64,000 bases of DNA from Ectothiorhodosinus mongolicus (GTDB lineage Bacteria; Pseudomonadota; Gammaproteobacteria; Ectothiorhodospirales; Ectothiorhodospiraceae): contig NZ_CP023018.1 in the NCBI RefSeq assembly GCF_022406875.1, forward strand, positions 717,575-781,574, written 5' to 3'. Position numbers and translations under genes: made by a program. Shown piece by piece: positions 1-64,000 of this stretch (position 1 is its first letter; each line of letters opens with the position of its first letter). Under the pieces are notes generated by a model. The model saw only the letters and a program-made list of their open reading frames with translations, searched no databases and had not been told where the DNA came from.

Positions 1-246
1 CAGTGCCCGCTCAGTTTCGTCGCGTGCAGTACATTCGCCCCAGTCGTTGCCATTGGACAGAATCGCAGCGTCAATCTCTAAGTCTGATGCCCACCGCGCG
101 ACCCGGTCGGGTGCATTGAGCAGTGGCAGAAGCACGATTTCGGGAGAGATCACGTGAAGGTAGCGATACCAGTCCTCGCTCACCGCGTCGCGCGCCTCGC
201 CATGTACGGGTTCTATCATCCGTCTTGTCGAGATGGCTATCCGCAT
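1..246 (-). CDS. Class I amidotransferase-like protein, probable gamma-glutamyl-CDP-amidate hydrolase (partial)
   Basis: This reading frame opens with ATG at 246 and runs off the left edge, so only the first 82 residues are visible. It begins MRIAIS, has the EARDAVSEDWYRYL segment and a LSNGNDW motif around residue 70, followed by ARDETERAL. That pattern is typical of the gamma-glutamyl hydrolase (peptidase C26-like) branch of class I glutamine amidotransferases. The catalytic Cys and His/Glu would lie outside the window. It follows the dikinase-type gene by 38 bp. In Campylobacter jejuni the equivalent pair (Cj1418 and Cj1417) makes phosphoglutamine and releases cytidine diphosphoramidate for capsule modification. 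That role is an inference from family resemblance and gene order. Confidence 0.7.
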   Translation of the reverse strand, partial: MRIAISTRRMIEPVHGEARDAVSEDWYRYLHVISPEIVLLPLLNAPDRVARWASDLEIDAAILSNGNDWGECTARDETERAL

Positions 247-284
247 GTTGGTCCGTCCATTACCGACTACACTCCGTGGTGTTA

Positions 285-2747
285 TCAGTGCTCCACCAGC
301 TTGATGGTGCCTGCGGCACAGTCCAACTCGATCTGGTTGCTGCGCGTGACTCGCTCGAAGATCTGCTCACCGCAGCCGATGGCGGCAGGGATATTCAACT
401 CCGCGCACCGGATCGCCATATGCGAATTCGCCCCCCCGAACTGCGTCACCAGCCCCAGAATGTTGCGGGTAAAGATCCAGTCGAAACCGGGATCGGCGCT
501 TTCGATGGCAACGATCTTGCCGTCCAGCAAACCTGGGGCGATGTTGGTGCTGCTGACATGTAAGCAGACACCAGTCACCTGTTTGAGGGTTACGAAATTG
601 GGCTGTTCAAGCAGCATCGGCACGACAAAGAGATCCGAGTGCCGTGTCAGCAGGAAGGGCAAGCGCACACCAGTCGTAACCTCGTGTTCTCGCCTTCCAG
701 ACTCGGCGCGGACGCGCAAATGCTCCTCGAAGGAACGGCCATGCTGAACCACAGTGCAATCCATCAATTCGCGGATATCGAGATGCGACAGTTCGTCCCG
801 GCTCAGGCGCTGGTCCTCACCCCAGGCGGCTAGCACTTCCAAGCAGGCGCTGATACTGCGTGTGAAGACCAGCTTAGCCCATTCGCGACCTCGGATCGCC
901 TCGCGGCAATATTGCAGGAAGTCATTACAGGAGAGGGAAAAACCTGCGGCCGAGAGCCGCTTTTCGATCTCGGCGGATTTCGCTGGACTCAAAACGAAGG
1001 GTTCGGTTGCGGGAGGCGAGTCGCCCGAGATAGAAAACACCTCCTCGCCACGCTGGTCATAACGCAGCGACATAATGTCATAGGTGCCTGGGCGCAGATG
1101 CCCATAATCGCGCAGCAGATCCTCCAGTTTGATCTCGCCTTCCCGAAAGCGGTGAATATTGACGATGAATTCGGTGACAACGCTGGTGATGCTCTGGTTG
1201 AACGCATTGATGTCGTCGCCACTCAGCAAGCCCTCCTCGCGTAAAGATTGTAGCAGCGCCTTGGCGATGAACCCATGCCGCGCGAGAATCGAGAAGGGGA
1301 TAGTGCCCAGCTCGATGCAATTTTCTAGCAATTCCCTAGCCAGATCGATCGTAGGGGGGTGTTCTTGCTCACCTGCCAGCACCTCGTATCTCGCCTGCAA
1401 CTCATTCACAGCGATCACCTGCTGGGCAACAGAGGCCCGGCGTCCGTCAACTAGATCCACCGTCATTTCGCGATAAGCTTCGTGGATCAGGACCATCTCG
1501 TCTTGGGTGACATCCTCGGGGAGCATCTGCCGTGCGCGGGTGTCGAAATCGAAGGTCCAAGCTGTCAGGGCGATGCCGAATTCAACCTTGTCGTGTAGCA
1601 ACGGGTTATCGGCCAGTTTGTGCAGCCAGTACAACACCATGCGATTTGCCAGATCGTCTGGGATGGTTGCAGGAATGAAACTACGCAGGCTCTGGCGTAC
1701 GTCAATATACGGCTGGCCAGCGCAGGATACCATCAGCGGCTTGCCGCGCGGATGGAAATAGCCCATGCGCTCGCGGGCCACGCGCCAGACACTGTCGGTG
1801 ATGACATAGCGGTAGAGACTGAAGGCTAATCGCCGTGGCGCGTTACCGATGATCTCAGCCGGGTTCCAGTCCGGCATCTTGCCAAGGATAGTCGCGGTTT
1901 TTGAATCCCCACCCTCCAGAAGCAACCGTGGTGCGACGGATTTCTCCAGCCGCACCAGCGCATCGTCGATGCGCTGGCTCAGCCCACGGCTCCAGTTCGG
2001 CTGGGCGGTGATGCGCCGGGCCTGAAAGAGATGGATGTGGTGATCCATGTCGATGGCGAACTCAATATCGAGAGAGGATTCACCGGTGATCTGCTCGATC
2101 TCGCGCACCGCTGAGAGCAGCTGTAAAAATCGCTCGGACCGCACGGTATCGACGTGATCACGGTGGATGTAGATGGTGCGGTTAACGTAGCCCGTTCCCG
2201 ATGTCACCGAATCGGTCAAGCCGGTCTCGTCGTCGTAATTAACAACATAATAGGGTGCGCCGCTACTAAGCACCTGGGTAAAGATCACACCGCTCATCGA
2301 CACCCGGTCGACCATCTTCTGTACCAAAACCTGATCTTCGGAATTGGACTCGGCAGCGGCACCCCGATAGCTAGCAAATACCTCCTCGATGGCCGATATC
2401 AAGGCCGCCCTGTCCGCTGGCGGGATATGGGGCACCGACAAAAACGCGCCGGCTTGAGCATAAAGCTCGCCATCTTCGTTCCGTGCCGAGGATCGCACGA
2501 TGACTGTACCCTTGCCATCCGCCAGATCCGCGATATCGGCCAGCACTGCATCGTGGCTCATCTGCCAGCGGGCGAGGTCAAAATGTCGGAATTGCGGAAT
2601 CGACCATCTTTTCAGCTCGCCATCTAGCCGGGCAAGGGTTTCGGCTTTCGAGCCGAACTGAAATGTTTTTCTGACCTTCACGAAATTAAGAAGATTACTT
2701 GTGTAGTTCACGTCTATTTTAGGTTTACCAAGCACCCCAGCCTCCAT
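285..2747 (-). CDS. PEP-synthase-like phosphotransferase, probable L-glutamine kinase (phosphoramidate biosynthesis)
   Basis: This 820-residue protein has a pyruvate-phosphate-dikinase-type ATP-binding domain at about 1-250 (GSKAETL at 32-38, VRSSARNEDG at 84-93, LDIEFAID and LFQARRI at 226-246). A long central region of about 250-720 follows. The C-terminus is a swivelling phosphohistidine domain, with GGANSH at 771-776 placing the catalytic His at 776. The PEP-binding barrel of true PEP synthase is absent. The ATP/acceptor/His layout matches rifampin phosphotransferase and the C. jejuni glutamine kinase Cj1418. Company with nonulosonate genes and a downstream gamma-glutamyl hydrolase-like gene favours glutamine kinase. 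The start overlaps the SDR gene by 23 bp, suggesting coupling. The acceptor substrate is inferred, not shown. Confidence 0.7.
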   Translation of the reverse strand: MEAGVLGKPKIDVNYTSNLLNFVKVRKTFQFGSKAETLARLDGELKRWSIPQFRHFDLARWQMSHDAVLADIADLADGKGTVIVRSSARNEDGELYAQAGAFLSVPHIPPADRAALISAIEEVFASYRGAAAESNSEDQVLVQKMVDRVSMSGVIFTQVLSSGAPYYVVNYDDETGLTDSVTSGTGYVNRTIYIHRDHVDTVRSERFLQLLSAVREIEQITGESSLDIEFAIDMDHHIHLFQARRITAQPNWSRGLSQRIDDALVRLEKSVAPRLLLEGGDSKTATILGKMPDWNPAEIIGNAPRRLAFSLYRYVITDSVWRVARERMGYFHPRGKPLMVSCAGQPYIDVRQSLRSFIPATIPDDLANRMVLYWLHKLADNPLLHDKVEFGIALTAWTFDFDTRARQMLPEDVTQDEMVLIHEAYREMTVDLVDGRRASVAQQVIAVNELQARYEVLAGEQEHPPTIDLARELLENCIELGTIPFSILARHGFIAKALLQSLREEGLLSGDDINAFNQSITSVVTEFIVNIHRFREGEIKLEDLLRDYGHLRPGTYDIMSLRYDQRGEEVFSISGDSPPATEPFVLSPAKSAEIEKRLSAAGFSLSCNDFLQYCREAIRGREWAKLVFTRSISACLEVLAAWGEDQRLSRDELSHLDIRELMDCTVVQHGRSFEEHLRVRAESGRREHEVTTGVRLPFLLTRHSDLFVVPMLLEQPNFVTLKQVTGVCLHVSSTNIAPGLLDGKIVAIESADPGFDWIFTRNILGLVTQFGGANSHMAIRCAELNIPAAIGCGEQIFERVTRSNQIELDCAAGTIKLVEH

Positions 2748-3540
2748 CGACCCATAGATTCTGACCCGTTACATACCGGGACATATCGCTGGCCAGGTAT
2801 GCGATAGCGCCACGAAAATCCTCCTCTATGGCCATGCGCTTCAACGGCGTCTTATCTTCATAGCGCCGCACGAACGCCTCCGGTTGATTCCGCAACACAC
2901 CTCCTGGCGAGATGGCATTGACTCGCACATCAGGCGCAAGCGTGGTCGCCAGCCAGCGAGTCAATTGGATCAGGCCACCCTTGGACGCGGCATAGGCGGC
3001 CGGGTTGCCCATCGTTGTGCCCATCGTTGCGCCCTCGTACAGACGCCAGTCGGGGCCGTACTCGCCGTAGATTGAGCTTATGTTGATAATATTACCTCCA
3101 CACGCCGCTCGGAGCTCTGGCGTAAAGGCCTGTGAGAGGTGAAAAGCGGCGGTCAGGTTGACTTCCATGGCCCTGCGCCAAGTGTCCAGGGTCTGCTCCT
3201 CAAAGGACCCGACCCAGCCTTGCAAATTCGAGTCACCAACGAATGCGGCGTTGTTGATCAAGCTATTGAGGCCCCGACCATCGGCCTTGACGGTTTCGAT
3301 CAGCGCCCTTCGTTGGTCTTCAATTTCCAGGTCACAAACCAGAGCCAGCGTCACTATTGACCATTTGGCCTGCAAGTCCTCCACCAGTGGGCCAAGGTCA
3401 CAGCCCGGGCGATCCACAAGCACCAGGTCGGCGCCGAGCTCGGCCAGGGTGTCGGCCATCACCCGCCCCAGGCCACCGGCCGCACCGGTGATCAGGGCAC
3501 GACGCCCGCGCAGATCCATAAGTCCCTTGAGGGTGGTCAT
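2725..3540 (-). CDS. SDR-family oxidoreductase, PtmA-like
   Basis: This is a 271-residue short-chain dehydrogenase. The TGAAGGLG nucleotide-binding loop lies at 18-25, NNAA at about 96-99, the catalytic Ser at about 155-156 and YAASK at 183-187. The C-terminal YVTGQNLWVDGG segment is a family hallmark. Similar enzymes (PtmA) stand beside the CMP-sugar synthetase in Campylobacter legionaminate clusters, where they are implicated in supplying the glucosamine precursor. The exact substrate cannot be read from sequence. The gene overlaps the upstream cytidylyltransferase by 4 bp and the downstream kinase by 23 bp. A short internal repetition (MGTTMG near 173-178) lies in the loop before the active-site Tyr. 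Confidence 0.8.
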   Translation of the reverse strand: MTTLKGLMDLRGRRALITGAAGGLGRVMADTLAELGADLVLVDRPGCDLGPLVEDLQAKWSIVTLALVCDLEIEDQRRALIETVKADGRGLNSLINNAAFVGDSNLQGWVGSFEEQTLDTWRRAMEVNLTAAFHLSQAFTPELRAACGGNIINISSIYGEYGPDWRLYEGATMGTTMGNPAAYAASKGGLIQLTRWLATTLAPDVRVNAISPGGVLRNQPEAFVRRYEDKTPLKRMAIEEDFRGAIAYLASDMSRYVTGQNLWVDGGWGAW

Positions 3541-4253
3541 GCCTCACCCTGCCGCTTGTTCATCAGCAACTCGGCAATCTGGAAATCCAGCAGGCTATCT
3601 ATATCAATTGCCCTCTCAATAGGCACGTGTACTGCCCTTACCCTCCCCAGAAACAAAGAGTCATTTTCCATCACGAATTTAGGGCTCATAACATAGGCTA
3701 CTGTCGTCATATCAAACAGCGTAGGAGCATCCTGTCTTCTTGGGATTCCATTCGAGGCTGAAATGACCAGTTCGAATCTACCATCCGATTTCTCTTTAAC
3801 CATATTGAAATACGGATTCCGATGAGGTTCTGTGACAGTAATTACTGCATCACACTCATTCTTAAAATATAGATCTAAGCACCTCTCTATATCTTGTGGC
3901 AACCGCAACGGCGCAGTCACAGGAACACTAACCATCACATCAGGGTAGGAACCGTCTTCCTTTTGGACAAACTCAAGCGCATGACGCCAAGCAAGCCATT
4001 CAGGCGAAGAATCTGTAGCGAGCTCGTCAGGACGCAGGAATGGAACTTCAGCACCGTATTCGGCAGCAACAGTTGCAATTTCTTGGCAATCAGTCGACAC
4101 AATGACTCGACGGATTCGTTTAACAGCTTTGGCATGCTCAATCGCCCAAGCAATCAGAGGCTTACTATTTAATGGGCGAATATTCTTCCCTGGAAGTCCC
4201 TTTGAGCCGCAGCGCGCGAATATAAACGCAATGACATTAGGCTCATAAGCCAT
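3537..4253 (-). CDS. legF: CMP-nonulosonate (N-acylneuraminate/legionaminate) cytidylyltransferase
   Basis: This 238-residue protein activates a nonulosonic acid with CTP to give the CMP-sugar donor. The diagnostic N-terminal motif ARCGSKGLPGKN at 13-24 binds the nucleotide, and SVPVTAPLR further on is typical of NeuA/NeuA2 enzymes. Presence of LegB, LegC, LegG and LegI in the same operon points to legionaminic rather than sialic acid. It starts inside the 3' end of the oxidoreductase gene (11-bp overlap) and overlaps the SDR by 4 bp. Base composition is lower in GC than the flanking SDR and kinase genes. The symbol is by analogy. Confidence 0.85.
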   Translation of the reverse strand: MAYEPNVIAFIFARCGSKGLPGKNIRPLNSKPLIAWAIEHAKAVKRIRRVIVSTDCQEIATVAAEYGAEVPFLRPDELATDSSPEWLAWRHALEFVQKEDGSYPDVMVSVPVTAPLRLPQDIERCLDLYFKNECDAVITVTEPHRNPYFNMVKEKSDGRFELVISASNGIPRRQDAPTLFDMTTVAYVMSPKFVMENDSLFLGRVRAVHVPIERAIDIDSLLDFQIAELLMNKRQGEA

Positions 4254-5262
4254 ATTTTTTATCCGCGAAAACCCGCGCGCCGTTTAGCTCAGCAGAGCGT
4301 CTGGCCATATCAACCATCGCTAGCACTCGCAGACCAGCATCGCCATCCACAAGTGGCTGTGCACCAGATTCAACACAGCTCAAAAAGTGATCCCATTGTG
4401 CCTTGTAACTATCATCGCGATCATGGGGAATCGAGACGATTTGTTCCCAGTTGGATCTACCTGGATCAAAATGATCGACACAGCCAGTTAAACCATTCCA
4501 ACGCAAAGTCCCCAGTTCACCGATTACGGTGCAAAGTCTGGCTGGATCTCTTCGCACAAAGTCCATGTTCAGATTCACAACGACAGGCTTTTCGCTTGGA
4601 TTAGACCCAAATCCAATATTCAAATAGGCAACATCTTCGACATCGACATCAAGATCGCTTACGTTACCGACCCATGCGTTAAGCCAATGCATCTCTCCAA
4701 AAATCCAGCGTAGATAGTCAAACTCATGACTGAGCTCCAACAACACACCCCCACCCAAATCGCCCCTTGCAGACACGCCAGCACGATAATCGGTGTTCGG
4801 GCGCCAATCGGGCAAATACTGTCCAATTTCACAACGCACGGAAAGCGGCTTACCGACCAATCCCTCGTTAATCAAATCGCGAAACCGTGACAGTGAGGGC
4901 AAATAACGCAAGTTGTACCCGACTTGGCCGATCACGCCTGCTGCACGAACAGTATCAAGAAAGTCCGCTACGTCATCTGACTTATCAGCAATTGGTTTTT
5001 CGATGAGCAGATGACAGCCCATCTCAGCCAATGCGTTAGCAATACCCAAATGAAAAGGTGCTGGGTTCGCGACTATTGCAGCTTGCGGCGCAAACGATCG
5101 TACGTCATCCATAGACGAGGTAACTAAATTTGCCATCTCGGGAATATCGGTCGTTCGCTCATGACGAAAGACCATAATCGTAGCGTCGGGCAGGCTCTCA
5201 CGAACGATTCTCACATGCCGCTTGCCAACACTCCCATGCCCTACAATCAGGATACGTTTCAA
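4243..5262 (-). CDS. Gfo/Idh/MocA-family oxidoreductase (TTG start)
   Basis: This NAD(P)-dependent sugar oxidoreductase starts with a Rossmann fold (KRILIVGHGSVGKRH) and has an LIEKPIAD motif containing the family EKP signature. I chose the TTG at 5262, not the upstream ATG at 5319, because translation then begins directly at the Rossmann strand and the TTG overlaps the TGA of the HisF-like gene by 4 bp. That gives 339 residues. It lies where Campylobacter clusters carry ptmF, between the amidotransferase genes and the CMP-sugar synthetase. It probably acts on the glucosamine precursor or the finished nonulosonate; the substrate is unknown. Confidence 0.78.
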   Translation of the reverse strand: MKRILIVGHGSVGKRHVRIVRESLPDATIMVFRHERTTDIPEMANLVTSSMDDVRSFAPQAAIVANPAPFHLGIANALAEMGCHLLIEKPIADKSDDVADFLDTVRAAGVIGQVGYNLRYLPSLSRFRDLINEGLVGKPLSVRCEIGQYLPDWRPNTDYRAGVSARGDLGGGVLLELSHEFDYLRWIFGEMHWLNAWVGNVSDLDVDVEDVAYLNIGFGSNPSEKPVVVNLNMDFVRRDPARLCTVIGELGTLRWNGLTGCVDHFDPGRSNWEQIVSIPHDRDDSYKAQWDHFLSCVESGAQPLVDGDAGLRVLAMVDMARRSAELNGARVFADKKYGL

Positions 5263-6083
5263 TTTTTTACACCATCCGTTAGACGCAGGTTTTCTTCCAC
5301 TTGATTTGGTGGCGGCCATTTAGCGAGTTGTATTTCTTGCTCTGTAACTAGAGCACGGGCCTTTTTCAGCCCATCACCCACAAAATTAAATAAATGCGCT
5401 GTCGCAACGGCATCCACTCTTTTGTCGCACAAGCCTTTTAACAGATGCAGACCGTGACCAGCACCTCCTGCCAATATGATTGGGAGATTAAGACCTGCTG
5501 GACATAGGTTCAGAACACTCAAATCAAACCCTCGCCCAGTGCCATCCTGATTGATTGAATTAAGATAAAGTTCTCCAACGCAATCAGAAGGAATCTTTTC
5601 TAACAAATCACTCACTGATTCGCACTTCATTTCACTGCCATTTTTCGTGTAAAGACCGAACACTCCATCAGAATTTCGTTTAAGGTCGATAGAACCAACA
5701 ACACACTGCTGTCCGAATTCCTGAGCCAAATTAGCAACCAGCCGCTGATCATCAAATAAAGCCGAATTCACTACCACTTTATCAGCCCCTGATCTGAGAA
5801 GAGTCCGGGCATGCTCCAAGTCACGCACCCCACCCCCAGCGGCGATGGGCGCAAAGCAACCTTTTGTGAGCGCCTTTAAAGTTTCTGAGAAGCGATTTAC
5901 ATCCCTCTGGGAACGACTTACATCTAACACAACAAGTTCGTCGATGTAAAAAGCGATATGAGCAAAGTTATAGTTTTTTTGAAGCCAATCAATTGTGCCT
6001 ACTTTCTGCAAACGAAAATTACGGCTGAGCACGAAATGCCCATTGTCATAGAGCAGGGTGAAAATAATCCGCTTTTTTAACAC
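5259..6083 (-). CDS. HisF-like ammonia-channelling subunit (paralogue lacking one catalytic Asp)
   Basis: This is a 274-residue TIM-barrel protein of the HisF family, slightly longer than histidine-pathway HisF. The strand-1 catalytic Asp of true HisF (CLDVKDG) is replaced: the aligned segment reads TLLYDNG at about 9-15. The second region, GSIDLKR, is kept, while the later SIDRDGT reads SINQDGT. This fits a HisF2/WbpI-type paralogue that passes ammonia from HisH to a sugar amidotransferase and does not make imidazole glycerol phosphate. HisH lies directly upstream and the PseA/WbpG-type enzyme beyond it. No other histidine genes are present in the window. The region is AT-rich. Confidence 0.82.
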   Translation of the reverse strand: MLKKRIIFTLLYDNGHFVLSRNFRLQKVGTIDWLQKNYNFAHIAFYIDELVVLDVSRSQRDVNRFSETLKALTKGCFAPIAAGGGVRDLEHARTLLRSGADKVVVNSALFDDQRLVANLAQEFGQQCVVGSIDLKRNSDGVFGLYTKNGSEMKCESVSDLLEKIPSDCVGELYLNSINQDGTGRGFDLSVLNLCPAGLNLPIILAGGAGHGLHLLKGLCDKRVDAVATAHLFNFVGDGLKKARALVTEQEIQLAKWPPPNQVEENLRLTDGVKN

Positions 6084-6084
6084 T

Positions 6085-6714
6085 TCAAGCGCTCAGAAAA
6101 TTATCAAGCAACTTTAGTCCGTTAGTCTGACTTTTTTCCGGATGGAATTGTGCGCCAAACACATTTTCATTCTGATAGGCCGAGAGAAAGTCAACGCCAT
6201 AATTGCAGATCGCTTTCGCACCTGGAAACAATCCAGGAAGCATGCGATATGAATGAACAAAGTAGAAATCTGCTGAACCACTAAAGCCGTCGAAAAAATC
6301 AGATTCACCTGGCAAAAACACTTCATTGAACCCAATATGAGGGAGCTTTCTGCCACTTAACTCTTCTGAATTAAAACGTTCAATTTTTGCTGGGATGATA
6401 CCTAGACCAGCACAAGAACCGTCTTCAGTAGAAGACTCTCCTAGCAATTGGAACCCCAGACAGATCCCCAGAATTTTTCGGTTTCTTATGGTTACGGCTT
6501 CCTTGATCGCCTCATCAAGTCCCGTCTTTTGCAATTCTTGCAGCGCTGAACGAAATGACCCAACACCTGGAAGCACGAGTGCTTCCGCATTGACGATTAC
6601 TGACGGATCTGAGCTAACAATGGCTCTGGCACCCAAGAAGTCCAATGCACTAAGCACAGACCAGATGTTACCCTTACCATAATCAACTATGACAACATGT
6701 TGTGACTTGTTCAT
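6085..6714 (-). CDS. HisH-like glutamine amidotransferase subunit
   Basis: This is a 209-residue class I glutaminase. The nucleophile elbow LGICLG gives Cys85, and FHPE near the end supplies His191 and Glu193, so the triad is intact. It hydrolyses glutamine to release ammonia. With the adjacent HisF-like barrel it is expected to feed the sugar amidotransferase encoded upstream (4-bp overlap), as in acetamidino-sugar clusters of Pseudomonas and Campylobacter. The alternative, a second copy of histidine biosynthesis, is unlikely because HisF has lost a catalytic residue. Confidence 0.87.
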   Translation of the reverse strand: MNKSQHVVIVDYGKGNIWSVLSALDFLGARAIVSSDPSVIVNAEALVLPGVGSFRSALQELQKTGLDEAIKEAVTIRNRKILGICLGFQLLGESSTEDGSCAGLGIIPAKIERFNSEELSGRKLPHIGFNEVFLPGESDFFDGFSGSADFYFVHSYRMLPGLFPGAKAICNYGVDFLSAYQNENVFGAQFHPEKSQTNGLKLLDNFLSA

Positions 6715-7832
6715 TTCACAGTAAAGATTGGCATCCAGCGGCCGTCTCTCTTCTCGAACAGCTCAGTATTTGCATACTTATCCAGAACCACATCAAACTC
6801 TGCCTTACTCATTTGATAGTAATCTAGATAAGTATCAATATACTCGTCAGGATAGTGGCCATCATAAATACGCACTAAGTTCACTGCCTGTTCACGATCC
6901 ATTGCACCACGCCGAATTTCAATTGAAGCGTCCTGGTTTGCTCGTCCAAAGCCAAATTTTAGGTACATCAAATAGGCATGAAGTGCATACAAGGCTTGAT
7001 CGTTTTGAGCAAAGTTTGTAAATGTCCCGGAGTTCGTATCTTCAGCCTCCTTCAAACCGCAGTGTTCTTTTGCAATGAGGTAGTTGCGGTATGGGTCCCA
7101 GTTTTCAAAATAGGACCAGTGTGTGATATCAATTGGTGATTCTGCTAAGAGTTCGTCATCTGGGAACCTAAAAAATGCAAGATCCGACTCTGCTATCCCC
7201 GAACCTTCCAATACCTTTTCGTAACCGCCCTCAAGGTAAATTTTTTTCATATACTGCACATCATAGATTGGGTTTTTATCCGTCTCGGTTGAGCCACCGT
7301 ATTCGACCTCACCATCCTCGCCATAGAAAATAAGGCCAATCCCAAATTGAGCAGCAATTCTTATAGGGGCAGCCTGAATAGCAATCAGCCAGCCATAATA
7401 CGGAAAGCCCATCTCAACCAGTCCTCGTTTATTAAGTATTCGCATCGCCTCAAATGCTGGATTAATTGAAATATGATTAAAACCACCCTCAACAAAAGCA
7501 CGCAAATTCTTCTCACCCAACTCCAGTGGCAACGCAGGCGTAACGGTGACACACAACGGATGCATTCCATATTTATGTTTCAAATTGTACGCAACATAAG
7601 AGCCATCCTTGCCTCCACTTACTGGAACGAGGCAATCAAATGAGCCATCAGATCGACGATGCTTATCGACAAGACTTACTAGCTCCTTTTCTCGCTGCTT
7701 CCAATCAAGAACTTGCTTCTTTTCCATCCAGCGACACGCATTACACCAACCACGCTCATCAAAAGTAATTCTAGGGCGCGTCGACATAGAAAGACAGTTT
7801 GAACACCATGTAACATCAATTTTATTATTCAT
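6711..7832 (-). CDS. N-acetyl sugar amidotransferase (PseA/WbpG/PtmG family)
   Basis: This 373-residue enzyme converts an N-acetyl group on a sugar into an acetamidino group with ammonia and ATP. It has an N-terminal zinc site (WCSNC ... GWCNAC) and a PP-loop ATP pyrophosphatase motif, SGGKDGS, at about 84-90. I place the start at the ATG at 7832 (MNNKIDVTW), after the end of the preceding gene; a longer in-frame start at 7895 would overlap it. With HisH and HisF it forms the three-part amidination module. Acting on legionaminate it would give a LegAm-type sugar. The gene is AT-rich relative to the flanks. Confidence 0.87.
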   Translation of the reverse strand: MNNKIDVTWCSNCLSMSTRPRITFDERGWCNACRWMEKKQVLDWKQREKELVSLVDKHRRSDGSFDCLVPVSGGKDGSYVAYNLKHKYGMHPLCVTVTPALPLELGEKNLRAFVEGGFNHISINPAFEAMRILNKRGLVEMGFPYYGWLIAIQAAPIRIAAQFGIGLIFYGEDGEVEYGGSTETDKNPIYDVQYMKKIYLEGGYEKVLEGSGIAESDLAFFRFPDDELLAESPIDITHWSYFENWDPYRNYLIAKEHCGLKEAEDTNSGTFTNFAQNDQALYALHAYLMYLKFGFGRANQDASIEIRRGAMDREQAVNLVRIYDGHYPDEYIDTYLDYYQMSKAEFDVVLDKYANTELFEKRDGRWMPIFTVK

Positions 7833-7851
7833 AAACTTTTTGTAGTCCGAT

Positions 7852-8898
7852 TTATAATTCGTTGGCTGCCGACAAGTCCTCATGCCGACCAACATCTAGC
7901 CATGGCTCATGCATAGGGTAAGCAACTGTCTTTAGAGATCTAGCTTGGAGCCGCTCAAAGAGCGTTGGCATATCACAAAACTCGTCATCATTTAACTCTT
8001 GCAACGCCACAGGGGATAATGCATAAACACCAGCATTGATATGCGAGCGAGCGATCGGTTTCTCTTCAAAACCAACAATATTAAGCCCATCCACTTGCAC
8101 AACCCCAAAGGGATGCTGCCACTCATGTAAACGCACGGCCATGGTGGCAATCGATTCTTGTCGCTTATGGAATTCAAGGATCTCTGAATATCGAATATCA
8201 GTAATAACATCACCATTCGTGACAATAAATGGCTCATCAACCAATTCACTTATCATTGACAACGAACCTGCCGTACCTAGGGGCGATTGCTCACGGACAT
8301 ACCGAATTTTTACATTCAAAATACTGCCATCTCCAAAATACTCTTCAATCATCTGTGCCAAATAATTTACAGACAAAATAAATTCAGAAAATCCCTCGTC
8401 TCGAGCACGCTCAATAATATGCTGCAATATCGGCCTACCCCCGACCAGGAGCATAGGCTTCGGGCAGTTTTCCGTATGAGGCCGCAAACGAGTACCTTTA
8501 CCACCCGCCATAATAACCATCTTGTTTGAAATGCTTTTTTTTGTTATGAATTCATCCCAAGTATGCAGACACACAATTCGACCATCACCATCAACTTCGG
8601 GTATCTGCTGGACTTTATTTACTGCCATTAGTTCACGAATAAAAGACGGGGAAATTCCTTCGGGAGCGACCAATGGGTTTTTATGAACAACTTCTGTCAC
8701 ATCGCTATCAAGCGTCACCCCCCGTAATAAACCTCTTCGAATATCCCCATCAGAAACAGTGCCTATTAGTTTCCAAGAATCATCAATCACTAGAACTATT
8801 CTCTGCGAAGACTCGGTCAAATTCCTTGCAGCATCACGCAATGATGCATTTTGCAAAATTACGGCTTTTTTCCAACTATTAGTTGCGACTTGAGTCAC
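7852..8898 (-). CDS. ptmE: CBS-domain sugar nucleotidyltransferase (PtmE-like, probable GlcN-1-P guanylyltransferase)
   Basis: This 348-residue protein carries a CBS-domain pair at about 10-122, then an NTP-transferase domain with MAGGKGTRLRPHTENCPKPM at 130-149. Campylobacter PtmE has this architecture and makes GDP-glucosamine, the GDP-linked entry to legionaminic acid. The CBS domains suggest allosteric control by a nucleotide. Translation appears to start at GTG (8898) with no clear Shine-Dalgarno. It is the first gene after a 162-bp AT-rich gap and may begin a second transcript. The guanylyl specificity is assumed from the pathway. Confidence 0.82.
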   Translation of the reverse strand: MTQVATNSWKKAVILQNASLRDAARNLTESSQRIVLVIDDSWKLIGTVSDGDIRRGLLRGVTLDSDVTEVVHKNPLVAPEGISPSFIRELMAVNKVQQIPEVDGDGRIVCLHTWDEFITKKSISNKMVIMAGGKGTRLRPHTENCPKPMLLVGGRPILQHIIERARDEGFSEFILSVNYLAQMIEEYFGDGSILNVKIRYVREQSPLGTAGSLSMISELVDEPFIVTNGDVITDIRYSEILEFHKRQESIATMAVRLHEWQHPFGVVQVDGLNIVGFEEKPIARSHINAGVYALSPVALQELNDDEFCDMPTLFERLQARSLKTVAYPMHEPWLDVGRHEDLSAANEL

Positions 8899-9060
8899 TT
8901 TTTATACTCAATGAAAAAATTGAAGCTCTAACTATGAACGCGCAAAGAAAGCACTTTTTCGTATTCAAAATCTGCCTAAGTCACACACAACTATGCAATG
9001 CCCTATATACCCCTTCACTTCTTGGAAACGAAGATTCACCCATTTCTGATTCATAAATCC
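8899..9060. other. AT-rich gap within the legionaminate operon
   Basis: This is the only sizeable gap in an otherwise overlapping run of minus-strand genes. It is strongly AT-rich with several A/T runs. It could hold a promoter for ptmE and the genes below it, but I see no convincing -35/-10 pair, terminator or operator. No open frame here looks like a gene. Confidence 0.4.
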
Positions 9061-10221
9061 TCATGGACCAGGCAAATCGTAGAAGCGCTTCTTAAGCAAA
9101 TCACCCAGAAATTGGCTTTCAAGCTTTCGTACAATCGCATCACTCGCCCCAGCATTACCGTAGGGATTTTCTACTGTCGATAACTTAGTCTGAAATTCGG
9201 CCGAGAAAATATGATCAAGTGCCACGCGAATGGATTTACGATTTGGCTCGCTATCAATGACGCTTGCCGCTTTAATCCGTCCTCGCTGCCGATCACCGAT
9301 ATTAATCGTGCCTTTTTTGAAGCTTGGTACCTCCGCAAGCCCACTGGAAGAGTTACCCACAACGCCATCAACATGCTGAATACAGGACAAATAACGCAGC
9401 TGTCCGAGTGAGGTATAGGCTCGGGCGTTCGAATGTTGCAAACAGAAATCCTTAATCTTCTGGAAAAGCACTCGTCCCTCGGTATCCGCATTCGGCATGG
9501 TGAAGATCAGGCCAACGTCTTCCAACTCCGCCAGCGCCGCGAGGATTTCTTGCATCTGATCAGCACTCGTATTGTGCTCTAGGGTTACCGGATGAAAGGT
9601 AATCAAAAGATTGCGCGACAAAAACTTGAAATCCAAATCGGCTTCTAGCTCCTCGCGGGTCAGCAGCTTCAATCGCAGAATATTATCGATACCCAGCCCG
9701 CCGACATTAAATACCCGATCTGGATGTTCGCCCAGCTGAATTACGTGCCGACGGTACTCTTCCGCCGCAACAAAATGCAGGTGCGACATCTTGGTGATGC
9801 TGTGACGAATGGCCTCATCAAAGGCCCCTTCCGTCGTCTCACCACCATGTAAATGTGCGATAGGGATGCGAGCAATCATCGCTGCTGATGCTGCAGCAAA
9901 GATCTCGTAACGATCACCCAGCACCAACATCAGATCGGGCTGCAGATCTGCCAATGCGTCAGCGAAACCGATCATGCCAAGCCCCATAGATTTAGCCACA
10001 CCGATAGGCGTATCGGAACTCAGCAACATCTCTACCTTACGATCAATCTTGAACCCATCGGCTTCAATTGCATTAACCGTCATCCCGAACTCCGGCGAGA
10101 GATGCATGCCGGTCGCCACGAGCTGTAATTCCAATACGCGCGACTGGCGGATACCTTCCATCACCCAACGCAACAAACCATATTCGGCGCGAGTGCCCGT
10201 AACAACGCATATTTTTTTCAT
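9061..10221 (-). CDS. legG: GDP/UDP-N-acetyl sugar 2-epimerase (hydrolysing), LegG/NeuC
   Basis: This is a 386-residue GT-B-fold epimerase. N-terminal VTGTRAEYGLLRWVM, central GDRYEIFAAA and HLHGGETTEGAFDEAIRH, and C-terminal NSSSGLAEVP are all NeuC/LegG hallmarks. It removes the nucleotide while inverting C2, giving the free hexose that LegI condenses with PEP. The start overlaps the synthase stop by 4 bp. The adjoining CBS-nucleotidyltransferase suggests a GDP-linked substrate as in C. jejuni LegG, but sequence alone does not separate GDP from UDP. Confidence 0.9.
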   Translation of the reverse strand: MKKICVVTGTRAEYGLLRWVMEGIRQSRVLELQLVATGMHLSPEFGMTVNAIEADGFKIDRKVEMLLSSDTPIGVAKSMGLGMIGFADALADLQPDLMLVLGDRYEIFAAASAAMIARIPIAHLHGGETTEGAFDEAIRHSITKMSHLHFVAAEEYRRHVIQLGEHPDRVFNVGGLGIDNILRLKLLTREELEADLDFKFLSRNLLITFHPVTLEHNTSADQMQEILAALAELEDVGLIFTMPNADTEGRVLFQKIKDFCLQHSNARAYTSLGQLRYLSCIQHVDGVVGNSSSGLAEVPSFKKGTINIGDRQRGRIKAASVIDSEPNRKSIRVALDHIFSAEFQTKLSTVENPYGNAGASDAIVRKLESQFLGDLLKKRFYDLPGP

Positions 10222-11225
10222 AGCGTGATCAACTCATCTGCTAGAAAATCACGCAATGCCGTTCGTCCGATCACCTCATCCCAGCGCATCGGAGAAACCC
10301 CCATTCCAGGGCGCTTGGTTGTGACATTATCAGGTGTAAAGACCTCACCCTCTTGGATCGCCCTCGCAGCCACCAGCGACTTGCGCGCAATCGGCTTGTT
10401 CTTCAGTTCACTCGGACTAGGGCGCTTGATTCCATCACCCATTGCTTGCTCAATATTACGGATCGCGCTCACCATCGCAGCGAACTCGTCGGGCTCTAAA
10501 CTGGCCATGTGATCGGGGCCGGGCAGATTACGGTCGAGCGTAAGATGTTTTTCGATCACCGTTGCACCCAGCGCCACGGCGGCAATCGGCACTTCAATGC
10601 CCGCCGTATGGTCTGAATAACCAACCTCGACACCAAAGGCATCGCGGATGCTGCACATGGCGCGCAGGTTCACATCCTGCATGGGCGTTGGATACTCGGT
10701 ATTGCAGTGCAAAACCGTAATGCATGAACGCGGCGTTCCAGCACTCTCTAAGACATCAAGCGCAGCTTCAATCTCACCAAGAGTAGCCATCCCCGTGGAA
10801 ATGATTACAGATTTTCCAAATGCACCCACATGCCGCAGATAGGGCAAGTTTGTAATCTCACCAGAGGGTATTTTGAAGCGATCCAAGCCGGCCAAAGACA
10901 GATAATTCAGGCTCTCAATGTCAAATCCGGTTGAGAAGAAGTCGATATTTTTTGAGTGACAATAAGAAATTAAGTCTTGATGCATTTGCGGGCTTAACTC
11001 TAGCTTTTTCAGCATCGCAAATTGCGATTGCGTATCACCGATAGCCTGTGCTTGATACTCTGCCTTAGGCGCATTTTGCGTAACGAGACGGTCCGCACTA
11101 AAGGTCTGGAACTTGACCAAATCTGCGCCCGCCGCTACAGCGGCATCAACCAGCTTTTTAGCCAGAGCAAAATCCCCGTTATGGTTCACTCCAGCTTCGG
11201 CGATGATCAATGTACGTCGGCTCAT
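10218..11225 (-). CDS. legI: N,N'-diacetyllegionaminate synthase (NeuB family)
   Basis: This 335-residue enzyme condenses a 6-carbon diacetamido sugar with PEP to make the 9-carbon nonulosonate. The N-terminus IAEAGVNHNGDFALAKKLVDAA and the DLVKFQTF strand belong to the NeuB TIM barrel. The C-terminal ~55 residues (AARAIQEGEVFTPDNVTTKRPG) form the SAF/antifreeze-like domain. Full length for the family. It is tightly coupled to legG and the acetyltransferase gene by 4-bp overlaps. Legionaminic rather than sialic or pseudaminic acid is inferred from LegB and LegC nearby. Confidence 0.92.
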   Translation of the reverse strand: MSRRTLIIAEAGVNHNGDFALAKKLVDAAVAAGADLVKFQTFSADRLVTQNAPKAEYQAQAIGDTQSQFAMLKKLELSPQMHQDLISYCHSKNIDFFSTGFDIESLNYLSLAGLDRFKIPSGEITNLPYLRHVGAFGKSVIISTGMATLGEIEAALDVLESAGTPRSCITVLHCNTEYPTPMQDVNLRAMCSIRDAFGVEVGYSDHTAGIEVPIAAVALGATVIEKHLTLDRNLPGPDHMASLEPDEFAAMVSAIRNIEQAMGDGIKRPSPSELKNKPIARKSLVAARAIQEGEVFTPDNVTTKRPGMGVSPMRWDEVIGRTALRDFLADELITL

Positions 11226-11833
11226 TTTTTTACGACGCCCCCATCAGGAACATTTGACAGCACAACTTGTCCCGCCCCAATAATCGCATGTGCGCCAATG
11301 CGAATACCCTCTCTAAGAATCGCACCACTTCCAATAAAACAGCCGTTGCCAATTTGAACGTCGCCATTCACGCGCGCTCCAGTCGATATATGGCAGTGAT
11401 CACCAATAATCACATCATGTTCGATCAGCGCCTGGCTATTGACGATGCAATTAACACCAATCTTGGCATTTGCATTCACTACACACCCATGCATCAAAAC
11501 TGTGCCTTCGCCCAGAGTGGCATGCTTGGATTGAATGGCATACGGCGACCTGATCACAGGCAACTCAGTCCCAATGGTCTTGAGCTGTTCGTATAAAAGC
11601 ATGCGGCTTTCAGGAGTGCGGATTTGACCAACCGTAATCAAGGCTTTTGAAGTTTGAGCAAGCAAGATCGGGAGATCATCATCGGATCCAACAATCGGGT
11701 AGCCCATGACGGATAGCGATTGTTCTTCTGAAGGCTGAACAATTCCGGCAACGCGATATAAGCCCTCGGCTTCAATGACATCAATACATGAGTGACAATG
11801 GCCACCGCCGCCAATCAGCAAGAGCGATGTCAT
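11222..11833 (-). CDS. legH: Sugar O/N-acyltransferase, left-handed beta-helix (LegH/NeuD/PglD)
   Basis: This is a 203-residue protein. An N-terminal Rossmann-like half (LLLIGGGGHCHSCIDVIE) is followed by hexapeptide repeats from about residue 105 (GEGTVLMHG, NCIVNSQALIEHD, NGCFIGSGAILREG). The layout matches PglD/NeuD/LegH transferases, which acetylate the 4-amino sugar made by the aminotransferase LegC. The conserved His in the EHD segment is the likely base. It overlaps both neighbours by 4 bp. Confidence 0.87.
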   Translation of the reverse strand: MTSLLLIGGGGHCHSCIDVIEAEGLYRVAGIVQPSEEQSLSVMGYPIVGSDDDLPILLAQTSKALITVGQIRTPESRMLLYEQLKTIGTELPVIRSPYAIQSKHATLGEGTVLMHGCVVNANAKIGVNCIVNSQALIEHDVIIGDHCHISTGARVNGDVQIGNGCFIGSGAILREGIRIGAHAIIGAGQVVLSNVPDGGVVKK

Positions 11834-13017
11834 GCTAGCCCCGCACTACTCGGAATATTAATCAGGCGTCGGGCAAGCGACTCCGCAACCGACAGCGGCG
11901 CACGCGGACACTGTTGATAAGGCGGAAGTTGGTGCAACAGCCCCCACGCAGGCCGGGTCATCAGGCCTGCATCGTTTGTTGCCGTCAAAACCGCATCACG
12001 CTGATCCGCGACCGCTTCATCCAATAGAAGAGTCTGCAGCCAATAATTACTGCGACAATCCTTCGGCTCACGCATCAACCGAACCGACTCCACACCTCGG
12101 AAAGCTTCTGCATATCTCTCAGCCAAACGCCGCTTAGACGCCAGAAAGCTCGGCAACTGTTCAAACTGGGCACACCCAAGCGCAGCATTTAGATTCGGCA
12201 TACGGAAGTTATAACCAATTTCATCATGCACATAGTCCCAGCGATGCGGCTGTTTTGCTGTTGTGGTGAGATGTTTGGCGTGATCCGCAAGACGCTCATC
12301 ATTCGTCAGAATCGCGCCGCCACCACCCGTCGTGATCACTTTATTTCCGTTAAAACTCAGGGCGCCAAGCTCCCCGAATGCGCCAGTGTGCTGTCCCTGA
12401 TAGTAACTACCCAAGGATTCCGCAGCATCTTCAACAAGGGCAAGCCGATAGTCATGCGCAATCGTAAGAAGCCCTTCCAGATCACAAGGGTGGCCAAAGG
12501 TATGCATAGGCACGATTGCGCGAATCGGACAACCTGTATGACGATTGCGACTCCCAGCCGCCGTCGGCTCGGCAACATGCTTCAGCCAGTCTTTCAGCGC
12601 AGCAGGATCCATCCCTAGCGTATCTTCAGCGCTATCGACGAAATGGGGCGTCGCACCAAGGTAATGCACGGCGTTAGCCGTAGCGACGAATGTCAGTGTC
12701 GGCACAATCACTTCATCACCCGCCTGCACGCCAGCCAACTGCAAGGCCACCTGCAAAGCAGCCGTGCCATTCACAACGGCTACCGCACGACGCGCTCCCG
12801 TAAAAGCTGCCAGCTCTTGTTCGAACCGATCAACATATCGCCCCACGGAAGATACGAAAGTCGAAGTAATGCATTCTTGCACATAGGCCTGTTCATTGCC
12901 CTGGAAACGGGGTTCGTGCAGCACGCACGAGCCATCTCCCAAAACCGAACGCAGCGCTTGGATGACGCTCTGTTCCAAAGAGGTTTTCATTGCTGTTGCG
13001 ACGTCTTGTTGCATCAA
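11830..13017 (-). CDS. legC: PLP-dependent sugar aminotransferase LegC
   Basis: This 395-residue DegT/DnrJ/EryC1-family aminotransferase has VVNGTAALQVALQLAG at about 81-96, LVEDAAESLGSYY at about 194-206 and SFNGNKVITTGGGG, which puts the PLP lysine at 226. It transfers an amino group from glutamate to the 4-keto sugar made by LegB. The FNGNK variant (instead of FNxxK/FHxxK) is usual for LegC-like enzymes. It is coupled to legB and legH by 4-bp overlaps. Confidence 0.9.
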   Translation of the reverse strand: MMQQDVATAMKTSLEQSVIQALRSVLGDGSCVLHEPRFQGNEQAYVQECITSTFVSSVGRYVDRFEQELAAFTGARRAVAVVNGTAALQVALQLAGVQAGDEVIVPTLTFVATANAVHYLGATPHFVDSAEDTLGMDPAALKDWLKHVAEPTAAGSRNRHTGCPIRAIVPMHTFGHPCDLEGLLTIAHDYRLALVEDAAESLGSYYQGQHTGAFGELGALSFNGNKVITTGGGGAILTNDERLADHAKHLTTTAKQPHRWDYVHDEIGYNFRMPNLNAALGCAQFEQLPSFLASKRRLAERYAEAFRGVESVRLMREPKDCRSNYWLQTLLLDEAVADQRDAVLTATNDAGLMTRPAWGLLHQLPPYQQCPRAPLSVAESLARRLINIPSSAGLA

Positions 13018-14021
13018 ATGTTGTAGATATCCGCTTTGTAGCCGCGCAGATTCTCAGGATTTACAAACCACTCCGCGGTTTCCGCGAGCCCACGCTTAAA
13101 ACCATCCCGTCCCGCATACTGCGGCGACCAGCCAAACAACTCGCGAGCCTTATTATTATCGGCCCAAAGCCGCTCAACTTCTGAGTTGCCTGGGCGTAGT
13201 CGGGTTTCTTCGGTGATAATTTCAATTTCTATACCCATCGCTTCAGCAATCAGCTGGGCTGTATCACCGATAGAAATCTCAAAATTGCTACCGAAATTGA
13301 TCACTTCGCCGCAGCCGGCTTCACTATTCAATGCGACAATAAACCCAGCAACCGTGTCCTTAACGTAGTTAAAGTCACGCGTTGGAGAAACTGCACCCAG
13401 CTTGATCTGTCGCGTGCCGCTCGCAATTTGAGTAATGATGGTGGGAATCACTGCTCGAGCAGACTGGCGCGGCCCATAGGTATTGAAAGGCCGAGCAATC
13501 ACAACCGGCAAATCAAATGACGCATAGAAGGCATGTGCCAGCTGATCAGCTGCAATCTTAGTGGCTGAGTAAGGCGACTGCCCCTGAAGAGGATGGGCCT
13601 CAGTAATGGGCACAAACTGCGCTGTACCGTACACCTCACTGGTTGACGTATGGACCACCCTTCGCACACCAAGCTCACGAGCGGCCTGAAGCACGTTCAA
13701 AGTACCCTTGATATTGGTATCAACATACGTATCAGGTGAGTGGTAAGAGTATGGAATTGCAATGAGCGCAGCCAAATGCAAGGCCGCATGGCAACCTTTC
13801 ATTGCCTCTTTAACTCCATAAGGATCGCGAATATCTCCCGCGAAGACCTCGAATTTTCCTTTGACATCGGGCGAACAATGATCCAACCAACCCCAACTAT
13901 TAAAGGAGTTGTAGAGAACAAAGGCTTTGACTTCATGCCCTGCACGCACAAGCGCTTCTGTGAGGTGAGAACCGATGAATCCGTCAGCACCAGTGACCAA
14001 AACAGTGGATTTAGTGGACAT
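13014..14021 (-). CDS. legB: NAD-dependent 4,6-dehydratase LegB
   Basis: This 335-residue extended SDR begins with the VTGADGFIGSHL nucleotide-binding motif at 9-20. The NSFNSWGWLD segment around 38-48 is a strong marker of the LegB/nonulosonate dehydratase group. TSTSEVYG and PYSATK supply the Ser/Thr and YxxxK active site. It makes the 4-keto-6-deoxy intermediate that commits UDP-GlcNAc or GDP-GlcNAc to legionaminate. It is the second gene of the operon, 18 bp after the ABC transporter. Confidence 0.9.
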   Translation of the reverse strand: MSTKSTVLVTGADGFIGSHLTEALVRAGHEVKAFVLYNSFNSWGWLDHCSPDVKGKFEVFAGDIRDPYGVKEAMKGCHAALHLAALIAIPYSYHSPDTYVDTNIKGTLNVLQAARELGVRRVVHTSTSEVYGTAQFVPITEAHPLQGQSPYSATKIAADQLAHAFYASFDLPVVIARPFNTYGPRQSARAVIPTIITQIASGTRQIKLGAVSPTRDFNYVKDTVAGFIVALNSEAGCGEVINFGSNFEISIGDTAQLIAEAMGIEIEIITEETRLRPGNSEVERLWADNNKARELFGWSPQYAGRDGFKRGLAETAEWFVNPENLRGYKADIYNI

Positions 14022-14039
14022 GTTTTTTGTTCGTTTGCA

Positions 14040-15830
14040 TTAGTGATTAGCTGCCATCGCCCGAAACCGCGCGTTGGTGTGGGTCAGTTCGTCGAAAGCC
14101 CCCTGCGCTTTCAACTCGCCCTTCTCCAGCAGGAAGATGGTGTCACAGGATTTCACAGTGCTAAGGCGATGCGCAATCAGGATGATAGTGATTTCATGGC
14201 CTAGGTTGTGCACCGCTTCCATCACCGCCTGTTCGGTGAGGTTGTCGAGCGCACTGGTGGCTTCATCCAGAATCAACACCTGCGGGTTGTCGTACAGCGC
14301 TCTGGCAATGCCGATGCGCTGGCGCTGCCCGCCCGAAAGGCGCACACCGCGCTCGCCCACCGTAGTCTGGTACTGTTGCGGCAATTCGTTGGCAACGAAC
14401 TCATGCAAGTTAGCAATCTTTGCGGCGCGCTCCACGGCGGCTTGGTCGATGTCTTTTTCTTGTAGGCCAAAGGCGATGTTGGCGGCCACCGTGTCGTCGG
14501 CCAGATAAATCTGCTGCGGCACATAACCAATGGCGCGCTGCCAGGCGCGTCGGTTGTGTTCGGTGATGGCTTGGCCGTCGACGGCTAGCGTGCCTTCTTG
14601 CGCTTCGAGCAGGCCCAGGATCAAATCCACCGTAGTGGTTTTGCCACTACCGGTGGCGCCGACCAAGCCCACCGTGCTTTTGGCGGGGATGGTGAGGCTG
14701 AGGTTCTTTAGCGCCGGCTGCGGGGCATTGGGGTAACAGAACTGAATCTGGTTCAGGGTGATGGCTTCTTTCAGCGCAATGGCGTCTTGGCTGGGGTTGG
14801 CATAGGCGGGTTGCAGGCTCATGAGATCGGCATGCAGGGCATCGAGCGCCGGGCCGGCAAAGCGCAGTTGCGTGACCGCGCCATAGATCTGCTGCAGGGC
14901 GGGCATCAGGCGATAGCCGGCAAAGGCATAGAGCGCGATGATAGGCAGGGCACTGGCAAAACTGCCGCTTTGCGCCATCAAATACAACACCACCAGCAGC
15001 ATGCCGCCAAAGGCGATGGCTTCCAGGGCAAAGCGCGGCAGTTGGCTGATGACCTGCGCCGTGGCCTGGTGGCGTGCGAAGGTTTGTGCGGGGCCTGCAA
15101 AGCGTTTGATATACGCTTGTTCCAGCCCGCCGACCTTGACTTCTTTGGAGGCGCCGAAGGCTTCGCTCACCGCGGTGAAGCGCCTCTGGTTGGCTTTGAC
15201 GCGTTCCTTACCGATGCGCCCGAGCAAACCGCGGGTGGCTTTGAAGATGAGCGCATAGGCGGTGGCCAGCGTCAGGCCGACGATGAGCGCGAGTTTGGGG
15301 TCGATCAGGATCAAGAGCGTGAGCAGTGCAATAGCGATTGCGCCGTGGGCGATGAGGTTCATCATCGGTGTCATGCCGCCACTGATTACTTGGCCCACCT
15401 CTGAGAGTATGGATTTGCCCAGATCGGCGCTGTGGCGGCTGAGAAACCAACTATAGGGCTGGTGCAGATAGCCTTCCACCAAGCGCATGCTGATGCTGTA
15501 GTTCCGCATTTGCACAAAGCGGAGCTTGGCATAAGTCGTCAGGGCCTTGAACGCCAGTGAGACCACCAACAGCACGAACACCAACATGCCGAGCGCAAAC
15601 AGGAACTGCTCGGTGGTGTTGATGCCAAGATGGTGGCTGGCGGCTTGGTAGACGGCGTTCAGCATGGCGTTGGTTTGGATGATCTCGGGGTTCGCCAGCA
15701 CCGCCATGAACGGCATGATCGACGCCACGCCGATCATATCCAGCAGCGCCATGGTCAGGATCATGCCCAGCAGCAAGCCCGCGCGCTTGCGCTCGTGCTT
15801 GGTGAGGAGGTCGAGAAGCTTTTTGATCAT
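14040..15830 (-). CDS. ABC transporter with fused membrane and ATPase domains (PglK/MsbA-like flippase)
   Basis: This 596-residue half transporter has about six membrane segments in residues 15-320. The nucleotide-binding domain follows, with Walker A GATGSGKT at 391-398, LSGGQ at 498-502 and Walker B LILDEATSALD at 519-529. It resembles PglK-type flippases that move lipid-linked oligosaccharide across the inner membrane. It heads the legionaminate operon. A copy of the dispersed repeat abuts its ATG, leaving no recognisable Shine-Dalgarno, so its native leader seems to have been replaced. Lipid A export (MsbA) is possible, but the context favours glycan export. Confidence 0.83.
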   Translation of the reverse strand: MIKKLLDLLTKHERKRAGLLLGMILTMALLDMIGVASIMPFMAVLANPEIIQTNAMLNAVYQAASHHLGINTTEQFLFALGMLVFVLLVVSLAFKALTTYAKLRFVQMRNYSISMRLVEGYLHQPYSWFLSRHSADLGKSILSEVGQVISGGMTPMMNLIAHGAIAIALLTLLILIDPKLALIVGLTLATAYALIFKATRGLLGRIGKERVKANQRRFTAVSEAFGASKEVKVGGLEQAYIKRFAGPAQTFARHQATAQVISQLPRFALEAIAFGGMLLVVLYLMAQSGSFASALPIIALYAFAGYRLMPALQQIYGAVTQLRFAGPALDALHADLMSLQPAYANPSQDAIALKEAITLNQIQFCYPNAPQPALKNLSLTIPAKSTVGLVGATGSGKTTTVDLILGLLEAQEGTLAVDGQAITEHNRRAWQRAIGYVPQQIYLADDTVAANIAFGLQEKDIDQAAVERAAKIANLHEFVANELPQQYQTTVGERGVRLSGGQRQRIGIARALYDNPQVLILDEATSALDNLTEQAVMEAVHNLGHEITIILIAHRLSTVKSCDTIFLLEKGELKAQGAFDELTHTNARFRAMAANH

Positions 15831-15853
15831 AAATGGGGACGGATTTATTTAAA
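15831..15853 (+). repeat. Dispersed GGGGACRGATTTATTT repeat at the start of the ABC gene
   Basis: The copy reads TAAATGGGGACGGATTTATTT (one A short of the long form) and its first T is part of the ABC gene's start codon. It marks the boundary between the sugar operon and the accessory zone. Confidence 0.85.
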
Positions 15854-15885
15854 GGTGCCGATCAATTGCATGTGGCTGAGTACAC

Positions 15886-16155
15886 TCAGCGTTTTTCCGG
15901 ATGTTCTTCAATGAATTGGCGTAGCGCGGCATTGATCCGCGTTTGATAGTGCGAGCCGCGTGATTTGAACCAGGCGAGCAGATCGGCATCAAGCCGCAGT
16001 GTGACCTGTTGCTTGATGGGGCGGTAAAACTTGCCACGCTCGGCTCCGGTCCAGTCGGTTATTTCCGGCTGTTCTTTGGTGTCGATGTCATCTTCGGACT
16101 TATCCATCAACGCCCGTAGCTCATCGGCTTGCTGTTTAGTGATTTTGTTCGTCAT
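15886..16155 (-). CDS. BrnA-like antitoxin (orphan)
   Basis: This is an 89-residue protein from MTNKITKQQADELRAL. The C-terminal half (PIKQQVTLRLDADLLAWFK, YQTRINAALRQFIEEH) is the ribbon-helix-helix region of BrnA antitoxins. No BrnT toxin frame lies next to it: the upstream neighbour is a YafQ-type toxin ending 50 bp away. It is either an orphan antitoxin or the surviving half of a pair. An alternative ATG at 16173 would add six residues. It sits between two dispersed repeat copies. Confidence 0.75.
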   Translation of the reverse strand: MTNKITKQQADELRALMDKSEDDIDTKEQPEITDWTGAERGKFYRPIKQQVTLRLDADLLAWFKSRGSHYQTRINAALRQFIEEHPEKR

Positions 16156-16205
16156 AACTGTGGGCAGATGCATTTAAGCGCGCGACGCAGAGAATGGAGC
16201 TCGGA

Positions 16206-16490
16206 TTAGGCGAGACCTAACTCTGCGTGCGAGCCAATTCGAACAAGCTGCAAGGTCTGTTGATCCGGTTTGCGATAGATGAGCACAAGGTCGGGCTTGA
16301 TGTGGCAGTCACGTTGGTCTTTCCAGTCACCCGTTAGCCCATGATCACGAAATGACTCAGGCAGAGGCAAATCTCTGGCCAAGATTTCGATAATCTTCAC
16401 AAAACCATCTTGAAGATCTTGTTTATGCTTGCCCTTGGCTTCCCGCTTGAGATCTCGCTTAAATCGTGAGGTCTGTTTAATTGTTCTCAT
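16206..16490 (-). CDS. YafQ/RelE-family mRNA interferase toxin
   Basis: This is a 94-residue toxin. The order RFKRDLK, DHGLTGDWKDQRDCHIKPDLVLIYRK and LQLVRIGSHAEL closely follows the YafQ pattern, with the conserved C-terminal His in GSHAEL. It would cut mRNA on the ribosome. The antitoxin gene lies directly upstream and overlaps by 14 bp, the usual antitoxin-first layout. Full length for the family. Confidence 0.88.
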   Translation of the reverse strand: MRTIKQTSRFKRDLKREAKGKHKQDLQDGFVKIIEILARDLPLPESFRDHGLTGDWKDQRDCHIKPDLVLIYRKPDQQTLQLVRIGSHAELGLA

Positions 16491-16731
16491 CGAGGACAGT
16501 TTGCAACTGTTCCAGCGTCACGGTTTGAGCCTCGCCCTCGCGCGCAGCCCGCATAGCTGCAATCGTTTTTTCATTCGGCGCCAGTGGCTCAAACGGCAAG
16601 GCATGCTCGCGCGCAATCCGCGTCATCATCATGCGAAAGGCATCTGATACCGTAAGCCCCATCGCATCAAGCACGGCAGCCGCTTCGTTCTTGACCTCTT
16701 CACTGATTCGAGCGCGCACAACGGTGTTCAT
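16477..16731 (-). CDS. RelB/DinJ-family antitoxin
   Basis: This is an 84-residue antitoxin. The N-terminal half (MNTVVRARISEEVKNEAAAVLDAMGLTVSDAF, cited as a span rather than a motif) is a RelB/DinJ ribbon-helix-helix with the LTVSDAFRMM signature; the acidic C-terminus would wrap the toxin. It pairs with the overlapping YafQ-like gene. The promoter region holds the palindrome TGTAGCTACA at 16755-16764 and a second dyad with TGTAGC/GCTACA arms, likely autoregulatory operators. Confidence 0.88.
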   Translation of the reverse strand: MNTVVRARISEEVKNEAAAVLDAMGLTVSDAFRMMMTRIAREHALPFEPLAPNEKTIAAMRAAREGEAQTVTLEQLQTVLDENN

Positions 16732-16754
16732 GATGTTCTCCTAGCCACCAAGTT

Positions 16755-16785
16755 TGTAGCTACATTGTAGCCCAAAAAAGCTACA
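16755..16785. promoter_or_regulatory. Candidate operator of the RelB/YafQ module
   Basis: A perfect 10-bp palindrome TGTAGCTACA (16755-16764) is followed by a second dyad, TGTAGC (16766-16771) and GCTACA (16780-16785). It lies 24-54 bp upstream of the antitoxin ATG, where RelB-type proteins bind. Binding is inferred. Confidence 0.55.
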
Positions 16786-16790
16786 CAACA

Positions 16791-16812
16791 AAATTGGGGA
16801 CAGATTTATTTA
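16791..16812 (+). repeat. Dispersed repeat copy
   Basis: AAAATTGGGGACAG followed by ATTTATTTAA. With the inverse copy at 17058-17079 it brackets the HI1420-like antitoxin remnant. Confidence 0.85.
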
Positions 16813-16833
16813 ATGCGTGCCGATGTTTGTCGA

Positions 16834-17076
16834 TCAGGCTACCCGGCGGTCTGGCTCGACAGAAAGCCGCATGCCAACTGTTTTTAATACTGCCAACAAG
16901 GTTTTGAGTGTTGGGTTGCCCTTGGGTGATAGCGCGCGATACAGGGACTCTCGGCTGATTCCGGCATCGGCCGCAACCGCAGCCATACCGCCATAAGCCT
17001 CGGCTACGGTGCGCAACGCCAATAGGCCTGCAGCACGGTCTTCAGGATCCTCTGCGGAAAATAAATCTGTCCCCAT
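16834..17076 (-). CDS. HI1420-like addiction-module antidote, N-terminus replaced by repeat sequence
   Basis: This is an 80-residue protein. From about residue 12 it matches HTH antidotes of the HI1420/HigA-like type (AEAYGGMAAVAADAGISRESLYRALSPKGNPTLKTLL). Relatives are about 20-30 residues longer at the N-terminus. Here the first residues, MGTDLFSA, are a translation of the dispersed repeat at 17058-17079, so an insertion has removed the native start and supplied a new one. No partner RelE-type toxin is adjacent. It could be a functional shortened repressor or a decaying remnant. Confidence 0.7.
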   Translation of the reverse strand: MGTDLFSAEDPEDRAAGLLALRTVAEAYGGMAAVAADAGISRESLYRALSPKGNPTLKTLLAVLKTVGMRLSVEPDRRVA

Positions 17077-17079
17077 TTT
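17058..17079 (-). repeat. Dispersed repeat copy inside the antidote gene start
   Basis: AAATAAATCTGTCCCCATTTT, the inverse orientation of the copy at 16791. It encodes the MGTDLF start of the gene at 16834-17076 and ends 4 bp from the stop of the PIN toxin gene. Confidence 0.85.
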
Positions 17080-17083
17080 GGGG

Positions 17084-17503
17084 TTAATTCCAGGGGTTCA
17101 GCATCGCGAGTGCTTCGATACTGTCAAAATCCGCAATATTGCGGGTCGCCAAGGTCAACCTATGCGTTATGGCGATGGCAGCAATCTGGGCATCTTCCAC
17201 CGAGATCGGTTTGCCCATGTGCGTTCTTGCGGCGACAATTTGCCCGTAATAACTCGCGGCTGTCGCATCAAAGGACAGGCACCGGTTCGCAAAATCTTCA
17301 TGAAACAGTGCTTCTGCCTTGGACTGCAGCACTTTTTTTCTGCGCCCTTCGGGCAACAGTGCAATACCTAGCTCAATCTCGGCGCGAGTAATGGCAGATA
17401 TCCAAATTGCGTCGCTGGGGTGTCCGTCTAACCAAGAGACAACGTTCGGATGGGGAACTTGGCGCATGAGCTCGGACAGGACATTAGTATCCAGCAAGAT
17501 CAA
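17084..17503 (-). CDS. FitB/VapC-family PIN-domain toxin
   Basis: This is a 139-residue PIN ribonuclease with the acidic active-site residues in place: Asp5 (LLDTNVLSEL), Glu42 (RAEIELG), Asp104 (SVEDAQIAA) and Asp125 after TRNIADF. The length and the RNIADF motif match FitB. It overlaps its antitoxin gene by 4 bp. The stop codon sits 5 bp from a dispersed repeat. Confidence 0.9.
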   Translation of the reverse strand: MILLDTNVLSELMRQVPHPNVVSWLDGHPSDAIWISAITRAEIELGIALLPEGRRKKVLQSKAEALFHEDFANRCLSFDATAASYYGQIVAARTHMGKPISVEDAQIAAIAITHRLTLATRNIADFDSIEALAMLNPWN

Positions 17504-17748
17504 CTTGGCTCATCCCAATCAATGGGTGGGCGCGGCTGGCTGCGTTCGGGTAGCGGTAAATCACCTGCTACATCACTAAACCGACTCACAATCCGGCTGC
17601 CAAGCCCGTACTCCGATGCAGGTTTCGCTAACTCCTGACGCAGAATGCAGCGTACCTCTTCTTCCATGGAGCGACCATGTTCGGCTGCGCGCAGACGCAA
17701 ATGCATTTTCAGAGTTTCATCAAAATTACGAATGGTCAGCGTTGCCAT
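17500..17748 (-). CDS. FitA/VapB-family antitoxin
   Basis: This is an 82-residue antitoxin from MATLTIRNFDETLKMHLRLRA, the ribbon-helix-helix fold of FitA, with HGRSMEEEVRCILRQ following. The ATG at 17748 is preferred over one at 17769 because it has an AGGTGTTTC spacer region typical for this family start and matches relatives. The palindrome TGCTAGCA at 17780-17787 is a plausible autoregulatory site. It pairs with the PIN toxin. Confidence 0.87.
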   Translation of the reverse strand: MATLTIRNFDETLKMHLRLRAAEHGRSMEEEVRCILRQELAKPASEYGLGSRIVSRFSDVAGDLPLPERSQPRPPIDWDEPS

Positions 17749-17792
17749 GAAACACCTCCGCGCACTCATATGACAGCATTGCTAGCATAGCA

Positions 17793-17911
17793 TAAATTGG
17801 GGACGGATTTATCTAATGCGTTTAATGCGTTTAATGCGGTGCGGTGCGGTGCGGAAAATAAATCTGTCCCCATTTTTAGTGGTGGGGAAAATAAATCTGT
17901 CCCGGTTTTTA
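17793..17911. repeat. Repeat cluster: one direct and two inverse copies around a slipped tandem loop
   Basis: A forward copy (17793-17815) is followed by short tandem units, TTTAATGCG twice (17821-17838) and GTGCG three times (17839-17853). Two inverse copies come next (17855-17878 and 17888-17911). The last ends with the TAA stop of the ATPase gene. The tandem units look like slippage of the AATGCGGTGCGG loop seen at 19162-19172. Confidence 0.85.
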
Positions 17912-19075
17912 GAGAGCCAGTTGTGCGAGATGTGAGCTTGGGTTTCGCGAGAACTGGGGGAAATGCTCGGGGGTAATAATGATGCGGAGTGCTTTTGGCA
18001 CCTGTTGGCAAAAGGCCGCGAGGCCCTTGCTGGATTTCTTTCGGCCCGACTTCACTTCAATAGCATAGAGTTGTTCGTGATCCTCATAGACGAAGTCGAC
18101 CTCGGCATCGCGTTCCCGCCAATAAAATAGTTCACCGGGAAGCTGCGCGAGCTCGGCGCCCACCGCCAGCTCAAATAAGCGCCCCCGTTGTTCGGGATCT
18201 GCATCACTGGATGCTGGACGATTCATGCTGAAAAGTGCAGGACAGGCGGGCAAGAGCTTGGGGCTTGATGCCCGAGTCTTCCACGCTTTGGGAGAATACT
18301 TTTGCAGACTATGCAGTAAAAATGCCTTGGCATAGAGCGATAAGTAGTGCTTCACCAAATCAGTGTTGCCTTGGTCTTGCAGTTGACCGAGCAGTTTGGT
18401 GTAACTGATTTCTTGTGCCGGGTAACGGCATGCGATTTCGAAGGCCTGGCGAAACAATGCGGGCTTGGCAATGCGTTGATTCTGAAGAATATCCTTGCCG
18501 ATGACGGCCTCGACAATCGATTCTTTCATGTAGGCATACCAGCGCTTTCTATCGGGCTCTAGGGCTACTGCACCCGGGTAGCCGCCATAGATCAGGTATC
18601 GCTGAAGGTCGTAGCCAAATGCTGCTTGGAGTTCTGCGTAGGTCCAATGATGGGCCACGATGCGTTCAAACCGACCTGCTAGGCTCTCTGTCAGGCCAGT
18701 ATTAATGTCGAGCGCGCTGGAATCCAGCAGTAATACCTTGAGCGCCCCAGAGTTGCTGTGCGCCTGCTGATCCCAAAGCGCCTTGATGGTTTCCGACCAA
18801 TTGGGGACTTTTTGAATCTCATCAATAACCAGAAGAGTGCCGTCGCCTTTGAGCTTTGCCTCTTGCCATTGTTCGATCAGCCAGCTGCGATCAGCGACCA
18901 GTAGATCATCGGCATTGGCATAGTGCGCGGTGATTTGGGTGTGTTCGATGAGTTGCAGCACACCTGTGGTTTTGCCTACCTGGCGAGGCCCGATAAGAAT
19001 CTGGATCAGCTGCTTTGGTTCTTGAAAGCGCTTGGCGAGTTCAGCAACAAAGGCGCGTTGAAAGGGCTTTTCCAT
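17909..19075 (-). CDS. DUF4143-type AAA ATPase with nuclease-like C-terminus
   Basis: This is a 388-residue protein of the AAA_14/DUF4143 family. Walker A is GPRQVGKT at 29-36 and Walker B is LLVIDEIQKV near 80-89. The C-terminal region carries EVDFVYED...YAIEVKSG, a PD-(D/E)XK-like arrangement. Such ATPases are common in accessory DNA, sometimes beside toxin-antitoxin genes; their biochemical role is poorly known. The final codon leads directly into TAA on the boundary of a dispersed repeat. A strong inverted repeat lies in its promoter region. Confidence 0.85.
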   Translation of the reverse strand: MEKPFQRAFVAELAKRFQEPKQLIQILIGPRQVGKTTGVLQLIEHTQITAHYANADDLLVADRSWLIEQWQEAKLKGDGTLLVIDEIQKVPNWSETIKALWDQQAHSNSGALKVLLLDSSALDINTGLTESLAGRFERIVAHHWTYAELQAAFGYDLQRYLIYGGYPGAVALEPDRKRWYAYMKESIVEAVIGKDILQNQRIAKPALFRQAFEIACRYPAQEISYTKLLGQLQDQGNTDLVKHYLSLYAKAFLLHSLQKYSPKAWKTRASSPKLLPACPALFSMNRPASSDADPEQRGRLFELAVGAELAQLPGELFYWRERDAEVDFVYEDHEQLYAIEVKSGRKKSSKGLAAFCQQVPKALRIIITPEHFPQFSRNPSSHLAQLAL

Positions 19076-19088
19076 AATGTTTTCGCAT

Positions 19089-19132
19089 TTTGCTAGACGC
19101 GACTAGTTATTTTACTAGATCCGTCTAGCAAA
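19089..19132. promoter_or_regulatory. Long inverted repeat upstream of the DUF4143 ATPase
   Basis: Perfect 11-bp arms, TTTGCTAGACG (19089-19099) and CGTCTAGCAAA (19122-19132), with two more CTAG-containing words in the 22-bp loop (GACTAGT, ACTAGAT). It starts 14 bp from the ATG at 19075, so it is an operator or mRNA-leader hairpin. No regulator can be assigned. Confidence 0.6.
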
Positions 19133-19137
19133 TTGCT

Positions 19138-19193
19138 ATAAATGGGGACAGATTTATTTAATGCGGTGCGGAAAATAAATCTGTCCCGGTTTT
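19138..19193. repeat. Inverted repeat pair (REPIN-like) at the 3' end of the fucose synthase gene
   Basis: Forward copy 19138-19161 and inverse copy 19172-19193 can pair over about 15 bp with an AATGCGGTGCGG loop. The inverse copy is translated as [11 protein letters not shown] at the end of the fcl-like gene. Confidence 0.85.
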
Positions 19194-20171
19194 GTAGGTG
19201 TTGGCGAGGCCTTGTTGGAGGCTGACTTGGGGGTGCCAGCCGAGGCTGTTGAGGCGCTGGCTGTCCATGAGCTTGCGCGGGCTACCGTCGGGTTTGCTGG
19301 GGTCGAATTCGATGGCGCCGGTGTAGCCGACCGTGTCTTTGATGAGCTCTGCTAGATCTTTGATGGTGATGTCTTGGCCGCTGCCGACGTTGATGTGGCT
19401 GCACATGGGCTGGGTGTGCTGCGCGTAGGTGTCTTTGTCGAGGTTCATCACGTGCACCGACGCGCGGGCCATGTCATCGACGTAGAGGAATTCGCGCTTG
19501 GGGGTGCCCGTGCCCCAGATCGTGACGCTGGGGGCGTTGCTGATCTTGGCTTCGTGGAATCTTCTGATGAGCGCGGGGATGACGTGGCTGTTTTTCGGGT
19601 GATAGTTGTCGCCGGGGCCGTAGAGGTTGGTGGGCATGACGCTGCGGTAGTCGATGCCGTGTGTGGCGCTGTATTGGCGGTTATAGCTTTCACAGAGCTT
19701 GATGCCGGCGATTTTGGCGATGGCATAGGGCTCGTTGGTGGGCTCCAGGGTGCCGGTGAGCAGGGCGTCTTCGCTCATGGGCTGGCTGGCGTGTTTGGGG
19801 TAGATGCAGCTGGAGCCGAGGAAGAGGAGCTTTTTCGTGCCATGTGTGAAGGCGGCGTGGATGACGTTGGCCTCGATCATCAGATTTTCGTAGATAAACT
19901 GCGCCGGGTAGGTGTTGTTGGCATGGATGCCGCCGACTCTGGCCGCGGCGAGATAGACCTGGTCGGGCTTTTCTTTTTTGAAGAATTCTTGGACAGCGGC
20001 TTGGTTGGTGAGATCGAGCTCGCTGTGGGTGCGTGTGATGAGGTTGAGTGCTTGGCCGGACTGCTTGGCCTGCTCTTCGAGCACCCTGAGGATGGCCGCG
20101 CCCACCATGCCCCTGTGACCAGCGACGTATAAATTGGGGACGGATTTATTTTTTTGCATCCTGCGGGTCAT
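19158..20171 (-). CDS. fcl: GDP-L-fucose synthase, both ends rebuilt from repeat DNA
   Basis: This is a 337-residue extended SDR that epimerises and reduces GDP-4-keto-6-deoxymannose to GDP-L-fucose. It has [10 protein letters not shown] at about 15-24, [10 protein letters not shown] and the active-site NEPYAIAK. Its last residues, [11 protein letters not shown], are repeat-derived, and the usual C-terminal helix after LANTY is missing. The N-terminal MQKNKSVPN is also a repeat translation, so the start probably lies at 20159 inside the repeat and within the MarR gene's 3' end. No GDP-mannose dehydratase (gmd) is in the window, so the GDP-sugar substrate must come from elsewhere. Activity is uncertain. 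Confidence 0.82.
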
Positions 20172-20205
20172 CTCGTCTGTCGAAAAATAAATCTGTCCCG
20201 GTTTC
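20130..20205. repeat. Inverted repeat pair bridging the fcl start and the MarR end
   Basis: Forward copy 20130-20154 and inverse copy 20183-20205. The forward copy encodes KNKSVPN of the fcl-like protein and supplies the MarR stop (TAA in AAATAAAT). The inverse copy encodes ETGTDLFF of the MarR protein. Confidence 0.85.
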
Positions 20206-20523
20206 TTCTAGCGTGGCTTCGAGGTCGCGGATTTCGGTCTCGATGGTTTGGTATTCGGCGCGCTTGCGGGCGAGGAATTCTCGGGTGAGCTGCGCCTTGT
20301 TGGCGATGCCTTGGGGCGTCAGTTGGTACAAGTAGCGATCTTTGCGGCCGCTTTCGAGGAAGTTTTTGGTCTTCACCCAGCCCTTGGCGATTAGGGCCTT
20401 GAGGCAGTAATTAGTCAGGCCCAGGGAGATGCCCATGCGCAAGGCGAGCTCGCGCTGGCTGATTTGCGGCTCGTCTTTGAGCACTTGCAACAGCCTAAAT
20501 TGGATTTCTTCGCGTTGGGTCAT
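20146..20523 (-). CDS. EPS-associated MarR-family transcriptional regulator with repeat-derived tail
   Basis: This is a 125-residue winged-helix regulator. The HTH ([30 protein letters not shown], about residues 20-50) and [15 protein letters not shown] wing match the EPS-associated MarR group found beside exopolysaccharide genes. A helical C-terminus follows. The last ~18 residues, starting at TGTDLFF, are encoded by repeat sequence. It is probably a regulator of a polysaccharide locus, perhaps the adjacent fcl or the operon at 1-15.8 kb. Its own upstream region holds two palindromes. Confidence 0.82.
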
Positions 20524-20533
20524 GTCATATTAG

Positions 20534-20628
20534 CCCCGGGCTTTGGAGCCGCTCGGTGCTTTGAGGCCTTCGAAGGGCATCCCGGCTTTGGGGCCTTTGG
20601 AGATCCCCCGGGCTTTGGAGCCGCTCGG
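20534..20628. repeat. 23-bp direct repeat upstream of the MarR gene
   Basis: Two identical 23-bp GC-rich copies (CCCCGGG then CTTTGGAGCC and GCTCGG) lie at 20534-20556 and 20606-20628. Degraded related words (GGCTTTGG, CCTTTGGAG) lie between them. It is unrelated to the AT-ended dispersed repeat. Confidence 0.75.
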
Positions 20629-20742
20629 GCTTTTTGAGCAGATCGGCCTTTTGGGGGCGCCGCAGGTGTCGTCAGGCACGCTACCGCCGGAACGTTTAGC
20701 CTTGGCGGCCCGCCCGGAGTCGGATGCGTCTTACCGTGACGC

Positions 20743-20786
20743 TACAGTTCACTGTATGAACTGTAAACCAAATTGTAGCTGGTTTA
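20743..20786. promoter_or_regulatory. Two tandem palindromes upstream of the MarR gene
   Basis: TACAGTTCA (20743-20751) pairs with TGAACTGTA (20757-20765) across 5 bp. TAAACCA (20764-20770) pairs with TGGTTTA (20780-20786) across 9 bp. Both are perfect. They lie over 200 bp upstream of the MarR start and just past the transposase 3' end, so they may be operators or transposase-associated hairpins. Confidence 0.5.
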
Positions 20787-20809
20787 CTTCGTCTCAAACA
20801 GGGGTTCGG

Positions 20810-21535
20810 TCAATTTTTTAATAAATCCGTCCCCTTTTTAAATAAATCTGTCCCCATTTTTGGGCGGCCGGGGCGGCGGCTTTCGATGCGCAGGCCGGTG
20901 ATTTGCTCGACTTCGTCGACGAAGCGCTGGTTGCCGGTGAGCTGGCCCCGCTGTAGCGCCCCGCGCATGAGCGCTAGGTCTTTCTCTGGCACGCCTTCCT
21001 CGACGAATCGGGTGTAGAGGACGCGACGTTGGGCTTCGGTGTCCCCGAGGGCGATGTAGGCCGGATCAAGATCGATCCAGCGCTGCGTCTGGCCGAGGCG
21101 CTGGCCGTAACTGGACCATGGGTAGGCGCCCGCGGATGGCACCATGTGGGCGCGCACCGGATTGAGCTCGATGTAGCGCGTGCAAGCGAGCAGATACGAA
21201 TCTGTTTGCACGGGGCTTGACTTGTAGCGGCCTTCCCAGAGCGTGCCAGAGCGCTCCTCGAGGCGATTGCGATAGCGCGTGGCACGGGCGGCCAGGGACT
21301 TCATGAGCCAGCCCATCGCATCGACTTTGTCGCTGGGTCCAAGCAACAAGTGCACGTGATTGGTCATCAGGCAATAGGCGTAGACGCGAACCTCGAGCTC
21401 TTCGCTGAGTTCGCGCAGATTGGTGAGGTATCGCGCGTAGTCGCTCTGTTCGGCGAATACGACTTGGCGGTTGTGGCCGCGTTGCACCACGTGATGTGGC
21501 ATGTTGGGTACTACTACTCGCGCCGTCCTGGGCAT
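20810..21535 (-). CDS. REP-associated tyrosine transposase (RAYT, IS200-like Y1 family)
   Basis: This is a 241-residue HUH nuclease. The HUH pair is His60-Val-His62 in MTNHVHLLL, and the likely nucleophile is Tyr117 in TDSYLLACTRYIELNPVRA. The N-terminus (HHVVQRGHNRQVVF) is typical. RAYTs are usually single-copy and act on dispersed palindromic repeats. Here repeat copies flank the gene on both sides, so it is the prime candidate for spreading the GGGGACAGATTTATTT element. Its own C-terminus (GTDLFKKGTDLLKN) is translated from two of those copies. Confidence 0.9.
   Translation of the reverse strand: MPRTARVVVPNMPHHVVQRGHNRQVVFAEQSDYARYLTNLRELSEELEVRVYAYCLMTNHVHLLLGPSDKVDAMGWLMKSLAARATRYRNRLEERSGTLWEGRYKSSPVQTDSYLLACTRYIELNPVRAHMVPSAGAYPWSSYGQRLGQTQRWIDLDPAYIALGDTEAQRRVLYTRFVEEGVPEKDLALMRGALQRGQLTGNQRFVDEVEQITGLRIESRRPGRPKMGTDLFKKGTDLLKN
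20811..20862 (-). repeat. Two tandem repeat copies at the transposase 3' end
   Basis: Inverse-orientation copies, one with GTCCCCTTTTT and one with TGTCCCCATTTTT. They encode the transposase tail MGTDLFKKGTDLLKN. Confidence 0.85.
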
Positions 21536-21552
21536 GGCAGTCCTCCTTGACT

Positions 21553-21623
21553 GAAAATAAATCTGTCCCGGATTTTTATAGCATCCTTGGGCGGCGATTT
21601 AAATGGGGACAGTCCCTATTTTC
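21553..21623. repeat. Repeat copies upstream of the transposase
   Basis: An inverse copy at 21553-21578 (AAATAAATCTGTCCCG, then GATTTTTA) and a divergent forward copy at 21597-21623 (TAAATGGGGACAG, then TCCCTATTTTCC) lie just upstream of the RAYT gene. The forward copy reaches the stop of the VapC remnant. Confidence 0.75.
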
Positions 21624-21830
21624 CTATTTTCACGGCTACCTCGGTGATACCCGCAAAATCTCGGTCATGGGTGACTAGTGCTGCAGATTGGCTGACGATG
21701 GCAGTCGCTACCTGAACGGCATCGGGCAGCTTGAGACCGAAGCGCGCTCTGACTCTGGCTGCAATCAAGGCGACCTCTGCATTCATCTCTTGCACCTGCC
21801 AATTGTCACCGGCGACGCCAGGTCGATCAT
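21616..21830 (-). pseudogene. VapC PIN toxin remnant (internal deletion and frameshift)
   Basis: A toxin start (ATG at 21830, MIDLASPVTIG) overlaps the antitoxin stop as ATGA, but the frame stops after 15 codons. The C-terminal part of a PIN domain follows in another frame: NAEVALIAARVRARFGLKLPDAVQVATAI, then LVTHDRDFAGI. About 60 codons with the first active-site Asp and Glu are missing. It is a dead toxin behind an intact antitoxin. Confidence 0.75.
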
Positions 21831-22069
21831 GTCCACTCATCCCGGCAATCCGAGTTGGTGCGCCCCACATCATCACCCCATAGGCCGGCTCCGCTTCCGA
21901 TCAGATCGATGAGGCTGACGCCTCGCTTCTCATGGAGGCGTCTATCTAAAGGCACCAATGCCGCGTAGGGAACACCGCGTTTCTTAATAATGGATGCCTT
22001 GCCCGCATGCGCCCGGTCCAACAACTCTGGTAGACGTCTTCTCGCTTCTTTCGCGTCCAATTCGAGCAT
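21827..22069 (-). CDS. Phd/YefM-family antitoxin
   Basis: This is an 80-residue antitoxin from MLELDAKEARRRLPELLDRAHAG (an ATG at 22081 would add METT). The KKRGVPYAALVPL strand and the GLWGD...RDEWT ending match Phd/PHD-like antitoxins of VapC partners. The toxin that follows is broken, so the gene may act only as an autorepressor. A perfect palindrome lies at 22092-22107 in its promoter region. Confidence 0.8.
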   Translation of the reverse strand: MLELDAKEARRRLPELLDRAHAGKASIIKKRGVPYAALVPLDRRLHEKRGVSLIDLIGSGAGLWGDDVGRTNSDCRDEWT

Positions 22070-22091
22070 GGTTGTCTCCACTTCTGATCTT

Positions 22092-22107
22092 TACAGTACT
22101 TACTGTA
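22092..22107. promoter_or_regulatory. Candidate Phd operator
   Basis: TACAGTA-CT-TACTGTA, a perfect 16-bp palindrome 22 bp upstream of the antitoxin start at 22069. The position fits autoregulation. Binding is inferred. Confidence 0.55.
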
Positions 22108-22222
22108 GAGGAGCCATGTTTGCTTTTAAATGGAGACATCTTAGAGAATTTAATGCGGGCTGGAGCGGTGTATAAACCGCCGAAACAGCTGTTGACGTGA
22201 CCAGAGCAAAATAGTCGATAGC

Positions 22223-22232
22223 ATGATATCAT
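22223..22232. promoter_or_regulatory. Candidate FitA operator
   Basis: Perfect palindrome ATGATATCAT 34 bp upstream of the FitA start at 22267. It is a likely autoregulatory site of the second FitAB pair. Confidence 0.4.
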
Positions 22233-22266
22233 CCTACTGTAAATGGCAATTTATCGGAGGTTTGCG

Positions 22267-22518
22267 ATGGCCCAAGTGATTGTCAGAAATTTGGATAATG
22301 ATCTTAAAGATGCGCTCAAGCGCCGCGCTCAACGCCATGGCTGCAGTATGGAAGAGGAAGTGCGTCAGATTCTGCGCCGCGCTGTGAACGAGGAAACGCC
22401 GCAAACCACAGGCAATCTTGGCTCACGCATAGCCCAGCGGTTTGCTGGTATCGGTCTGGAAGCTTCCTTGCCGGAACTGCATGGGCAAGGGATTGAGCCC
22501 ATGGGTTTTGATCGATGA
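22267..22518 (+). CDS. FitA/VapB-family antitoxin (second pair)
   Basis: This is an 83-residue antitoxin starting MAQVIVRNLDNDLKDALKRRAQRHGCSMEEEV (span), the ribbon-helix-helix fold of FitA. The start is set by a strong GGAGG 7 bp upstream of the ATG at 22267; an ATG at 22243 lacks one. The last codons overlap the toxin gene by 4 bp. It resembles the antitoxin at 17500-17748 (HGRSMEEEV against HGCSMEEEV) but is clearly diverged, so the two pairs are not a recent duplication. Confidence 0.9.
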   Translation: MAQVIVRNLDNDLKDALKRRAQRHGCSMEEEVRQILRRAVNEETPQTTGNLGSRIAQRFAGIGLEASLPELHGQGIEPMGFDR

Positions 22519-22931
22519 TTCTTCTTGATACCAATGTACTTTCGGCACTGATGCAGCGCGATCCCGACCCCTCGGTGCTCGCGTGGCTGAATGAGCAGCC
22601 TGCCGAGAGAGTTTGGATTACGAGCATCACGGTTTTTGAAGCGCGATATGGAATTGAAGTACTGGCCGACGGTCAGCGCAAAACCGAATTAGCGCAGCGC
22701 TTCGATGGGTTGCTGCAGCAGGATCTTGAAAACCGCATCGCTGTTTTTGATCCCCGTGCAGCGGCGTATTCAGCACTTTTGGCCGCTGAGCGAAAGTCCC
22801 GCGGTCGACCTGTGGATATCCGCGACACAATGATTGCTGGGATCGCCATCGCGAGGGGCGCCACGCTGGCTACCCGCAATCTAAAGCATTTTGAAGACTT
22901 GCCCACTCCAGTGGTTAGCCCCTGGGCTTGA
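22515..22931 (+). CDS. FitB/VapC-family PIN-domain toxin (second pair)
   Basis: This is a 138-residue PIN ribonuclease. Asp5 (LLDTNVLSAL), Glu42 (FEARYG), Asp104 (DIRDTMIAG) and the TRNLKHFED segment keep the acidic site apart from a Glu in the last position. Length and motif spacing equal the toxin at 17084-17503. It overlaps its antitoxin by ATGA. The cupin gene follows 33 bp downstream and may be read through. Confidence 0.9.
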   Translation: MILLDTNVLSALMQRDPDPSVLAWLNEQPAERVWITSITVFEARYGIEVLADGQRKTELAQRFDGLLQQDLENRIAVFDPRAAAYSALLAAERKSRGRPVDIRDTMIAGIAIARGATLATRNLKHFEDLPTPVVSPWA

Positions 22932-22964
22932 CTAAAAAACATCGAAGAGGGAGTCTCCTTTCTT

Positions 22965-23609
22965 ATGCTGAATATGGATTTAAGTCGGTCGGTGGTGGTG
23001 GAGACGGCGGCAATGCCCTGGAGTGGCAGCCGCGCCGATGGTGTGGTGCGCAAGCCGCTCGAGCGCGAGGACGCCGAATCTGGCCGCGCGACCAGCATCG
23101 TGCAGTTCGAGCCTGGCGCTGCTTTCCCACCGCATACACATACTTTGGGTGAAGAGATCTTGGTGCTGGATGGCGTATTTTCCGATGAGACGGGTGACTA
23201 CCCCGCAGGCACCTATCTGCGCAACCCGCCCGGGTCTCGCCACGCGCCGCATTCCGACGCGGGCTGCACCTTATTCGTGAAACTCGAGCATTTTGCGCCC
23301 GGTGATCTCGAGAGGGTCGTCATCGATACGCGCGCCGCAGAGTTCCAGCCGGGCATTGGCGGTTTGCGCGTGCTGCATCTGCATAGCTTCGAGACGCAGC
23401 ATACGGCGCTGGTGCATTGGCCGGCTGCGGAGCAGTTTCAGCCGCATCAGCATTGGGGCGGCGAGGAGATCTTCGTGTTATCCGGCGAGTTCATCGACGA
23501 ACATGGCCGCTACCCTGCCGGAACGTGGATTCGCAATCCGCACCACAGCCAGCACACCCCTTGGGTCGAGCAGGAAACCCTGATCTACGTGAAGACTGGC
23601 CACCTCTAA
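22965..23609 (+). CDS. Tandem-cupin protein (ChrR-like cupin)
   Basis: This is a 214-residue protein with two cupin domains. The first has PPHTHTLGEEILVLDGVF and GTYLRNPPGSRHAP; the second has QPHQHWGGEEIFVLSGEF and GTWIRNPHHSQHTP. Both keep the His/Glu metal ligands. The pattern is that of the ChrR C-terminal cupin family, but without an anti-sigma N-terminal zinc domain. The function is unknown; a metal-dependent dioxygenase or sensor are both possible. The TAA stop lies on the boundary of a dispersed repeat. Confidence 0.85.
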   Translation: MLNMDLSRSVVVETAAMPWSGSRADGVVRKPLEREDAESGRATSIVQFEPGAAFPPHTHTLGEEILVLDGVFSDETGDYPAGTYLRNPPGSRHAPHSDAGCTLFVKLEHFAPGDLERVVIDTRAAEFQPGIGGLRVLHLHSFETQHTALVHWPAAEQFQPHQHWGGEEIFVLSGEFIDEHGRYPAGTWIRNPHHSQHTPWVEQETLIYVKTGHL

Positions 23610-23662
23610 AACCGGGACAGATTTATTTTTTGGCGCCAGAAAATAAATCTGTCCCCATTTTG
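23607..23662. repeat. Inverted repeat pair between two convergent genes
   Basis: Forward copy 23607-23631 starts with the TAA of the cupin gene. Inverse copy 23640-23662 encodes KMGTDLFSG of the carboxymuconolactone decarboxylase-like gene. They can pair with a short loop, so both transcripts end in the hairpin. Confidence 0.87.
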
Positions 23663-24018
23663 GTTTCTTTGGCGACGCGGAAGGCGTCGACGCCGGCGGG
23701 GACGCCACAGTAGACAGCGCCTTGGAGCAGGACTTCTTGGATTTCGGTGTCGCTGGCGCCGTTGTTTCTGGCGCCGATGATGTGGGCTTTGAGCTCGTGG
23801 GGTTTGCCTAGGGCCATGAGCATGGCGATGTTGATGAGGCTGCGGGTCTTGCGGTCCAGACCGGGGCGATTCCAGATGCCGTCCCAGCAGATGTCGGTGA
23901 CCAATTCCTGCATCGCCCAGGTGAAGTCATCAGCATTATTCAGAGCGCGATCGACGTATTCATCGCCCAGCACTTCGCGGCGGGTTTTCAGGCCTTTTTC
24001 ATTCAGGGGATTTCTCAT
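23623..24018 (-). CDS. Carboxymuconolactone decarboxylase-family protein with repeat-derived tail
   Basis: This is a 131-residue PcaC-like protein. LGDEYVDRAL, DRKTRSLINIAMLMALG and HIIGARNNGASDTEIQEVLLQ are the family helices. The ATG at 24018 is preferred because a GGAG lies at suitable spacing. There is no CxxC, so it is not an AhpD-type peroxidase. The final residues after AKET (KMGTDLFSGAKK) are translated repeat. No ring-cleavage pathway genes are nearby, so the substrate is unknown. Confidence 0.8.
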   Translation of the reverse strand: MRNPLNEKGLKTRREVLGDEYVDRALNNADDFTWAMQELVTDICWDGIWNRPGLDRKTRSLINIAMLMALGKPHELKAHIIGARNNGASDTEIQEVLLQGAVYCGVPAGVDAFRVAKETKMGTDLFSGAKK

Positions 24019-24086
24019 GCAATCAGGCTCCAAGAAAGGGGAGAGAAGTGCTTAGCGGGGTGCGTCTCTACAGTCCGAGGTAGCCG

Positions 24087-24160
24087 CCCCCCCCCCTCAA
24101 GCAGCGGGCGAAAAATAAATCCGTCCCCAATTTTAAAAAATAAATCTGTCCCGGGTTTTA
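24087..24160 (-). repeat. C10 run and two tandem dispersed repeats
   Basis: A run of ten C (24087-24096) is followed by inverse copies at 24111-24135 and 24136-24160. The second ends with the TAA stop of the zinc-finger gene. Confidence 0.8.
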
Positions 24161-24370
24161 GAGGGTGAATTCGGTGCTGCAGTAGGGGCAGATGATTTTG
24201 CCGTCGGGGGTGTCTTCGATGGGCAGGTAGACGCGGGGGTGGGAGGCCCAGAGGGCGGTGCCGGGCATGGGGCAGTGCAGCGGCAGGTCTTGTTTGGTGA
24301 CCTTGATTTTGGGGGCCTGGTTTGCCACAGCATGGGCCATCGGGTCTTTTCCGGTATTGGGGCTGGGCAT
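24158..24370 (-). CDS. Small CHCC-type zinc-finger protein
   Basis: This is a 70-residue protein starting MPSPNTGKDPMAHAV. A Cys in LHCPMPG, a His in SHPRVYL and a C-terminal CPYCSTEF give the C-H-C-C pattern of the zf-CHCC family, related to the mitochondrial complex I NDUFS6 zinc domain. Such genes lie next to ilvE/waaF in several gammaproteobacteria, and this one is just downstream of ilvE. The stop TAA abuts a dispersed repeat. Function is not established. Confidence 0.8.
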   Translation of the reverse strand: MPSPNTGKDPMAHAVANQAPKIKVTKQDLPLHCPMPGTALWASHPRVYLPIEDTPDGKIICPYCSTEFTL

Positions 24371-24461
24371 AAAAACTCTCCTCAAACTTTCGGTGAACCG
24401 ACCGCCGCGGGTTACTGCAAACTAACCGCGGATCACTCCACGGCGGCGAGCGGCTTTCGAA

Positions 24462-25382
24462 TCAAACGTAGGTCAACCAGTCGCTGTGGGCGGTTTTGCC
24501 TTTGACGACGTCGAAGTACAGGCTTTGCAGCTGCTCGGTGATAGGCCCGCGGCTACCCGAGCCGATCTTGCGGCCATCGAGTTCGCGGATGGGCGTGACT
24601 TCGGCGGCGGTGCCAGTGAAAAAGGCTTCATCCGCGACATAGACTTCATCGCGGGTGATGGTCTTCTCTTTGACGGTGTAGCCGCATTCATCCGCCAGCT
24701 GTATCACCGTGCGGCGGGTGATGCCGTCCAAAGCGGATGTCAGTGATGGCGTGTAGATCACGCCATCTTGCACCATGAAGAAGTTCTCGCCACTGCCCTC
24801 GGCGACAAAGCCTTGCGCATCGAGTAACAGCGCTTCATCACAGCCGCAGGCCAGTGCTTCTTGCAGGGCCATCATCGAGTTCATGTAATTGCCATTGGCT
24901 TTGGCGCGGCACATCACGGCATTGACGTGGTGGCGGGTATAGGAGCTGGTGCGGATGCGGATGCCGCGGGTCATGTTCTCAGCGCCGAGGTAGGCGCCCC
25001 ACTCCCAGGCCGCGACGATCACATGCACCTTGAGGTTATCGGCGCGCAGGCCCATGCCCTCGGAGCCATAGAAGCACATGGGGCGGATGTAGGCGCTGTC
25101 GAGGCCGTTTTCCCGGACCGCCGCCGCTTGCGCTTGATTCAGCTCTTCGGCGCTGTAGGGGATTGGCATATTGAGAATTTGCGCGGAACGAAACAGGCGC
25201 TGCGTGTGTTCTTTGAGGCGAAAAATGGCCGTGCCCTGAGCGGCATGATAGGCGCGCACGCCTTCAAAAACGCCCATGCCGTAATGCAGGGTATGGGTTA
25301 ACACATGGGTGTTGGCTTCGCGCCAGGGCACCATCTTGCCGTCGTACCAGATCACACCATCGCGGTCAGCCATGCTGGGCAT
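24462..25382 (-). CDS. ilvE: Branched-chain amino acid aminotransferase
   Basis: This is a 306-residue fold-type IV PLP enzyme that interconverts leucine, isoleucine and valine with their keto acids. It has YDGKMVPWREANTHVLTH near the start, RAYHAAQGTAIFRLKEH, the catalytic Lys161 in CRAKANGNYMNSM, and EGSGENFFMV. A GAGGAA lies 7 bp upstream of the ATG at 25382. It is 19 bp downstream of glnE, an order common in gammaproteobacteria, so they are probably cotranscribed. Confidence 0.95.
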   Translation of the reverse strand: MPSMADRDGVIWYDGKMVPWREANTHVLTHTLHYGMGVFEGVRAYHAAQGTAIFRLKEHTQRLFRSAQILNMPIPYSAEELNQAQAAAVRENGLDSAYIRPMCFYGSEGMGLRADNLKVHVIVAAWEWGAYLGAENMTRGIRIRTSSYTRHHVNAVMCRAKANGNYMNSMMALQEALACGCDEALLLDAQGFVAEGSGENFFMVQDGVIYTPSLTSALDGITRRTVIQLADECGYTVKEKTITRDEVYVADEAFFTGTAAEVTPIRELDGRKIGSGSRGPITEQLQSLYFDVVKGKTAHSDWLTYV

Positions 25383-25401
25383 TGATTGTTCCTCTTGCGC
25401 C

Positions 25402-28233
25402 TTACATCATCAGTTGTTGCCACAGAGCCTGGACCCGCTCGCGCGCTTCCAGCCATTGCCCGGCAGGGATTCGCGCTGATTGTTCCTGCAAGCTCAGCTC
25501 ATGTATTCGGTCGCGGAACATGCGGTAGGTGTCCATGAGAAAGACCGCGTCTTCCTTAGGCAGCAGACCGGTGTCGATGAGCGACTCGAGAATGCGAATA
25601 TTATCCGGGTAGGTGCACAGCTCTGGGTATTGTCCGCTGTGCGCCAGAACCAGATATTGCACCATAAATTCGATGTCTGCGATACCACCGGGATCTTTCT
25701 TGAGGTCAAACCACTCAGGATCGCGGCTGGCCAGCTCCTGCCACATCTTCTCGCGCATCTCTCGGACTTCGGTTTTTAAGGTCGGTTGCTCGCGGTCTTT
25801 GGTGAGCACACCGCGGCGCAGCCCTTGAAATTGTTCAGCGATACTGAGGTCTCCGGCCACGGGCCTGGCGCGCACCAGAGCTTGGTGTTCCCAGGTCCAG
25901 GCAGAGTGGTGTTGGTATTCCTCAAAAGCCTTAACGCTGGAGACCAAGAGCCCGGAGGCGCCGCTGGGGCGCAAGCGGGTGTCGACTTCATAGAGGCGAC
26001 CTGCCGGAGTGAAGGTGCCGAGGAAATGCAGGATTTTTTGCCCGAGGCGGGCGAAGAAATCGCCGTTTTCCAGCGGCCGTTCCTCACCATCGGTGACGGC
26101 GTTCTCACCCTCGCTGTCATGCAAAAACACGATATCCAGATCGGAGCCATAGCCCAGCTCTAGGCCGCCGAGCTTGCCGTAGCCGACGATGGCAAAGCCG
26201 GGGGTCTTGGTCTTGCCATTCACGGTGCATTGCGGTTTGCCGTGCTTTTCGATGAGCTGCTGCATCACGACCTTAAGGACCTGTTCGAGCACGACCTCGG
26301 CGATCCACGTGAGGTGGTCACTGACTTTCATCACCGGCAGGACATCCATAATGTCGGCGGCGGCGACTTTTAATACTTGCACCTGCTTGAATAGGCGCAG
26401 CCGATCCATGATTTGTTCGGTGTCATCGCGCGGCACTTGGATGAGCTCTTCTCTGAGCGCCTCCATCAGGCCCTGTTTGTCTGGCGGGGCGTACAGGCTG
26501 CGCGGATCGAGAAGCTCGTCGAGCAGCAAGGGATAGCGAGTGAGGTGTTCGGCAATGAATGGACTGGCATCGCACAGGCGGGCCAGCTGCGAGAGGGCCA
26601 GGGGGTTTTCTACCAAAAGGGAGAGATACACCGAGCGCCGGGCGATGGTTTGCACCAGCTTCAAAAGCCGCATCAGGGTGTCGTCGGTGTGTTCCAAGCC
26701 ATTCAAAACACCCAACAGCAGCGGCATGAGCTTATCTAAACGCTCGCGGCCAGTGGCGGTGAGTGAGCGGCAGGTGCTGGACTCGCGCAGATCGTTGATC
26801 CGGTTGAGCGCCTCTTCGGTTTCATTGACGCCCAGTTGTTTGAGGACTGTTTTGGCTTTTTCCGCATCGAGCTTGCCGGCCCATAGGGCGGTGAGATCGC
26901 GCTGCGCTTCGGGCTGCTCGGTCTCTTCGGCGTCGATGTCGCGCTGCGGGGCGGCGAACACTTGTTGAAATTGCTCATGCACATGGCGCATGTGCTTCTC
27001 TAGGACATGGCTGAAGTCTGACCAGCTGTCAAAGCCCATCGCGCAGGCGAGGCGAGCCTGGCCTTCGGGGTCACTGGGCAAGGCATGGGTTTGTTGGTCG
27101 GCCCACATCTGCAGGCGGTTTTCGGTGAGGCGCAAAAAGCGATAGGCCTCGAGCAGCTGTTGCACCGCGAAATCCGGCAGGATGTCGATCTCGCCCAGCT
27201 TGACGTCTTGTTCTTTGCCTTTGCGCACGGCTTCGCGATTAATCAGGGCTTTCATGTCGCGCAGCGAGGCAAAGGCGCCATAGTCGAGATAACGCCGGTA
27301 AACAAACGGTTGGAGCATGGCGTGCAGGGTCTCAGCCGGGGCGCGATCGCCGGCCACGGCGCGGGCTTTGATCATGGCATAGCGCTCCCACTCGCGGCCG
27401 TGGGTCTCGTAGTAGTCCTCGAAGGCATCAAAGCTCATGACCAAGGGCCCGGCGTCACCAAAGGGCCTGAGGCGCATATCGACGCGAAAAACAAAGCCGT
27501 CGGCGGTTTTTTCATCCAGGGCTTTGATCAGCCGCTGGCCGAGACGGGTGAAGAATTGCTGGTTGTCCAAGCAGCGTTCGCCATCGGTTTGGCCGCTGTA
27601 CGGGTAGGTGAAGATCAGATCGATATCCGAGGAGAAATTGAGCTCACGACCGCCGAGCTTGCCCATGCCCAGCACCAGCAGTTGTTGCACTTGGCCTTCA
27701 TGGCTGCGCGGGTGGCCGTGTTTGCCGATCAGGTCTTTTTGTAGCCATTCCAGGGCGCTGTCGATCAGCGCTTCGGCCAGCGTCGTGGTGTCGGTGAGTG
27801 TCTCGCTGAGGGCGGCGTAGGCCGGTTTGGGGTTTTTAGTGGGCTCAGCAGGATGGGGGTTGATCAGGTCTCGCCAGGCGATGCGGATCATCTCGCGGTG
27901 GCGCCAGTAGCGCAGGCTTTGGCTGAGTTCGACGTCATTGGGGCATTGGCGGATGGCTTCGTGGATGCGCGTAGTCATCTCGCCGTCGATGTAGGGGCGA
28001 TCTAGGTCTCCACTGGCCAGCAAGTCACTGAATAGCTGGGGTTTGCGGATGGCGGTGCGCGCCACGAAATCGCTTAAGTACCAGATGCGGGCGGTGGCTG
28101 CGGGCAGCTCCACCGGCGCCAGTTCGTGGGCTTGGCAGGCGGCTGCGAAATCCTCGCCGAGGCGCGCTAGCGCAGCGTGCGCGTGATCGGGAACTGAGCT
28201 GAGATCAAGGTTGGCCGGCATGGCGCGTAGCAT
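25402..28233 (-). CDS. glnE: Bifunctional glutamine synthetase adenylyltransferase/deadenylase
   Basis: This is a 943-residue enzyme that adenylylates and deadenylylates glutamine synthetase under PII control. Two nucleotidyltransferase domains are clear: GMGKLGGRELNFSSDIDLIFTYP in the N-terminal half and GYGKLGGLELGYGSDLDIVFLHD in the C-terminal half, each with the GxDxD metal site. Length agrees with E. coli (946). The frame stays open 66 bp upstream, but that extension (KKGSVPGFSAKKGSVP) is translated repeat DNA, so I start at the ATG at 28233. Repeat sequence begins only a few bases upstream and no Shine-Dalgarno is visible, so the native leader seems to have been lost. Confidence 0.95.
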   Translation of the reverse strand: MLRAMPANLDLSSVPDHAHAALARLGEDFAAACQAHELAPVELPAATARIWYLSDFVARTAIRKPQLFSDLLASGDLDRPYIDGEMTTRIHEAIRQCPNDVELSQSLRYWRHREMIRIAWRDLINPHPAEPTKNPKPAYAALSETLTDTTTLAEALIDSALEWLQKDLIGKHGHPRSHEGQVQQLLVLGMGKLGGRELNFSSDIDLIFTYPYSGQTDGERCLDNQQFFTRLGQRLIKALDEKTADGFVFRVDMRLRPFGDAGPLVMSFDAFEDYYETHGREWERYAMIKARAVAGDRAPAETLHAMLQPFVYRRYLDYGAFASLRDMKALINREAVRKGKEQDVKLGEIDILPDFAVQQLLEAYRFLRLTENRLQMWADQQTHALPSDPEGQARLACAMGFDSWSDFSHVLEKHMRHVHEQFQQVFAAPQRDIDAEETEQPEAQRDLTALWAGKLDAEKAKTVLKQLGVNETEEALNRINDLRESSTCRSLTATGRERLDKLMPLLLGVLNGLEHTDDTLMRLLKLVQTIARRSVYLSLLVENPLALSQLARLCDASPFIAEHLTRYPLLLDELLDPRSLYAPPDKQGLMEALREELIQVPRDDTEQIMDRLRLFKQVQVLKVAAADIMDVLPVMKVSDHLTWIAEVVLEQVLKVVMQQLIEKHGKPQCTVNGKTKTPGFAIVGYGKLGGLELGYGSDLDIVFLHDSEGENAVTDGEERPLENGDFFARLGQKILHFLGTFTPAGRLYEVDTRLRPSGASGLLVSSVKAFEEYQHHSAWTWEHQALVRARPVAGDLSIAEQFQGLRRGVLTKDREQPTLKTEVREMREKMWQELASRDPEWFDLKKDPGGIADIEFMVQYLVLAHSGQYPELCTYPDNIRILESLIDTGLLPKEDAVFLMDTYRMFRDRIHELSLQEQSARIPAGQWLEARERVQALWQQLMM

Positions 28234-28236
28234 ACC

Positions 28237-28323
28237 AAAAACGGGGACAGACCCCTTTTTCGCGCTAAAACCCGGGACAGACCCCTTTTTTGCGAGCAAA
28301 AAAGGGGTCTGTCCCGGGTTTTA
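28237..28323. repeat. Triple repeat with a perfect hairpin between glnE and the iron importer
   Basis: A forward GGGGACAGACCCCTTTTT copy (28237-28260) is followed by a forward/inverse pair (28267-28291 and 28297-28323). The pair's AAAACCCGGGACAGACCCC arms match perfectly around a GCGAGC loop. It lies between divergent starts, so it is in both leaders or promoters. Confidence 0.9.
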
Positions 28324-28333
28324 GGGGTTTTTA

Positions 28334-28362
28334 TTGAAATGACAATCGTTCTCGTTTAGAGT
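28334..28362 (+). promoter_or_regulatory. Promoter with overlapping Fur box for the iron importer
   Basis: TTGAAA (28334-28339), 17 bp, then TAGAGT (28357-28362) form a sigma-70-like promoter. TGAAATGACAATCGTTCTC (28335-28353) matches the 19-bp Fur consensus at 13 positions and covers the -35 and spacer. Iron-repressed expression is expected. Confidence 0.75.
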
Positions 28363-28395
28363 TGGGTCCCGTCCACCCCAAAGAGGAGTGAGTTT

Positions 28396-29424
28396 ATGGT
28401 GTCGCTGTCTCGTATGGCGTTGGCTTTGGCGCTGCCTTTGGCTTTGGCCGGCTTCCCGGCGGTGAGCTTGGCTCAGGGCGAGGTGAATGTGTACTCGGCG
28501 CGCCAAGAGGCGTTAATCAAGCCGCTGATGGATGATTTCACCGCGCAGACGGGGATTCGCGTGAACATCGTCAGTGCCCGCGCCGATGCGCTGCTGCAGC
28601 GTCTTTTGAGTGAAGGCCGCAATACGCCGGCGGATGTGTTGATCACCGTGGATGCCGGCAACTTGAATAATGCCAAACAAAACGGCGTCTTAGCGGCCAT
28701 CGATTCCGAAGTCTTGAACGCGGCTGTGCCGGAGGCTTTGCGCGATGCCGAGGGGCATTGGTATGGGCTTTCGATGCGCGCCCGGCCGATTCTCTACAAC
28801 CGCGACCGAGTCGATCCCGCCACCCTATCCGATTACGAAGCCTTAACCGATGCGCAGTGGCGCGGCCGCATTTGCATTCGCTCCTCCAGCAATGTGTATA
28901 ACCAGTCCATGACCGCTTCCATGATCATCGCCAACGGCGTTGAAGCGACGGAAACCTGGGCACGCGGCTTGGTGGCCAATCTGGCACGTCCGCCGCGCGG
29001 TGGCGATCGCGATCAGATTCGCGCTGCCGCAGCGGGTCAGTGTGACATTGCGATTGCCAATACTTATTATATCGGCCTGATGCTCAACGGTGAGGGCGCA
29101 GACCTCGAAGCCGCACGGGCTTTGGGGGTGCACTGGCCCAATCAAGAGGGTCGGGGCGTGCATGTCAATGTCAGTGGCGCCGGCGTCATCACCCACAGCC
29201 GTAACAAGGACAATGCCGTGAAACTGCTGGAATTTTTGGTCAGCGACAGCGCCCAGCGCTGGTATGCGGAAATCAACCAGGAATACCCGGTTAAAGAGGG
29301 TGTCGCCTGGAGTGAGACTCTGCAAAGCTTTGGCAGCTTCAAAGCCGATTCCGTCAATCTCGGTTCATTGGGGAATTACAATGCCGAAGCGGTGCGCTTG
29401 ATGGATCGCGCTGGGTGGCAGTAA
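28396..29424 (+). CDS. Ferric iron ABC transporter, periplasmic binding protein
   Basis: This is a 342-residue protein with a signal peptide of about 25 residues (cleavage near SLAQG-EVNVYSARQ). The EVNVYSARQEALIKPLMDDF start and the adjacent tyrosines in ANTYYIGLML match FutA/FbpA iron-binding proteins. It captures Fe(III) in the periplasm. A GAGGAG precedes the ATG and a Fur box lies upstream. The permease gene starts inside its last codons, so it is the first gene of a three-gene importer. Confidence 0.93.
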   Translation: MVSLSRMALALALPLALAGFPAVSLAQGEVNVYSARQEALIKPLMDDFTAQTGIRVNIVSARADALLQRLLSEGRNTPADVLITVDAGNLNNAKQNGVLAAIDSEVLNAAVPEALRDAEGHWYGLSMRARPILYNRDRVDPATLSDYEALTDAQWRGRICIRSSSNVYNQSMTASMIIANGVEATETWARGLVANLARPPRGGDRDQIRAAAAGQCDIAIANTYYIGLMLNGEGADLEAARALGVHWPNQEGRGVHVNVSGAGVITHSRNKDNAVKLLEFLVSDSAQRWYAEINQEYPVKEGVAWSETLQSFGSFKADSVNLGSLGNYNAEAVRLMDRAGWQ

Positions 29425-31130
29425 CCCAAACGCCTCATTCGCAGGACCTGCGCGGCGCCCCTCTTGGGGCGCTTGCGCGTTTGCGTATCCGCCGCCCTGA
29501 TGCCTGGGGCGTCAGCACGCTGCTCATCGCTGCCATTTTAGCCTTGCCGGTGTTGGTGATTTTCGCGCATGTGTTTATCCCCGCCTCGGAGGTGTGGATG
29601 CATTTGCGGGCCACGGTGCTCGCCGATTACGTTTTGAACTCACTGATCCTGCTCATTGGCGTAGGCATCGGCGTGTTACTGATCGGCGTGCCCACGGCTT
29701 GGCTGGTGAGCATGTGTGATTTTCCGGGGCGGCGGGTCTTTGAATGGGCGCTGCTGCTGCCGCTGGCGATGCCAGCCTACATCATTGCTTACACCTACAC
29801 GGGCATGCTGGATTTTGCCGGGCCGGTGCAAACCGCTTTAAGAGACTTCACCGGCTGGGGCTGGGGGGACTATTGGTTCCCGGAAGTCCGCTCCATCCCC
29901 GGGGCCATCACCATGCTCACCTTGGTGCTTTATCCCTATGTATACCTGCTCTCGCGGGCGGCATTTTTAGAACAAAGCGTTTGCGTTTTGGAGGTCTCGC
30001 GCACCCTGGGCTCGGGACCTTGGTTGGGTTTTCGGCGCGTCGCCCTGCCCTTGGCGCGCCCCGCCATTATCACCGGTTTGACCCTAGCACTGATGGAGAC
30101 CTTGGCGGATTACGGCACGGTGGAATACTTCGGCATCCCGACCTTCACCACCGGCATTTTTCGCACCTGGTTTGGCCTGGGCGACCCGGGAGCGGCCGCG
30201 CAATTAGCGGCGTTGATGATGACTTTTGTCTTGGTGTTGATTGTGCTGGAGCGCTACTCGCGGCGCCGGGCGCGTTTTCACCACACCAGTGCGCGCTATT
30301 CGAAACTGCCGCGTTATGAGCTGCGGGGCGGCATGGCTGCCGCGGCGATGGCGGCCTGCGGCTTGCCGATTGTGCTGGGTTTTCTCATCCCCTCGGGGCA
30401 GCTGTTGCAATGGGCGATGGCGACCACGGATATGTGGCTGCGCCCGGAGTTTTTGCGCTTGGTGTGGAACAGCATTTCCCTAGCAGCGATTGCCGCGGTG
30501 CTCGCGGTGCTGCTGTCATTAATCATGGCCTACGGCAAGCGCTTATCGCCCTCGGGTCCCACCAATGCAGCGGTGCGCATCGCCAGCATGGGTTATGCCA
30601 TCCCCGGCACGGTGATCGCTGTGGGCATCATGCTGCCGTTTGCCTTTATCGATAACAGCATCGATAGCTTCATGCGCGAGCGCTTTGATCTTTCCACGGG
30701 CCTGATTCTCTCGGGGACCTTGGTGGCTTTGGTGTTTGCTTATTGCGTGCGCTTCATGGCGGTATCACTCAATACCGTCGATGCGGGCCTGGCGAAAATC
30801 AAACCCTCCATGGATGATGCCGCGCGCTCTTTGGGCATGTCCCCGGGCCGGGTGTTAAGACAGGTGCACATGCCGATAATGCGCGGCAGTTTGCTCACAG
30901 CGCTGTTGTTGGTTTTCGTGGATGTCTTGAAAGAACTGCCGGCGACCCTGATACTGCGTCCGTTTAACTTCAACACCTTGGCGGTGCGCGCATTCGAGCT
31001 GGCCTCGGATGAGCGACTGGCGGATTCTGCCAGCGCCGCCCTGGCCATCGTGCTGGTTGGCATCATCCCGGTGATTCTGATCAGCCGCAGTATCAGTCGA
31101 TCGCGACCCGGACATGATCAAACACCTTGA
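29415..31130 (+). CDS. Ferric iron ABC transporter, permease (FbpB-like, fused)
   Basis: This is a 571-residue inner-membrane protein with two permease halves, about 12 membrane segments. Each half has an EAA-type loop: EVSRTLGSGPWLGFRRVALPLARP and DAARSLGMSPGRVLRQVHMPIMRG. The start is GTG at 29415, overlapping the binding-protein gene by 10 bp. It forms the channel for Fe(III), and the ATPase gene overlaps its end. Confidence 0.92.
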   Translation: MAVTQTPHSQDLRGAPLGALARLRIRRPDAWGVSTLLIAAILALPVLVIFAHVFIPASEVWMHLRATVLADYVLNSLILLIGVGIGVLLIGVPTAWLVSMCDFPGRRVFEWALLLPLAMPAYIIAYTYTGMLDFAGPVQTALRDFTGWGWGDYWFPEVRSIPGAITMLTLVLYPYVYLLSRAAFLEQSVCVLEVSRTLGSGPWLGFRRVALPLARPAIITGLTLALMETLADYGTVEYFGIPTFTTGIFRTWFGLGDPGAAAQLAALMMTFVLVLIVLERYSRRRARFHHTSARYSKLPRYELRGGMAAAAMAACGLPIVLGFLIPSGQLLQWAMATTDMWLRPEFLRLVWNSISLAAIAAVLAVLLSLIMAYGKRLSPSGPTNAAVRIASMGYAIPGTVIAVGIMLPFAFIDNSIDSFMRERFDLSTGLILSGTLVALVFAYCVRFMAVSLNTVDAGLAKIKPSMDDAARSLGMSPGRVLRQVHMPIMRGSLLTALLLVFVDVLKELPATLILRPFNFNTLAVRAFELASDERLADSASAALAIVLVGIIPVILISRSISRSRPGHDQTP

Positions 31131-32193
31131 GCTGGACAAAGTGAGTGTGGGCTACGACAGCACGGTCGTGGTCCATGACATCTCATTTGCCCTCAATGCC
31201 GGGGTTATTGGCTGTCTGTTGGGCCCCAGTGGCTGTGGCAAGACCACGTTATTAAGGGCCATCGCTGGCTTCGAGCCCATTTGCGGTGGCCGCATCCTGC
31301 TCGAGGGCCACGAAGTCAGTCGCCCCGGGCGCCATCAGCCGCCAGAGAAACGTCAGGTGGGCATGGTGTTTCAGGACTTCGCGCTATTCCCGCATTTAAG
31401 CGTTGCCGAGAACATCGCCTTTGGCATCCGCCATCAGTCCGCCCCTCGGCGGCGGGCACGAGTGCAGGAATTATTAAAAATGATTGATATGGCGGGGCGC
31501 GGTGATGTTTACCCGCATACCCTGTCCGGCGGCCAACAACAGCGCATTGCCGTAGCCCGGGCCATGGCGCCTCGGCCGCGCGTGCTGCTGCTCGATGAGC
31601 CTTTCTCCAATATGGATGTTGAGCTGCGCGAGGGTCTGGCGCGGGAAGTGCGCAGCATTTTGAAAAATGAAGACATCACCGCCATGCTGGTGACGCACGA
31701 CCAAAACGAAGCGTTTGCTTTCGCTGACCGCATCGCCGTTTTGAACGACGGGCGCATGCTGCAATGGGATACGGCTTATAACCTGTATCACAAGCCGGCG
31801 GCGCGGTTTGTGGCTGACTTCATCGGTCAGGGGCGCATCCTGCCGGGCACAGTGCTTAATGATCATGAGGTGGAGACTGAGCTGGGCATCATTATTGGCC
31901 GCGTTCCGGGGCATTGCGAGCGCGGCACGCCGGTGGATGTTTTGGTGCGCCCGGACGACATCCTTCCCGATGACAACAGCACGGTATATGGCGAAGTGCT
32001 GGACAAAGCCTTTCGCGGCGCCAGCTTTTTGTACACCTTGAGACTGGCCTCGGGAACCCAGGTGATTTGCCTGTCACCCTCGCATTACAACTTCGCTTTG
32101 GGCGAGCGCATCCCACTAAAATTGGCCTTTACCCATCTGGTGATTTTCGAAAAACGCCATAGCGGTGAAAAAACTTTAAAAATGGGCTTTTAA
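31114..32193 (+). CDS. Ferric iron ABC transporter, ATP-binding protein
   Basis: This is a 359-residue ATPase: Walker A GPSGCGKT at 37-44, LSGGQ at 137-141, Walker B VLLLDEP at 157-163, and a TOBE-like C-terminal domain after about 240 (VDVLVRPDDILPDD). It energises the preceding permease and overlaps it by 17 bp. It is typical of FbpC/PotA-like importers. Confidence 0.93.
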   Translation: MIKHLELDKVSVGYDSTVVVHDISFALNAGVIGCLLGPSGCGKTTLLRAIAGFEPICGGRILLEGHEVSRPGRHQPPEKRQVGMVFQDFALFPHLSVAENIAFGIRHQSAPRRRARVQELLKMIDMAGRGDVYPHTLSGGQQQRIAVARAMAPRPRVLLLDEPFSNMDVELREGLAREVRSILKNEDITAMLVTHDQNEAFAFADRIAVLNDGRMLQWDTAYNLYHKPAARFVADFIGQGRILPGTVLNDHEVETELGIIIGRVPGHCERGTPVDVLVRPDDILPDDNSTVYGEVLDKAFRGASFLYTLRLASGTQVICLSPSHYNFALGERIPLKLAFTHLVIFEKRHSGEKTLKMGF

Positions 32194-32243
32194 ATTCTGC
32201 TGTGATCGGTACAATGCCGCTCTTTCCTCAAGGGGGGTGCGCC

Positions 32244-32570
32244 ATGAATCACAGCAACCTGAACCCGAGCTTTGGCATCATTGCCAAAGCCCTGTCTGAC
32301 AACCATTGGCAGATGGCCCGTGCGCGATTTATGAAGCTGGAGCGCGATGCTCAGCTGCGCACTCTGGAAAGTCTGGATCTCTCTGATGCCCTGCGCTTGG
32401 CCACCAGCTTGCCGACCTTGAGCGTTGCCCGCTTGGTGGGGGATACCTCCAAAAGTTTGGGCCGGGCAATTGTGCAGGCGCTGCCCGCCGGTAAGCGTCA
32501 AACCGTGATGGTGATTCTTTCGCATCGCCGTTCCCCTAGCCGCCAGCCGCTGCGCCACGCCCAAGTCTGA
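32244..32570 (+). CDS. Uncharacterised small protein
   Basis: This is a 108-residue protein starting MNHSNLNPSFGIIAKALSD; a GGGGGG tract precedes the ATG at 32244. The middle (LDLSDALRLATSLPTLSVARLVGD) looks helical and loosely recalls the MgtE/FliG N-terminal repeat, but I do not recognise the family. There is no signal peptide or membrane segment. It follows the iron importer by 50 bp and could be cotranscribed. A TACAAT at 32210-32215 might be its own -10. Confidence 0.6.
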   Translation: MNHSNLNPSFGIIAKALSDNHWQMARARFMKLERDAQLRTLESLDLSDALRLATSLPTLSVARLVGDTSKSLGRAIVQALPAGKRQTVMVILSHRRSPSRQPLRHAQV

Positions 32571-32632
32571 TCCGCATCACTTTGTGGCCCCCCGACTTGA
32601 ACCTTCGGGGGTAAAGCGGCGACCATAAAAGC

Positions 32633-34354
32633 ATGAGTAAATACCCTGCCTTGGCCATGGCCTTGGTGCTGTGTTCTGCGCCCGCCTGGGGCCAAGAGCC
32701 ACGCATCAACATTAGCGGCGTTGAGCCCGTCTTGGCCGATAATGTGCGGTTGGGCTTGCGCATCGCCAGCGAGGCTTGTGACTTTCCCAGCTGGCGCGAG
32801 CGCGGCCTATTGCGCACCATCCCCGATGAAGTGGATCGCGGCATGCGCGCCTTGGGTTATTACCAAAGCAGCGTGAATTATCAGTTTCAACGTGAGGATG
32901 ACTGCTGGAGCCTGGAGTTAGAGATCAGCCCCGGTGTCGAGACGAGGGTGCGTCATATCGAGTTGCAGCTGCGCGGTGATGCATTGGAAGATCCCGCATT
33001 TGAAGGGTATTCGGCGGCGGCGCCTTTGGCCGAGGGGGACGTGCTGCGCCATGATCGCTATGAGGCTCTCAAACGCGGCTTGGCGAACTTGGCGGCGCAG
33101 CGGGGTTATTTTGAAGCGGTCTTTGAGGTCAGCGAGTTGCAGGTGCATCGCGCCGATGCCACGGCCGATGTGGTGCTGCATTTCAACAGTGGACCGCGCT
33201 ATCGCTTGGGGCCCATCGATCTGCAGCAAGATGTGCTGCATGACTCTCTGGCCCGCAAGTTTGTTACCTGTGAGCAGGGCAGGCCGTTTAATGCAGGTTG
33301 TCTGATTGAGCTGCAACAGGCATTTATCAATAGCGGCTATTTCGCCGATGTGCACCTCGAGACCCGAGTGGAAGATGCTGAGGATCTGGAGGTGCCGATC
33401 GATCTCATTATGAGCGCCCGCAATAAGTGGTCTTACTTGGCGGGTGTTGGCGCCTCTAGCGATGTGGGGCCACGTCTTCGCTTAGGGATTGAGAACCATC
33501 GCGCCAACCGCCGCGGGCATCGCTATCAGCTGGATAGCGAGCTCTCGCCTGTGCGCTCAAACTTAAGCTTTAATTTTGAGATCCCCAAGGGCGACCCCGC
33601 CCGTGAGCGCATTAATCTGACCGCTGGTGTGCAGCGAGAAGACACCAGCACGGCCGATACGACGCGCACCACCTTGGGCGCCGCGCTCATGGAACAGCGC
33701 AGCTCGGGCTGGGTGCATACCCAATATCTACGCTATCAACGGGAAAAATTCACCATTGCTGGGCGCGACGATAATGCCACTTTGCTGATGCCGGGTTATG
33801 AGCTGATGCGGGTCAAAGTCGATGATCCCATTTTTCCGCGTCAAGGCTGGCGTCTGCGCGGTGAGGCCCGCGGCGCCTATGATGGCTTGGTGTCCACCGT
33901 GAGTTTTGTACAGGCGCTGGGCTCGGCTCGGCTGATCTTACCGTTTGGCGAGCAGCGCCTGTTGCTCAGGGCCGAGGGCGGCACCAGCTGGATGAGTGAC
34001 TTTGATAACCTGCCGCCGACTCTGCGATTTTTCGCGGGCGGTGACAATAGTGTGCGTGGCTATGGTTATCAGCGCTTGGGGCCGACCGATGCACAAGGCC
34101 GGGTCTTGGGCGGCAAGCATTTGCTCACCGGCACGGCCGAGGTGGATACGCCTTTGTTCGGCGCATGGCGAGCAGCGGCGTTCATCGATGCCGGCAATGC
34201 TTTTGATGACCCGCAAGACTATGACCTGAAATACGGCTATGGCCTTGGCGTGCGGTGGCGTTCGCCGATCGGCCCGATTCGCGTCGATATCGCCCGCCCC
34301 TCGGATGGCCGGGACAATTTCCGCCTGCATTTGTCGATGGGGCTGGATTTGTGA
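32633..34354 (+). CDS. tamA: Translocation and assembly module outer-membrane protein TamA
   Basis: This is a 573-residue Omp85-family protein, close to E. coli TamA in length. A signal peptide (MSKYPALAMALVLCSAPAWG) is followed by three POTRA domains to about 270. The barrel follows, with the Omp85 motif FFAGGDNSVRGYGYQRLGP near residue 465-483 and GLGVRWRSPIGPIRVDIARP near the end. With TamB it helps insert outer-membrane proteins and move lipids. tamB follows directly. Confidence 0.93.
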   Translation: MSKYPALAMALVLCSAPAWGQEPRINISGVEPVLADNVRLGLRIASEACDFPSWRERGLLRTIPDEVDRGMRALGYYQSSVNYQFQREDDCWSLELEISPGVETRVRHIELQLRGDALEDPAFEGYSAAAPLAEGDVLRHDRYEALKRGLANLAAQRGYFEAVFEVSELQVHRADATADVVLHFNSGPRYRLGPIDLQQDVLHDSLARKFVTCEQGRPFNAGCLIELQQAFINSGYFADVHLETRVEDAEDLEVPIDLIMSARNKWSYLAGVGASSDVGPRLRLGIENHRANRRGHRYQLDSELSPVRSNLSFNFEIPKGDPARERINLTAGVQREDTSTADTTRTTLGAALMEQRSSGWVHTQYLRYQREKFTIAGRDDNATLLMPGYELMRVKVDDPIFPRQGWRLRGEARGAYDGLVSTVSFVQALGSARLILPFGEQRLLLRAEGGTSWMSDFDNLPPTLRFFAGGDNSVRGYGYQRLGPTDAQGRVLGGKHLLTGTAEVDTPLFGAWRAAAFIDAGNAFDDPQDYDLKYGYGLGVRWRSPIGPIRVDIARPSDGRDNFRLHLSMGLDL

Positions 34355-34388
34355 TGCGCGGGGACTTTGCTTTGGAGTTGGGTTCGTG

Positions 34389-37088
34389 ATGCGCCGGCTG
34401 CTTTTGTGGGTGGTGGCGCCGCTGTTGGCATTGATGCTGTTGGTGGCGGGTGCTTTGGCGGTACTTTTGGGGACGCAGCCTGGTGCGCGTTGGGCGCTGG
34501 ATCTGGGCTTGGACTTTGTGCCGGGTGAGGTTCGCTATGAGGCGCTGGAGGGGAGCCTGTTCTCGGGAATTCGGCTCGAGGGGGTGCATTATCAGCACCC
34601 CGCCCTGGAACTTGGCTTGGACAGGCTCGAGGTCGCTCTGGCATGGCCAGCTTTGTGGCAGGAACGCAGTGTGCGCATCACGCGGCTGCTTGGCGATGGT
34701 TTGCGGCTGCGTTTGCTTGCTGCCGCTGATACTGCTGTTGATGTCGATGTTGATGCTGGTGCTGATGCTGATGCGCCCTCGCCTGTATTGGAGGAAATAC
34801 CGCAAAGCGCCGAGGCGGCTTGGGAGACGCTGGGTCTTCAAGCGCCCACAGGACTGAAGCTGCCTTTGCCTTTGCGCATCGCCGTGGATGAAGCGCGCAT
34901 CCGCGACTTGTTACTGGAGACGGCTGATGGGCCTTTGCTGCGGCTGGATGCATTGCAGTTGGCGGGCTCGGCCGGCGCTCAGCATCTAGATATCACGCAT
35001 CTGGAGATTTTGGCCAGCGGCAACCGCGTGGTTTTAGAGGCTCAGATTGATACCCAGCTGGATGTAGATTTGGTGATTGCCGCACCGCGGCTATCGGGAC
35101 TATTGCCGGATGTCGATGGGCATTTAGCATTGGCCTTGGAAATCCACGGGCCATTGGCCGAACCGCAGCTTCGCCTGCGTGGCCAGCTGCGCGACCTGAC
35201 GCGCGCTGACCTCAGATTGAGCGGGCTTTTTCTGGACCTCGATGTGGGCATTGATCCGCAGCGGCCTTTTGCGGTGGATATACGTTTGGATGAGTTGGTT
35301 GCCGGTTCTGCGTTGAGCGTTCCGTCGGCTCATTTACAAGGCATCGGCTTGGCTGAGGAGCATCAGCTCAGCTTGGATGTGCGCAGTAATCAAGGAGATG
35401 TGTCTTTGCGCTTGACGGGCGGCTTGGCCAGCGGTCCTTCTTGGCAGGGCATGGTAGATCGCTTGGATATCAGCCAAGCCTTGGCGGGTGATTGGACGCT
35501 GCGCGAGCCGGCTGTATTGGCGCTCAATCGGGTGGCAGCGCGGCTCGAGGATTTGTGCTTAATGCAGGCTGATGCGCGCCTGTGCGTGATGGCTCAAGGC
35601 ACATATACCGGCGAGGGCATGGTGCGCGTTGATCTGGACGATTACCCGCTGCAGCCTTGGGCTCCGGATGTGGAGCTGCCTGAGCATGTGGATGATCGAA
35701 TCTCAGCGAGCGCTGAGATTCGTCGCGGAGATGAGCTCATCGCGCAGTTGAATGTGGAATTTCTTCAACAAGGCACTCTGTCCGGCCGGGTGGCTTTGCA
35801 GCCACGTTTGGATGGCGAAACCGAGCTCGATGGAGATCTGCAGCTGGCTTTGGATGATTTAAGCGTGTTGGCTTTGCTGGTGCCTGACCTTCGCGACACC
35901 CATGGTCGGCTCAGCGGTGACCTGAAACTGAGCGGTTTGTTGAGCCGGCCTGAGCTGGGCGGCGAGCTGCAGCTTCAAGAGGGGCGGATGCGCATCCCCG
36001 AGGCGGGCATTGAGGTCACGGATATCCAGCTAAGCCTGTGCCAATGCGAACAGAATACCTTGGAGCTTACGGGCAGTGCGCGCTCTGGAGAGGGGGAGCT
36101 GCGGCTGAACGGCAATCTGCGCTTAACCCCCGATGGGCAGCTGCCTATTAGCCTGCAAGTTCAAGGGGAGAACTTTGAGCTGCTGCGCCGCCCTGACATT
36201 GAGGCGCATGTCTCACCAGATCTGGATTTACTGATCATTGGTCGGCGCATCATCGTTAATGGCTCGGTGGACGTGCCGCGCGCTCTTGTTGCTTTGGCGC
36301 AGCTGCCGCCGCAAGCCGTGGGGGTATCGCGTGATGAAATCATTATCGACGACGACACTGAGGTGGCCGATCCGCTGCTGATTGTGGCTCGAGTGCGCGC
36401 GGGTCTCGGGGATGATGTGCGTATCAGTGGGTATGGCTTGGATGCGCGCTTGACCGGCGATTTGGCGATCCATGAATCACCGGGCGTGCCGCTGCGCTTA
36501 TTTGGGGAAATTTTGGTGGCTGAGGGGCGTTATAAAGCCTATGGGCAGGACCTCACGGTCGAGCGTGGCATGGTCATTTTCCAAGGGCCGCCGGACAATC
36601 CGGGGCTGAATATTCGGGCTTTTCGTGAGGTGCCGGCGCATAACGTTACGGTGGGCATTGAGCTTACCGGCACGGCGGCTGAGCCTCGCTCGCGGCTGTT
36701 TTCATCGCCGCCCACCAGTGAGACCGACACCTTGTCGCTGTTGGTCACGGGGCGCCCCTTATCCGGCGCTGGTGAGGGGGATGCGGATGCTTTGGTACAG
36801 GCCATTGCCGTGCTGGGTATTGAGCGCGGTGGCTTTATCACCGATCGCATGGGCCAGGAATTGGGCTTGGATGAGTTTCGGATTGATACCGGGACCGATC
36901 TGGAAAGCGCGGCGTTGGTGATGGGCCGTTATCTGTCGCCGCGGCTTTTGCTGCGCTACTCCGTGGGCCTGTTTGATGCTGTTAACACGGTCATGCTGCA
37001 GTACGCGCTAACGCGCAGCCTCAGCCTAGAGACCGCCTCCTCTAGCGAGGCCCAGAGCATGGACCTCATCTACCGCCTCGAACGCTAA
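34389..37088 (+). CDS. tamB: Translocation and assembly module inner-membrane protein TamB
   Basis: This is an 899-residue AsmA/TamB-family protein with an N-terminal anchor (LLLWVVAPLLALMLLVAGALAV), a long beta-rich body and the C-terminal DUF490 domain (VAEGRYKAYGQDLTVERG, GLNIRAFREVPAHNVTVGIELTGT). It is shorter than E. coli TamB (1259). The ATG at 34389 is chosen because the upstream 50 codons overlap tamA and lack a signal anchor. An acidic low-complexity stretch (VDVDVDAGADADA, about 115-127) is encoded by a GAT-rich microsatellite. The TAA stop lies on a repeat boundary. Confidence 0.93.
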   Translation: MRRLLLWVVAPLLALMLLVAGALAVLLGTQPGARWALDLGLDFVPGEVRYEALEGSLFSGIRLEGVHYQHPALELGLDRLEVALAWPALWQERSVRITRLLGDGLRLRLLAAADTAVDVDVDAGADADAPSPVLEEIPQSAEAAWETLGLQAPTGLKLPLPLRIAVDEARIRDLLLETADGPLLRLDALQLAGSAGAQHLDITHLEILASGNRVVLEAQIDTQLDVDLVIAAPRLSGLLPDVDGHLALALEIHGPLAEPQLRLRGQLRDLTRADLRLSGLFLDLDVGIDPQRPFAVDIRLDELVAGSALSVPSAHLQGIGLAEEHQLSLDVRSNQGDVSLRLTGGLASGPSWQGMVDRLDISQALAGDWTLREPAVLALNRVAARLEDLCLMQADARLCVMAQGTYTGEGMVRVDLDDYPLQPWAPDVELPEHVDDRISASAEIRRGDELIAQLNVEFLQQGTLSGRVALQPRLDGETELDGDLQLALDDLSVLALLVPDLRDTHGRLSGDLKLSGLLSRPELGGELQLQEGRMRIPEAGIEVTDIQLSLCQCEQNTLELTGSARSGEGELRLNGNLRLTPDGQLPISLQVQGENFELLRRPDIEAHVSPDLDLLIIGRRIIVNGSVDVPRALVALAQLPPQAVGVSRDEIIIDDDTEVADPLLIVARVRAGLGDDVRISGYGLDARLTGDLAIHESPGVPLRLFGEILVAEGRYKAYGQDLTVERGMVIFQGPPDNPGLNIRAFREVPAHNVTVGIELTGTAAEPRSRLFSSPPTSETDTLSLLVTGRPLSGAGEGDADALVQAIAVLGIERGGFITDRMGQELGLDEFRIDTGTDLESAALVMGRYLSPRLLLRYSVGLFDAVNTVMLQYALTRSLSLETASSSEAQSMDLIYRLER

Positions 37089-37144
37089 AAACCCGGGACG
37101 GGTTTATTTTTTCATCCGAAAAAAATAAATCCGTCCCGGGTTTT
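37086..37144. repeat. Inverted repeat pair after tamB
   Basis: Forward copy starts with the tamB stop (TAAAAACCCGGGACGGG), inverse copy ends at 37144; the arms pair apart from one difference (GGGTTT opposite AAATCC). A stable hairpin with T-rich flanks, it may end tamB transcription. Confidence 0.87.
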
Positions 37145-37179
37145 GCCCGGGTTTTGCCGGTTTTTGATACTTTAGACGG

Positions 37180-38577
37180 ATGGCTGAGCTGACATTTTTG
37201 GGTGCGACGGGCGAGGTGACGGGCTCGCGTTATTTGCTGACCACGGATCAACACCGGGTGTTGATGGACTGCGGCTTGCGTCAGGGCGATCGTCAGGCGA
37301 ATGAGTTTAATCGACGATCGCTGAAAGCACTGGCCAGAGATTTGGATGCCGTGGTGCTCTCGCATGCGCATTTGGACCATTGCGGGCTGCTGCCCAAACT
37401 CGTGGCGGACGGCTATCGCGGCGATATTTTTTGCACGGAAGGCACTGCCGAGCTGCTGCCCATCATGTTGCGGGACTCGGCCAATTTGATGTTGCGCGAT
37501 CTGGCCCAAGAGAATAAATGGCGTCAGCGTCGTGATGAGGCTGCCCTTCCAGCGCCCTATGACATGGAAGATGTGGAGCAGACGTTGGGGCAGTTAAAAC
37601 CGATTCGCTACGGCGAAGATATGGCACTCACCGGCGATATGCGGGTGAAGTTCCATGATGCCGGCCATATCTTGGGCTCGGCGATTGTCGAGCTATTCAT
37701 TCAAGATGCCGGGCGGCAGCGGCATCTGGTGTTCTCCGGGGATCTAGGCAACCGCGATGTGGCTTTGATGCATGACCCGGCCAGGCTCGAGCACGCCGAT
37801 ATGGTACTGCTGGAAAGCACCTATGGCGACCGCGATCATCGACCGCTGGCTGACACGCTGGAAGAGTTCGCTGAGATCCTGGCTCGTGCGGATCGCGAGG
37901 GCGGCAATGTGTTCATCCCAGCGTTTGCCGTTGGGCGCACCCAGGAGCTTTTGTACCACCTCGGCGCTTTTCATCAGCAGGGCCTGTTGCCGCAACACAA
38001 GGTCTTTGTTGACAGCCCCATGGGTATTGCCGTGACTCAGCTGTATGCGCGCCGCCAAGATTTGCTAAAAAAGGCCGATGTCGAGGCGACGCATGCGCCT
38101 GGCAATGGTGAGCTCATGGCCTATCTGCCGCAGCTGGAGTTTACCCAATCGGTGCAGGCATCGATGGGCATTAATCGCGTCAAAAGCGGTGCGATTGTGA
38201 TCGCGGGTTCGGGCATGTGCACGGGCGGGCGCATCACGCATCACTTCAAATGGAATCTTTGGCGGCGTCAGGCGCACGTGGTCATCGTCGGTTTTCAGGC
38301 GCGCGGCACCTTGGGGCGCCGACTGGTGGATGGCGCGGACAGTGTGAAGATCTTCGGGCAGGAGATTGCCGTGCGCGCCCAAATCCATACGCTGGGCGGC
38401 TTCTCGGCGCATGCCGGGCAAAGTGAACTGCTGTCTTGGGCACAGGGCTTCACCGGCAAACCGGTGTTTCATTTGGTGCATGGCGAGGACAAGGCGCGCG
38501 AGGCCTTGGCGGCGGCCTTGCAAGACCGCGGCATCGATGCGCGCATCCCGGCCTATGAAGACACCGTCGTCATTTAA
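37180..38577 (+). CDS. Beta-CASP metallo-beta-lactamase-fold hydrolase (RNA-processing type)
   Basis: This is a 465-residue MBL-fold protein. The zinc motif SHAHLDHCG is at 61-69, FSGDLGNRD and STYGDRDH follow, and the beta-CASP and C-terminal motifs IAGSGMCTGGRITHHF and LGGFSAHAGQSELL are present. These define the YSH1/CPSF73-like RNA-specificity family, probably an endo- or exoribonuclease. It stands alone between tamB and argE. The TAA stop is formed at the edge of a dispersed repeat. Confidence 0.9.
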   Translation: MAELTFLGATGEVTGSRYLLTTDQHRVLMDCGLRQGDRQANEFNRRSLKALARDLDAVVLSHAHLDHCGLLPKLVADGYRGDIFCTEGTAELLPIMLRDSANLMLRDLAQENKWRQRRDEAALPAPYDMEDVEQTLGQLKPIRYGEDMALTGDMRVKFHDAGHILGSAIVELFIQDAGRQRHLVFSGDLGNRDVALMHDPARLEHADMVLLESTYGDRDHRPLADTLEEFAEILARADREGGNVFIPAFAVGRTQELLYHLGAFHQQGLLPQHKVFVDSPMGIAVTQLYARRQDLLKKADVEATHAPGNGELMAYLPQLEFTQSVQASMGINRVKSGAIVIAGSGMCTGGRITHHFKWNLWRRQAHVVIVGFQARGTLGRRLVDGADSVKIFGQEIAVRAQIHTLGGFSAHAGQSELLSWAQGFTGKPVFHLVHGEDKAREALAAALQDRGIDARIPAYEDTVVI

Positions 38578-39754
38578 AAATGGGGACAGACCCCTTTTTA
38601 AGAAAAAAGGGGTCTGTCCCCATTTTTTAGGGCAGCTGGTGGCATCGCCGTCGGTGAGCAGCGTCTCGCCGGAATATGACATGAGCAACCGGGCGATCAC
38701 CGAGCTACTGGCCAACTGGTGCGAAGATATCGGCATGGCTGTGGAGGTCCGCGAGATACCGGATGCGCCCGGCAAATTTAATCTGGTGGCGCAGCTGGGT
38801 GAGGGCGATCCCGATGCAGGAGTGGCGCTGTGTGGCCATACCGATACCGTGCCCTGCGACCCCCAGCTTTGGTCCAGCGACCCGTTTACATTGGTGGAAC
38901 GCGATGCCCGCCTCTATGGCCTCGGCACTTGTGATATGAAGGGCTTTTTGGCGCTGGCGATCACCGCAATATCTGAGCTCTCGCCCCGCCAGCTCAAGGC
39001 ACCGGTGCGCCTGGTGGCCACGGCCGATGAGGAGAGCACCATGTCCGGGGCGCGCTTTTTGGTAGAGTCAGGCTGGAAGATTGGGCGCTATGCGGTGCTG
39101 GGAGAGCCTACCGGCTTAAGGCCGGTGCACATGCACAAGGGCATTATGATGCTCGCCATTCGGGTCATCGGCCAGGCGGGGCATTCCAGCGACCCCAGCC
39201 TCGGGCGCAATGCCTTGGAGGGCATGCATGCCGTGATCGCAGCGCTGCTGAGTTTTCGTGACAGATTGCAGGCGCAATATCAAAATGCCGATTTCGCGGT
39301 GCCGGTTCCGACGCTAAACCTAGGGCGAATTTTCGGCGGCGATAACCCCAACCGCATTTGCGGTCAGTGCGAGCTGCATGTGGATTTGCGCTTGCTGCCG
39401 GGTATGGATGCCGCGTCGCTGCTTGCGGACCTACACCATACCGTGCAGCAAGCTCTTGAGGGCAGCGGCTTAAGCCATGAGTGGATTCCTTTATTCCCGG
39501 GCATCCCGGCATTTTCCACCTCGCCTCAGGGGCCATTAAACCAGCTCTGCGCCAAACTCACCGACCAACGGCCCATTTCCGCCGCTTATGGCACCGAAGC
39601 AACGTTCCTGCAGCAGTTAGGCTGTGAAGTCGTGGTGCTCGGCCCAGGTGATATCGCCCAAGCCCATCAGCCCGATGAGTACTTGGCGTTGGAGCGTGTG
39701 GAACCCTGCATAACGCTGTTGAAGAAAGCCATCCATGCCCTGACGGCAGACTAG
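38555..39754 (+). CDS. argE: Acetylornithine deacetylase with displaced N-terminus
   Basis: This M20-family zinc peptidase releases acetate from N-acetylornithine. ALCGHTDTVPCDP, LYGLGTCDMKGF and TADEESTMSGA carry the metal ligands. Homology begins at LGQLVASPSVSSVSPEYDMSN, immediately after the repeat, so the native start is gone. In-frame starts are an ATG at 38555 inside the hydrolase gene (adding a repeat-coded [19 protein letters not shown]), a GTG at 38639, or the ATG at 38681. I list the longest; the GTG gives the most normal protein. Arginine synthesis also involves argA at 46.9 kb. Confidence 0.85.
   Translation: MKTPSSFKNGDRPLFKKKGVCPHFLGQLVASPSVSSVSPEYDMSNRAITELLANWCEDIGMAVEVREIPDAPGKFNLVAQLGEGDPDAGVALCGHTDTVPCDPQLWSSDPFTLVERDARLYGLGTCDMKGFLALAITAISELSPRQLKAPVRLVATADEESTMSGARFLVESGWKIGRYAVLGEPTGLRPVHMHKGIMMLAIRVIGQAGHSSDPSLGRNALEGMHAVIAALLSFRDRLQAQYQNADFAVPVPTLNLGRIFGGDNPNRICGQCELHVDLRLLPGMDAASLLADLHHTVQQALEGSGLSHEWIPLFPGIPAFSTSPQGPLNQLCAKLTDQRPISAAYGTEATFLQQLGCEVVVLGPGDIAQAHQPDEYLALERVEPCITLLKKAIHALTAD
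38575..38629. repeat. Perfect inverted repeat pair between the MBL hydrolase and argE
   Basis: The TAAAAATGGGGACAGACCCC arm and its exact complement are separated by a few bases. The first base triplet is the stop of the hydrolase. With A/T-rich flanks it could act as a terminator, yet argE's start region lies within it. Confidence 0.9.
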
Positions 39755-39797
39755 AAATGCCGCCTACTGAATGTCAGAATGTAAGGAATTCTTACTT

Positions 39798-40067
39798 ATG
39801 GATATAGCCATGCTGGCAAAATTGACGTCAAAAAACCAACTCACTCTCCCCAAAGCAATCACCAAAGAAGTTGGGGAGCCGCAATACTTTGAGATAGAAA
39901 CCCGCGCCGGCCAGATTATATTGACCCCGGTTCGCATCCAGAGAAGCGATGCGGTGCGCGCCAAATTAATGGCCTTGGGCGTCAACGAAACAGATATTCA
40001 GGCGGCCGTTGACTGGTCTCGAGGCTCCGACTCTGCCCCAAACGCCACCCTGCCAAGATCCTGCTGA
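39798..40067 (+). CDS. AbrB-family antitoxin
   Basis: This is an 89-residue protein from MDIAMLAKLTSKNQLTLPKAI, a SpoVT/AbrB swapped-hairpin DNA-binding domain. AVRAKLMALGVNETDIQAAVDW is the tail that normally clamps a PIN toxin. AAGGAA precedes the ATG at 39798. Its last ~15 residues (GSDSAPNATLPRSC) overrun into the toxin remnant in another frame, so the original stop was lost in a deletion. Confidence 0.78.
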   Translation: MDIAMLAKLTSKNQLTLPKAITKEVGEPQYFEIETRAGQIILTPVRIQRSDAVRAKLMALGVNETDIQAAVDWSRGSDSAPNATLPRSC

Positions 40068-40206
40068 CATTCCATTTCTTCATCTTGCTCTAGCTGGAGA
40101 TGCAGATGCGCTGATAAGTGGCGACAAACACCTGTTGGCGCTCAGGGAAAAGGTGTCTTTTTCGATTATCACCGCGAGTGATTTTTTGAAGGTCTTTTCC
40201 GAATGA
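40045..40206 (+). pseudogene. PIN-domain toxin remnant (C-terminal part only)
   Basis: The sequence DPADIPFLHLALAGDADALISGDKHLL is the C-terminal third of PIN toxins that pair with AbrB-like antitoxins. The N-terminal two thirds, with the first active-site Asp and Glu, is absent. It continues to FLKVFSE and a stop at 40206. No start fits. Confidence 0.75.
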
Positions 40207-40255
40207 TTCGCGTGGGCACTAAGGGGATTGTTTACAGCACGCGACAAAAGCTTGC

Positions 40256-40325
40256 GAAAAAAGGGGTCTGCGAAAAAAGGGGTCTGTCCCCATTTTTAAA
40301 AAAAGGGGGTCTGTCCCCATTTTTA
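40256..40325 (-). repeat. Three tandem repeat copies ending in the ilvD stop codon
   Basis: One partial (GAAAAAAGGGGTCTG) and two full inverse AAAGGGGTCTGTCCCC copies in a row. The last runs into TTA at 40323-40325, which is the TAA stop of ilvD on the minus strand. Confidence 0.87.
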
Positions 40326-42224
40326 GGAGAGTTGGCTGATGTCGCGCACGGCGCCTTCGGAAGCGGAGGTGGTCATGAGGGCGTAGGCTTTGAGGGCCTG
40401 CGAGACGACGCGATTGCGGTTGACGGGCTTCCAGGCCTTGGCGCCGCGCGCGTCCATGGCTTGGCGGCGCTGAGCCAGCTCGTCATCGCTTAAGTCGACG
40501 CGAATACTGCGATTGGGGATATCGATCTCGATGATATCGCCCTCTTCCACCAATCCGATGTTGCCACCCTCGGCGGCTTCGGGGGAGCAGTGGCCAATCG
40601 ACAGGCCCGAGGTGCCGCCCGAGAAGCGGCCATCGGTGACCAGCGCACAGACCTTGCCCAGTTCCTTGGACTTGAGATAGCTGGTGGGATAGAGCATTTC
40701 CTGCATGCCCGGCCCGCCTTTGGGACCCTCGTAACGAATCAACACCACATCACCGGGTTTGATTTGGTCAGCCAAAATGGCTTCTACCGCTGCATCTTGG
40801 CTTTCATAAATGCGCACCGGACCACGGAACACCTTCAGCGTTGAGGTCGGAACGCTGGTGGTGTAGCGCAGCTGATCGACCTCAAACATGCTCTCATCGA
40901 TGCCGGCGGTTTTGACGATACAGCCCTCCGAAGCGATGTTGCCGTAGAGCACGGCCAAGCCGCCATCGCGAGAATAGGCATGTTCGACGTCGTGGATACA
41001 GCCGTTTTCGCGATCCAGATCCAGACTATCCCAGCGCTCAGACTGCGAAAAGGCGACCTGAGTCGGGATGCCGCCGGGCGCCGCGAGATAACGCGACTTG
41101 GCTTCTTCACAAGCGGTCTCACGCGACACATCCCAGCGATTCAGGCCCTCGCCCATCGTTGGACTGTGCACCGTCGGCAGGTCGGCATGAATCAAACCGG
41201 CGCGCTCCAACTGACCCAAAATCGCCATCACGCCACCGGCGCGATGCACATCTTCCATGTGGTATTTCTGCGTGGCGGGCGCAACTTTGCAGATATTGGG
41301 CACTTTGCGCGACAGCCGGTCAATGTCGGCCATTTTAAAAGGCACTTCACCTTCGCGAGCGGCCGCCAACAGATGCAGCACGGTATTGGTGGAGCCGCCC
41401 ATGGCGATATCCAAACTCATGGCATTCTCAAACGCCTTGAAGCTGGCGATACTGCGCGGCAGCACACTGGCGTCGTCCTGCTCATAATAGCGACGCGCCA
41501 AGTCGACGATGGTGCGCCCGGCTTCCAAAAACAAAGCCTCGCGATCGGAGTGGGTGGCCAGCAACGAACCATTACCGGGCAAAGCCAAACCCAAGGCCTC
41601 GGTCAGACAGTTCATGGAGTTGGCGGTAAACATACCCGAGCAAGAACCGCAGGTCGGACAGGCCGAGCGCTCGTATTCCATCACCTCTTCATCGCTGGCG
41701 CGGCTGTCAGCGGCGGTGACCATGGCATCGACCAAGTCCAAATGAATCACTTTGCCTTGGCGCTTGACCTTACCAGCCTCCATAGGACCGCCGGAGACAA
41801 ACACCGTGGGGATGTTCAAGCGCATCGCCGCATTGAGCATCCCGGGGGTGATCTTGTCGCAGTTGGAGATGCACACCAAAGCATCGGCGCAGTGGGCATT
41901 GACCATGTATTCCACCGCATCGGAAATCACTTCCCGCGAGGGCAGGGAATACAGCATGCCGTCATGGCCCATGGCAATGCCATCATCCACAGCGATGGTA
42001 TTGAACTCTTTGGCCACACCGCCAGCGCGCTCGATCTCGCGAGCGACCAACTGCCCCAGATCTTTGAGATGCACATGACCCGGCACGAACTGGGTGAATG
42101 AGTTAGCAATGGCGATGATGGGTTTGTCAAAATCGCCATCTTTCATGCCGGTGGCGCGCCATAGGGCGCGGGCGCCGGCCATGTTGCGGCCATGAGTGGT
42201 GGTGCGGGAACGATACTGCGGCAT
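40323..42224 (-). CDS. ilvD: Dihydroxy-acid dehydratase
   Basis: This is a 633-residue Fe-S enzyme of valine/isoleucine synthesis. Cluster ligands are in [11 protein letters not shown] and [13 protein letters not shown], and the C-terminal [14 protein letters not shown] motif is clear. AAGGAG lies 9 bp upstream of the ATG at 42224 ([15 protein letters not shown]). ubiT lies 13 bp upstream on the same strand. The stop codon is supplied at a repeat boundary. Confidence 0.96.
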
Positions 42225-42237
42225 GGCTTGGCGCTCC

Positions 42238-42786
42238 TTAATCAGTGGTATGCGTGGGGTGTAGGCCACCCGGCAAATATTGACCCAGACCCAAACGCGT
42301 CAGCATTTTCACGGCTTGGGTGCCGGCGGTCTTACCCATCACTGCATGAATATGGCTTTCCCAGTCGGGTTCGGTGGTATCGAGTAAATTCTTCAAATAC
42401 AAACCCGCCTCGGTTTCGCCCTCTAAGTCCAACTTACGGCTGAAGAACAGGGTGTCGGGATCCTCACTGCGCGTGGCCAGTCGCCAAAAATCTTCTAAGC
42501 GGCCGCGAATTCGTACATCCCAGTCGCTGTCGGATTTCATTGGCGAGGCCTTCACTCCCTGACCTTGGACCTGAAAACACACGCTGCCGGCATGATCGGT
42601 GACTGCCAGACAAATGCGCTTACCTTCCAAGGGACCCAAGTCTTCAGCAGCAGGCTGGCCTTTGAGCAGATGGTTCAACAACGCACTAAAGACACGGGTA
42701 TGTACTGAATCGGGCAACAGACGCAAAGCCGCACCCAAGGGCAATAGCACAGCGGATTGAGGCAAAGTCATAAGCGGCTTACCCAT
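42238..42786 (-). CDS. ubiT: SCP2-domain ubiquinone factor UbiT
   Basis: This is a 182-residue protein with the SCP2 lipid-binding fold. The [31 protein letters not shown] span matches E. coli UbiT (YhbT), which supports oxygen-independent ubiquinone synthesis. A start at 42771 (MTLPQSAV) is also possible. UbiU and UbiV are not in the window. Presence suggests growth without oxygen. Likely cotranscribed with ilvD and murU. Confidence 0.8.
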
Positions 42787-42815
42787 ACGAACAAAGCTTG
42801 AATTGACTCACCAGT

Positions 42816-43568
42816 TTACTGGTCTTGGCCGCTGAACCCAACACTATTGGTATCAGGGCTTTTTTGCGCATCGCCCAGATGCTCACGAACCCACCGCAGC
42901 CGCTCGGGTGTTCCGACATCCACCCATGTTCCGGTGAAGAGCTCTCCCGATACTTGATTACGCTGCATCGCCGCCCGCAGCAACGGCGCTAAGGCCAAGC
43001 GCTCGGGGCGGCAGCCCGCAAAAAGGGCTTTGCGGTACCAACCGATGCCGGCAAAGGTGAACTGGCGCGCGCCTTGGGCTTGAAGTAAGCCATTCTTTAA
43101 AGCGAAATCTCCCTGAGGATGATGCGGCGGATTGGGCACCATGACCAGATGTGCCAGCGTTGACTCACCCAGCGCAGGTGACTCATCTGTGGGTAAGTCC
43201 ATGACTAATGGCGGTGGCGTTAGGGGATGCTCGCACCAGATATCACCATTGATCACGGCAAAACACTCTTCTTGAAACAGCGGCAAGGCTTGAACAATAC
43301 CCCCTGCTGTTTCCAAGGCCTCGGCCTCACGCGAGTAAACGATTTCTAAATTCCAAGTGCCGCCATCACCCAAGGCCTTTTCGATCTGTCCGCCCAGATG
43401 CGCCACATTGATTACCACCCGCTGGTAGCCGGCGCGGGAAAGGCGCTCTAGGTGGTGCACGATCAGGGGCCGGCCGGCCACCGGCAGTAGCGGCTTTGGC
43501 GTATGGTCGGTCTGTGGCCGCAGGCGCTCGCCGCGCCCTGCCGCCAGTATCATCGCCTCGGTGGTCAT
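42816..43568 (-). CDS. murU: N-acetylmuramate alpha-1-phosphate uridylyltransferase
   Basis: This is a 250-residue nucleotidyltransferase beginning MTTEAMILAAGRGERLRPQTDHTPKPLL, with VINGDIWCEHPL binding the metal. It turns MurNAc-1-P into UDP-MurNAc in the peptidoglycan-recycling bypass of MurA. The gene for AmgK overlaps it by 4 bp, which decides the assignment over generic sugar nucleotidyltransferases. Confidence 0.9.
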   Translation of the reverse strand: MTTEAMILAAGRGERLRPQTDHTPKPLLPVAGRPLIVHHLERLSRAGYQRVVINVAHLGGQIEKALGDGGTWNLEIVYSREAEALETAGGIVQALPLFQEECFAVINGDIWCEHPLTPPPLVMDLPTDESPALGESTLAHLVMVPNPPHHPQGDFALKNGLLQAQGARQFTFAGIGWYRKALFAGCRPERLALAPLLRAAMQRNQVSGELFTGTWVDVGTPERLRWVREHLGDAQKSPDTNSVGFSGQDQ

Positions 43569-44662
43569 GTGCGTGGTTCCGATGGAGCCGATGCTTCAGG
43601 CTCAGCACGGGCGCTTGAGGCGAGCAACTCTTCCTCGGCGCGCTCCGCCAAGGCTAAGCGCCGCTGCAATGGTAGATATTGCTCAAACCAGGCACGCACG
43701 GGCGCCAGCGCTGGCTGCTGCAATTCTTCATCCAACAAGCGCCAGACCCTAGGCAGGTGCGATAAGTAAGCGGGCTTATGGTCGCGCCGCCATAGGCGCG
43801 TAAAGATGCCGATGATCTTGCTGTTGCGCTGCGCCCCCAAAATCCAATAACTGTCCTCCCAGGCTTGCGGGTTCTCATCCACCAGCGCCTCATAAAAGCG
43901 GCCCTTCATGGCATCGGCCAGCTCGGGAGGCACATCGCGGCGGGCATCGCGCAGCAGCGAGACCAGGTCATACGCGGGATTACCCAAAAGCGCATCCTGG
44001 AAATCCAATAGCCCACAGGCAGAGATGCCGCTGCGCCCGGCCAAAACCATCAGGTTATCGACGTGATAATCGCGCAATACCAAGGTTTGAGGCAGCGTGA
44101 ACACCGCTGGCAGCACCTCTTGCCAAGCCTGAATATAGGCTTGGCGCACCTCATCAGGACAAGGACTTTGCCAAGCTTCTGGCCAATACCAATCCAAAAG
44201 CAGCAGAGCCTCTTGCAGCAGCACCGCCTCGTCATAAGGCGCAATCTCCTGGGCGGCTAAAGTCGGCCAACGCTGCTGCAAGGCCACTAGGGTGTCGGTG
44301 GCCAGGCGATACAAAGCCTCAGGGTCGGCTCCGGCATTCAGAGCGCGGCTAAAGCGGTGATTGCCCAAGTCTTCTAAAAGCGCAAAGCCTTGCTCGGTAT
44401 CCATGGCACGGATCTCGGGCGCGGAAAGCTTTAAGGTGCGCAGATAGGCGTCAATGCGCGCAAACGCCTCCAGAGACTCTTTCTCGGGTGGGGCATCCAT
44501 GACAACCAAGGGCTGTAGCAAGCCCTGCAAACGGTAATAGCGGCGAAAGCTGGCATCGGCATGCAGCGGCTCAGGAACGGGCGCATCGGCACCCAGCACT
44601 TCAGCCACCCAGGCGGTGAGAGCGGCAAAGCGATCGTCTTGTGGAAAGGCGATGGAGGTCAT
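43565..44662 (-). CDS. amgK: N-acetylmuramate/N-acetylglucosamine anomeric kinase
   Basis: This is a 365-residue aminoglycoside-phosphotransferase-fold kinase. The catalytic loop is VLRDYHVDNLMVL and the metal loop GLLDFQDALLGNPAYDLVSLLRDARR. It phosphorylates recycled MurNAc at C1 for MurU, a route that can give intrinsic fosfomycin tolerance. The ATG at 44662 (MTSIAFPQDDRF) is chosen over 44737, which would overlap the divergent glgX. Confidence 0.9.
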   Translation of the reverse strand: MTSIAFPQDDRFAALTAWVAEVLGADAPVPEPLHADASFRRYYRLQGLLQPLVVMDAPPEKESLEAFARIDAYLRTLKLSAPEIRAMDTEQGFALLEDLGNHRFSRALNAGADPEALYRLATDTLVALQQRWPTLAAQEIAPYDEAVLLQEALLLLDWYWPEAWQSPCPDEVRQAYIQAWQEVLPAVFTLPQTLVLRDYHVDNLMVLAGRSGISACGLLDFQDALLGNPAYDLVSLLRDARRDVPPELADAMKGRFYEALVDENPQAWEDSYWILGAQRNSKIIGIFTRLWRRDHKPAYLSHLPRVWRLLDEELQQPALAPVRAWFEQYLPLQRRLALAERAEEELLASSARAEPEASAPSEPRT

Positions 44663-44735
44663 GTTGTGCGGCTTAGGGGCTTGTTTGACCAGTGTACTTT
44701 GCCGATTATGGCACGATCGTGAATAAGGAATGGGC

Positions 44736-46892
44736 ATGAACGTCGCTGACTGGGCTGTCTGGCCTGGAACCCCCTACCCGCTGGGCGCCACTTGGGATGG
44801 CGAGGGCGTCAACTTTGCGCTGTTCTCAGAACATGCGGAGAAGGTCGAGCTCTGTTTGTTCGAGCCCGGCCAGCCATTGGAAAACACGCGCATCCCCATG
44901 CGCTGGCAAACCGATCAGGTGTTCCATTGCTATTTGCCTGAGGCGCGCCCTGGTCAGCTTTATGGGTATCGGGTGTATGGGCCCTATGATCCGGCTGCAG
45001 GGCATCGCTTTAACCCGCATAAGCTCTTGCTGGATCCCTATGCTAAGTCGTTGATTGGCAACGTGCGCTGGAGCGACTCGCTGTTTGGCTATACCGTGGG
45101 CGAGGCAGAAGACGATGAGGTGATGGATACCCGCGATTCCGCCGCTGGCATGCCGCGCTGCGAAGTCGTGGATACGGCTTTTACTTGGGGCGACGACCGC
45201 CGCCCGGCGACTCCCTGGCATGACACCATCATCTATGAGCTGCACGTCAAAGGCTTTACCCGCTTAAATGAGCAGGTGCATCCCAAGCTGCGCGGCACGT
45301 ATGCGGGCTTAGCCACGGCGCCGGTGATTGCTTATCTCAAGCGCCTCGGCGTGACCGCCGTGGAACTGATGCCGGTACATAGCTTTCTGGATGACCGACG
45401 CTTGGTGGACCTGGGCCTGAAGAATTATTGGGGCTACAACACCGCCAGTTATTTTTCGCCAGAGACTCGCTACAGCGCCTCAGGGCAGATTAATGAATTC
45501 AAAACCATGGTCAAAACCCTGCATTCGGCCGGCATCGAGGTGATTTTGGATGTGGTGTACAACCACACGGCCGAGGGCAATCACTTGGGCCCGACGCTGT
45601 CCTTTCGCGGCATTGATAACAGCGCTTATTACCGCTTGTTGGGTGACAACCGGGCGCATTACATGGACTACACGGGCTGTGGTAATACGCTGAATATGCA
45701 ACATCCGCGGGTGTTGCAGCTGATCATGGATTCGCTGCGCTATTGGGTGCAGGAGATGCATGTCGATGGTTTCCGCTTTGACCTGGCCTCAGCTCTGGCC
45801 AGGGAACTGCATGAAGTCGACCGCTTGGGGGCGTTTTTTGACATTATCCACCAAGACCCGATTTTGTCGCAGGTGAAGCTGATTGCCGAGCCCTGGGACT
45901 TGGGCGAAGGCGGCTATCAGGTGGGCAATTTCCCGGTGGGCTGGACCGAATGGAATGGCCGTTATCGCGATAGTCTGCGGGCTTATTGGAAGGGTCAGGG
46001 TGAGGTGTTGGGCGATGTCGCCTTTCGCTTAACCGGCTCCTCGGACTTATATGAATCCAGCGGCCGGCGCCCCTATGCCAGCATCAATTTCGTCACCTGC
46101 CATGATGGCTTCACCTTAGCGGATTTGGTGAGTTACAACGATAAACACAATCAGGCCAATGGTGAGGACAACCGTGATGGTGAAAGCCATAACCTGTCTT
46201 GGAATTGCGGCGTTGAGGGGCCTTCGGATGACCCCAAGATCTGTGCGCTGCGCGCCCGCCAGCAGCGTAATTTTTTAGCGACACTGTTCTTTTCGCAGGG
46301 CATTCCCATGTTGCTCTCTGGTGATGAGCGCGGCCGCAGCCAGGGTGGAAACAACAACGCCTACTGTCAGGACAATGAAATCTCTTGGTTGAACTGGGCC
46401 TTGAACGAAGAGCAAGGCCACCTCTTGGCGTTCACGCAGCATGTGATCCAACTGCGTAAAACGCATCCGGCGCTGCGGCGCCGACACTTCTTTCAGGGCC
46501 GCTCCGCGATGGGGGCGCCGGTCAAAGACTTGGTCTGGCTCAAACCCGATGGACTGGAGATGCAAGATGCCGACTGGGAACAAGGCTATGCGCGTAGCCT
46601 CGGCATGCTCATCGCTGGGGATTTATTTGAGGAATACGATGAGCGGGGACGGCGGGTACAGGACAATGATCTGTTGTTGCTGATGAACTCGGGCGATGAA
46701 CCGATTGCCTTTCGCCTACCTTCAGAGCCGGCACGCACGCGTTGGGAGGTCTTGTTGGATACGCATTTCCCGCGCGGTTTAAGGCCTGACCAAAGAGCTT
46801 TTCATACGCAAGAGATTTATCCCTTGCATGAACGCTCACTGGTCTTATTGTGCAACGTCAGCCGTCCGGTGCCGCGGGTGAACGGGGTTTAG
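44736..46892 (+). CDS. glgX: Glycogen debranching enzyme
   Basis: This is a 718-residue GH13 enzyme with an N-terminal CBM48 ([19 protein letters not shown]). GH13 regions are [25 protein letters not shown] (nucleophile Asp), [14 protein letters not shown] (acid Glu) and FVTCHDGF. It hydrolyses alpha-1,6 branches. AAGGA stands 6-7 bp before the ATG at 44736, making that start better than 44730. No other glycogen gene lies in the window. Confidence 0.93.
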
Positions 46893-46929
46893 TATACTGG
46901 GGCCACATTTGGCGCTTGGACAGGGCATC

Positions 46930-48246
46930 GTGAAACAGCAGGCAAGCATACCTCCCGTCGCATGGTTCAGAGACGCTGCGCCCTACATCAATGCGCATCG
47001 CGATCGTACCTTTGTGATTGCTTTTGATGGCGAGGCGGCGCTGCAGGAGAATTTTGCGGCTTTGCTGCACGACATCGCTATTTTGCAAACCCTGGGCGTG
47101 CGTCTGGTGCTGGTGCATGGCGCCCGGCCGCAGATCGAGCAGCGCCTCGAAAGCCAAGGCGCGCAAATACGCTACGTTAACGGCCTGCGCCTCACTGATG
47201 ACCAAGCCCTACAGGCCGTCAAAGAAGCCGCGGGCTGTCTGCGCGCGGAAATCGAAGCCCTGCTGTCCATGGGTCTGGCCAACACCCCTATGTCGGGCGT
47301 TCGCCTGCGCGTGGCTTCAGGTAATTTCATCACCGCCAGACCCCTAGGGGTGCGCGATGGGGTCGATTATCAACACACGGGCGAAGTGCGGCGAGTGGAT
47401 ACCGCCGGCATTCGTTCCCGCTTGGCCGGCGCCGAGTTGGTGCTTTTGCCGCCTCTGGGCTATTCCCCCACGGGTGAGATCTTTAATTTGAGCGCTGAGG
47501 ATGTGGCGGTGGCCACGGCCGTGGCGCTGCAAGCCGACAAGCTGATTTTTCTCTCGGATACTGCGGCGCTGCGCCAAGGCGGTGAGACGGTGACGCATCT
47601 GAGCTCGGATCAGGCGGCGGCATGGCTCAATAGTGAGCATCCGCTGAATGATGAACTGGTTTGGCATTTAGAAAGCGCGGTGGCGGCCTGCCGGCAAGGC
47701 GTCCCAAAAACGCATATCGTCAATCGCCATGAAGATGGCGCACTTTTGCTTGAGCTATACACCCGCGAAGGTGCTGGGATCTTGGTCACCGGCGAGCCCT
47801 ATGAGCGGCTGCGCCCGGCCAGCATCGAAGATATCGGCGGCATTCTTGAACTCATCGAGCCACTGGAAGCCGAGGGAATTTTGGTGCGGCGCTCGCGCGA
47901 ACAATTGGAGTTGGAGATCGAGCGCTTCACGGTGATTGAGCAAGACGGCATGATTTTGGCGTGCGCGGCGCTGCTGCCGTTTGCTGCTGAGGGCGTGGCT
48001 GAGCTGGCCTGTGTTGCCGTGCACCCGGAATATCGGCGCGGTGGCCGCGCGGAGACCTTGGTGGAGCACCTACAAGCCGAGGCCGGGCGACTGGGCATTG
48101 GCCAGCTGTTCGTGCTGACCACGCGCACAGCGCACTGGTTTCAAGAGCGGGGTTTCCAAGCCGGCGACATCGAGGCCCTGCCGGTGGATCGGCGCGAGCT
48201 TTATAACTATCAGCGCAATTCCAAGATCTTTGTTAAACGCTTGTAG
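46930..48246 (+). CDS. argA: Amino-acid N-acetyltransferase (N-acetylglutamate synthase)
   Basis: This is a 438-residue protein with an amino-acid kinase domain (residues 1-280; LVLVHGARPQIEQRL, NGLRLTDDQALQAVKEAAG) and a C-terminal GNAT domain (ELACVAVHPEYRRGGRAETLVEHL). It catalyses the first step of arginine synthesis and is usually inhibited by arginine. The GTG at 46930, with GGACAGG upstream, is preferred to a TTG at 46909. A TATACT at 46893-46898 may be its -10. Confidence 0.94.
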   Translation: MKQQASIPPVAWFRDAAPYINAHRDRTFVIAFDGEAALQENFAALLHDIAILQTLGVRLVLVHGARPQIEQRLESQGAQIRYVNGLRLTDDQALQAVKEAAGCLRAEIEALLSMGLANTPMSGVRLRVASGNFITARPLGVRDGVDYQHTGEVRRVDTAGIRSRLAGAELVLLPPLGYSPTGEIFNLSAEDVAVATAVALQADKLIFLSDTAALRQGGETVTHLSSDQAAAWLNSEHPLNDELVWHLESAVAACRQGVPKTHIVNRHEDGALLLELYTREGAGILVTGEPYERLRPASIEDIGGILELIEPLEAEGILVRRSREQLELEIERFTVIEQDGMILACAALLPFAAEGVAELACVAVHPEYRRGGRAETLVEHLQAEAGRLGIGQLFVLTTRTAHWFQERGFQAGDIEALPVDRRELYNYQRNSKIFVKRL

Positions 48247-48281
48247 CGCCTAGCTTGTGCGGAAAGATCCCGCCGTAATGA

Positions 48282-49622
48282 TCAGGGGATCAAGCGCGCC
48301 ATGAGATCGTGTTCGTCAGCGGACTCGACCTGCACCGTCACAAATTCCCCCACGGGCAGATGCGCGGCATCGGGGATATGTACCAGGCCATCAATCTCAG
48401 GCGCATCGGCGCTGGAGCGGCCAATGGCGGTCCCAGTCTCATCCACTGCATCAATCAGCACCTTCAGGCTTTTACCGACCTTGGCTTGCAGGCGGGCGGC
48501 ACTGATTTGCGCCTGGGCGTTCATGAACGCGGCGCGGCGCTCTTCTTTAACTGCTTCGGGGACAGCACCCGGCAAATCATTGGCCGGCGCACCATCGACC
48601 GGCGAATAAGCAAAACATCCGACACGATCGAGCTGGGCCACCTCGATAAACTCCATCAGCGTCTCGAAGTCTTCATGCGTCTCGCCGGGAAAACCAACGA
48701 TAAAGGTGCTGCGCAAAGTGATGTCCGGACAGATCTCGCGCCAGCGGGCGATGCGCTCGAGCATGCGTTCAGCCGCGGCTGGGCGGCGCATGGATTTGAG
48801 AATCTTGGGACTGCCGTGCTGCATCGGCACATCCAGATAGGGCAGGATCTTGGCATCGCGCATCAGTGGCAGCAGATTATCGACATGCGGATAGGGGTAG
48901 ACGTAATGCATGCGCACCCAGACCCCCAGCTCACCCAGCGCCTCCGCCAAAGACTGCACATGCGTGCGCACCGGACGCCCGCCCCAAAACCCGGTGCGGT
49001 ATTTCACATCCACCCCATAGGCGCTGGTGTCTTGGGAGATCACCAAAATTTCTTTAACGCCGGCCTCGACCAAGCGCTGCGCTTCATCCAGCACATCACC
49101 GATCGGACGACTGACGAGATCGCCGCGAAAATGCGGAATAATGCAAAAGCTGCAGCGGTGATTGCAGCCTTCCGAGATCTTTAAATAGGCGTAATGCCGC
49201 GGGGTGAGGCGAATCCCTTGGGGCGGCACCAGGCTGGTGTAAGGGTCATGAGGTGCCGGCAAATGTTCATGCACATGACCCATGACGGTCTCAAAAGCAT
49301 GCGGACCGGAGATCGCCAGGACCTCTGGATGCGCCTCGCGAATGCGCTCGGCATCGGCGCCCAAACAGCCGGTGACGATCACCCGACCATTTTCCGCTAG
49401 CGCCTCACCGATGGCGTCCAAAGACTCTTCGACCGCCGCATCAATAAAGCCGCAGGTATTGATGATCACCAAATCCGCACCGTCATAGCTGGGGCTGATC
49501 GCATAGCCCTCGGCGCGCAGCCGCGTCAGTATGTGCTCAGAGTCAGATAAAGCCTTGGGACAGCCCAGGCTGACAAAGCCAATCTGAGGGTTTTGAACGG
49601 GTGGGGAGACGACAGAATTCAT
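48282..49622 (-). CDS. rimO: Ribosomal protein S12 methylthiotransferase
   Basis: This is a 446-residue radical-SAM enzyme that methylthiolates Asp88 of ribosomal protein S12. It has the N-terminal MTTase domain ([15 protein letters not shown]), the radical-SAM [11 protein letters not shown] motif and a C-terminal TRAM domain. An upstream frame to 49697 exists, but the ATG at 49622 ([15 protein letters not shown]) fits the family. It converges with argA. Confidence 0.94.
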
Positions 49623-49838
49623 GGTAATTGGGTATTGACCTGAAAAAGTTATGCACAAAGGTGGTTCGCTTGCACCGCTATCAAAGGCGACTTGCATTAT
49701 GTTGGTGCGTGAATATTAGCAAATGAAATTTTACTTTTAAAAACAGATGGTTATGATTATGGTCAGAAAATAACCAAAGTGAGCGTCAGGTCGCAACGAC
49801 GCGGCTTGGGCTGTGTTTTCAGACTTTCGTCCACATAC

Positions 49839-49861
49839 TTATCCACAGCTTTTGTGGAAAA
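49839..49861. promoter_or_regulatory. Convergent DnaA-box-like pair
   Basis: TTATCCACA is a perfect consensus DnaA box; 5 bp later TGTGGAAAA is a near-consensus box in reverse. Together they form a dyad with one mismatch. It may bind DnaA as a regulatory or titration site, or be another protein's operator. Confidence 0.4.
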
Positions 49862-49964
49862 CTCCAAAAAATCCATACAGACAAGGGCCTTAGCTGCCAA
49901 GCCTAAAGCTTCATTCGCAGATTGCTGCCTAAAGCTCAGTTATCCATTCTGCGCAGTCAAATGC

Positions 49965-49993
49965 TTGAGACTTACGCGGCAATACAGTATATT
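49965..49993 (+). promoter_or_regulatory. rpmE: Sigma-70 promoter of rpmE
   Basis: TTGAGA (49965-49970), a 17-bp spacer, then TATATT (49988-49993), followed by C-rich start-site sequence 44 bp before the rpmE ATG. Confidence 0.75.
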
Positions 49994-50037
49994 GCCCCCC
50001 TTTTCCCAGCGCCACAGGCTTTTAAGAGGCTGCCTGA

Positions 50038-50241
50038 ATGAAAGCGGATATCCATCCCGAATACCATGAAGTGACTGTCAGCTGTAGCTGCGGCAATTCT
50101 TTTCAAACGCGAACCACCCATGCCGGCGGTTCCTTGAGCGTGGAAGTATGTTCTGCTTGCCACCCGTTCTACACCGGCAAGCAAAAAATGTTGGACAGCG
50201 CCGGACAGGTGGACAAGTTCCGCCGTCGTTACGGGCGTTGA
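50038..50241 (+). CDS. rpmE: 50S ribosomal protein L31
   Basis: This is a 67-residue ribosomal protein of the zinc-binding type, with Cys16, Cys18, Cys38 and Cys41 (SCSC and [12 protein letters not shown]). The ATG has AAGAGG upstream. A sigma-70 promoter lies 44 bp before it and a terminator 36 bp after the stop, so it is probably monocistronic. Confidence 0.97.
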
Positions 50242-50268
50242 TCACTGGCCTTGTTGTCAGTCAACAAG

Positions 50269-51066
50269 GTGCTACGAAAGGCGCTGGTATCCGGCGCCTT
50301 TTTTGTGTTTGCCGCGTGGCTCAATCCCACGCAGGCACTGCCCCCCAGTTGTCAGAACTTAAGCGTCGAGGGCGAGCCCGCCACGGTTGAGTTTGTCATT
50401 GATGGCGACACCGTGCGCCTTAGCGATGATACACGGGTGCGCCTGATTGGCTTGGACACCCCTGAGATATTTTGGCGCAATGCCGACCGGGATCCTGAGC
50501 CTTATGCGATCGAGGCGCGCGAGGTGCTCATTCAGCTGGTTGAAGATCATGACGCTGTCTTCGTATTTGTCGATGATGTTCGCCCTGAGGATCGCTTCGG
50601 CCGGCGCTTAGCGCATATGTTCACCTCCGATGGTGTGCCCGTGGCCGCGCTGCTGATGGCCGAGGGCTTGGCGACGCGGATGATTTTCCCGCCCAATCAT
50701 CTTTTTGCCGATTGCTATAGGGATGCTGAGAATCAGGCACGCGCAGCGAACCTCAGACTCTGGAGCCTAGATGAAACTCAACCGATTCCCAGCACCCACC
50801 TCAGCGAAGACATGCGCGGTTATCAGTTCATCACCGGCCGGGTCACCCGCATCGGCTTTGGGCGGCGCTCGGTATGGATTAATCTGGAGGGCCGCGCCGC
50901 GCTTCGCGTCGACCATGGCGACCTGGGCTATTTTGATGGCATCGACTTTGAAGAGCTGGTGGGTGAGCGCGTTGAAGCCCGGGGCTTTATGTATGTCTCG
51001 CGGGGCGAGAATCGCATTAACCTGCGCCATCCCATCGATCTGGTTGTGCTCGAAAGCCAACCCTAG
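50269..51066 (+). CDS. Secreted thermonuclease-family protein (SNase-like)
   Basis: This is a 265-residue protein. A signal peptide (LRKALVSGAFFVFAAWLNPTQA) precedes an SNase domain: FVIDGDTVRLSDDTRVRLIGLDTPE supplies Asp, Arg and Glu of the active site, and EDRFGRRLAHMF the second Arg. A C-terminal extension of about 90 residues may be an OB-like domain. I place the start at GTG 50269; TTG codons at 50251 and 50254 are possible. The rpmE terminator hairpin lies inside its signal-peptide codons. Confidence 0.82.
   Translation: MLRKALVSGAFFVFAAWLNPTQALPPSCQNLSVEGEPATVEFVIDGDTVRLSDDTRVRLIGLDTPEIFWRNADRDPEPYAIEAREVLIQLVEDHDAVFVFVDDVRPEDRFGRRLAHMFTSDGVPVAALLMAEGLATRMIFPPNHLFADCYRDAENQARAANLRLWSLDETQPIPSTHLSEDMRGYQFITGRVTRIGFGRRSVWINLEGRAALRVDHGDLGYFDGIDFEELVGERVEARGFMYVSRGENRINLRHPIDLVVLESQP
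50277..50304 (+). terminator. Intrinsic terminator of rpmE inside the nuclease gene
   Basis: AAAGGCGC (50277-50284) pairs with GCGCCTTT (50294-50301), and the T-run continues to 50304. The hairpin lies 36 bp after the rpmE stop and within the signal-peptide codons of the next gene. Confidence 0.75.
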
Positions 51067-51076
51067 GCCTGCCCTG

Positions 51077-51138
51077 AACAAACTGGCGACCCTTAGGCCG
51101 CCAGCGGTGTTAGCAGAAAATAAATCTGTCCCGGTTTT
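51077..51138. repeat. 62-bp direct repeat, left copy, flanking the HipBA module
   Basis: It consists of a 40-bp segment with a GC-rich stem-loop (ACTGGCG, CTTA, CGCCAG words) plus an inverse copy of the dispersed repeat ending CCGGTTTT. It matches 52810-52871 at 59 of 62 positions. Confidence 0.92.
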
Positions 51139-51158
51139 GATTGATATGTTCTATAATT

Positions 51159-51183
51159 AGATCTCAAAATACTTTAGTGATCT
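51159..51183. promoter_or_regulatory. Candidate HipB operator and -10 region
   Basis: TATAAT at 51152-51157 is a good -10, with no clear -35 because dispersed-repeat DNA fills that position. Just downstream a 25-bp imperfect dyad begins AGATC and ends GATCT. It sits 19-43 bp before the antitoxin ATG. Confidence 0.5.
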
Positions 51184-51201
51184 TTTCATGGAACATTGCT
51201 G

Positions 51202-51540
51202 ATGAGCAAGCCTGTCACGCGCAGCTATTCACGTTATGCCCGCGAGGCCACTGAACTGCTAGGAAATTTAATTCGCAGCACGCGGATAGACCGGGGTATG
51301 ACCATCGCCGAACTGGCTGAACGGGCCGGCATATCGCGTGGCTTGGTGTACCGCATCGAATCTGGAGACATGGGCTGCTCCATTGGCGCTAGTTTTGAGC
51401 TGGCCGCTATTTTGGGCATCCCGTTATTCAATGCAGATCCTCAGACCTTGAGCCGGCACTTGGCTAGCTTGCAAGATAGACTCAGCCTCTTGCCCCAATC
51501 CGTGCGCTCCAGCGCGAAGAACTTAAAAGATGATTTCTAA
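51202..51540 (+). CDS. hipB: HipB-like HTH antitoxin/repressor
   Basis: This is a 112-residue XRE-family protein. The HTH lies at about 25-75 (STRIDRGMTIAELAERAGISRGLVYRIESGD). The final codons overlap the kinase gene by 11 bp, the standard HipBA arrangement. It should repress its own promoter and neutralise HipA. The ATG at 51202 is preferred; a TTG at 51196 would add two residues. Confidence 0.85.
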   Translation: MSKPVTRSYSRYAREATELLGNLIRSTRIDRGMTIAELAERAGISRGLVYRIESGDMGCSIGASFELAAILGIPLFNADPQTLSRHLASLQDRLSLLPQSVRSSAKNLKDDF

Positions 51541-52810
51541 AGCCCAACATCAGGAGGCCTATGTCTGGGTTTGGCTACCCGGGGCAACCACGCCTGTTGT
51601 TGCGGGACGAATTTCGCGTGCTGGCGATCGGTTTCTGTTTAACTATGGCCAAAGTTACCTAGAGCGAGCCGATGCCCTATCGCTTTATTTACCTGAGCTG
51701 CCGTTGCAAGCGGGCCAGATCAACCCTCTGCCGGGGCTGAGCATGGCGGGGGTTTTGCGAGATAGTGCGCCTGATGCTTGGGGGCGACGCGTCGTACTGA
51801 ATCGCTTGATGGGCACTCAAGCTCGGCAAGCAGATATCGGCACGGTGGATGAACTCACTTATTTATTGCATTCCGGCTCAGACCATATTGGGGCTCTGGA
51901 CTTTCAACAATCACCCCATGAATATGTGCCTCGCCAAGCACCGCCAGCGAGTTTAGAAGAGTTACTGAGTGCCTCAGAGCGACTCGAGCAAGGCGTGGCT
52001 TTGTCACCCGAGCTAGATCAGGCCTTGCTGCATGGCAGCTCTCTCGGGGGCGCTCGACCCAAAGCGGCAGTTGCGGGTGAAGATCATCAATTCATTGCCA
52101 AATTTTCCTCTTCCAATGACACCTATAACGTTGTCCAGGCTGAATTCATGGCCATGCGACTTGGCCAAGCCGTGGGTCTTCAGGTTGCCCCGGTGCACCT
52201 AGAAAAAATAGCGGGGAAAGATGTCTTGCTGATTGAGCGCTTTGATCGTCGATGGTCACAAAAGGGCTGGCAGCGCCGGGCCATGGTATCCGCCCTTACC
52301 TTATTTGGCTTAGATGAAATGATGGCGAGGTACGCCAGCTACAGCGATCTGGCGGAGATCATTCGTTACCGCTTTAGCCAACCCAAGAAGACCTTAAAAG
52401 AACTGTTTGCGCGGCTGGTGTTTAATGTTCTTTGTGGCAATACCGATGATCATGCGCGCAATCACGCCGCCTTTTGGGATGGCGATGGCTTGAGTCTCAC
52501 CCCTGCTTACGACATCTGCCCGCAGATGCGCACTGGCAATGAGGCGACCCAAGCGATGTTGATCCATGGTGAAGATCGTTGGAGTCGCTTGACCAGTTGT
52601 CTGGCAGCAGCGCCGCATTTCCTCGTCGATGCCACGGATGCTCATGAATTGATTGAAGCACAAGTGGCCGGCATTCAAGCGCATTGGAATGAAGTGGCGG
52701 CAGCAGCCAATCTTAGCGCTCAGGACAGAGCCCTATTGGCAAACCGGGTGTTTTTTAATCCGTTTGTCTTTGAGGGGGCGCCGGCCAAGCTTCATGGGCG
52801 ACTGACTTAA
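51530..52810 (+). CDS. hipA: HipA-like serine/threonine kinase toxin
   Basis: This is a 426-residue HipA-family kinase. It has the N-terminal couple domain (PGLSMAGVLRDSAPDAWGRR), the P-loop-like GSSLGGARPKA, LIERFDRRW, and the catalytic FNVLCGNTDDHARNHAAFW with AYDICP following. E. coli HipA phosphorylates glutamyl-tRNA synthetase; the target here is unknown. The module is enclosed by 62-bp direct repeats, and the right copy starts at the last base of the hipA stop codon. Confidence 0.9.
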   Translation: MISKAQHQEAYVWVWLPGATTPVVAGRISRAGDRFLFNYGQSYLERADALSLYLPELPLQAGQINPLPGLSMAGVLRDSAPDAWGRRVVLNRLMGTQARQADIGTVDELTYLLHSGSDHIGALDFQQSPHEYVPRQAPPASLEELLSASERLEQGVALSPELDQALLHGSSLGGARPKAAVAGEDHQFIAKFSSSNDTYNVVQAEFMAMRLGQAVGLQVAPVHLEKIAGKDVLLIERFDRRWSQKGWQRRAMVSALTLFGLDEMMARYASYSDLAEIIRYRFSQPKKTLKELFARLVFNVLCGNTDDHARNHAAFWDGDGLSLTPAYDICPQMRTGNEATQAMLIHGEDRWSRLTSCLAAAPHFLVDATDAHELIEAQVAGIQAHWNEVAAAANLSAQDRALLANRVFFNPFVFEGAPAKLHGRLT

Positions 52811-52871
52811 ACAAACTGGCGGCCCTTAGGCCGCCAGCGGTGTTTACAGAAAATAAATCTGTCCCGGTTTT
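52810..52871. repeat. 62-bp direct repeat, right copy, flanking the HipBA module
   Basis: It contains a perfect stem, CTGGCGGCC-CTTA-GGCCGCCAG, then an inverse copy of the dispersed repeat. It begins in the hipA stop and ends in the mdh stop (TTA at 52871-52873), so it fills the whole gap between these convergent genes. Confidence 0.92.
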
Positions 52872-53851
52872 TAGGGGAGGAGGTGGGCGACGCCGTCGCG
52901 CTCCTCGCGCAGCTCCTGTTCGGTGACGGACATGCGCTCGCGGCTGAAATCGTCGATATCTAGACCTTGGACGATTTCGTAGCGGCCGTTTTTGCAGGTG
53001 ACGGGGAAGGAGTAGATCAGGCCTTTTTCGATGCCGTAGCTGCCATCTGAGGGGATGGCCATGCTGACCCAGTCACCGGCCGGGGTGCCCAGCACCCAGT
53101 CTCGCACATGGTCGACCGCCGAGCTGCCGGCAGAGGCAGCGCTGGAGGCGCCGCGGGCTTTGATGATGGCGGCGCCGCGCTGCTGCACCGTGGGAATAAA
53201 GTCAGTTTCATACCAGTCACGTGCCACCAGGCCGGAAGCGGCTTGGCCTTTGACCGTGGCTTGGCTGATGTCCGGATACTGCGTGGCCGAGTGGTTGCCC
53301 CAGATAATCATTTGTTTCACATCGGTGGTATGCGCATCGGTCTTGGCGGCCAGCTGTGCTAGGGCGCGGTTGTGATCCAGGCGCGTCATCGCGGTGAAAT
53401 TAGCGGGGTTTAAATCAGGCGCGTTGCGCTGCGCGATCAGGGCATTGGTATTCGCCGGGTTACCCACCACCAGCACTTTCACATCACGACTGGCGACATC
53501 GTTTAAGGCCTTGCCCTGCACGGAGAAAATCGCGGCATTGGCTTCGAGCAGGTCTTTGCGCTCCATGCCTGGGCCACGAGGACGGGCACCGACCAATAAA
53601 GCCACATCCACATCCTTGAAAGCTTCTTCTGGCTTATCACTCATGGTGATACCGGCTACCAGCGGAAATGCACAGTCGTCTAATTCCATGACGACGCCTT
53701 TGAGGGCGTCCAGCGCCGGGGTAATTTCCAACAACTGCAGGATTACCGGCTGGTCTTTACCCAGCATATCGCCGGAGGCAACTCGAAACAGCAAGCTATA
53801 GGCAATTTGGCCAGCAGCGCCAGTGACGGCAACACGCATAGGGGCTTTCAT
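52871..53851 (-). CDS. mdh: Malate dehydrogenase
   Basis: This is a 326-residue NAD-dependent malate dehydrogenase of the TCA cycle. The Rossmann motif is [16 protein letters not shown] at 9-24, MTRLDHNRA follows, and the catalytic His lies in [29 protein letters not shown] is the substrate loop with Arg residues selecting malate over lactate. The TAA stop abuts a dispersed repeat. Confidence 0.96.
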
Positions 53852-53926
53852 ACGACTTCTCCGCTTCTTCAGGGAACAAAGTCCCTGATTTTAGCAGAGG
53901 ATTGCGCGTGCTGCAGCGCAAAAGCC

Positions 53927-54187
53927 TTAGCTTTTGTCTTCACCTTTTTCGCCGGCCTGCGACATCGCATTCCAAAACACCTTTTGCATGGCTTCCATGT
54001 TCGCCATGCCGCCTTGCATGATCGGCTGCATCAAGGCCATGGCCTCATAGCCTGGCTGGCCCTCGCGCATGCGCTTGGACAAATCATCCAGCCATTCTTT
54101 TTGTAGTGGCTCCAGATCGGGCAAGCCGAGAAACGTGCGCACTTCCTGTGGGGTCGCATCCACACTGATATTGATTTTCATGCCCAA
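53927..54187 (-). CDS. Small conserved protein (DUF6489-like)
   Basis: This is an 86-residue protein starting MGMKINISVDATPQEVRTFLGLPDLEPLQKEWLDDL (span). It is helical and Met/Glu-rich, without signal peptide. This pattern is a conserved small protein of proteobacteria, recalled as DUF6489. Function unknown. It lies upstream of mdh on the same strand with a 75-bp gap, and divergent from the exonuclease gene. Confidence 0.72.
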   Translation of the reverse strand: MGMKINISVDATPQEVRTFLGLPDLEPLQKEWLDDLSKRMREGQPGYEAMALMQPIMQGGMANMEAMQKVFWNAMSQAGEKGEDKS

Positions 54188-54268
54188 CCTCCTCTTGGTC
54201 TACTTCAGTGAAAGTAGCAGATTGCTGGATTTGCCGCAGGGGATTTGCGGTTTTGGTAGACTCGCGGC

Positions 54269-55126
54269 GTGAGCGCCCCGACCTATTTGATTGATTCCAG
54301 TATCTTCATTTTCCGCGCCTGGCATACCTTGCCGGACACCGTCACCAACCGCGACGGGCAGCCCGCCAACGCCGTGCATGGCTTTGCGCAATTCGTTCAG
54401 CAATTACTGGCTGCCAAACCCACCCGTATTGCCTTTGCCTTCGACTCGGGTCTTGGCCAATCCTTTCGCCACAGCATTTATCCGGCCTATAAAGCCAATC
54501 GCCCGCCGGTGCCGGAGGACTTAAAACGCCAGTTTGCTTGGTGTCGGGCTTATGTCGAAGCCTTGGGCCTCACCCAAGTGACCAGCCCTGAATACGAGGC
54601 TGATGATCTGGTGGGGACGCTAGCAGATCGCGAGCGCGAGCGTGGCCAAAGCGTCATGATCATCACCGGTGATAAAGATTTAGCGCAGCTGATCACCCCC
54701 GGGGATTACTGGTGGGATCCGCATCGCGGCGCGCGCCTAGACCCTGGCGGTATTGAAAAGCGCATGGGCGTGCGTCCCGAACAGGTCGCTGACCAACTGG
54801 CGTTGGCTGGGGACAAGGTTGATAACATCCCGGGGGTTCCCGGCGTGGGCATGGCCACAGCAGCGCGGCTGTTACGGCGCAGCCATAGTCTCAATGCGCT
54901 CTTGGCGGACATTGCCGCTATTGAACAAATGCCGATCCGCGGTGCCAAACGCCTGATGCAACTGGTCGATACTCATCAAGAAACCGTGCGCCTGGCGCGG
55001 CAGCTCACCGGCATTCATTGTCATGTCGAACTGCCCAGTGGTTTGCGTTTGGAGCGGGGTGATCGCGATGCCGCGCAGCTGCACGAGCTCAGCACATTTT
55101 TGGGTCTCCCGGACAAGCTGCGATGA
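54269..55126 (+). CDS. 5'-3' exonuclease, FEN-like (ExoIX/PolA N-domain type)
   Basis: This is a 285-residue flap endonuclease-type protein starting at GTG 54269. YLIDSSIFIFRAWHTLPD, AFAFDSGLGQSFRH, EYEADDLVGTLA and TGDKDLAQLI carry the acidic metal-binding residues. A helix-hairpin-helix (LAGDKVDNIPGVPGVGMATAARLL) contacts DNA. It resembles the 5' nuclease domain of Pol I as a standalone enzyme. The next gene overlaps it by 4 bp. Confidence 0.9.
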   Translation: MSAPTYLIDSSIFIFRAWHTLPDTVTNRDGQPANAVHGFAQFVQQLLAAKPTRIAFAFDSGLGQSFRHSIYPAYKANRPPVPEDLKRQFAWCRAYVEALGLTQVTSPEYEADDLVGTLADRERERGQSVMIITGDKDLAQLITPGDYWWDPHRGARLDPGGIEKRMGVRPEQVADQLALAGDKVDNIPGVPGVGMATAARLLRRSHSLNALLADIAAIEQMPIRGAKRLMQLVDTHQETVRLARQLTGIHCHVELPSGLRLERGDRDAAQLHELSTFLGLPDKLR

Positions 55127-55776
55127 GTCGTCTGCTGGGAGCCATACTGCTGAGCCTCGGCATCAGTCTTGGCGCGCTTTATTCGCCGCCGGCCAACAGC
55201 CATCCGCATGCCTGGATTGACCTGAACGTGACGGCGGTATTTGATGAGCAAGGACGGCTCGTAGGTTTGCGTCAGTCGTGGCTGATGGATCCGTTCTACA
55301 GCATTTTTTTATTAGAGGAGATGGCGGACTATGCGCAGGGCGAGACCCATGAGCAGCAACTCAACAGCATCGCCCAACAGATTCTGGAAAATCTGGGGCC
55401 TTATGGGTATTTCACAGAGTTACGGTATAACAGTGATGCTCTAGACGACTCGGAAGGCCAACAGGCGACCCTCGAGGCCCACGGCCGCCGTTTGGAACTG
55501 ACTTTTTTTATGGCGTTTGCTGCGCCTTTAGATCTTTCTGAGGCGGCTTTGGAATATGCCGTGTTCGACCCGACTTATTATGTTGAAGTCCTGCATACCG
55601 AAAACTCCGCCATTCACTTACAAGGGGGCTTGGAGTCCTGCGAGGTCAGGCTCACTCAGCCTCGGCCGGATCCGGCGCTGGTGGCGCGCGCCGCAGCCTT
55701 GGATTATGACGAAACAGGCGATCCGATGATGGGGCGACATTTTGCGGAATGGGTCAGGATTCAATGCGCACCCTAG
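55123..55776 (+). CDS. DUF1007-family periplasmic protein
   Basis: This is a 217-residue protein with a signal peptide (LLGAILLSLGISLGALYSPPANS) followed directly by HPHAWIDLNVTAVFDEQGRL, the DUF1007 hallmark with possible metal-binding His residues. The family often neighbours NicO-type nickel/cobalt transporters, as here (28-bp overlap in frame starts, 13 bp with the preferred start). It may deliver or sense the exported metal. Role inferred from context. Confidence 0.85.
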   Translation: MSRLLGAILLSLGISLGALYSPPANSHPHAWIDLNVTAVFDEQGRLVGLRQSWLMDPFYSIFLLEEMADYAQGETHEQQLNSIAQQILENLGPYGYFTELRYNSDALDDSEGQQATLEAHGRRLELTFFMAFAAPLDLSEAALEYAVFDPTYYVEVLHTENSAIHLQGGLESCEVRLTQPRPDPALVARAAALDYDETGDPMMGRHFAEWVRIQCAP

Positions 55777-56786
55777 GACTATGCCTGCTGCTTAGCCTGA
55801 TGCTGATCTTGCCCAGCCAAGCGCTGGCGCAGGATGCAGTCACACCCGAGCGCGCCACTGCCACAGAGCAAGTCACGGGCTGGATGATTGCCCAACAGCG
55901 CTCCCTGCATCGTCAACTCGCCAACACCATGGAGGCTGTCGATCAGGCGCCGACGGCAGTGAATGCCGGCCTGCTCATCTTGGTGAGTTTTTTGTATGGA
56001 ATTTTTCATGCTGCCGGACCTGGGCACGGCAAGATAGTCATCACCACCTATTTGGCGACGCATCGACAGTATTTGCATCGCGCCTTGGGCTTATCTCTGG
56101 CCTCATCACTGTTACAAGGCTTAACGGCTATTGCCGCGGTGGGCCTGACCTTACTGGTTTTAGGCCAAACGGCGCGCTCTGCGATGAATCAGGCGGTTTT
56201 TTTGGAACGCGCTAGTTTTGCTTTGGTAGCCTTGTTGGGGATGTTTTTGTTGCTGCGGGCGCTACGACAGATCCTGCGGCAACCGGCGCCAGCGCCAGCG
56301 CCAGCCGCCCACCCTGAACCTCACGAACACGCCGAGCATGAGCATGGCCATGGGCATCACCCGCATGCGCAGCACAGCGATGCCTGCGGCTGTGGTCATG
56401 CGCATCACGTCACCCCGGATCAGGCCGCGCGTGTGGATAGCTTGGGCAGCTTATTGGCCACGGTGGCGGCGGTCGGCATTCGCCCCTGCACCGGCGCCAT
56501 TTTGGTGTTGGTGTTTGCCCACATTTTGGGGCTATGGCTGGCCGGGCTTTTGGCGGTGCTGGCCATGTCTTTGGGGACAGCCATGACGGTGGGCGCTTTG
56601 GCTTTGTTGGCAGTGAGCGCCCGTGACTGGGCCAGCCGCCTGGCCTCGGGAGCTTTAGAAACAGGCGCATTGCGCTGGCTCGGTCCCGCCGTTTCTGTGC
56701 TCGGGGGACTCATCATTTTATGGATAGGCGCCACCCTATTTTTGGGCAGCCTGCATGCGCCACCACCCCGACTTCCCGGTTTGTAA
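55764..56786 (+). CDS. NicO/RcnA-family nickel-cobalt transporter
   Basis: This is a 340-residue membrane protein with about seven membrane segments. The GIFHAAGPGHGKIVITTYL motif and the AVGIRPCTGAILVLVFAH motif are NicO signatures. A cytoplasmic or periplasmic His-rich loop (EHEHGHGHHPHAQHSD) and CGCGHAHH follow at about 190-225. It probably exports Ni/Co. The ATG at 55764 gives a clean signal segment. It is paired with the DUF1007 gene. Confidence 0.9.
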   Translation: MRTLGLCLLLSLMLILPSQALAQDAVTPERATATEQVTGWMIAQQRSLHRQLANTMEAVDQAPTAVNAGLLILVSFLYGIFHAAGPGHGKIVITTYLATHRQYLHRALGLSLASSLLQGLTAIAAVGLTLLVLGQTARSAMNQAVFLERASFALVALLGMFLLLRALRQILRQPAPAPAPAAHPEPHEHAEHEHGHGHHPHAQHSDACGCGHAHHVTPDQAARVDSLGSLLATVAAVGIRPCTGAILVLVFAHILGLWLAGLLAVLAMSLGTAMTVGALALLAVSARDWASRLASGALETGALRWLGPAVSVLGGLIILWIGATLFLGSLHAPPPRLPGL

Positions 56787-56868
56787 TCTAGATACTTGCG
56801 ACGATTGCCGCAGACACTTAAAGTGGCTTATGAAGATGCAAAGGGCCAAGTCCCGGGTTGAATGAGCA

Positions 56869-58914
56869 ATGAGCAAGCGGCTAAGCCTTGGCAGTGCGTT
56901 ACTCATGCTTTGCCTGCCACTGATGGCGGCTGCCGAAGTGAGCGAGCGCGACCGCCAACGGGCTCTATTCCTAGCGGCAGAGACGGCTTTAGAACAAGGC
57001 CAGCGTACGCGCTTTAATGATTTAAGTGCTGAACTCAGCGATTACCCTCTGCTGCCCTATCTAGAGTACGCGGCACTAAAACGCCAACTCTCACGAGCCA
57101 CACCCAAAGCCATAGAGAGCTTTGCTGAGCGCTGGCCAGACAGCCCTTTAGCTCCTCGCTTACGCCAAGCTTGGCTGCAGTCACTGGCTGATCGCCAACA
57201 ATGGACGCTGTTGGCCGAGGCTGATGTCAGCGGCGCCAGTACCACGATACTTTGCACCCAGCGCCAAGCCCTGCTGCGCTTGGGTCGTCGCGATGAGGCG
57301 CTTCAAGGCGTCGAGGATTTGTGGCGCGTGGGGCGCTCACAGCCACGCGCTTGTGATTCGGTATTTGAGGCCTGGCGCGCGCAAGGCGGGCCGGATACGG
57401 ATCTGGGCTGGGCGCGTTTTACGCTGGCGATGCAAGAACATCAGTTGGGTCTGGCGCGTTACCTGCGGCGTTACTTAAGCGAAGCGGACCGCCCCAGCGC
57501 CGAGCAATGGTTGCGCCTAGCCGAACATCCCACAGAGCTGCGCCGACAGACTCAGTCAGCCTTGGAAAACCCCCATTGGGTGACCATCACCCCACCGCTG
57601 ATGCAACGGCTGGCGCGACGCGATCCCCGTCAGGCGTTAGAAATCTGGGAACAGCGGCAATCCGATTGGGCGCTGCCTGAGGATGTGGCGCTTGATCTGG
57701 AGCGGTTTATTGCGTTTCGCCTGACCCTGCGTGAGCGCAACGGGGCCTTGAATCACCTGGCCAGCCTCCGGCCTGAGGTGTTTGATGACACCTTGCGGCA
57801 GTGGCAGCTGCGCTCGGCGCTTAGCATCGGCGACTGGGAAACCGTGCTACTGGCCAGCCAATCCATGAGTCATGAAGCTCAACAACAAGCCATTTGGCAG
57901 TATTGGCGGGCCCGGGCTTTGGAAGCCACCGGTGAGCGCGCTGCCGCTCGCGAATCCTATGCCTTAGCCGCTGAGCAGCGCAATTACTATGGCTTTTTGG
58001 CTGCAGATCGCCTGCAACAAGCCTATCGCCTTGGGCATCGGCCGCTGGTCGTCGATGCGGACGCCTTGGCGCAAGTCAGCACCATGGCTCCGCTGCAACG
58101 GGCGTTAGAGCTGAAAGCCTTAGATCGGGATATTGACGCGCGTCGTGAGTGGCTGGCTTTGCAAAATCAAATCAACGGTCAGCCCGATGCTTTGGTTGCT
58201 GCAGCGCATTTGGCGCATTTATCGGGCTGGCATGATCGGGCGATTTTTGCTGTCGCCCGAGCTCAGGAATTCGATGATATCGATTTGCGCTTTCCTATGG
58301 CATTCGCCGATCTTATCGCCCAGCACGCCAGTGCGCAGGGCATCAATCCTGCTTGGGCCTTTGCGGTCACTCGCCAAGAAAGCGCGTTTATGACCGATGC
58401 GCACTCCTCAGCGGGTGCTTTGGGGTTAATGCAAATCATGCCGCACACCGGTCGCACCATGGGCCGCACCTTGGGCACACCGGTATCCCATCGCCTGCAA
58501 TTATTGGATCCCGAACTCAATATCCGCATCGGGGCGGCTTATTTAAAACGCAATTTAGAAAACTTCGGTGGTCATGTGATTTTATCAACCGCGGCGTATA
58601 ACGCCGGCGCCAGGCGCGTACGTCAGTGGCTGCCGGAAACGGGCGCGATGGATGCCGATATTTGGGTGGAGCTGATCCCTTTTGCCGAGACCCGGCAATA
58701 CGTGCAACGCATTTTGGCCTATCAGCTGATTTATGAGCTGCGCCTGGGCCAGGAACTGACCACGCTGAGCCGCTTGATGCCGCCCATCACCTCTATGGAT
58801 GACTTGCCCGCCTCGCGGCTAGCGCATTATCAGCTGTGGGCCTCCGATAACGCCCCTGGACTTCCAGTCGCCATCGTCTGCGATGCGCCCGGGTACAACG
58901 AAACCCCCTGCTAG
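56869..58914 (+). CDS. slt: Soluble lytic murein transglycosylase
   Basis: This is a 681-residue periplasmic enzyme: signal peptide (LSLGSALLMLCLPLMAAAE), a long alpha-superhelical U-domain to about 480, then the lysozyme-like catalytic domain NPAWAFAVTRQESAF with the catalytic Glu, and GALGLMQIMPHTGR. TAAYNAGARRVRQWL is the third motif. It cleaves glycan strands and produces anhydro-muropeptides, which link to the murU/amgK recycling genes. It converges with rsmD one base apart. Confidence 0.94.
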   Translation: MSKRLSLGSALLMLCLPLMAAAEVSERDRQRALFLAAETALEQGQRTRFNDLSAELSDYPLLPYLEYAALKRQLSRATPKAIESFAERWPDSPLAPRLRQAWLQSLADRQQWTLLAEADVSGASTTILCTQRQALLRLGRRDEALQGVEDLWRVGRSQPRACDSVFEAWRAQGGPDTDLGWARFTLAMQEHQLGLARYLRRYLSEADRPSAEQWLRLAEHPTELRRQTQSALENPHWVTITPPLMQRLARRDPRQALEIWEQRQSDWALPEDVALDLERFIAFRLTLRERNGALNHLASLRPEVFDDTLRQWQLRSALSIGDWETVLLASQSMSHEAQQQAIWQYWRARALEATGERAAARESYALAAEQRNYYGFLAADRLQQAYRLGHRPLVVDADALAQVSTMAPLQRALELKALDRDIDARREWLALQNQINGQPDALVAAAHLAHLSGWHDRAIFAVARAQEFDDIDLRFPMAFADLIAQHASAQGINPAWAFAVTRQESAFMTDAHSSAGALGLMQIMPHTGRTMGRTLGTPVSHRLQLLDPELNIRIGAAYLKRNLENFGGHVILSTAAYNAGARRVRQWLPETGAMDADIWVELIPFAETRQYVQRILAYQLIYELRLGQELTTLSRLMPPITSMDDLPASRLAHYQLWASDNAPGLPVAIVCDAPGYNETPC

Positions 58915-58915
58915 C

Positions 58916-59494
58916 TCAATTCGGTTCTTGGCCAACCAGCATGGCCGCCACATCACCAGCCTGAGTCTGCTTGAGCATCTGCCAACCTGCGGGCAATGCC
59001 GGCGGCTCTTCCTGGCGCGCATATTCCAAATAAAGTCGTGCGCTGGGTTTGAGTTGTCCACTGGACAGCAAGGCCTGCAAGGCGGGTGGCAGCAGGCCCT
59101 GGCCGTAGGGTGGATCCAAAAAGACGATATCCACCGGATCTTGAAGTGAGGCCAGCGCAGTGAGCGCATCGGCTTGCAGCACCTCGACTTGAGGAGCGGG
59201 CAAGGCCTTTTGTTGTTGGCGCAAATGCGTGGCCACTTTGGCATCGCGCTCGATCATCAGCACCCGGCCAGCAGCCCGCGAGGCGGCCTCAAAACCCAGA
59301 GCGCCACTGCCGGCGAAGGCATCGACACACATCGCCCCGGGTAGGATCGGCGCTAACCAATTGAACAAGGTCTCGCGCACCCGATCGGGCGTGGGCCGTA
59401 AGCCTTTAGCATCGGGCACGGGCAGGCGGCGGCTGCGCCACTGCCCGGCGATAATGCGGACCTGTCCCGGCGCTCCCGCTCGGGCTTTGCTCAA
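58916..59494 (-). CDS. rsmD: 16S rRNA guanine-966 N2-methyltransferase
   Basis: This is a 192-residue Rossmann methyltransferase. IIAGQWRSRRLPVPDAKGLRPTPDRVRETLFNWL (span), DAFAGSGALGFEAASR and DIVFLDPPYGQG are diagnostic of RsmD. It overlaps the upstream M16 peptidase gene by 4 bp. In many gammaproteobacteria rsmD lies near ftsY, as here. Confidence 0.94.
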   Translation of the reverse strand: MSKARAGAPGQVRIIAGQWRSRRLPVPDAKGLRPTPDRVRETLFNWLAPILPGAMCVDAFAGSGALGFEAASRAAGRVLMIERDAKVATHLRQQQKALPAPQVEVLQADALTALASLQDPVDIVFLDPPYGQGLLPPALQALLSSGQLKPSARLYLEYARQEEPPALPAGWQMLKQTQAGDVAAMLVGQEPN

Positions 59495-60933
59495 CGACTG
59501 CCTCCAACGATCACGGTGGTGAGCCGCTGTGGGTTGATGCGCTGCGCGAAGGCCGTACTCACCTCTTCCTCAGTCAAAGCTCCGACTACATCGGTATAAG
59601 TTTCAAAATAGTCTAAGGGCAGGTCATAAAAACCGATCAGTGCCACATGATCGAGAATCCCCGAATTGCTGGCCATACGCAGCGGGAAGCCACCAATGAT
59701 GTTCTGCTGGCTGGCCGCTAGAGCTTCTTGACCTATACCGTTATCTATAAAAGCTTCCAGCGTCTGACGCATCACTGCCATGGCTTCGTCGGCCTGTGAG
59801 CTTTCGGTTTGCATGACCATCATGAAGGGCCCCTGCACCGCCATCGGCGAGAATTGGCTGTGTACGCTGTAGGCCAGACCACGCTGTGAACGCACTTCAT
59901 CCATCAACAAGGAGGTAAAACCACCCCCACCCAAGCGGTGATTGGCGACCCATAGGGGGAGCATGTCGGAATCGTCACGCGAGACACCTGGATGCGCCAT
60001 ATAGATATGCACCTGCTCAGAGGGGAAAGGGATCTCGATCACTTGTGCGGTTTCTGGTGCTGCGGGTGCAGGCGGCAAGGCGGCTGCGGCCTCACCCTCA
60101 GGCAGGGCGCTGGCGATGCGATTCGCCACGGCCGCGGCTTGGGTCAAATCTAGCCCGCCGACCATAATCAAAACCGCGTTGTGATTCACCCAATACTGCT
60201 GATAAAAGCCCTGCAGATCATCGTGCGTAATGGCCTGAAGACTCTCAGCCGTTCCCTCAGGGGGGCTGCCGTAGGGATGACCCTCATAGAGGCTGGCGAA
60301 TAGGGCACGCCGCGCCAGCGCGCCGGGATTTTGCTCTAGGCTTTGCAGACCGATCTGCATCTGCCGGCGCACGCGCTCAATACTGCGCTCTTCAAAGCGG
60401 GCCTCGCCGATGACTGTGACAAATGTCTCTAAGGCGGTTTCCAGCCAGTCCGGTTCCGTCAGGCTGCGCAGCGATACCACGCCCATGTCCCGATGGGAAT
60501 CAGCCGAGAAATTGGCACCCACTCCCTCGAAGCGTTCAGCAATGGCATCGGCATCCCAGACACCGGCAGCATCACCGATCAAGCCATGCATCATGCGCGC
60601 TAAGCCCGGCAATTCGCCATCGCGCGCTGCGCCAGCATTAAAGACCAAACGCACATCCAACATCGGCAAGGTGTCTGCCGGCACGAAATAGACCTTAAGA
60701 CCCTGCTCGGTGGTCCAGTGCTGAATGCCGGCCACTTCAACCAAACCCTCGGGCAGCTGAGACTCCAGCGCGGGCGAAGCTCCGTCGGCAGGCTGAGTTT
60801 CAGCGAGCACCGCGGCCTGAGCAGACTCCTCAGACACCACCGGCGCGGCGACTTCCGCGCCACGCTGCTGACTGAAATAAATCCCGGCGATAATCGCGAC
60901 GGGCAAGGCAAGAATGGCTATCCAATTTCTCAT
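59491..60933 (-). CDS. M16-family peptidase-like protein, catalytically inactive type
   Basis: This is a 480-residue M16 protein with an N-terminal membrane anchor or signal (WIAILALPVAIIAGIYF). At the place of the HxxEH zinc motif the sequence reads LARMMHGLIGDAAG, without the ligands. The C-terminal domain with FTSLLMDEVRSQRGLAYSVHS is intact. It overlaps by 4 bp the active M16 gene upstream, so the two probably form a heterodimer like mitochondrial processing peptidase subunits. Confidence 0.88.
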   Translation of the reverse strand: MRNWIAILALPVAIIAGIYFSQQRGAEVAAPVVSEESAQAAVLAETQPADGASPALESQLPEGLVEVAGIQHWTTEQGLKVYFVPADTLPMLDVRLVFNAGAARDGELPGLARMMHGLIGDAAGVWDADAIAERFEGVGANFSADSHRDMGVVSLRSLTEPDWLETALETFVTVIGEARFEERSIERVRRQMQIGLQSLEQNPGALARRALFASLYEGHPYGSPPEGTAESLQAITHDDLQGFYQQYWVNHNAVLIMVGGLDLTQAAAVANRIASALPEGEAAAALPPAPAAPETAQVIEIPFPSEQVHIYMAHPGVSRDDSDMLPLWVANHRLGGGGFTSLLMDEVRSQRGLAYSVHSQFSPMAVQGPFMMVMQTESSQADEAMAVMRQTLEAFIDNGIGQEALAASQQNIIGGFPLRMASNSGILDHVALIGFYDLPLDYFETYTDVVGALTEEEVSTAFAQRINPQRLTTVIVGGSR

Positions 60934-62309
60934 CGCAGATGGCCCTCAAAGTAACCGGGGGGATTGTCGGGATTGATAGGCAGCGGTTCTAACCAGGCGA
61001 TAGTGCGCTGATCATGATCGAAATAGCGTTGCGCTACGGCCTGCACTTGTTCGGCGGTCACAGCACGGATCCGCTCGGCAAAGGCTTCGCCCACCTCCCA
61101 AGACAGTCCAGCAGCCTCGAGGCTTCCCAGGCGCATGGCCTGACCATGGATCGAATCGCGACGGTAGACATCAGAAGCCACGACCTGAGCCTTGACGCGC
61201 TCCAGCTCAGCATCCGTCACCAATTCATCTTGGAGGCGCTGCAGCTGAGCTTCAATAGCCACTTCGAGTTCGGTTTGGGTCACCCCTTCGCTGGGCGTCA
61301 CGCTGACCACAAATAGATTATCCAGCCGCGAAAAGCCGGAGTAGCTGGCACTGGCGGAGGCCGCCAGCTCTTGCTCGCGCTCCAACTCTCGGGCAAAGCG
61401 CGCACTGCTGCCGCCATCCAAAATCCCAGCAGCCACCATCAGCGCGTAGGGTTCCCATTCCTCTTCAGCGGTGAGAATCACCGGCGCTTTATAGCCCATG
61501 ATCAAGAGCGGCACACGAGCCGGGGCGCGCACGGTAATGCGGCGCTCACCCAGCTGTGTCACCTCGGTTTGGGACTTAATCAACGGCAAATCACTTGCGG
61601 GGATCGATCCAAAACGGGTCTCGGCCAGGGTCAAAACTTCCTCGGGCCGCACATCGCCCACCACGACCAAGATCGCATTATTGGGGGCATACCAACGCTG
61701 ATACCAAGCGCGCAAATCCTCAATCGTGTAGGCATCGATATCCACCATCCAACCGATCACGGGGTTGCCATAGGGGCTATTGAACCAGGCCGTGGCATTA
61801 AAGTGCTCCCAAGCTAGAGCATTAGGATTGTCATCGGTGCGCAGGCGCCGCTCTTCGCGAACCACCCGCATTTCCTGAATAAACTCTTCTTCAGGAAACG
61901 CCAAGTTCTGCATGCGGTCAGCTTCCAGCATCAAAACCGTATCCAGATGCTCGGCCGATAGCTGCGCGAAATAAGCGGTGAAATCGCGACTGACGAAGGC
62001 ATTCTCACGGCCGCCAAGGCTGGAGATGATGCGCGAGAATTCACCGGCGGGATACTCATGCGTACCATTAAACATCATGTGTTCCAGCGCATGGGAAACC
62101 CCGGTGATGCCGCCATGTTCATGGCTGGAGCCAACGCGATACCAGAGCATGGCAGAGATCACCGGCGCGCGGTGGTCTGGCTGGACCAGCACTTTAAGGC
62201 CGTTATCTAGAGTGAACTCATGCACCCCTGCACTGCGGGGATCAGCAGAAACGGTGCCTGCCAAAAGCAGCACCATCAGCCAACCCCAAAAACCTGTCTT
62301 ACCTCTCAT
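60930..62309 (-). CDS. M16-family zinc peptidase (active subunit)
   Basis: This is a 459-residue periplasmic peptidase. A signal peptide (GWLMVLLLAGTVSA) is followed by the inverted zinc motif HALEHMMFNGTHEYPAGEF and downstream Glu (EADRMQNLAFPEEEF). The C-terminal FARELEREQELAASASASYSG region is typical. It degrades peptides in the envelope. Divergent from ftsY, an arrangement common in gammaproteobacteria. Confidence 0.92.
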   Translation of the reverse strand: MRGKTGFWGWLMVLLLAGTVSADPRSAGVHEFTLDNGLKVLVQPDHRAPVISAMLWYRVGSSHEHGGITGVSHALEHMMFNGTHEYPAGEFSRIISSLGGRENAFVSRDFTAYFAQLSAEHLDTVLMLEADRMQNLAFPEEEFIQEMRVVREERRLRTDDNPNALAWEHFNATAWFNSPYGNPVIGWMVDIDAYTIEDLRAWYQRWYAPNNAILVVVGDVRPEEVLTLAETRFGSIPASDLPLIKSQTEVTQLGERRITVRAPARVPLLIMGYKAPVILTAEEEWEPYALMVAAGILDGGSSARFARELEREQELAASASASYSGFSRLDNLFVVSVTPSEGVTQTELEVAIEAQLQRLQDELVTDAELERVKAQVVASDVYRRDSIHGQAMRLGSLEAAGLSWEVGEAFAERIRAVTAEQVQAVAQRYFDHDQRTIAWLEPLPINPDNPPGYFEGHLR

Positions 62310-62371
62310 TTCGATGCACCTTGCCTAGTGGTAGGATGTGGGTCTTCGCTCAGCATAGACCTGAAATACCC

Positions 62372-63508
62372 ATGTTCGGTTTCCGAAAAAAGCAAAAATC
62401 GACTTCCGAGACGACAGCTGCGCCGCCCGAATCGGCGCCAGAACAGCAGGAATCCCCTGCGGCTGCGCCACCTGGACCCACGCCAGAACAGCAGGAATCG
62501 CCTTTAGCCGCGCCACCTGAAACCCTGGCAGAGCAGCCAGAAACGCTCTCGTCTGTTGAGGATAACCAGCCTCGAGAGACGAAGAAAGGCTTATTTGCGC
62601 GCCTGCGTCAGGGTCTTTCCAAGACCTCATCCCAGCTTACCGACGGTATGGCTGGACTGGTGTTGGGCAAAAAAGCCATTGATGACGAGCTATTAGAAGA
62701 GCTTGAGACGCGCCTGTTAATGGCAGATGTGGGCATTGAGGCCACGGAAACCATTTTGCGAAAGCTCACTCAGCAAGTCGCGCGCAAATCCTTGGATGAT
62801 GCCGATGCCTTGGTGCAGGCTTTAAAGGCCAGCATGACCGAGGTGCTGCTGCCGGTGGAGAAGCCTTTAAATATTGATCGCCGCCACAAACCCATGGTGA
62901 TCCTAGTCCTGGGTATTAACGGCTCAGGCAAAACCACCACCATTGGCAAACTCACGCATCGCCTCAAAGCCCAGGGCCTTTCGGTGATGTTGGCAGCGGG
63001 TGATACCTTTAGGGCAGCAGCGGTAGAACAGCTGCAAACTTGGGGTGCGCGCAATGGTGTCAGCGTGATTGCTCAGGGCCAGGGCGCTGACTCCGCCTCC
63101 GTCATCTTTGATGGGCTGCAAGCGGCTAAGGCCAGGGGCATGGATGTCTTGATTGCCGATACCGCGGGGCGGCTGCACACCCAAGACAATCTCATGGAGG
63201 AGCTGAAGAAAGTGAAGCGAGTCTTGCAGCGTCTGGATCCTGATGCCCCCCATGAAACGCTATTGGTGGTTGATGCCGGCACCGGACAAAACGCCTTGAA
63301 TCAGGCTCGGGAGTTTCATGCGGCCATGGGCCTCACCGGCATGGCGGTCACCAAGCTGGATGGAACCGCTAAGGGCGGTATTTTGTTTGCTATTGCTGAT
63401 CAAGTCGGTGTGCCGGTGCGCTTTATCGGTATTGGCGAGCGCATCGAGGATTTGCGGGAATTTCATGCAGAAGATTTCGTGCAGGCCCTTTTGGACACGC
63501 CACATTGA
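62372..63508 (+). CDS. ftsY: Signal recognition particle receptor FtsY
   Basis: This is a 378-residue SRP-GTPase docking protein. The N-terminal acidic A-domain has a 15-residue repeat (PEQQESPAAAPPGPT). The NG domain follows from about 70: GINGSGKTTTIGKL (G1), DTFRAAAVEQL, DTAGRLHTQDNLMEEL, TKLDGTAKGG. The ATG at 62372 (MFGFRKKQKS) is the natural start. It overlaps ftsE by 4 bp. Confidence 0.96.
   Translation: MFGFRKKQKSTSETTAAPPESAPEQQESPAAAPPGPTPEQQESPLAAPPETLAEQPETLSSVEDNQPRETKKGLFARLRQGLSKTSSQLTDGMAGLVLGKKAIDDELLEELETRLLMADVGIEATETILRKLTQQVARKSLDDADALVQALKASMTEVLLPVEKPLNIDRRHKPMVILVLGINGSGKTTTIGKLTHRLKAQGLSVMLAAGDTFRAAAVEQLQTWGARNGVSVIAQGQGADSASVIFDGLQAAKARGMDVLIADTAGRLHTQDNLMEELKKVKRVLQRLDPDAPHETLLVVDAGTGQNALNQAREFHAAMGLTGMAVTKLDGTAKGGILFAIADQVGVPVRFIGIGERIEDLREFHAEDFVQALLDTPH
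62437..62499 (+). repeat. 45-bp period tandem repeat in ftsY
   Basis: The word GCCAGAACAGCAGGAATC occurs at 62437-62454 and 62482-62499, period 45 bp. A third, degraded protein copy (LAEQPETL) follows. It expands the disordered A-domain without breaking the frame. Confidence 0.8.
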
Positions 63509-64000
63509 TCCAGTTGCGCAATATCACCAAGCGCTATGAGTCGGGCCAAGAGGCTTTATCGCGCATTAATTTAAAAGTCGATGCCGGGGCGATGGCGTTT
63601 CTCACCGGCCACTCGGGCGCGGGGAAAAGTACTCTATTAAAACTCATCGCCTTGATTGAGCGCCCCACCCGCGGGCAGCTAATGGTCAATGGCGCCGAAC
63701 TGACGCAAATGAAGCCGCGGCAAGTGCCTTATTTTCGGCGTCAAATCGGCATTATTTTTCAGGATCATCATCTGCTGCGCGATCGTACGGTGTTCGATAA
63801 CGTCGCTCTGCCGCTGCTGATTCAGGGCTATTCGCGCCAAGAAATTGGCCGACGCGTGCGCGCGGCATTGGACCGCGTAGGCTTGCTGCATAAAGAGCAA
63901 GCTGCGCCAATCACGCTGTCCACCGGGGAGCAGCAGCGCGTCGGTATCGCCCGCGCTGTGGTGCACAAACCCGCCATCTTGCTGGCCGATGAACCGACCG
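63505..64000 (+). CDS. ftsE: Cell-division ABC ATPase FtsE (partial)
   Basis: The frame begins at TTG 63505, overlapping the ftsY stop as TTGA, and runs off the right edge after about 165 residues. IQLRNITKRYESG, Walker A GHSGAGKST, Q-loop IIFQDHHLLRDRTVFDNVALPL and ILLADEPT fit FtsE. The signature motif reads LSTGEQQR instead of the usual LSGGEQQR. FtsE with FtsX controls septal peptidoglycan hydrolases. The rest of the operon is beyond the window. Confidence 0.93.
   Translation, partial: MIQLRNITKRYESGQEALSRINLKVDAGAMAFLTGHSGAGKSTLLKLIALIERPTRGQLMVNGAELTQMKPRQVPYFRRQIGIIFQDHHLLRDRTVFDNVALPLLIQGYSRQEIGRRVRAALDRVGLLHKEQAAPITLSTGEQQRVGIARAVVHKPAILLADEPT

Follow-up and report, generated by a model that had tools for sequence, protein, structure and literature searches.

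A gene set that appears complete for an activated phosphoramidate, a rare phosphorus-nitrogen tag, adjoins the genes for a sialic-acid-like sugar in a bacterium outside Campylobacter, as judged from the sequence. The locus was identified in a window of 64,000 nt from Ectothiorhodosinus mongolicus (GCF_022406875.1, NZ_CP023018.1:717,575-781,574, forward strand), the window being the whole stretch of DNA analyzed, and continues to the left of it in the complete genome. The locus, presumably an operon, probably makes an acetamidino-legionaminate-type sugar together with an activated phosphoramidate, the latter being moved by a sulfotransferase-fold protein to a nonulosonate glycan. Gene content, gene order, families, conserved residues and the failure to find two sulfate-activation families in the genome were observed directly; within the proposed explanation, we infer every reaction, the acceptor and the role of the transferase.

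The cassette is arranged on the minus strand in the order kinase, hydrolase, cytidylyltransferase, APS-kinase-like, formyltransferase-like and sulfotransferase-fold gene, the hydrolase, cytidylyltransferase and APS-kinase-like genes overlapping successively by 4 bases. Every listed kinase and legionaminate-block gene between 285 and 14021 is also encoded on the minus strand, with overlaps between nearly all adjacent genes and a widest intergenic gap of 162 bases (8899-9060). We infer cotranscription of the legionaminate and phosphoramidate genes as one operon.

Legionaminate genes had been predicted upstream of the kinase, and five families of this block (2725-14021) exceeded their NCBIfam cut-offs, namely the LegC-family aminotransferase (11830-13017; TIGR04181, 547 bits), the NeuB-type nonulosonate synthase (10218-11225; TIGR03569, 507 bits), the NeuC-type 2-epimerase (9061-10221; TIGR03568, 483 bits), the WbuX N-acetyl sugar amidotransferase (acetamidino; 6711-7895; TIGR03573, 357 bits) and the HisH-like amidotransferase of the acetamidino system (6085-6714; TIGR01855, 204 bits). 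Scores below the respective cut-offs were obtained for the HisF/WbuZ-like acetamidino synthesis protein (5259-6083; TIGR03572, 225 bits, cut-off 299.7), the CMP-nonulosonate synthetase of the PseF-like family (3537-4253; TIGR03584, 130 bits, cut-off 205.7), the PtmA-like SDR oxidoreductase (2725-3540; NF050062, 112.9 bits, cut-off 350) and a Gfo/Idh-type oxidoreductase (4243-5319; inositol and UDP-GlcNAc dehydrogenase matches). A nucleotidyltransferase with a KpsF/CBS-like N-terminal part (7852-8898), found by ORF and NCBIfam search, is taken by us to be PtmE-like, and the ORF list added an acyltransferase-like ORF (11222-11833), presumably LegH-like, and an epimerase/dehydratase-like ORF (13014-14021), presumably LegB-like. 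WbuX occurs in 41 of the 369 genomes of the class. One relative (L038) has ten of the twelve legionaminate-block genes in common (46-77% identity), and it also has the transferase (51% identity) and the cassette. Because glycan genes cluster generally, the association between legionaminate and phosphoramidate genes is regarded as suggestive.

The putative L-glutamine kinase (285-2747, minus strand; 820 aa) matched PRK05849 (NF004508) with 837 bits. Its Pfam matches were the ATP-binding PPDK_N and the PEP-utilizers mobile domain, which carries the phosphohistidine, and nothing else, in agreement with the dikinase-type domain make-up and the His776 of the original prediction. This catalytic His, residue 775 without the first Met and 776 counting it, was identical in all 85 aligned sequences, the window's included, as were Arg84, Glu228, Gln241 and Arg243 (numbered without Met). 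Where translation starts is uncertain, as the NCBIfam match covers the protein from residue 26 onward. Domains in common would also fit a relative of rifamycin phosphotransferase or PEP synthase that serves resistance or central metabolism and lies beside glycan genes by chance. This is highly improbable: comparison with the rifampin phosphotransferase model, suggested along with the original prediction, gave 21.4 bits (NF041857, cut-off 999), against 837 bits for PRK05849; the PEP synthase model (TIGR01418) reached 43.6 bits (cut-off 739.75), the C-terminal PEP-binding domain being unmatched in Pfam; two other proteins of the genome are stronger PPDK_N matches; and the cassette is conserved across kinase loci.

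The neighboring amidotransferase, of which the window contains the N-terminal 82 aa (1-246, minus strand), is a putative gamma-glutamyl-CDP-amidate hydrolase. Its ORF runs to window position -428 (G000:C1:717146-717820), and the whole protein of 224 aa belongs to the Peptidase_C26/GATase type, as had been anticipated from its gamma-glutamyl hydrolase-like appearance beside the kinase. The nucleophile Cys was kept in 64 of 64 aligned sequences, its own included, and His and Glu in 63 of 64, the remaining one showing a gap. The best NCBIfam model was that of the gamma-glutamyl-CDP-amidate hydrolase Cj1417 (NF045546), with 65.7 bits and thus below the cut-off of 250, so that the protein was not filed in that equivalog; the cut-off was reached in none of 54 genomes. 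In eight of the nine class genomes having the kinase, the best match to the Cj1417 model adjoins it.

The original prediction called for a search to the left of the window for a cytidylyltransferase and a transferase. That region encodes a MobA/LicC-like cytidylyltransferase (genome 716382-717149, minus strand; assigned by Pfam family) as well as an APS-kinase-like protein and a candidate for the transferase. The best solved-structure match of the cytidylyltransferase was a CTP:phosphocholine cytidylyltransferase, and the 25 NCBIfam matches listed included no equivalog at or above its cut-off. Phage records included nine with partial cytidylyltransferase matches; none of the 19 viral-contig stretches matching a pattern encodes a relative. 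The APS-kinase-like protein (genome 715870-716385, minus strand; PF01583, 78.5 bits), a putative CDP-phosphoramidate kinase, exceeded the cut-off of NF004041 (135.6 bits, cut-off 127) and failed the apsK equivalog (81 bits, cut-off 138.7); by family, it probably corresponds to the CDP-phosphoramidate kinase of the C. jejuni-type pathway. It is the one clear APS-kinase-family protein of the complete genome, two other short P-loop matches just touching the cut-off.

The phosphocholine match raises the alternative that the dikinase phosphorylates another acceptor and that the CDP-activated product of the cassette carries a different group. An excerpt of one report describes varied substrates for COG1213 cytidylyltransferases, among them phosphocholine and phosphoglycerate (PMC12275187), and the hydrolase score below the Cj1417-model cut-off points in the same direction. 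We consider this unlikely, since that model was nevertheless the best for the window's hydrolase and at 51 of the 52 well-flanked loci the kinase has a gamma-glutamyl-hydrolase-type amidotransferase nearby, an enzyme with no obvious role in a phosphocholine or sugar pathway.

Conservation of the phosphoramidate cassette was evaluated by a six-frame recount with hand-set score thresholds (hydrolase at least 90 bits, HisH proteins excluded). All four pathway genes were present within 8 kb at 38 of the 52 well-flanked kinase loci, the window's own excluded (37 at stricter thresholds, 35 at a shorter distance), and hydrolase and cytidylyltransferase together at 50 (49 at stricter thresholds). The four genes plus the formyltransferase-like gene were counted at 20 of 52 loci, a value unchanged by stricter thresholds and by a shorter distance. 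Neighbor clusters c9, c17, c22, c25, c29 and c41 were derived from a greedy ORF set, which hides genes beneath longer opposite-strand ORFs; the APS-kinase-like gene of locus L057 is an example. The kinase also occurs fused to cytidylyltransferase-like, hydrolase and APS-kinase-like domains, and the APS-kinase-like protein fused to the N-domain of the formyltransferase-like protein. The gene set occurs in many phyla and in archaea.

The candidate transferase (genome 713509-714501, minus strand; 330 aa) exceeded the PF00685 cut-off with 43.1 bits, and the 50 listed Foldseek matches showed a sulfotransferase fold. It keeps the Arg-x7-Ser of the 3'-phosphate site and the 5'-phosphate-binding loop, with G29, R32, G34, K35, R165 and S173 identical in all seven sequences compared. 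A search of the complete genome for PF01747 ATP sulfurylase and for CysD found neither (CysN was outside the search), and the protein is the sole PF00685 member encoded; on both grounds, it most likely uses a phosphoramidate donor. Alternatively, the phosphoramidate pathway might be right and this protein might sulfate the nonulosonate from PAPS, as sulfotransferases ordinarily do, with phosphoramidate transferred by the product of another gene, either an unlinked one or one such as that of the 493-aa glycosyltransferase-like protein encoded further to the left. We hold this to be possible and lean against it, given that the failure to find PF01747 and CysD leaves no evident PAPS in this organism and that the genome encodes no second PF00685 protein. 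In its favor, ATP sulfurylase or CysD was present in four of six other genomes carrying the same sulfotransferase family, where PAPS may thus be available. Furthermore, just one other genome of the class has this sulfotransferase, G130 (a draft of 130 contigs in which no kinase was seen); there its gene lies on a contig lacking the cassette, with neighbors that by eye resemble nonulosonate-type genes.

The statistical link between sulfotransferase-like neighbors and an APS-kinase-like gene also bears on this alternative, as it depends on the threshold and does not survive a change of distance: the APS-kinase-like gene accompanied 14 of 14 loci with such neighbors versus 45 of 74 others (p 0.004), 13 of 14 versus 44 of 74 at a stricter score (p 0.016) and 11 of 14 versus 44 of 74 within 5 kb (p 0.23). 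Scanned neighbor proteins of clusters c17 and c22 matched CDP-glycerol glycerophosphotransferase (PF04464) and are other transferase candidates; exclusive use of sulfotransferase-like versus PF04464-like neighbors was not significant (p 0.06-0.09). The proteins of cluster c30, considered as sulfotransferase-like, found no support in profile comparison (hhalign probability 0.1).

Between the APS-kinase-like and sulfotransferase-fold genes lies that of a formyltransferase-like two-domain protein (genome 714536-715873, minus strand; 445 aa). Its model (pLDDT 92.8) has a formyltransferase fold, superimposing on E. coli Fmt over residues 206-433 (Z 17.8, rmsd 3.4, 195 aligned). Formyltetrahydrofolate-dependent formyltransferases have a catalytic Asn-x-His...Asp. 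In all 33 family proteins at kinase loci, its own included, His-x-His replaces Asn-x-His and the catalytic Asp is kept, a count that excludes a separate formyltransferase cluster (11 proteins; of five motifs read, three had Asn and two Gly). For the N-terminal domain of 190 aa, no Pfam family was matched by more than one of 15 members; weak PDB matches by sequence were led by designed helical proteins, and the matches listed for the whole model span approximately residues 202-444, outside this domain.

Taken as a pathway, the 285-2747 kinase would N-phosphorylate glutamine, and the MobA-like enzyme would couple phosphoglutamine to CMP, yielding gamma-glutamyl-CDP-amidate. The amidotransferase would free glutamate to give CDP-phosphoramidate, to which the APS-kinase-like enzyme would add a 3'-phosphate, producing the PAPS-shaped donor 3'-phospho-CDP-phosphoramidate. 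The sulfotransferase-fold protein would then transfer phosphoramidate onto a hydroxyl of the nonulosonate glycan, and the formyltransferase-like protein may tailor donor or product. Transferases of the sulfotransferase fold are a suggested reason for the PAPS-shaped donor, and the sulfotransferase-fold and formyltransferase-like proteins are now both directly testable. A wider proposal is tentative and, as a whole, somewhat unlikely: phosphoramidate decoration may be a modular surface chemistry widespread among prokaryotes, with phosphoramidate transferred from this donor by sulfotransferase-fold enzymes and a second P-N tailoring, e.g., N-formylation, added by the His-x-His protein in place of O-methylation.

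Compared with the C. jejuni Cj1415-Cj1418 pathway, the cassette has the same four enzyme classes in the same order from Cj1418 to Cj1415; the likeness is one of family and order. None of the best 80 loci came from Campylobacter, and the PDB matches named no Campylobacter protein. The assignment of these gene numbers to the enzyme steps is in part our assumption. The C. jejuni genes lie in the CPS cluster, whereas the present cassette adjoins legionaminate genes. In C. jejuni, Cj1419 and Cj1420 are the methyltransferases for the O-methyl group, and Cj1421 and Cj1422 are the transferases of the O-methyl phosphoramidate pathway. Family search found no methyltransferase among the cassette genes; the closest one seen, of FkbM type, is encoded some 2 kb past the sulfotransferase gene. 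The originally proposed MeOPN-type pathway is supported in its phosphoramidate part, by four families and their order, and not in its methyl part. The two-domain formyltransferase-like (His-x-His) and sulfotransferase-fold proteins are additions relative to C. jejuni.

Known acetamidino-legionaminate clusters (LegC/NeuB/NeuC-type plus WbuX-HisH-HisF) are matched over the cut-offs for LegC, NeuB, NeuC, WbuX and HisH, and differ in that the block is here followed directly by phosphoramidate genes. With the PAPS pathway, the locus shares an APS-kinase-family enzyme and a sulfotransferase fold that keeps R-x7-S and the 5'-phosphate loop, whereas the genome has no PF01747 or CysD match and the APS-kinase-like protein falls below the apsK cut-off. 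In the excerpts available, a 2022 review describes the glutamine kinase as specific to C. jejuni (PMC9561416), and a 2019 review states that the modification was so far identified in Campylobacter only (PMC6429109). Outside that genus, a MeOPN-like cluster was described from structure prediction for Borg extrachromosomal elements, which are archaeal and for which the excerpt states no legionaminate link (PMC12660748). Phosphoramidate without methyl is reported, in the excerpts at hand, for the LPS of Xanthomonas and Shewanella (PMC3907429, PMC3210612, PMC8042644), and the cassette described here represents a genetic candidate for such unmethylated phosphoramidates of Gram-negative LPS.

The open reading frame that had been predicted to encode an L-glutamine kinase was recovered on the minus strand at positions 285-2747, and its Pfam matches were, as expected, limited to PPDK_N and the PEP-utilizers mobile domain. 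Its top NCBIfam model was PRK05849 (837 bits, residues 26-817, with a provisional start codon). Classification as a PEP synthase (TIGR01418; 43.6 bits against a cut-off of 739.75) or a rifamycin phosphotransferase (21.4 bits against a cut-off of 999) was rejected. Two further proteins encoded by this genome, a complete chromosome of 1,995,095 bases whose positions 717,575-781,574 form the window, matched PPDK_N much more strongly (427 and 149 bits).

Two 20-kb stretches to the left of the window were examined. There, on the strand of the kinase, an amidotransferase (Peptidase_C26, 224 aa) starts 38 bases past the kinase, its first 82 codons occupying window positions 1-246, and is followed by a MobA-like nucleotidyltransferase (255 aa), an APS-kinase-family protein (171 aa) and a formyltransferase-like protein (445 aa), each overlapping the preceding gene by 4 bases, and, 34 bases further on, by a sulfotransferase-family protein (330 aa). 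The top NCBIfam model for the amidotransferase was gamma-glutamyl-CDP-amidate hydrolase (65.7 bits, below the cut-off of 250), and the closest solved structure to the nucleotidyltransferase was CTP:phosphocholine cytidylyltransferase. The APS-kinase-like protein scored 81 bits against the apsK equivalog (cut-off 138.7) and 135.6 bits against NF004041, above its cut-off of 127. A putative cytidylyltransferase is thus present where one was expected, together with a candidate for the further kinase of the C. jejuni route. The comparison with this route is based on the accessible parts of PMC6429109, PMC3907429, PMC12409886 and PMC10919079. Among the glycan genes to the left, transposase-like reading frames recognized by eye (L005:9557-10384 and L006:16785-18662) suggest that this locus was shuffled.

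A family search detected the kinase in 9 of 369 class genomes, including the window's own, and the genome_contigs scan confirmed at least 554 relatives, of which the best 80 constitute the named loci. Among these best 80, bacterial sources comprised Proteobacteria, Planctomycetota, Omnitrophota, Acidobacteria, Cyanobacteria (Prochlorococcus), Verrucomicrobia, Bacteroidetes, Chloroflexi (Anaerolineales), Fibrobacterota and KSB1, among others, and archaeal sources a halophilic archaeon, Haloferax elongans and a Woesearchaeote. Fourteen plasmid records contained the kinase as well, with Vibrio, Azospirillum and Cupriavidus among their sources; one of these records is also L070. The best 80 and eight class loci, excluding the window's own, gave 88 loci, 52 of them well-flanked (6 kb or more to either side of the kinase). 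Within 8 kb, six-frame counts for these 52 loci were 51 for the hydrolase, 50 for the cytidylyltransferase, 39 for the APS-kinase-like and 26 for the formyltransferase-like gene; the four pathway genes from kinase to APS-kinase-like gene occurred together in 38 loci and all five in 20. The corresponding counts were 50, 50, 38 and 26 (four genes 37, five 20) with stricter scores and 50, 50, 36 and 25 (four genes 35, five 20) with a 5-kb limit. Prochlorococcus sp. AG-347-N23, a marine cyanobacterium (L034), carries the five cassette genes in the window's order with a fused formyltransferase-like protein. The model of Cj1417, the C. jejuni hydrolase, matched in 53 of the 54 kinase genomes searched, none passing its cut-off; by coordinates, the top match adjoins the kinase in eight of the nine class genomes. 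No such match lies beside the kinase in the ninth (G367), where a profile built in this analysis detected the hydrolase at the kinase locus (L024).

Furthermore, fusions joining their domains indicate that the five cassette genes belong to one process. Of the 88 loci, 17 have a single reading frame for cytidylyltransferase-like and kinase domains. The kinase is joined to the hydrolase in L066 and to the APS-kinase-like protein in L018, while in L025 and L077 the APS-kinase-like protein is joined to the N-domain that the formyltransferase-like protein carries. In the window and in L034, L048, L052, L086, L098 and L102, among others, this N-domain and the formyltransferase-like domain form one protein; elsewhere, in many loci, they are encoded by two neighbouring genes. 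Fusion of the cytidylyltransferase-like domain to the kinase marks a second cassette type, in which the APS-kinase-like gene is mostly absent (L019, L020, L060, L062, L074, L080, L081, L091, L094, L095, L097, L099, L101, L103 and L104, as well as L022 and L096, which are exceptions). Among well-flanked loci, 1 of 11 fused versus 38 of 41 unfused ones had this gene within 8 kb (p 2e-7; 1 of 11 versus 37 of 41 with stricter scores), and fused-type loci may use a donor without the 3'-phosphate.

Over 195 residues, the C-terminal half of the 445-aa protein could be aligned with methionyl-tRNA formyltransferase (Z 17.8, rmsd 3.4), while its N-domain, mostly helical in the predicted model, matched no Pfam family. 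The catalytic motif of formyltransferases is Asn-x-His; all 33 family members in kinase loci, the window's included, carry His-x-His instead, and all 33 keep the Asp. The protein was found in none of 11 loci with a methyltransferase of neighbour cluster c9 versus 38 of 77 others (p 0.002; 0 of 7 versus 26 of 45 well-flanked loci, p 0.01), p-values that are rough because related loci were counted as independent. Such a pattern would be compatible with two alternative modifications of one group, but for methyltransferase clusters c20 and c35 the exclusion was not significant.

The legionaminate assignment of the upstream genes held, with LegC, NeuB, NeuC, WbuX and HisH exceeding NCBIfam cut-offs. 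Presence of WbuX alone is weak evidence for a link to the cassette, since 41 of 369 class genomes have it, and three of the nine with the kinase. More weight falls on the recurring gene order. A gammaproteobacterial MAG (L038) carries ten of the twelve block genes (46-77% identity; sulfotransferase 51%, kinase 44%) and L061 the same ten (36-62%), both keeping the window's order WbuX-HisH-HisF-Gfo-CMP synthetase-SDR; the sulfotransferase immediately precedes the kinase in both, and the cassette genes past the kinase are ordered unlike the window's. Magnetovibrio (L057) shows WbuX-HisH-HisF-sulfotransferase-kinase. Given the legionaminate genes and this repeated order, a phosphoramidate-decorated nonulosonate glycan is a fair prediction.

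The 330-aa protein, a putative phosphoramidate transferase, exceeded the PF00685 cut-off as the sole such protein in its genome, and sulfotransferases were the top structure-search matches of its model (pLDDT 83.8). Seven aligned relatives keep the 5'-phosphate-type loop (G29, R32, G34, K35) and R165-x7-S173, spaced like the Arg and Ser that bind the 3'-phosphate in PAPS enzymes. Neither ATP sulfurylase (PF01747) nor CysD was found in the window's complete genome, the search covering CysD of the CysDN pair. In this genome, the cassette's APS-kinase-like protein (79.6 bits) is the one clear representative of the APS-kinase family; two more matches, each spanning about 48 positions, lie just at the cut-off (21.1 and 21.2 bits). 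With no APS, the APS-kinase substrate and PAPS would be lacking, and 3'-phospho-CDP-phosphoramidate is therefore the simplest reading of the donor. However, among six further genomes whose kinase locus includes this sulfotransferase family, four possess CysD or ATP sulfurylase and two (L057 and L061) lack both, and CysD is present in the congener G223. It is accordingly possible, if less than probable, that the phosphoramidate pathway stands while the 330-aa protein is an ordinary PAPS sulfotransferase of the nonulosonate and another gene moves the phosphoramidate. Few genomes carry this family: it was found in 2 of 369 from the class and in 1 of 398 from the phylum, the latter being the window's own, against 6 of the 80 named loci, the source of its model. 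In G130, the second carrier within the class, it lies on a contig of 7.4 kb that lacks the cassette genes, amid reading frames of nonulosonate type by eye; the kinase was not found in this draft genome. Where a sulfotransferase-like neighbour is present, the APS-kinase-like gene was found in 14 of 14 loci, versus 45 of 74 without (p 0.004; well-flanked, 10 of 10 versus 29 of 42, p 0.05), an association that weighs little because it is sensitive to score (stricter: 13 of 14 versus 44 of 74, p 0.016) and distance (5 kb: 11 of 14 versus 44 of 74, p 0.23). A widespread, modular phosphoramidate decoration using sulfotransferase-fold transferases, a PAPS-like donor and a second tailoring by the His-x-His formyltransferase-like protein is, taken as a whole, rather doubtful.

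PF04464 (CDP-glycerol glycerophosphotransferase-like) proteins also lie near the cassette, in neighbour clusters c17 (L019, L021, L066, L067, L074, L094, L095, L099 and L101; six of nine are fused type) and c22 (L044, L050, L051, L053, L056, L079, L086 and L088; placed ahead of APS-kinase-like or formyltransferase-like genes), and are possible alternative phosphoramidate transferases. A family of about 415 aa with an N-terminal hydrophobic stretch was likewise observed near the cassette, at L028:14300-15556, L031:14494-15741, L035:12923-14140, L062:356-1627 and L092:16416-17717, adjoining the APS-kinase-like gene in three loci. Its L031 member, the one scanned, had no Pfam match, and profile comparison gave no sign of a sulfotransferase-like nature.

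In the literature covered, which included few subscription papers, no report was found that describes this cassette alongside legionaminate genes, the formyltransferase-like protein, or a phosphoramidate transferase with the sulfotransferase fold. Reviews, in their accessible parts, describe the kinase as C. jejuni-specific (PMC9561416) or the modification as so far confined to Campylobacter (PMC6429109). The reach beyond Campylobacter is nevertheless not wholly new, because, according to the accessible text, an O-methyl phosphoramidate-like cluster was reported in Borg elements in 2025 (PMC12660748), and unmethylated phosphoramidate is known from the LPS of Xanthomonas and Shewanella (PMC3907429, PMC3210612, PMC8042644).
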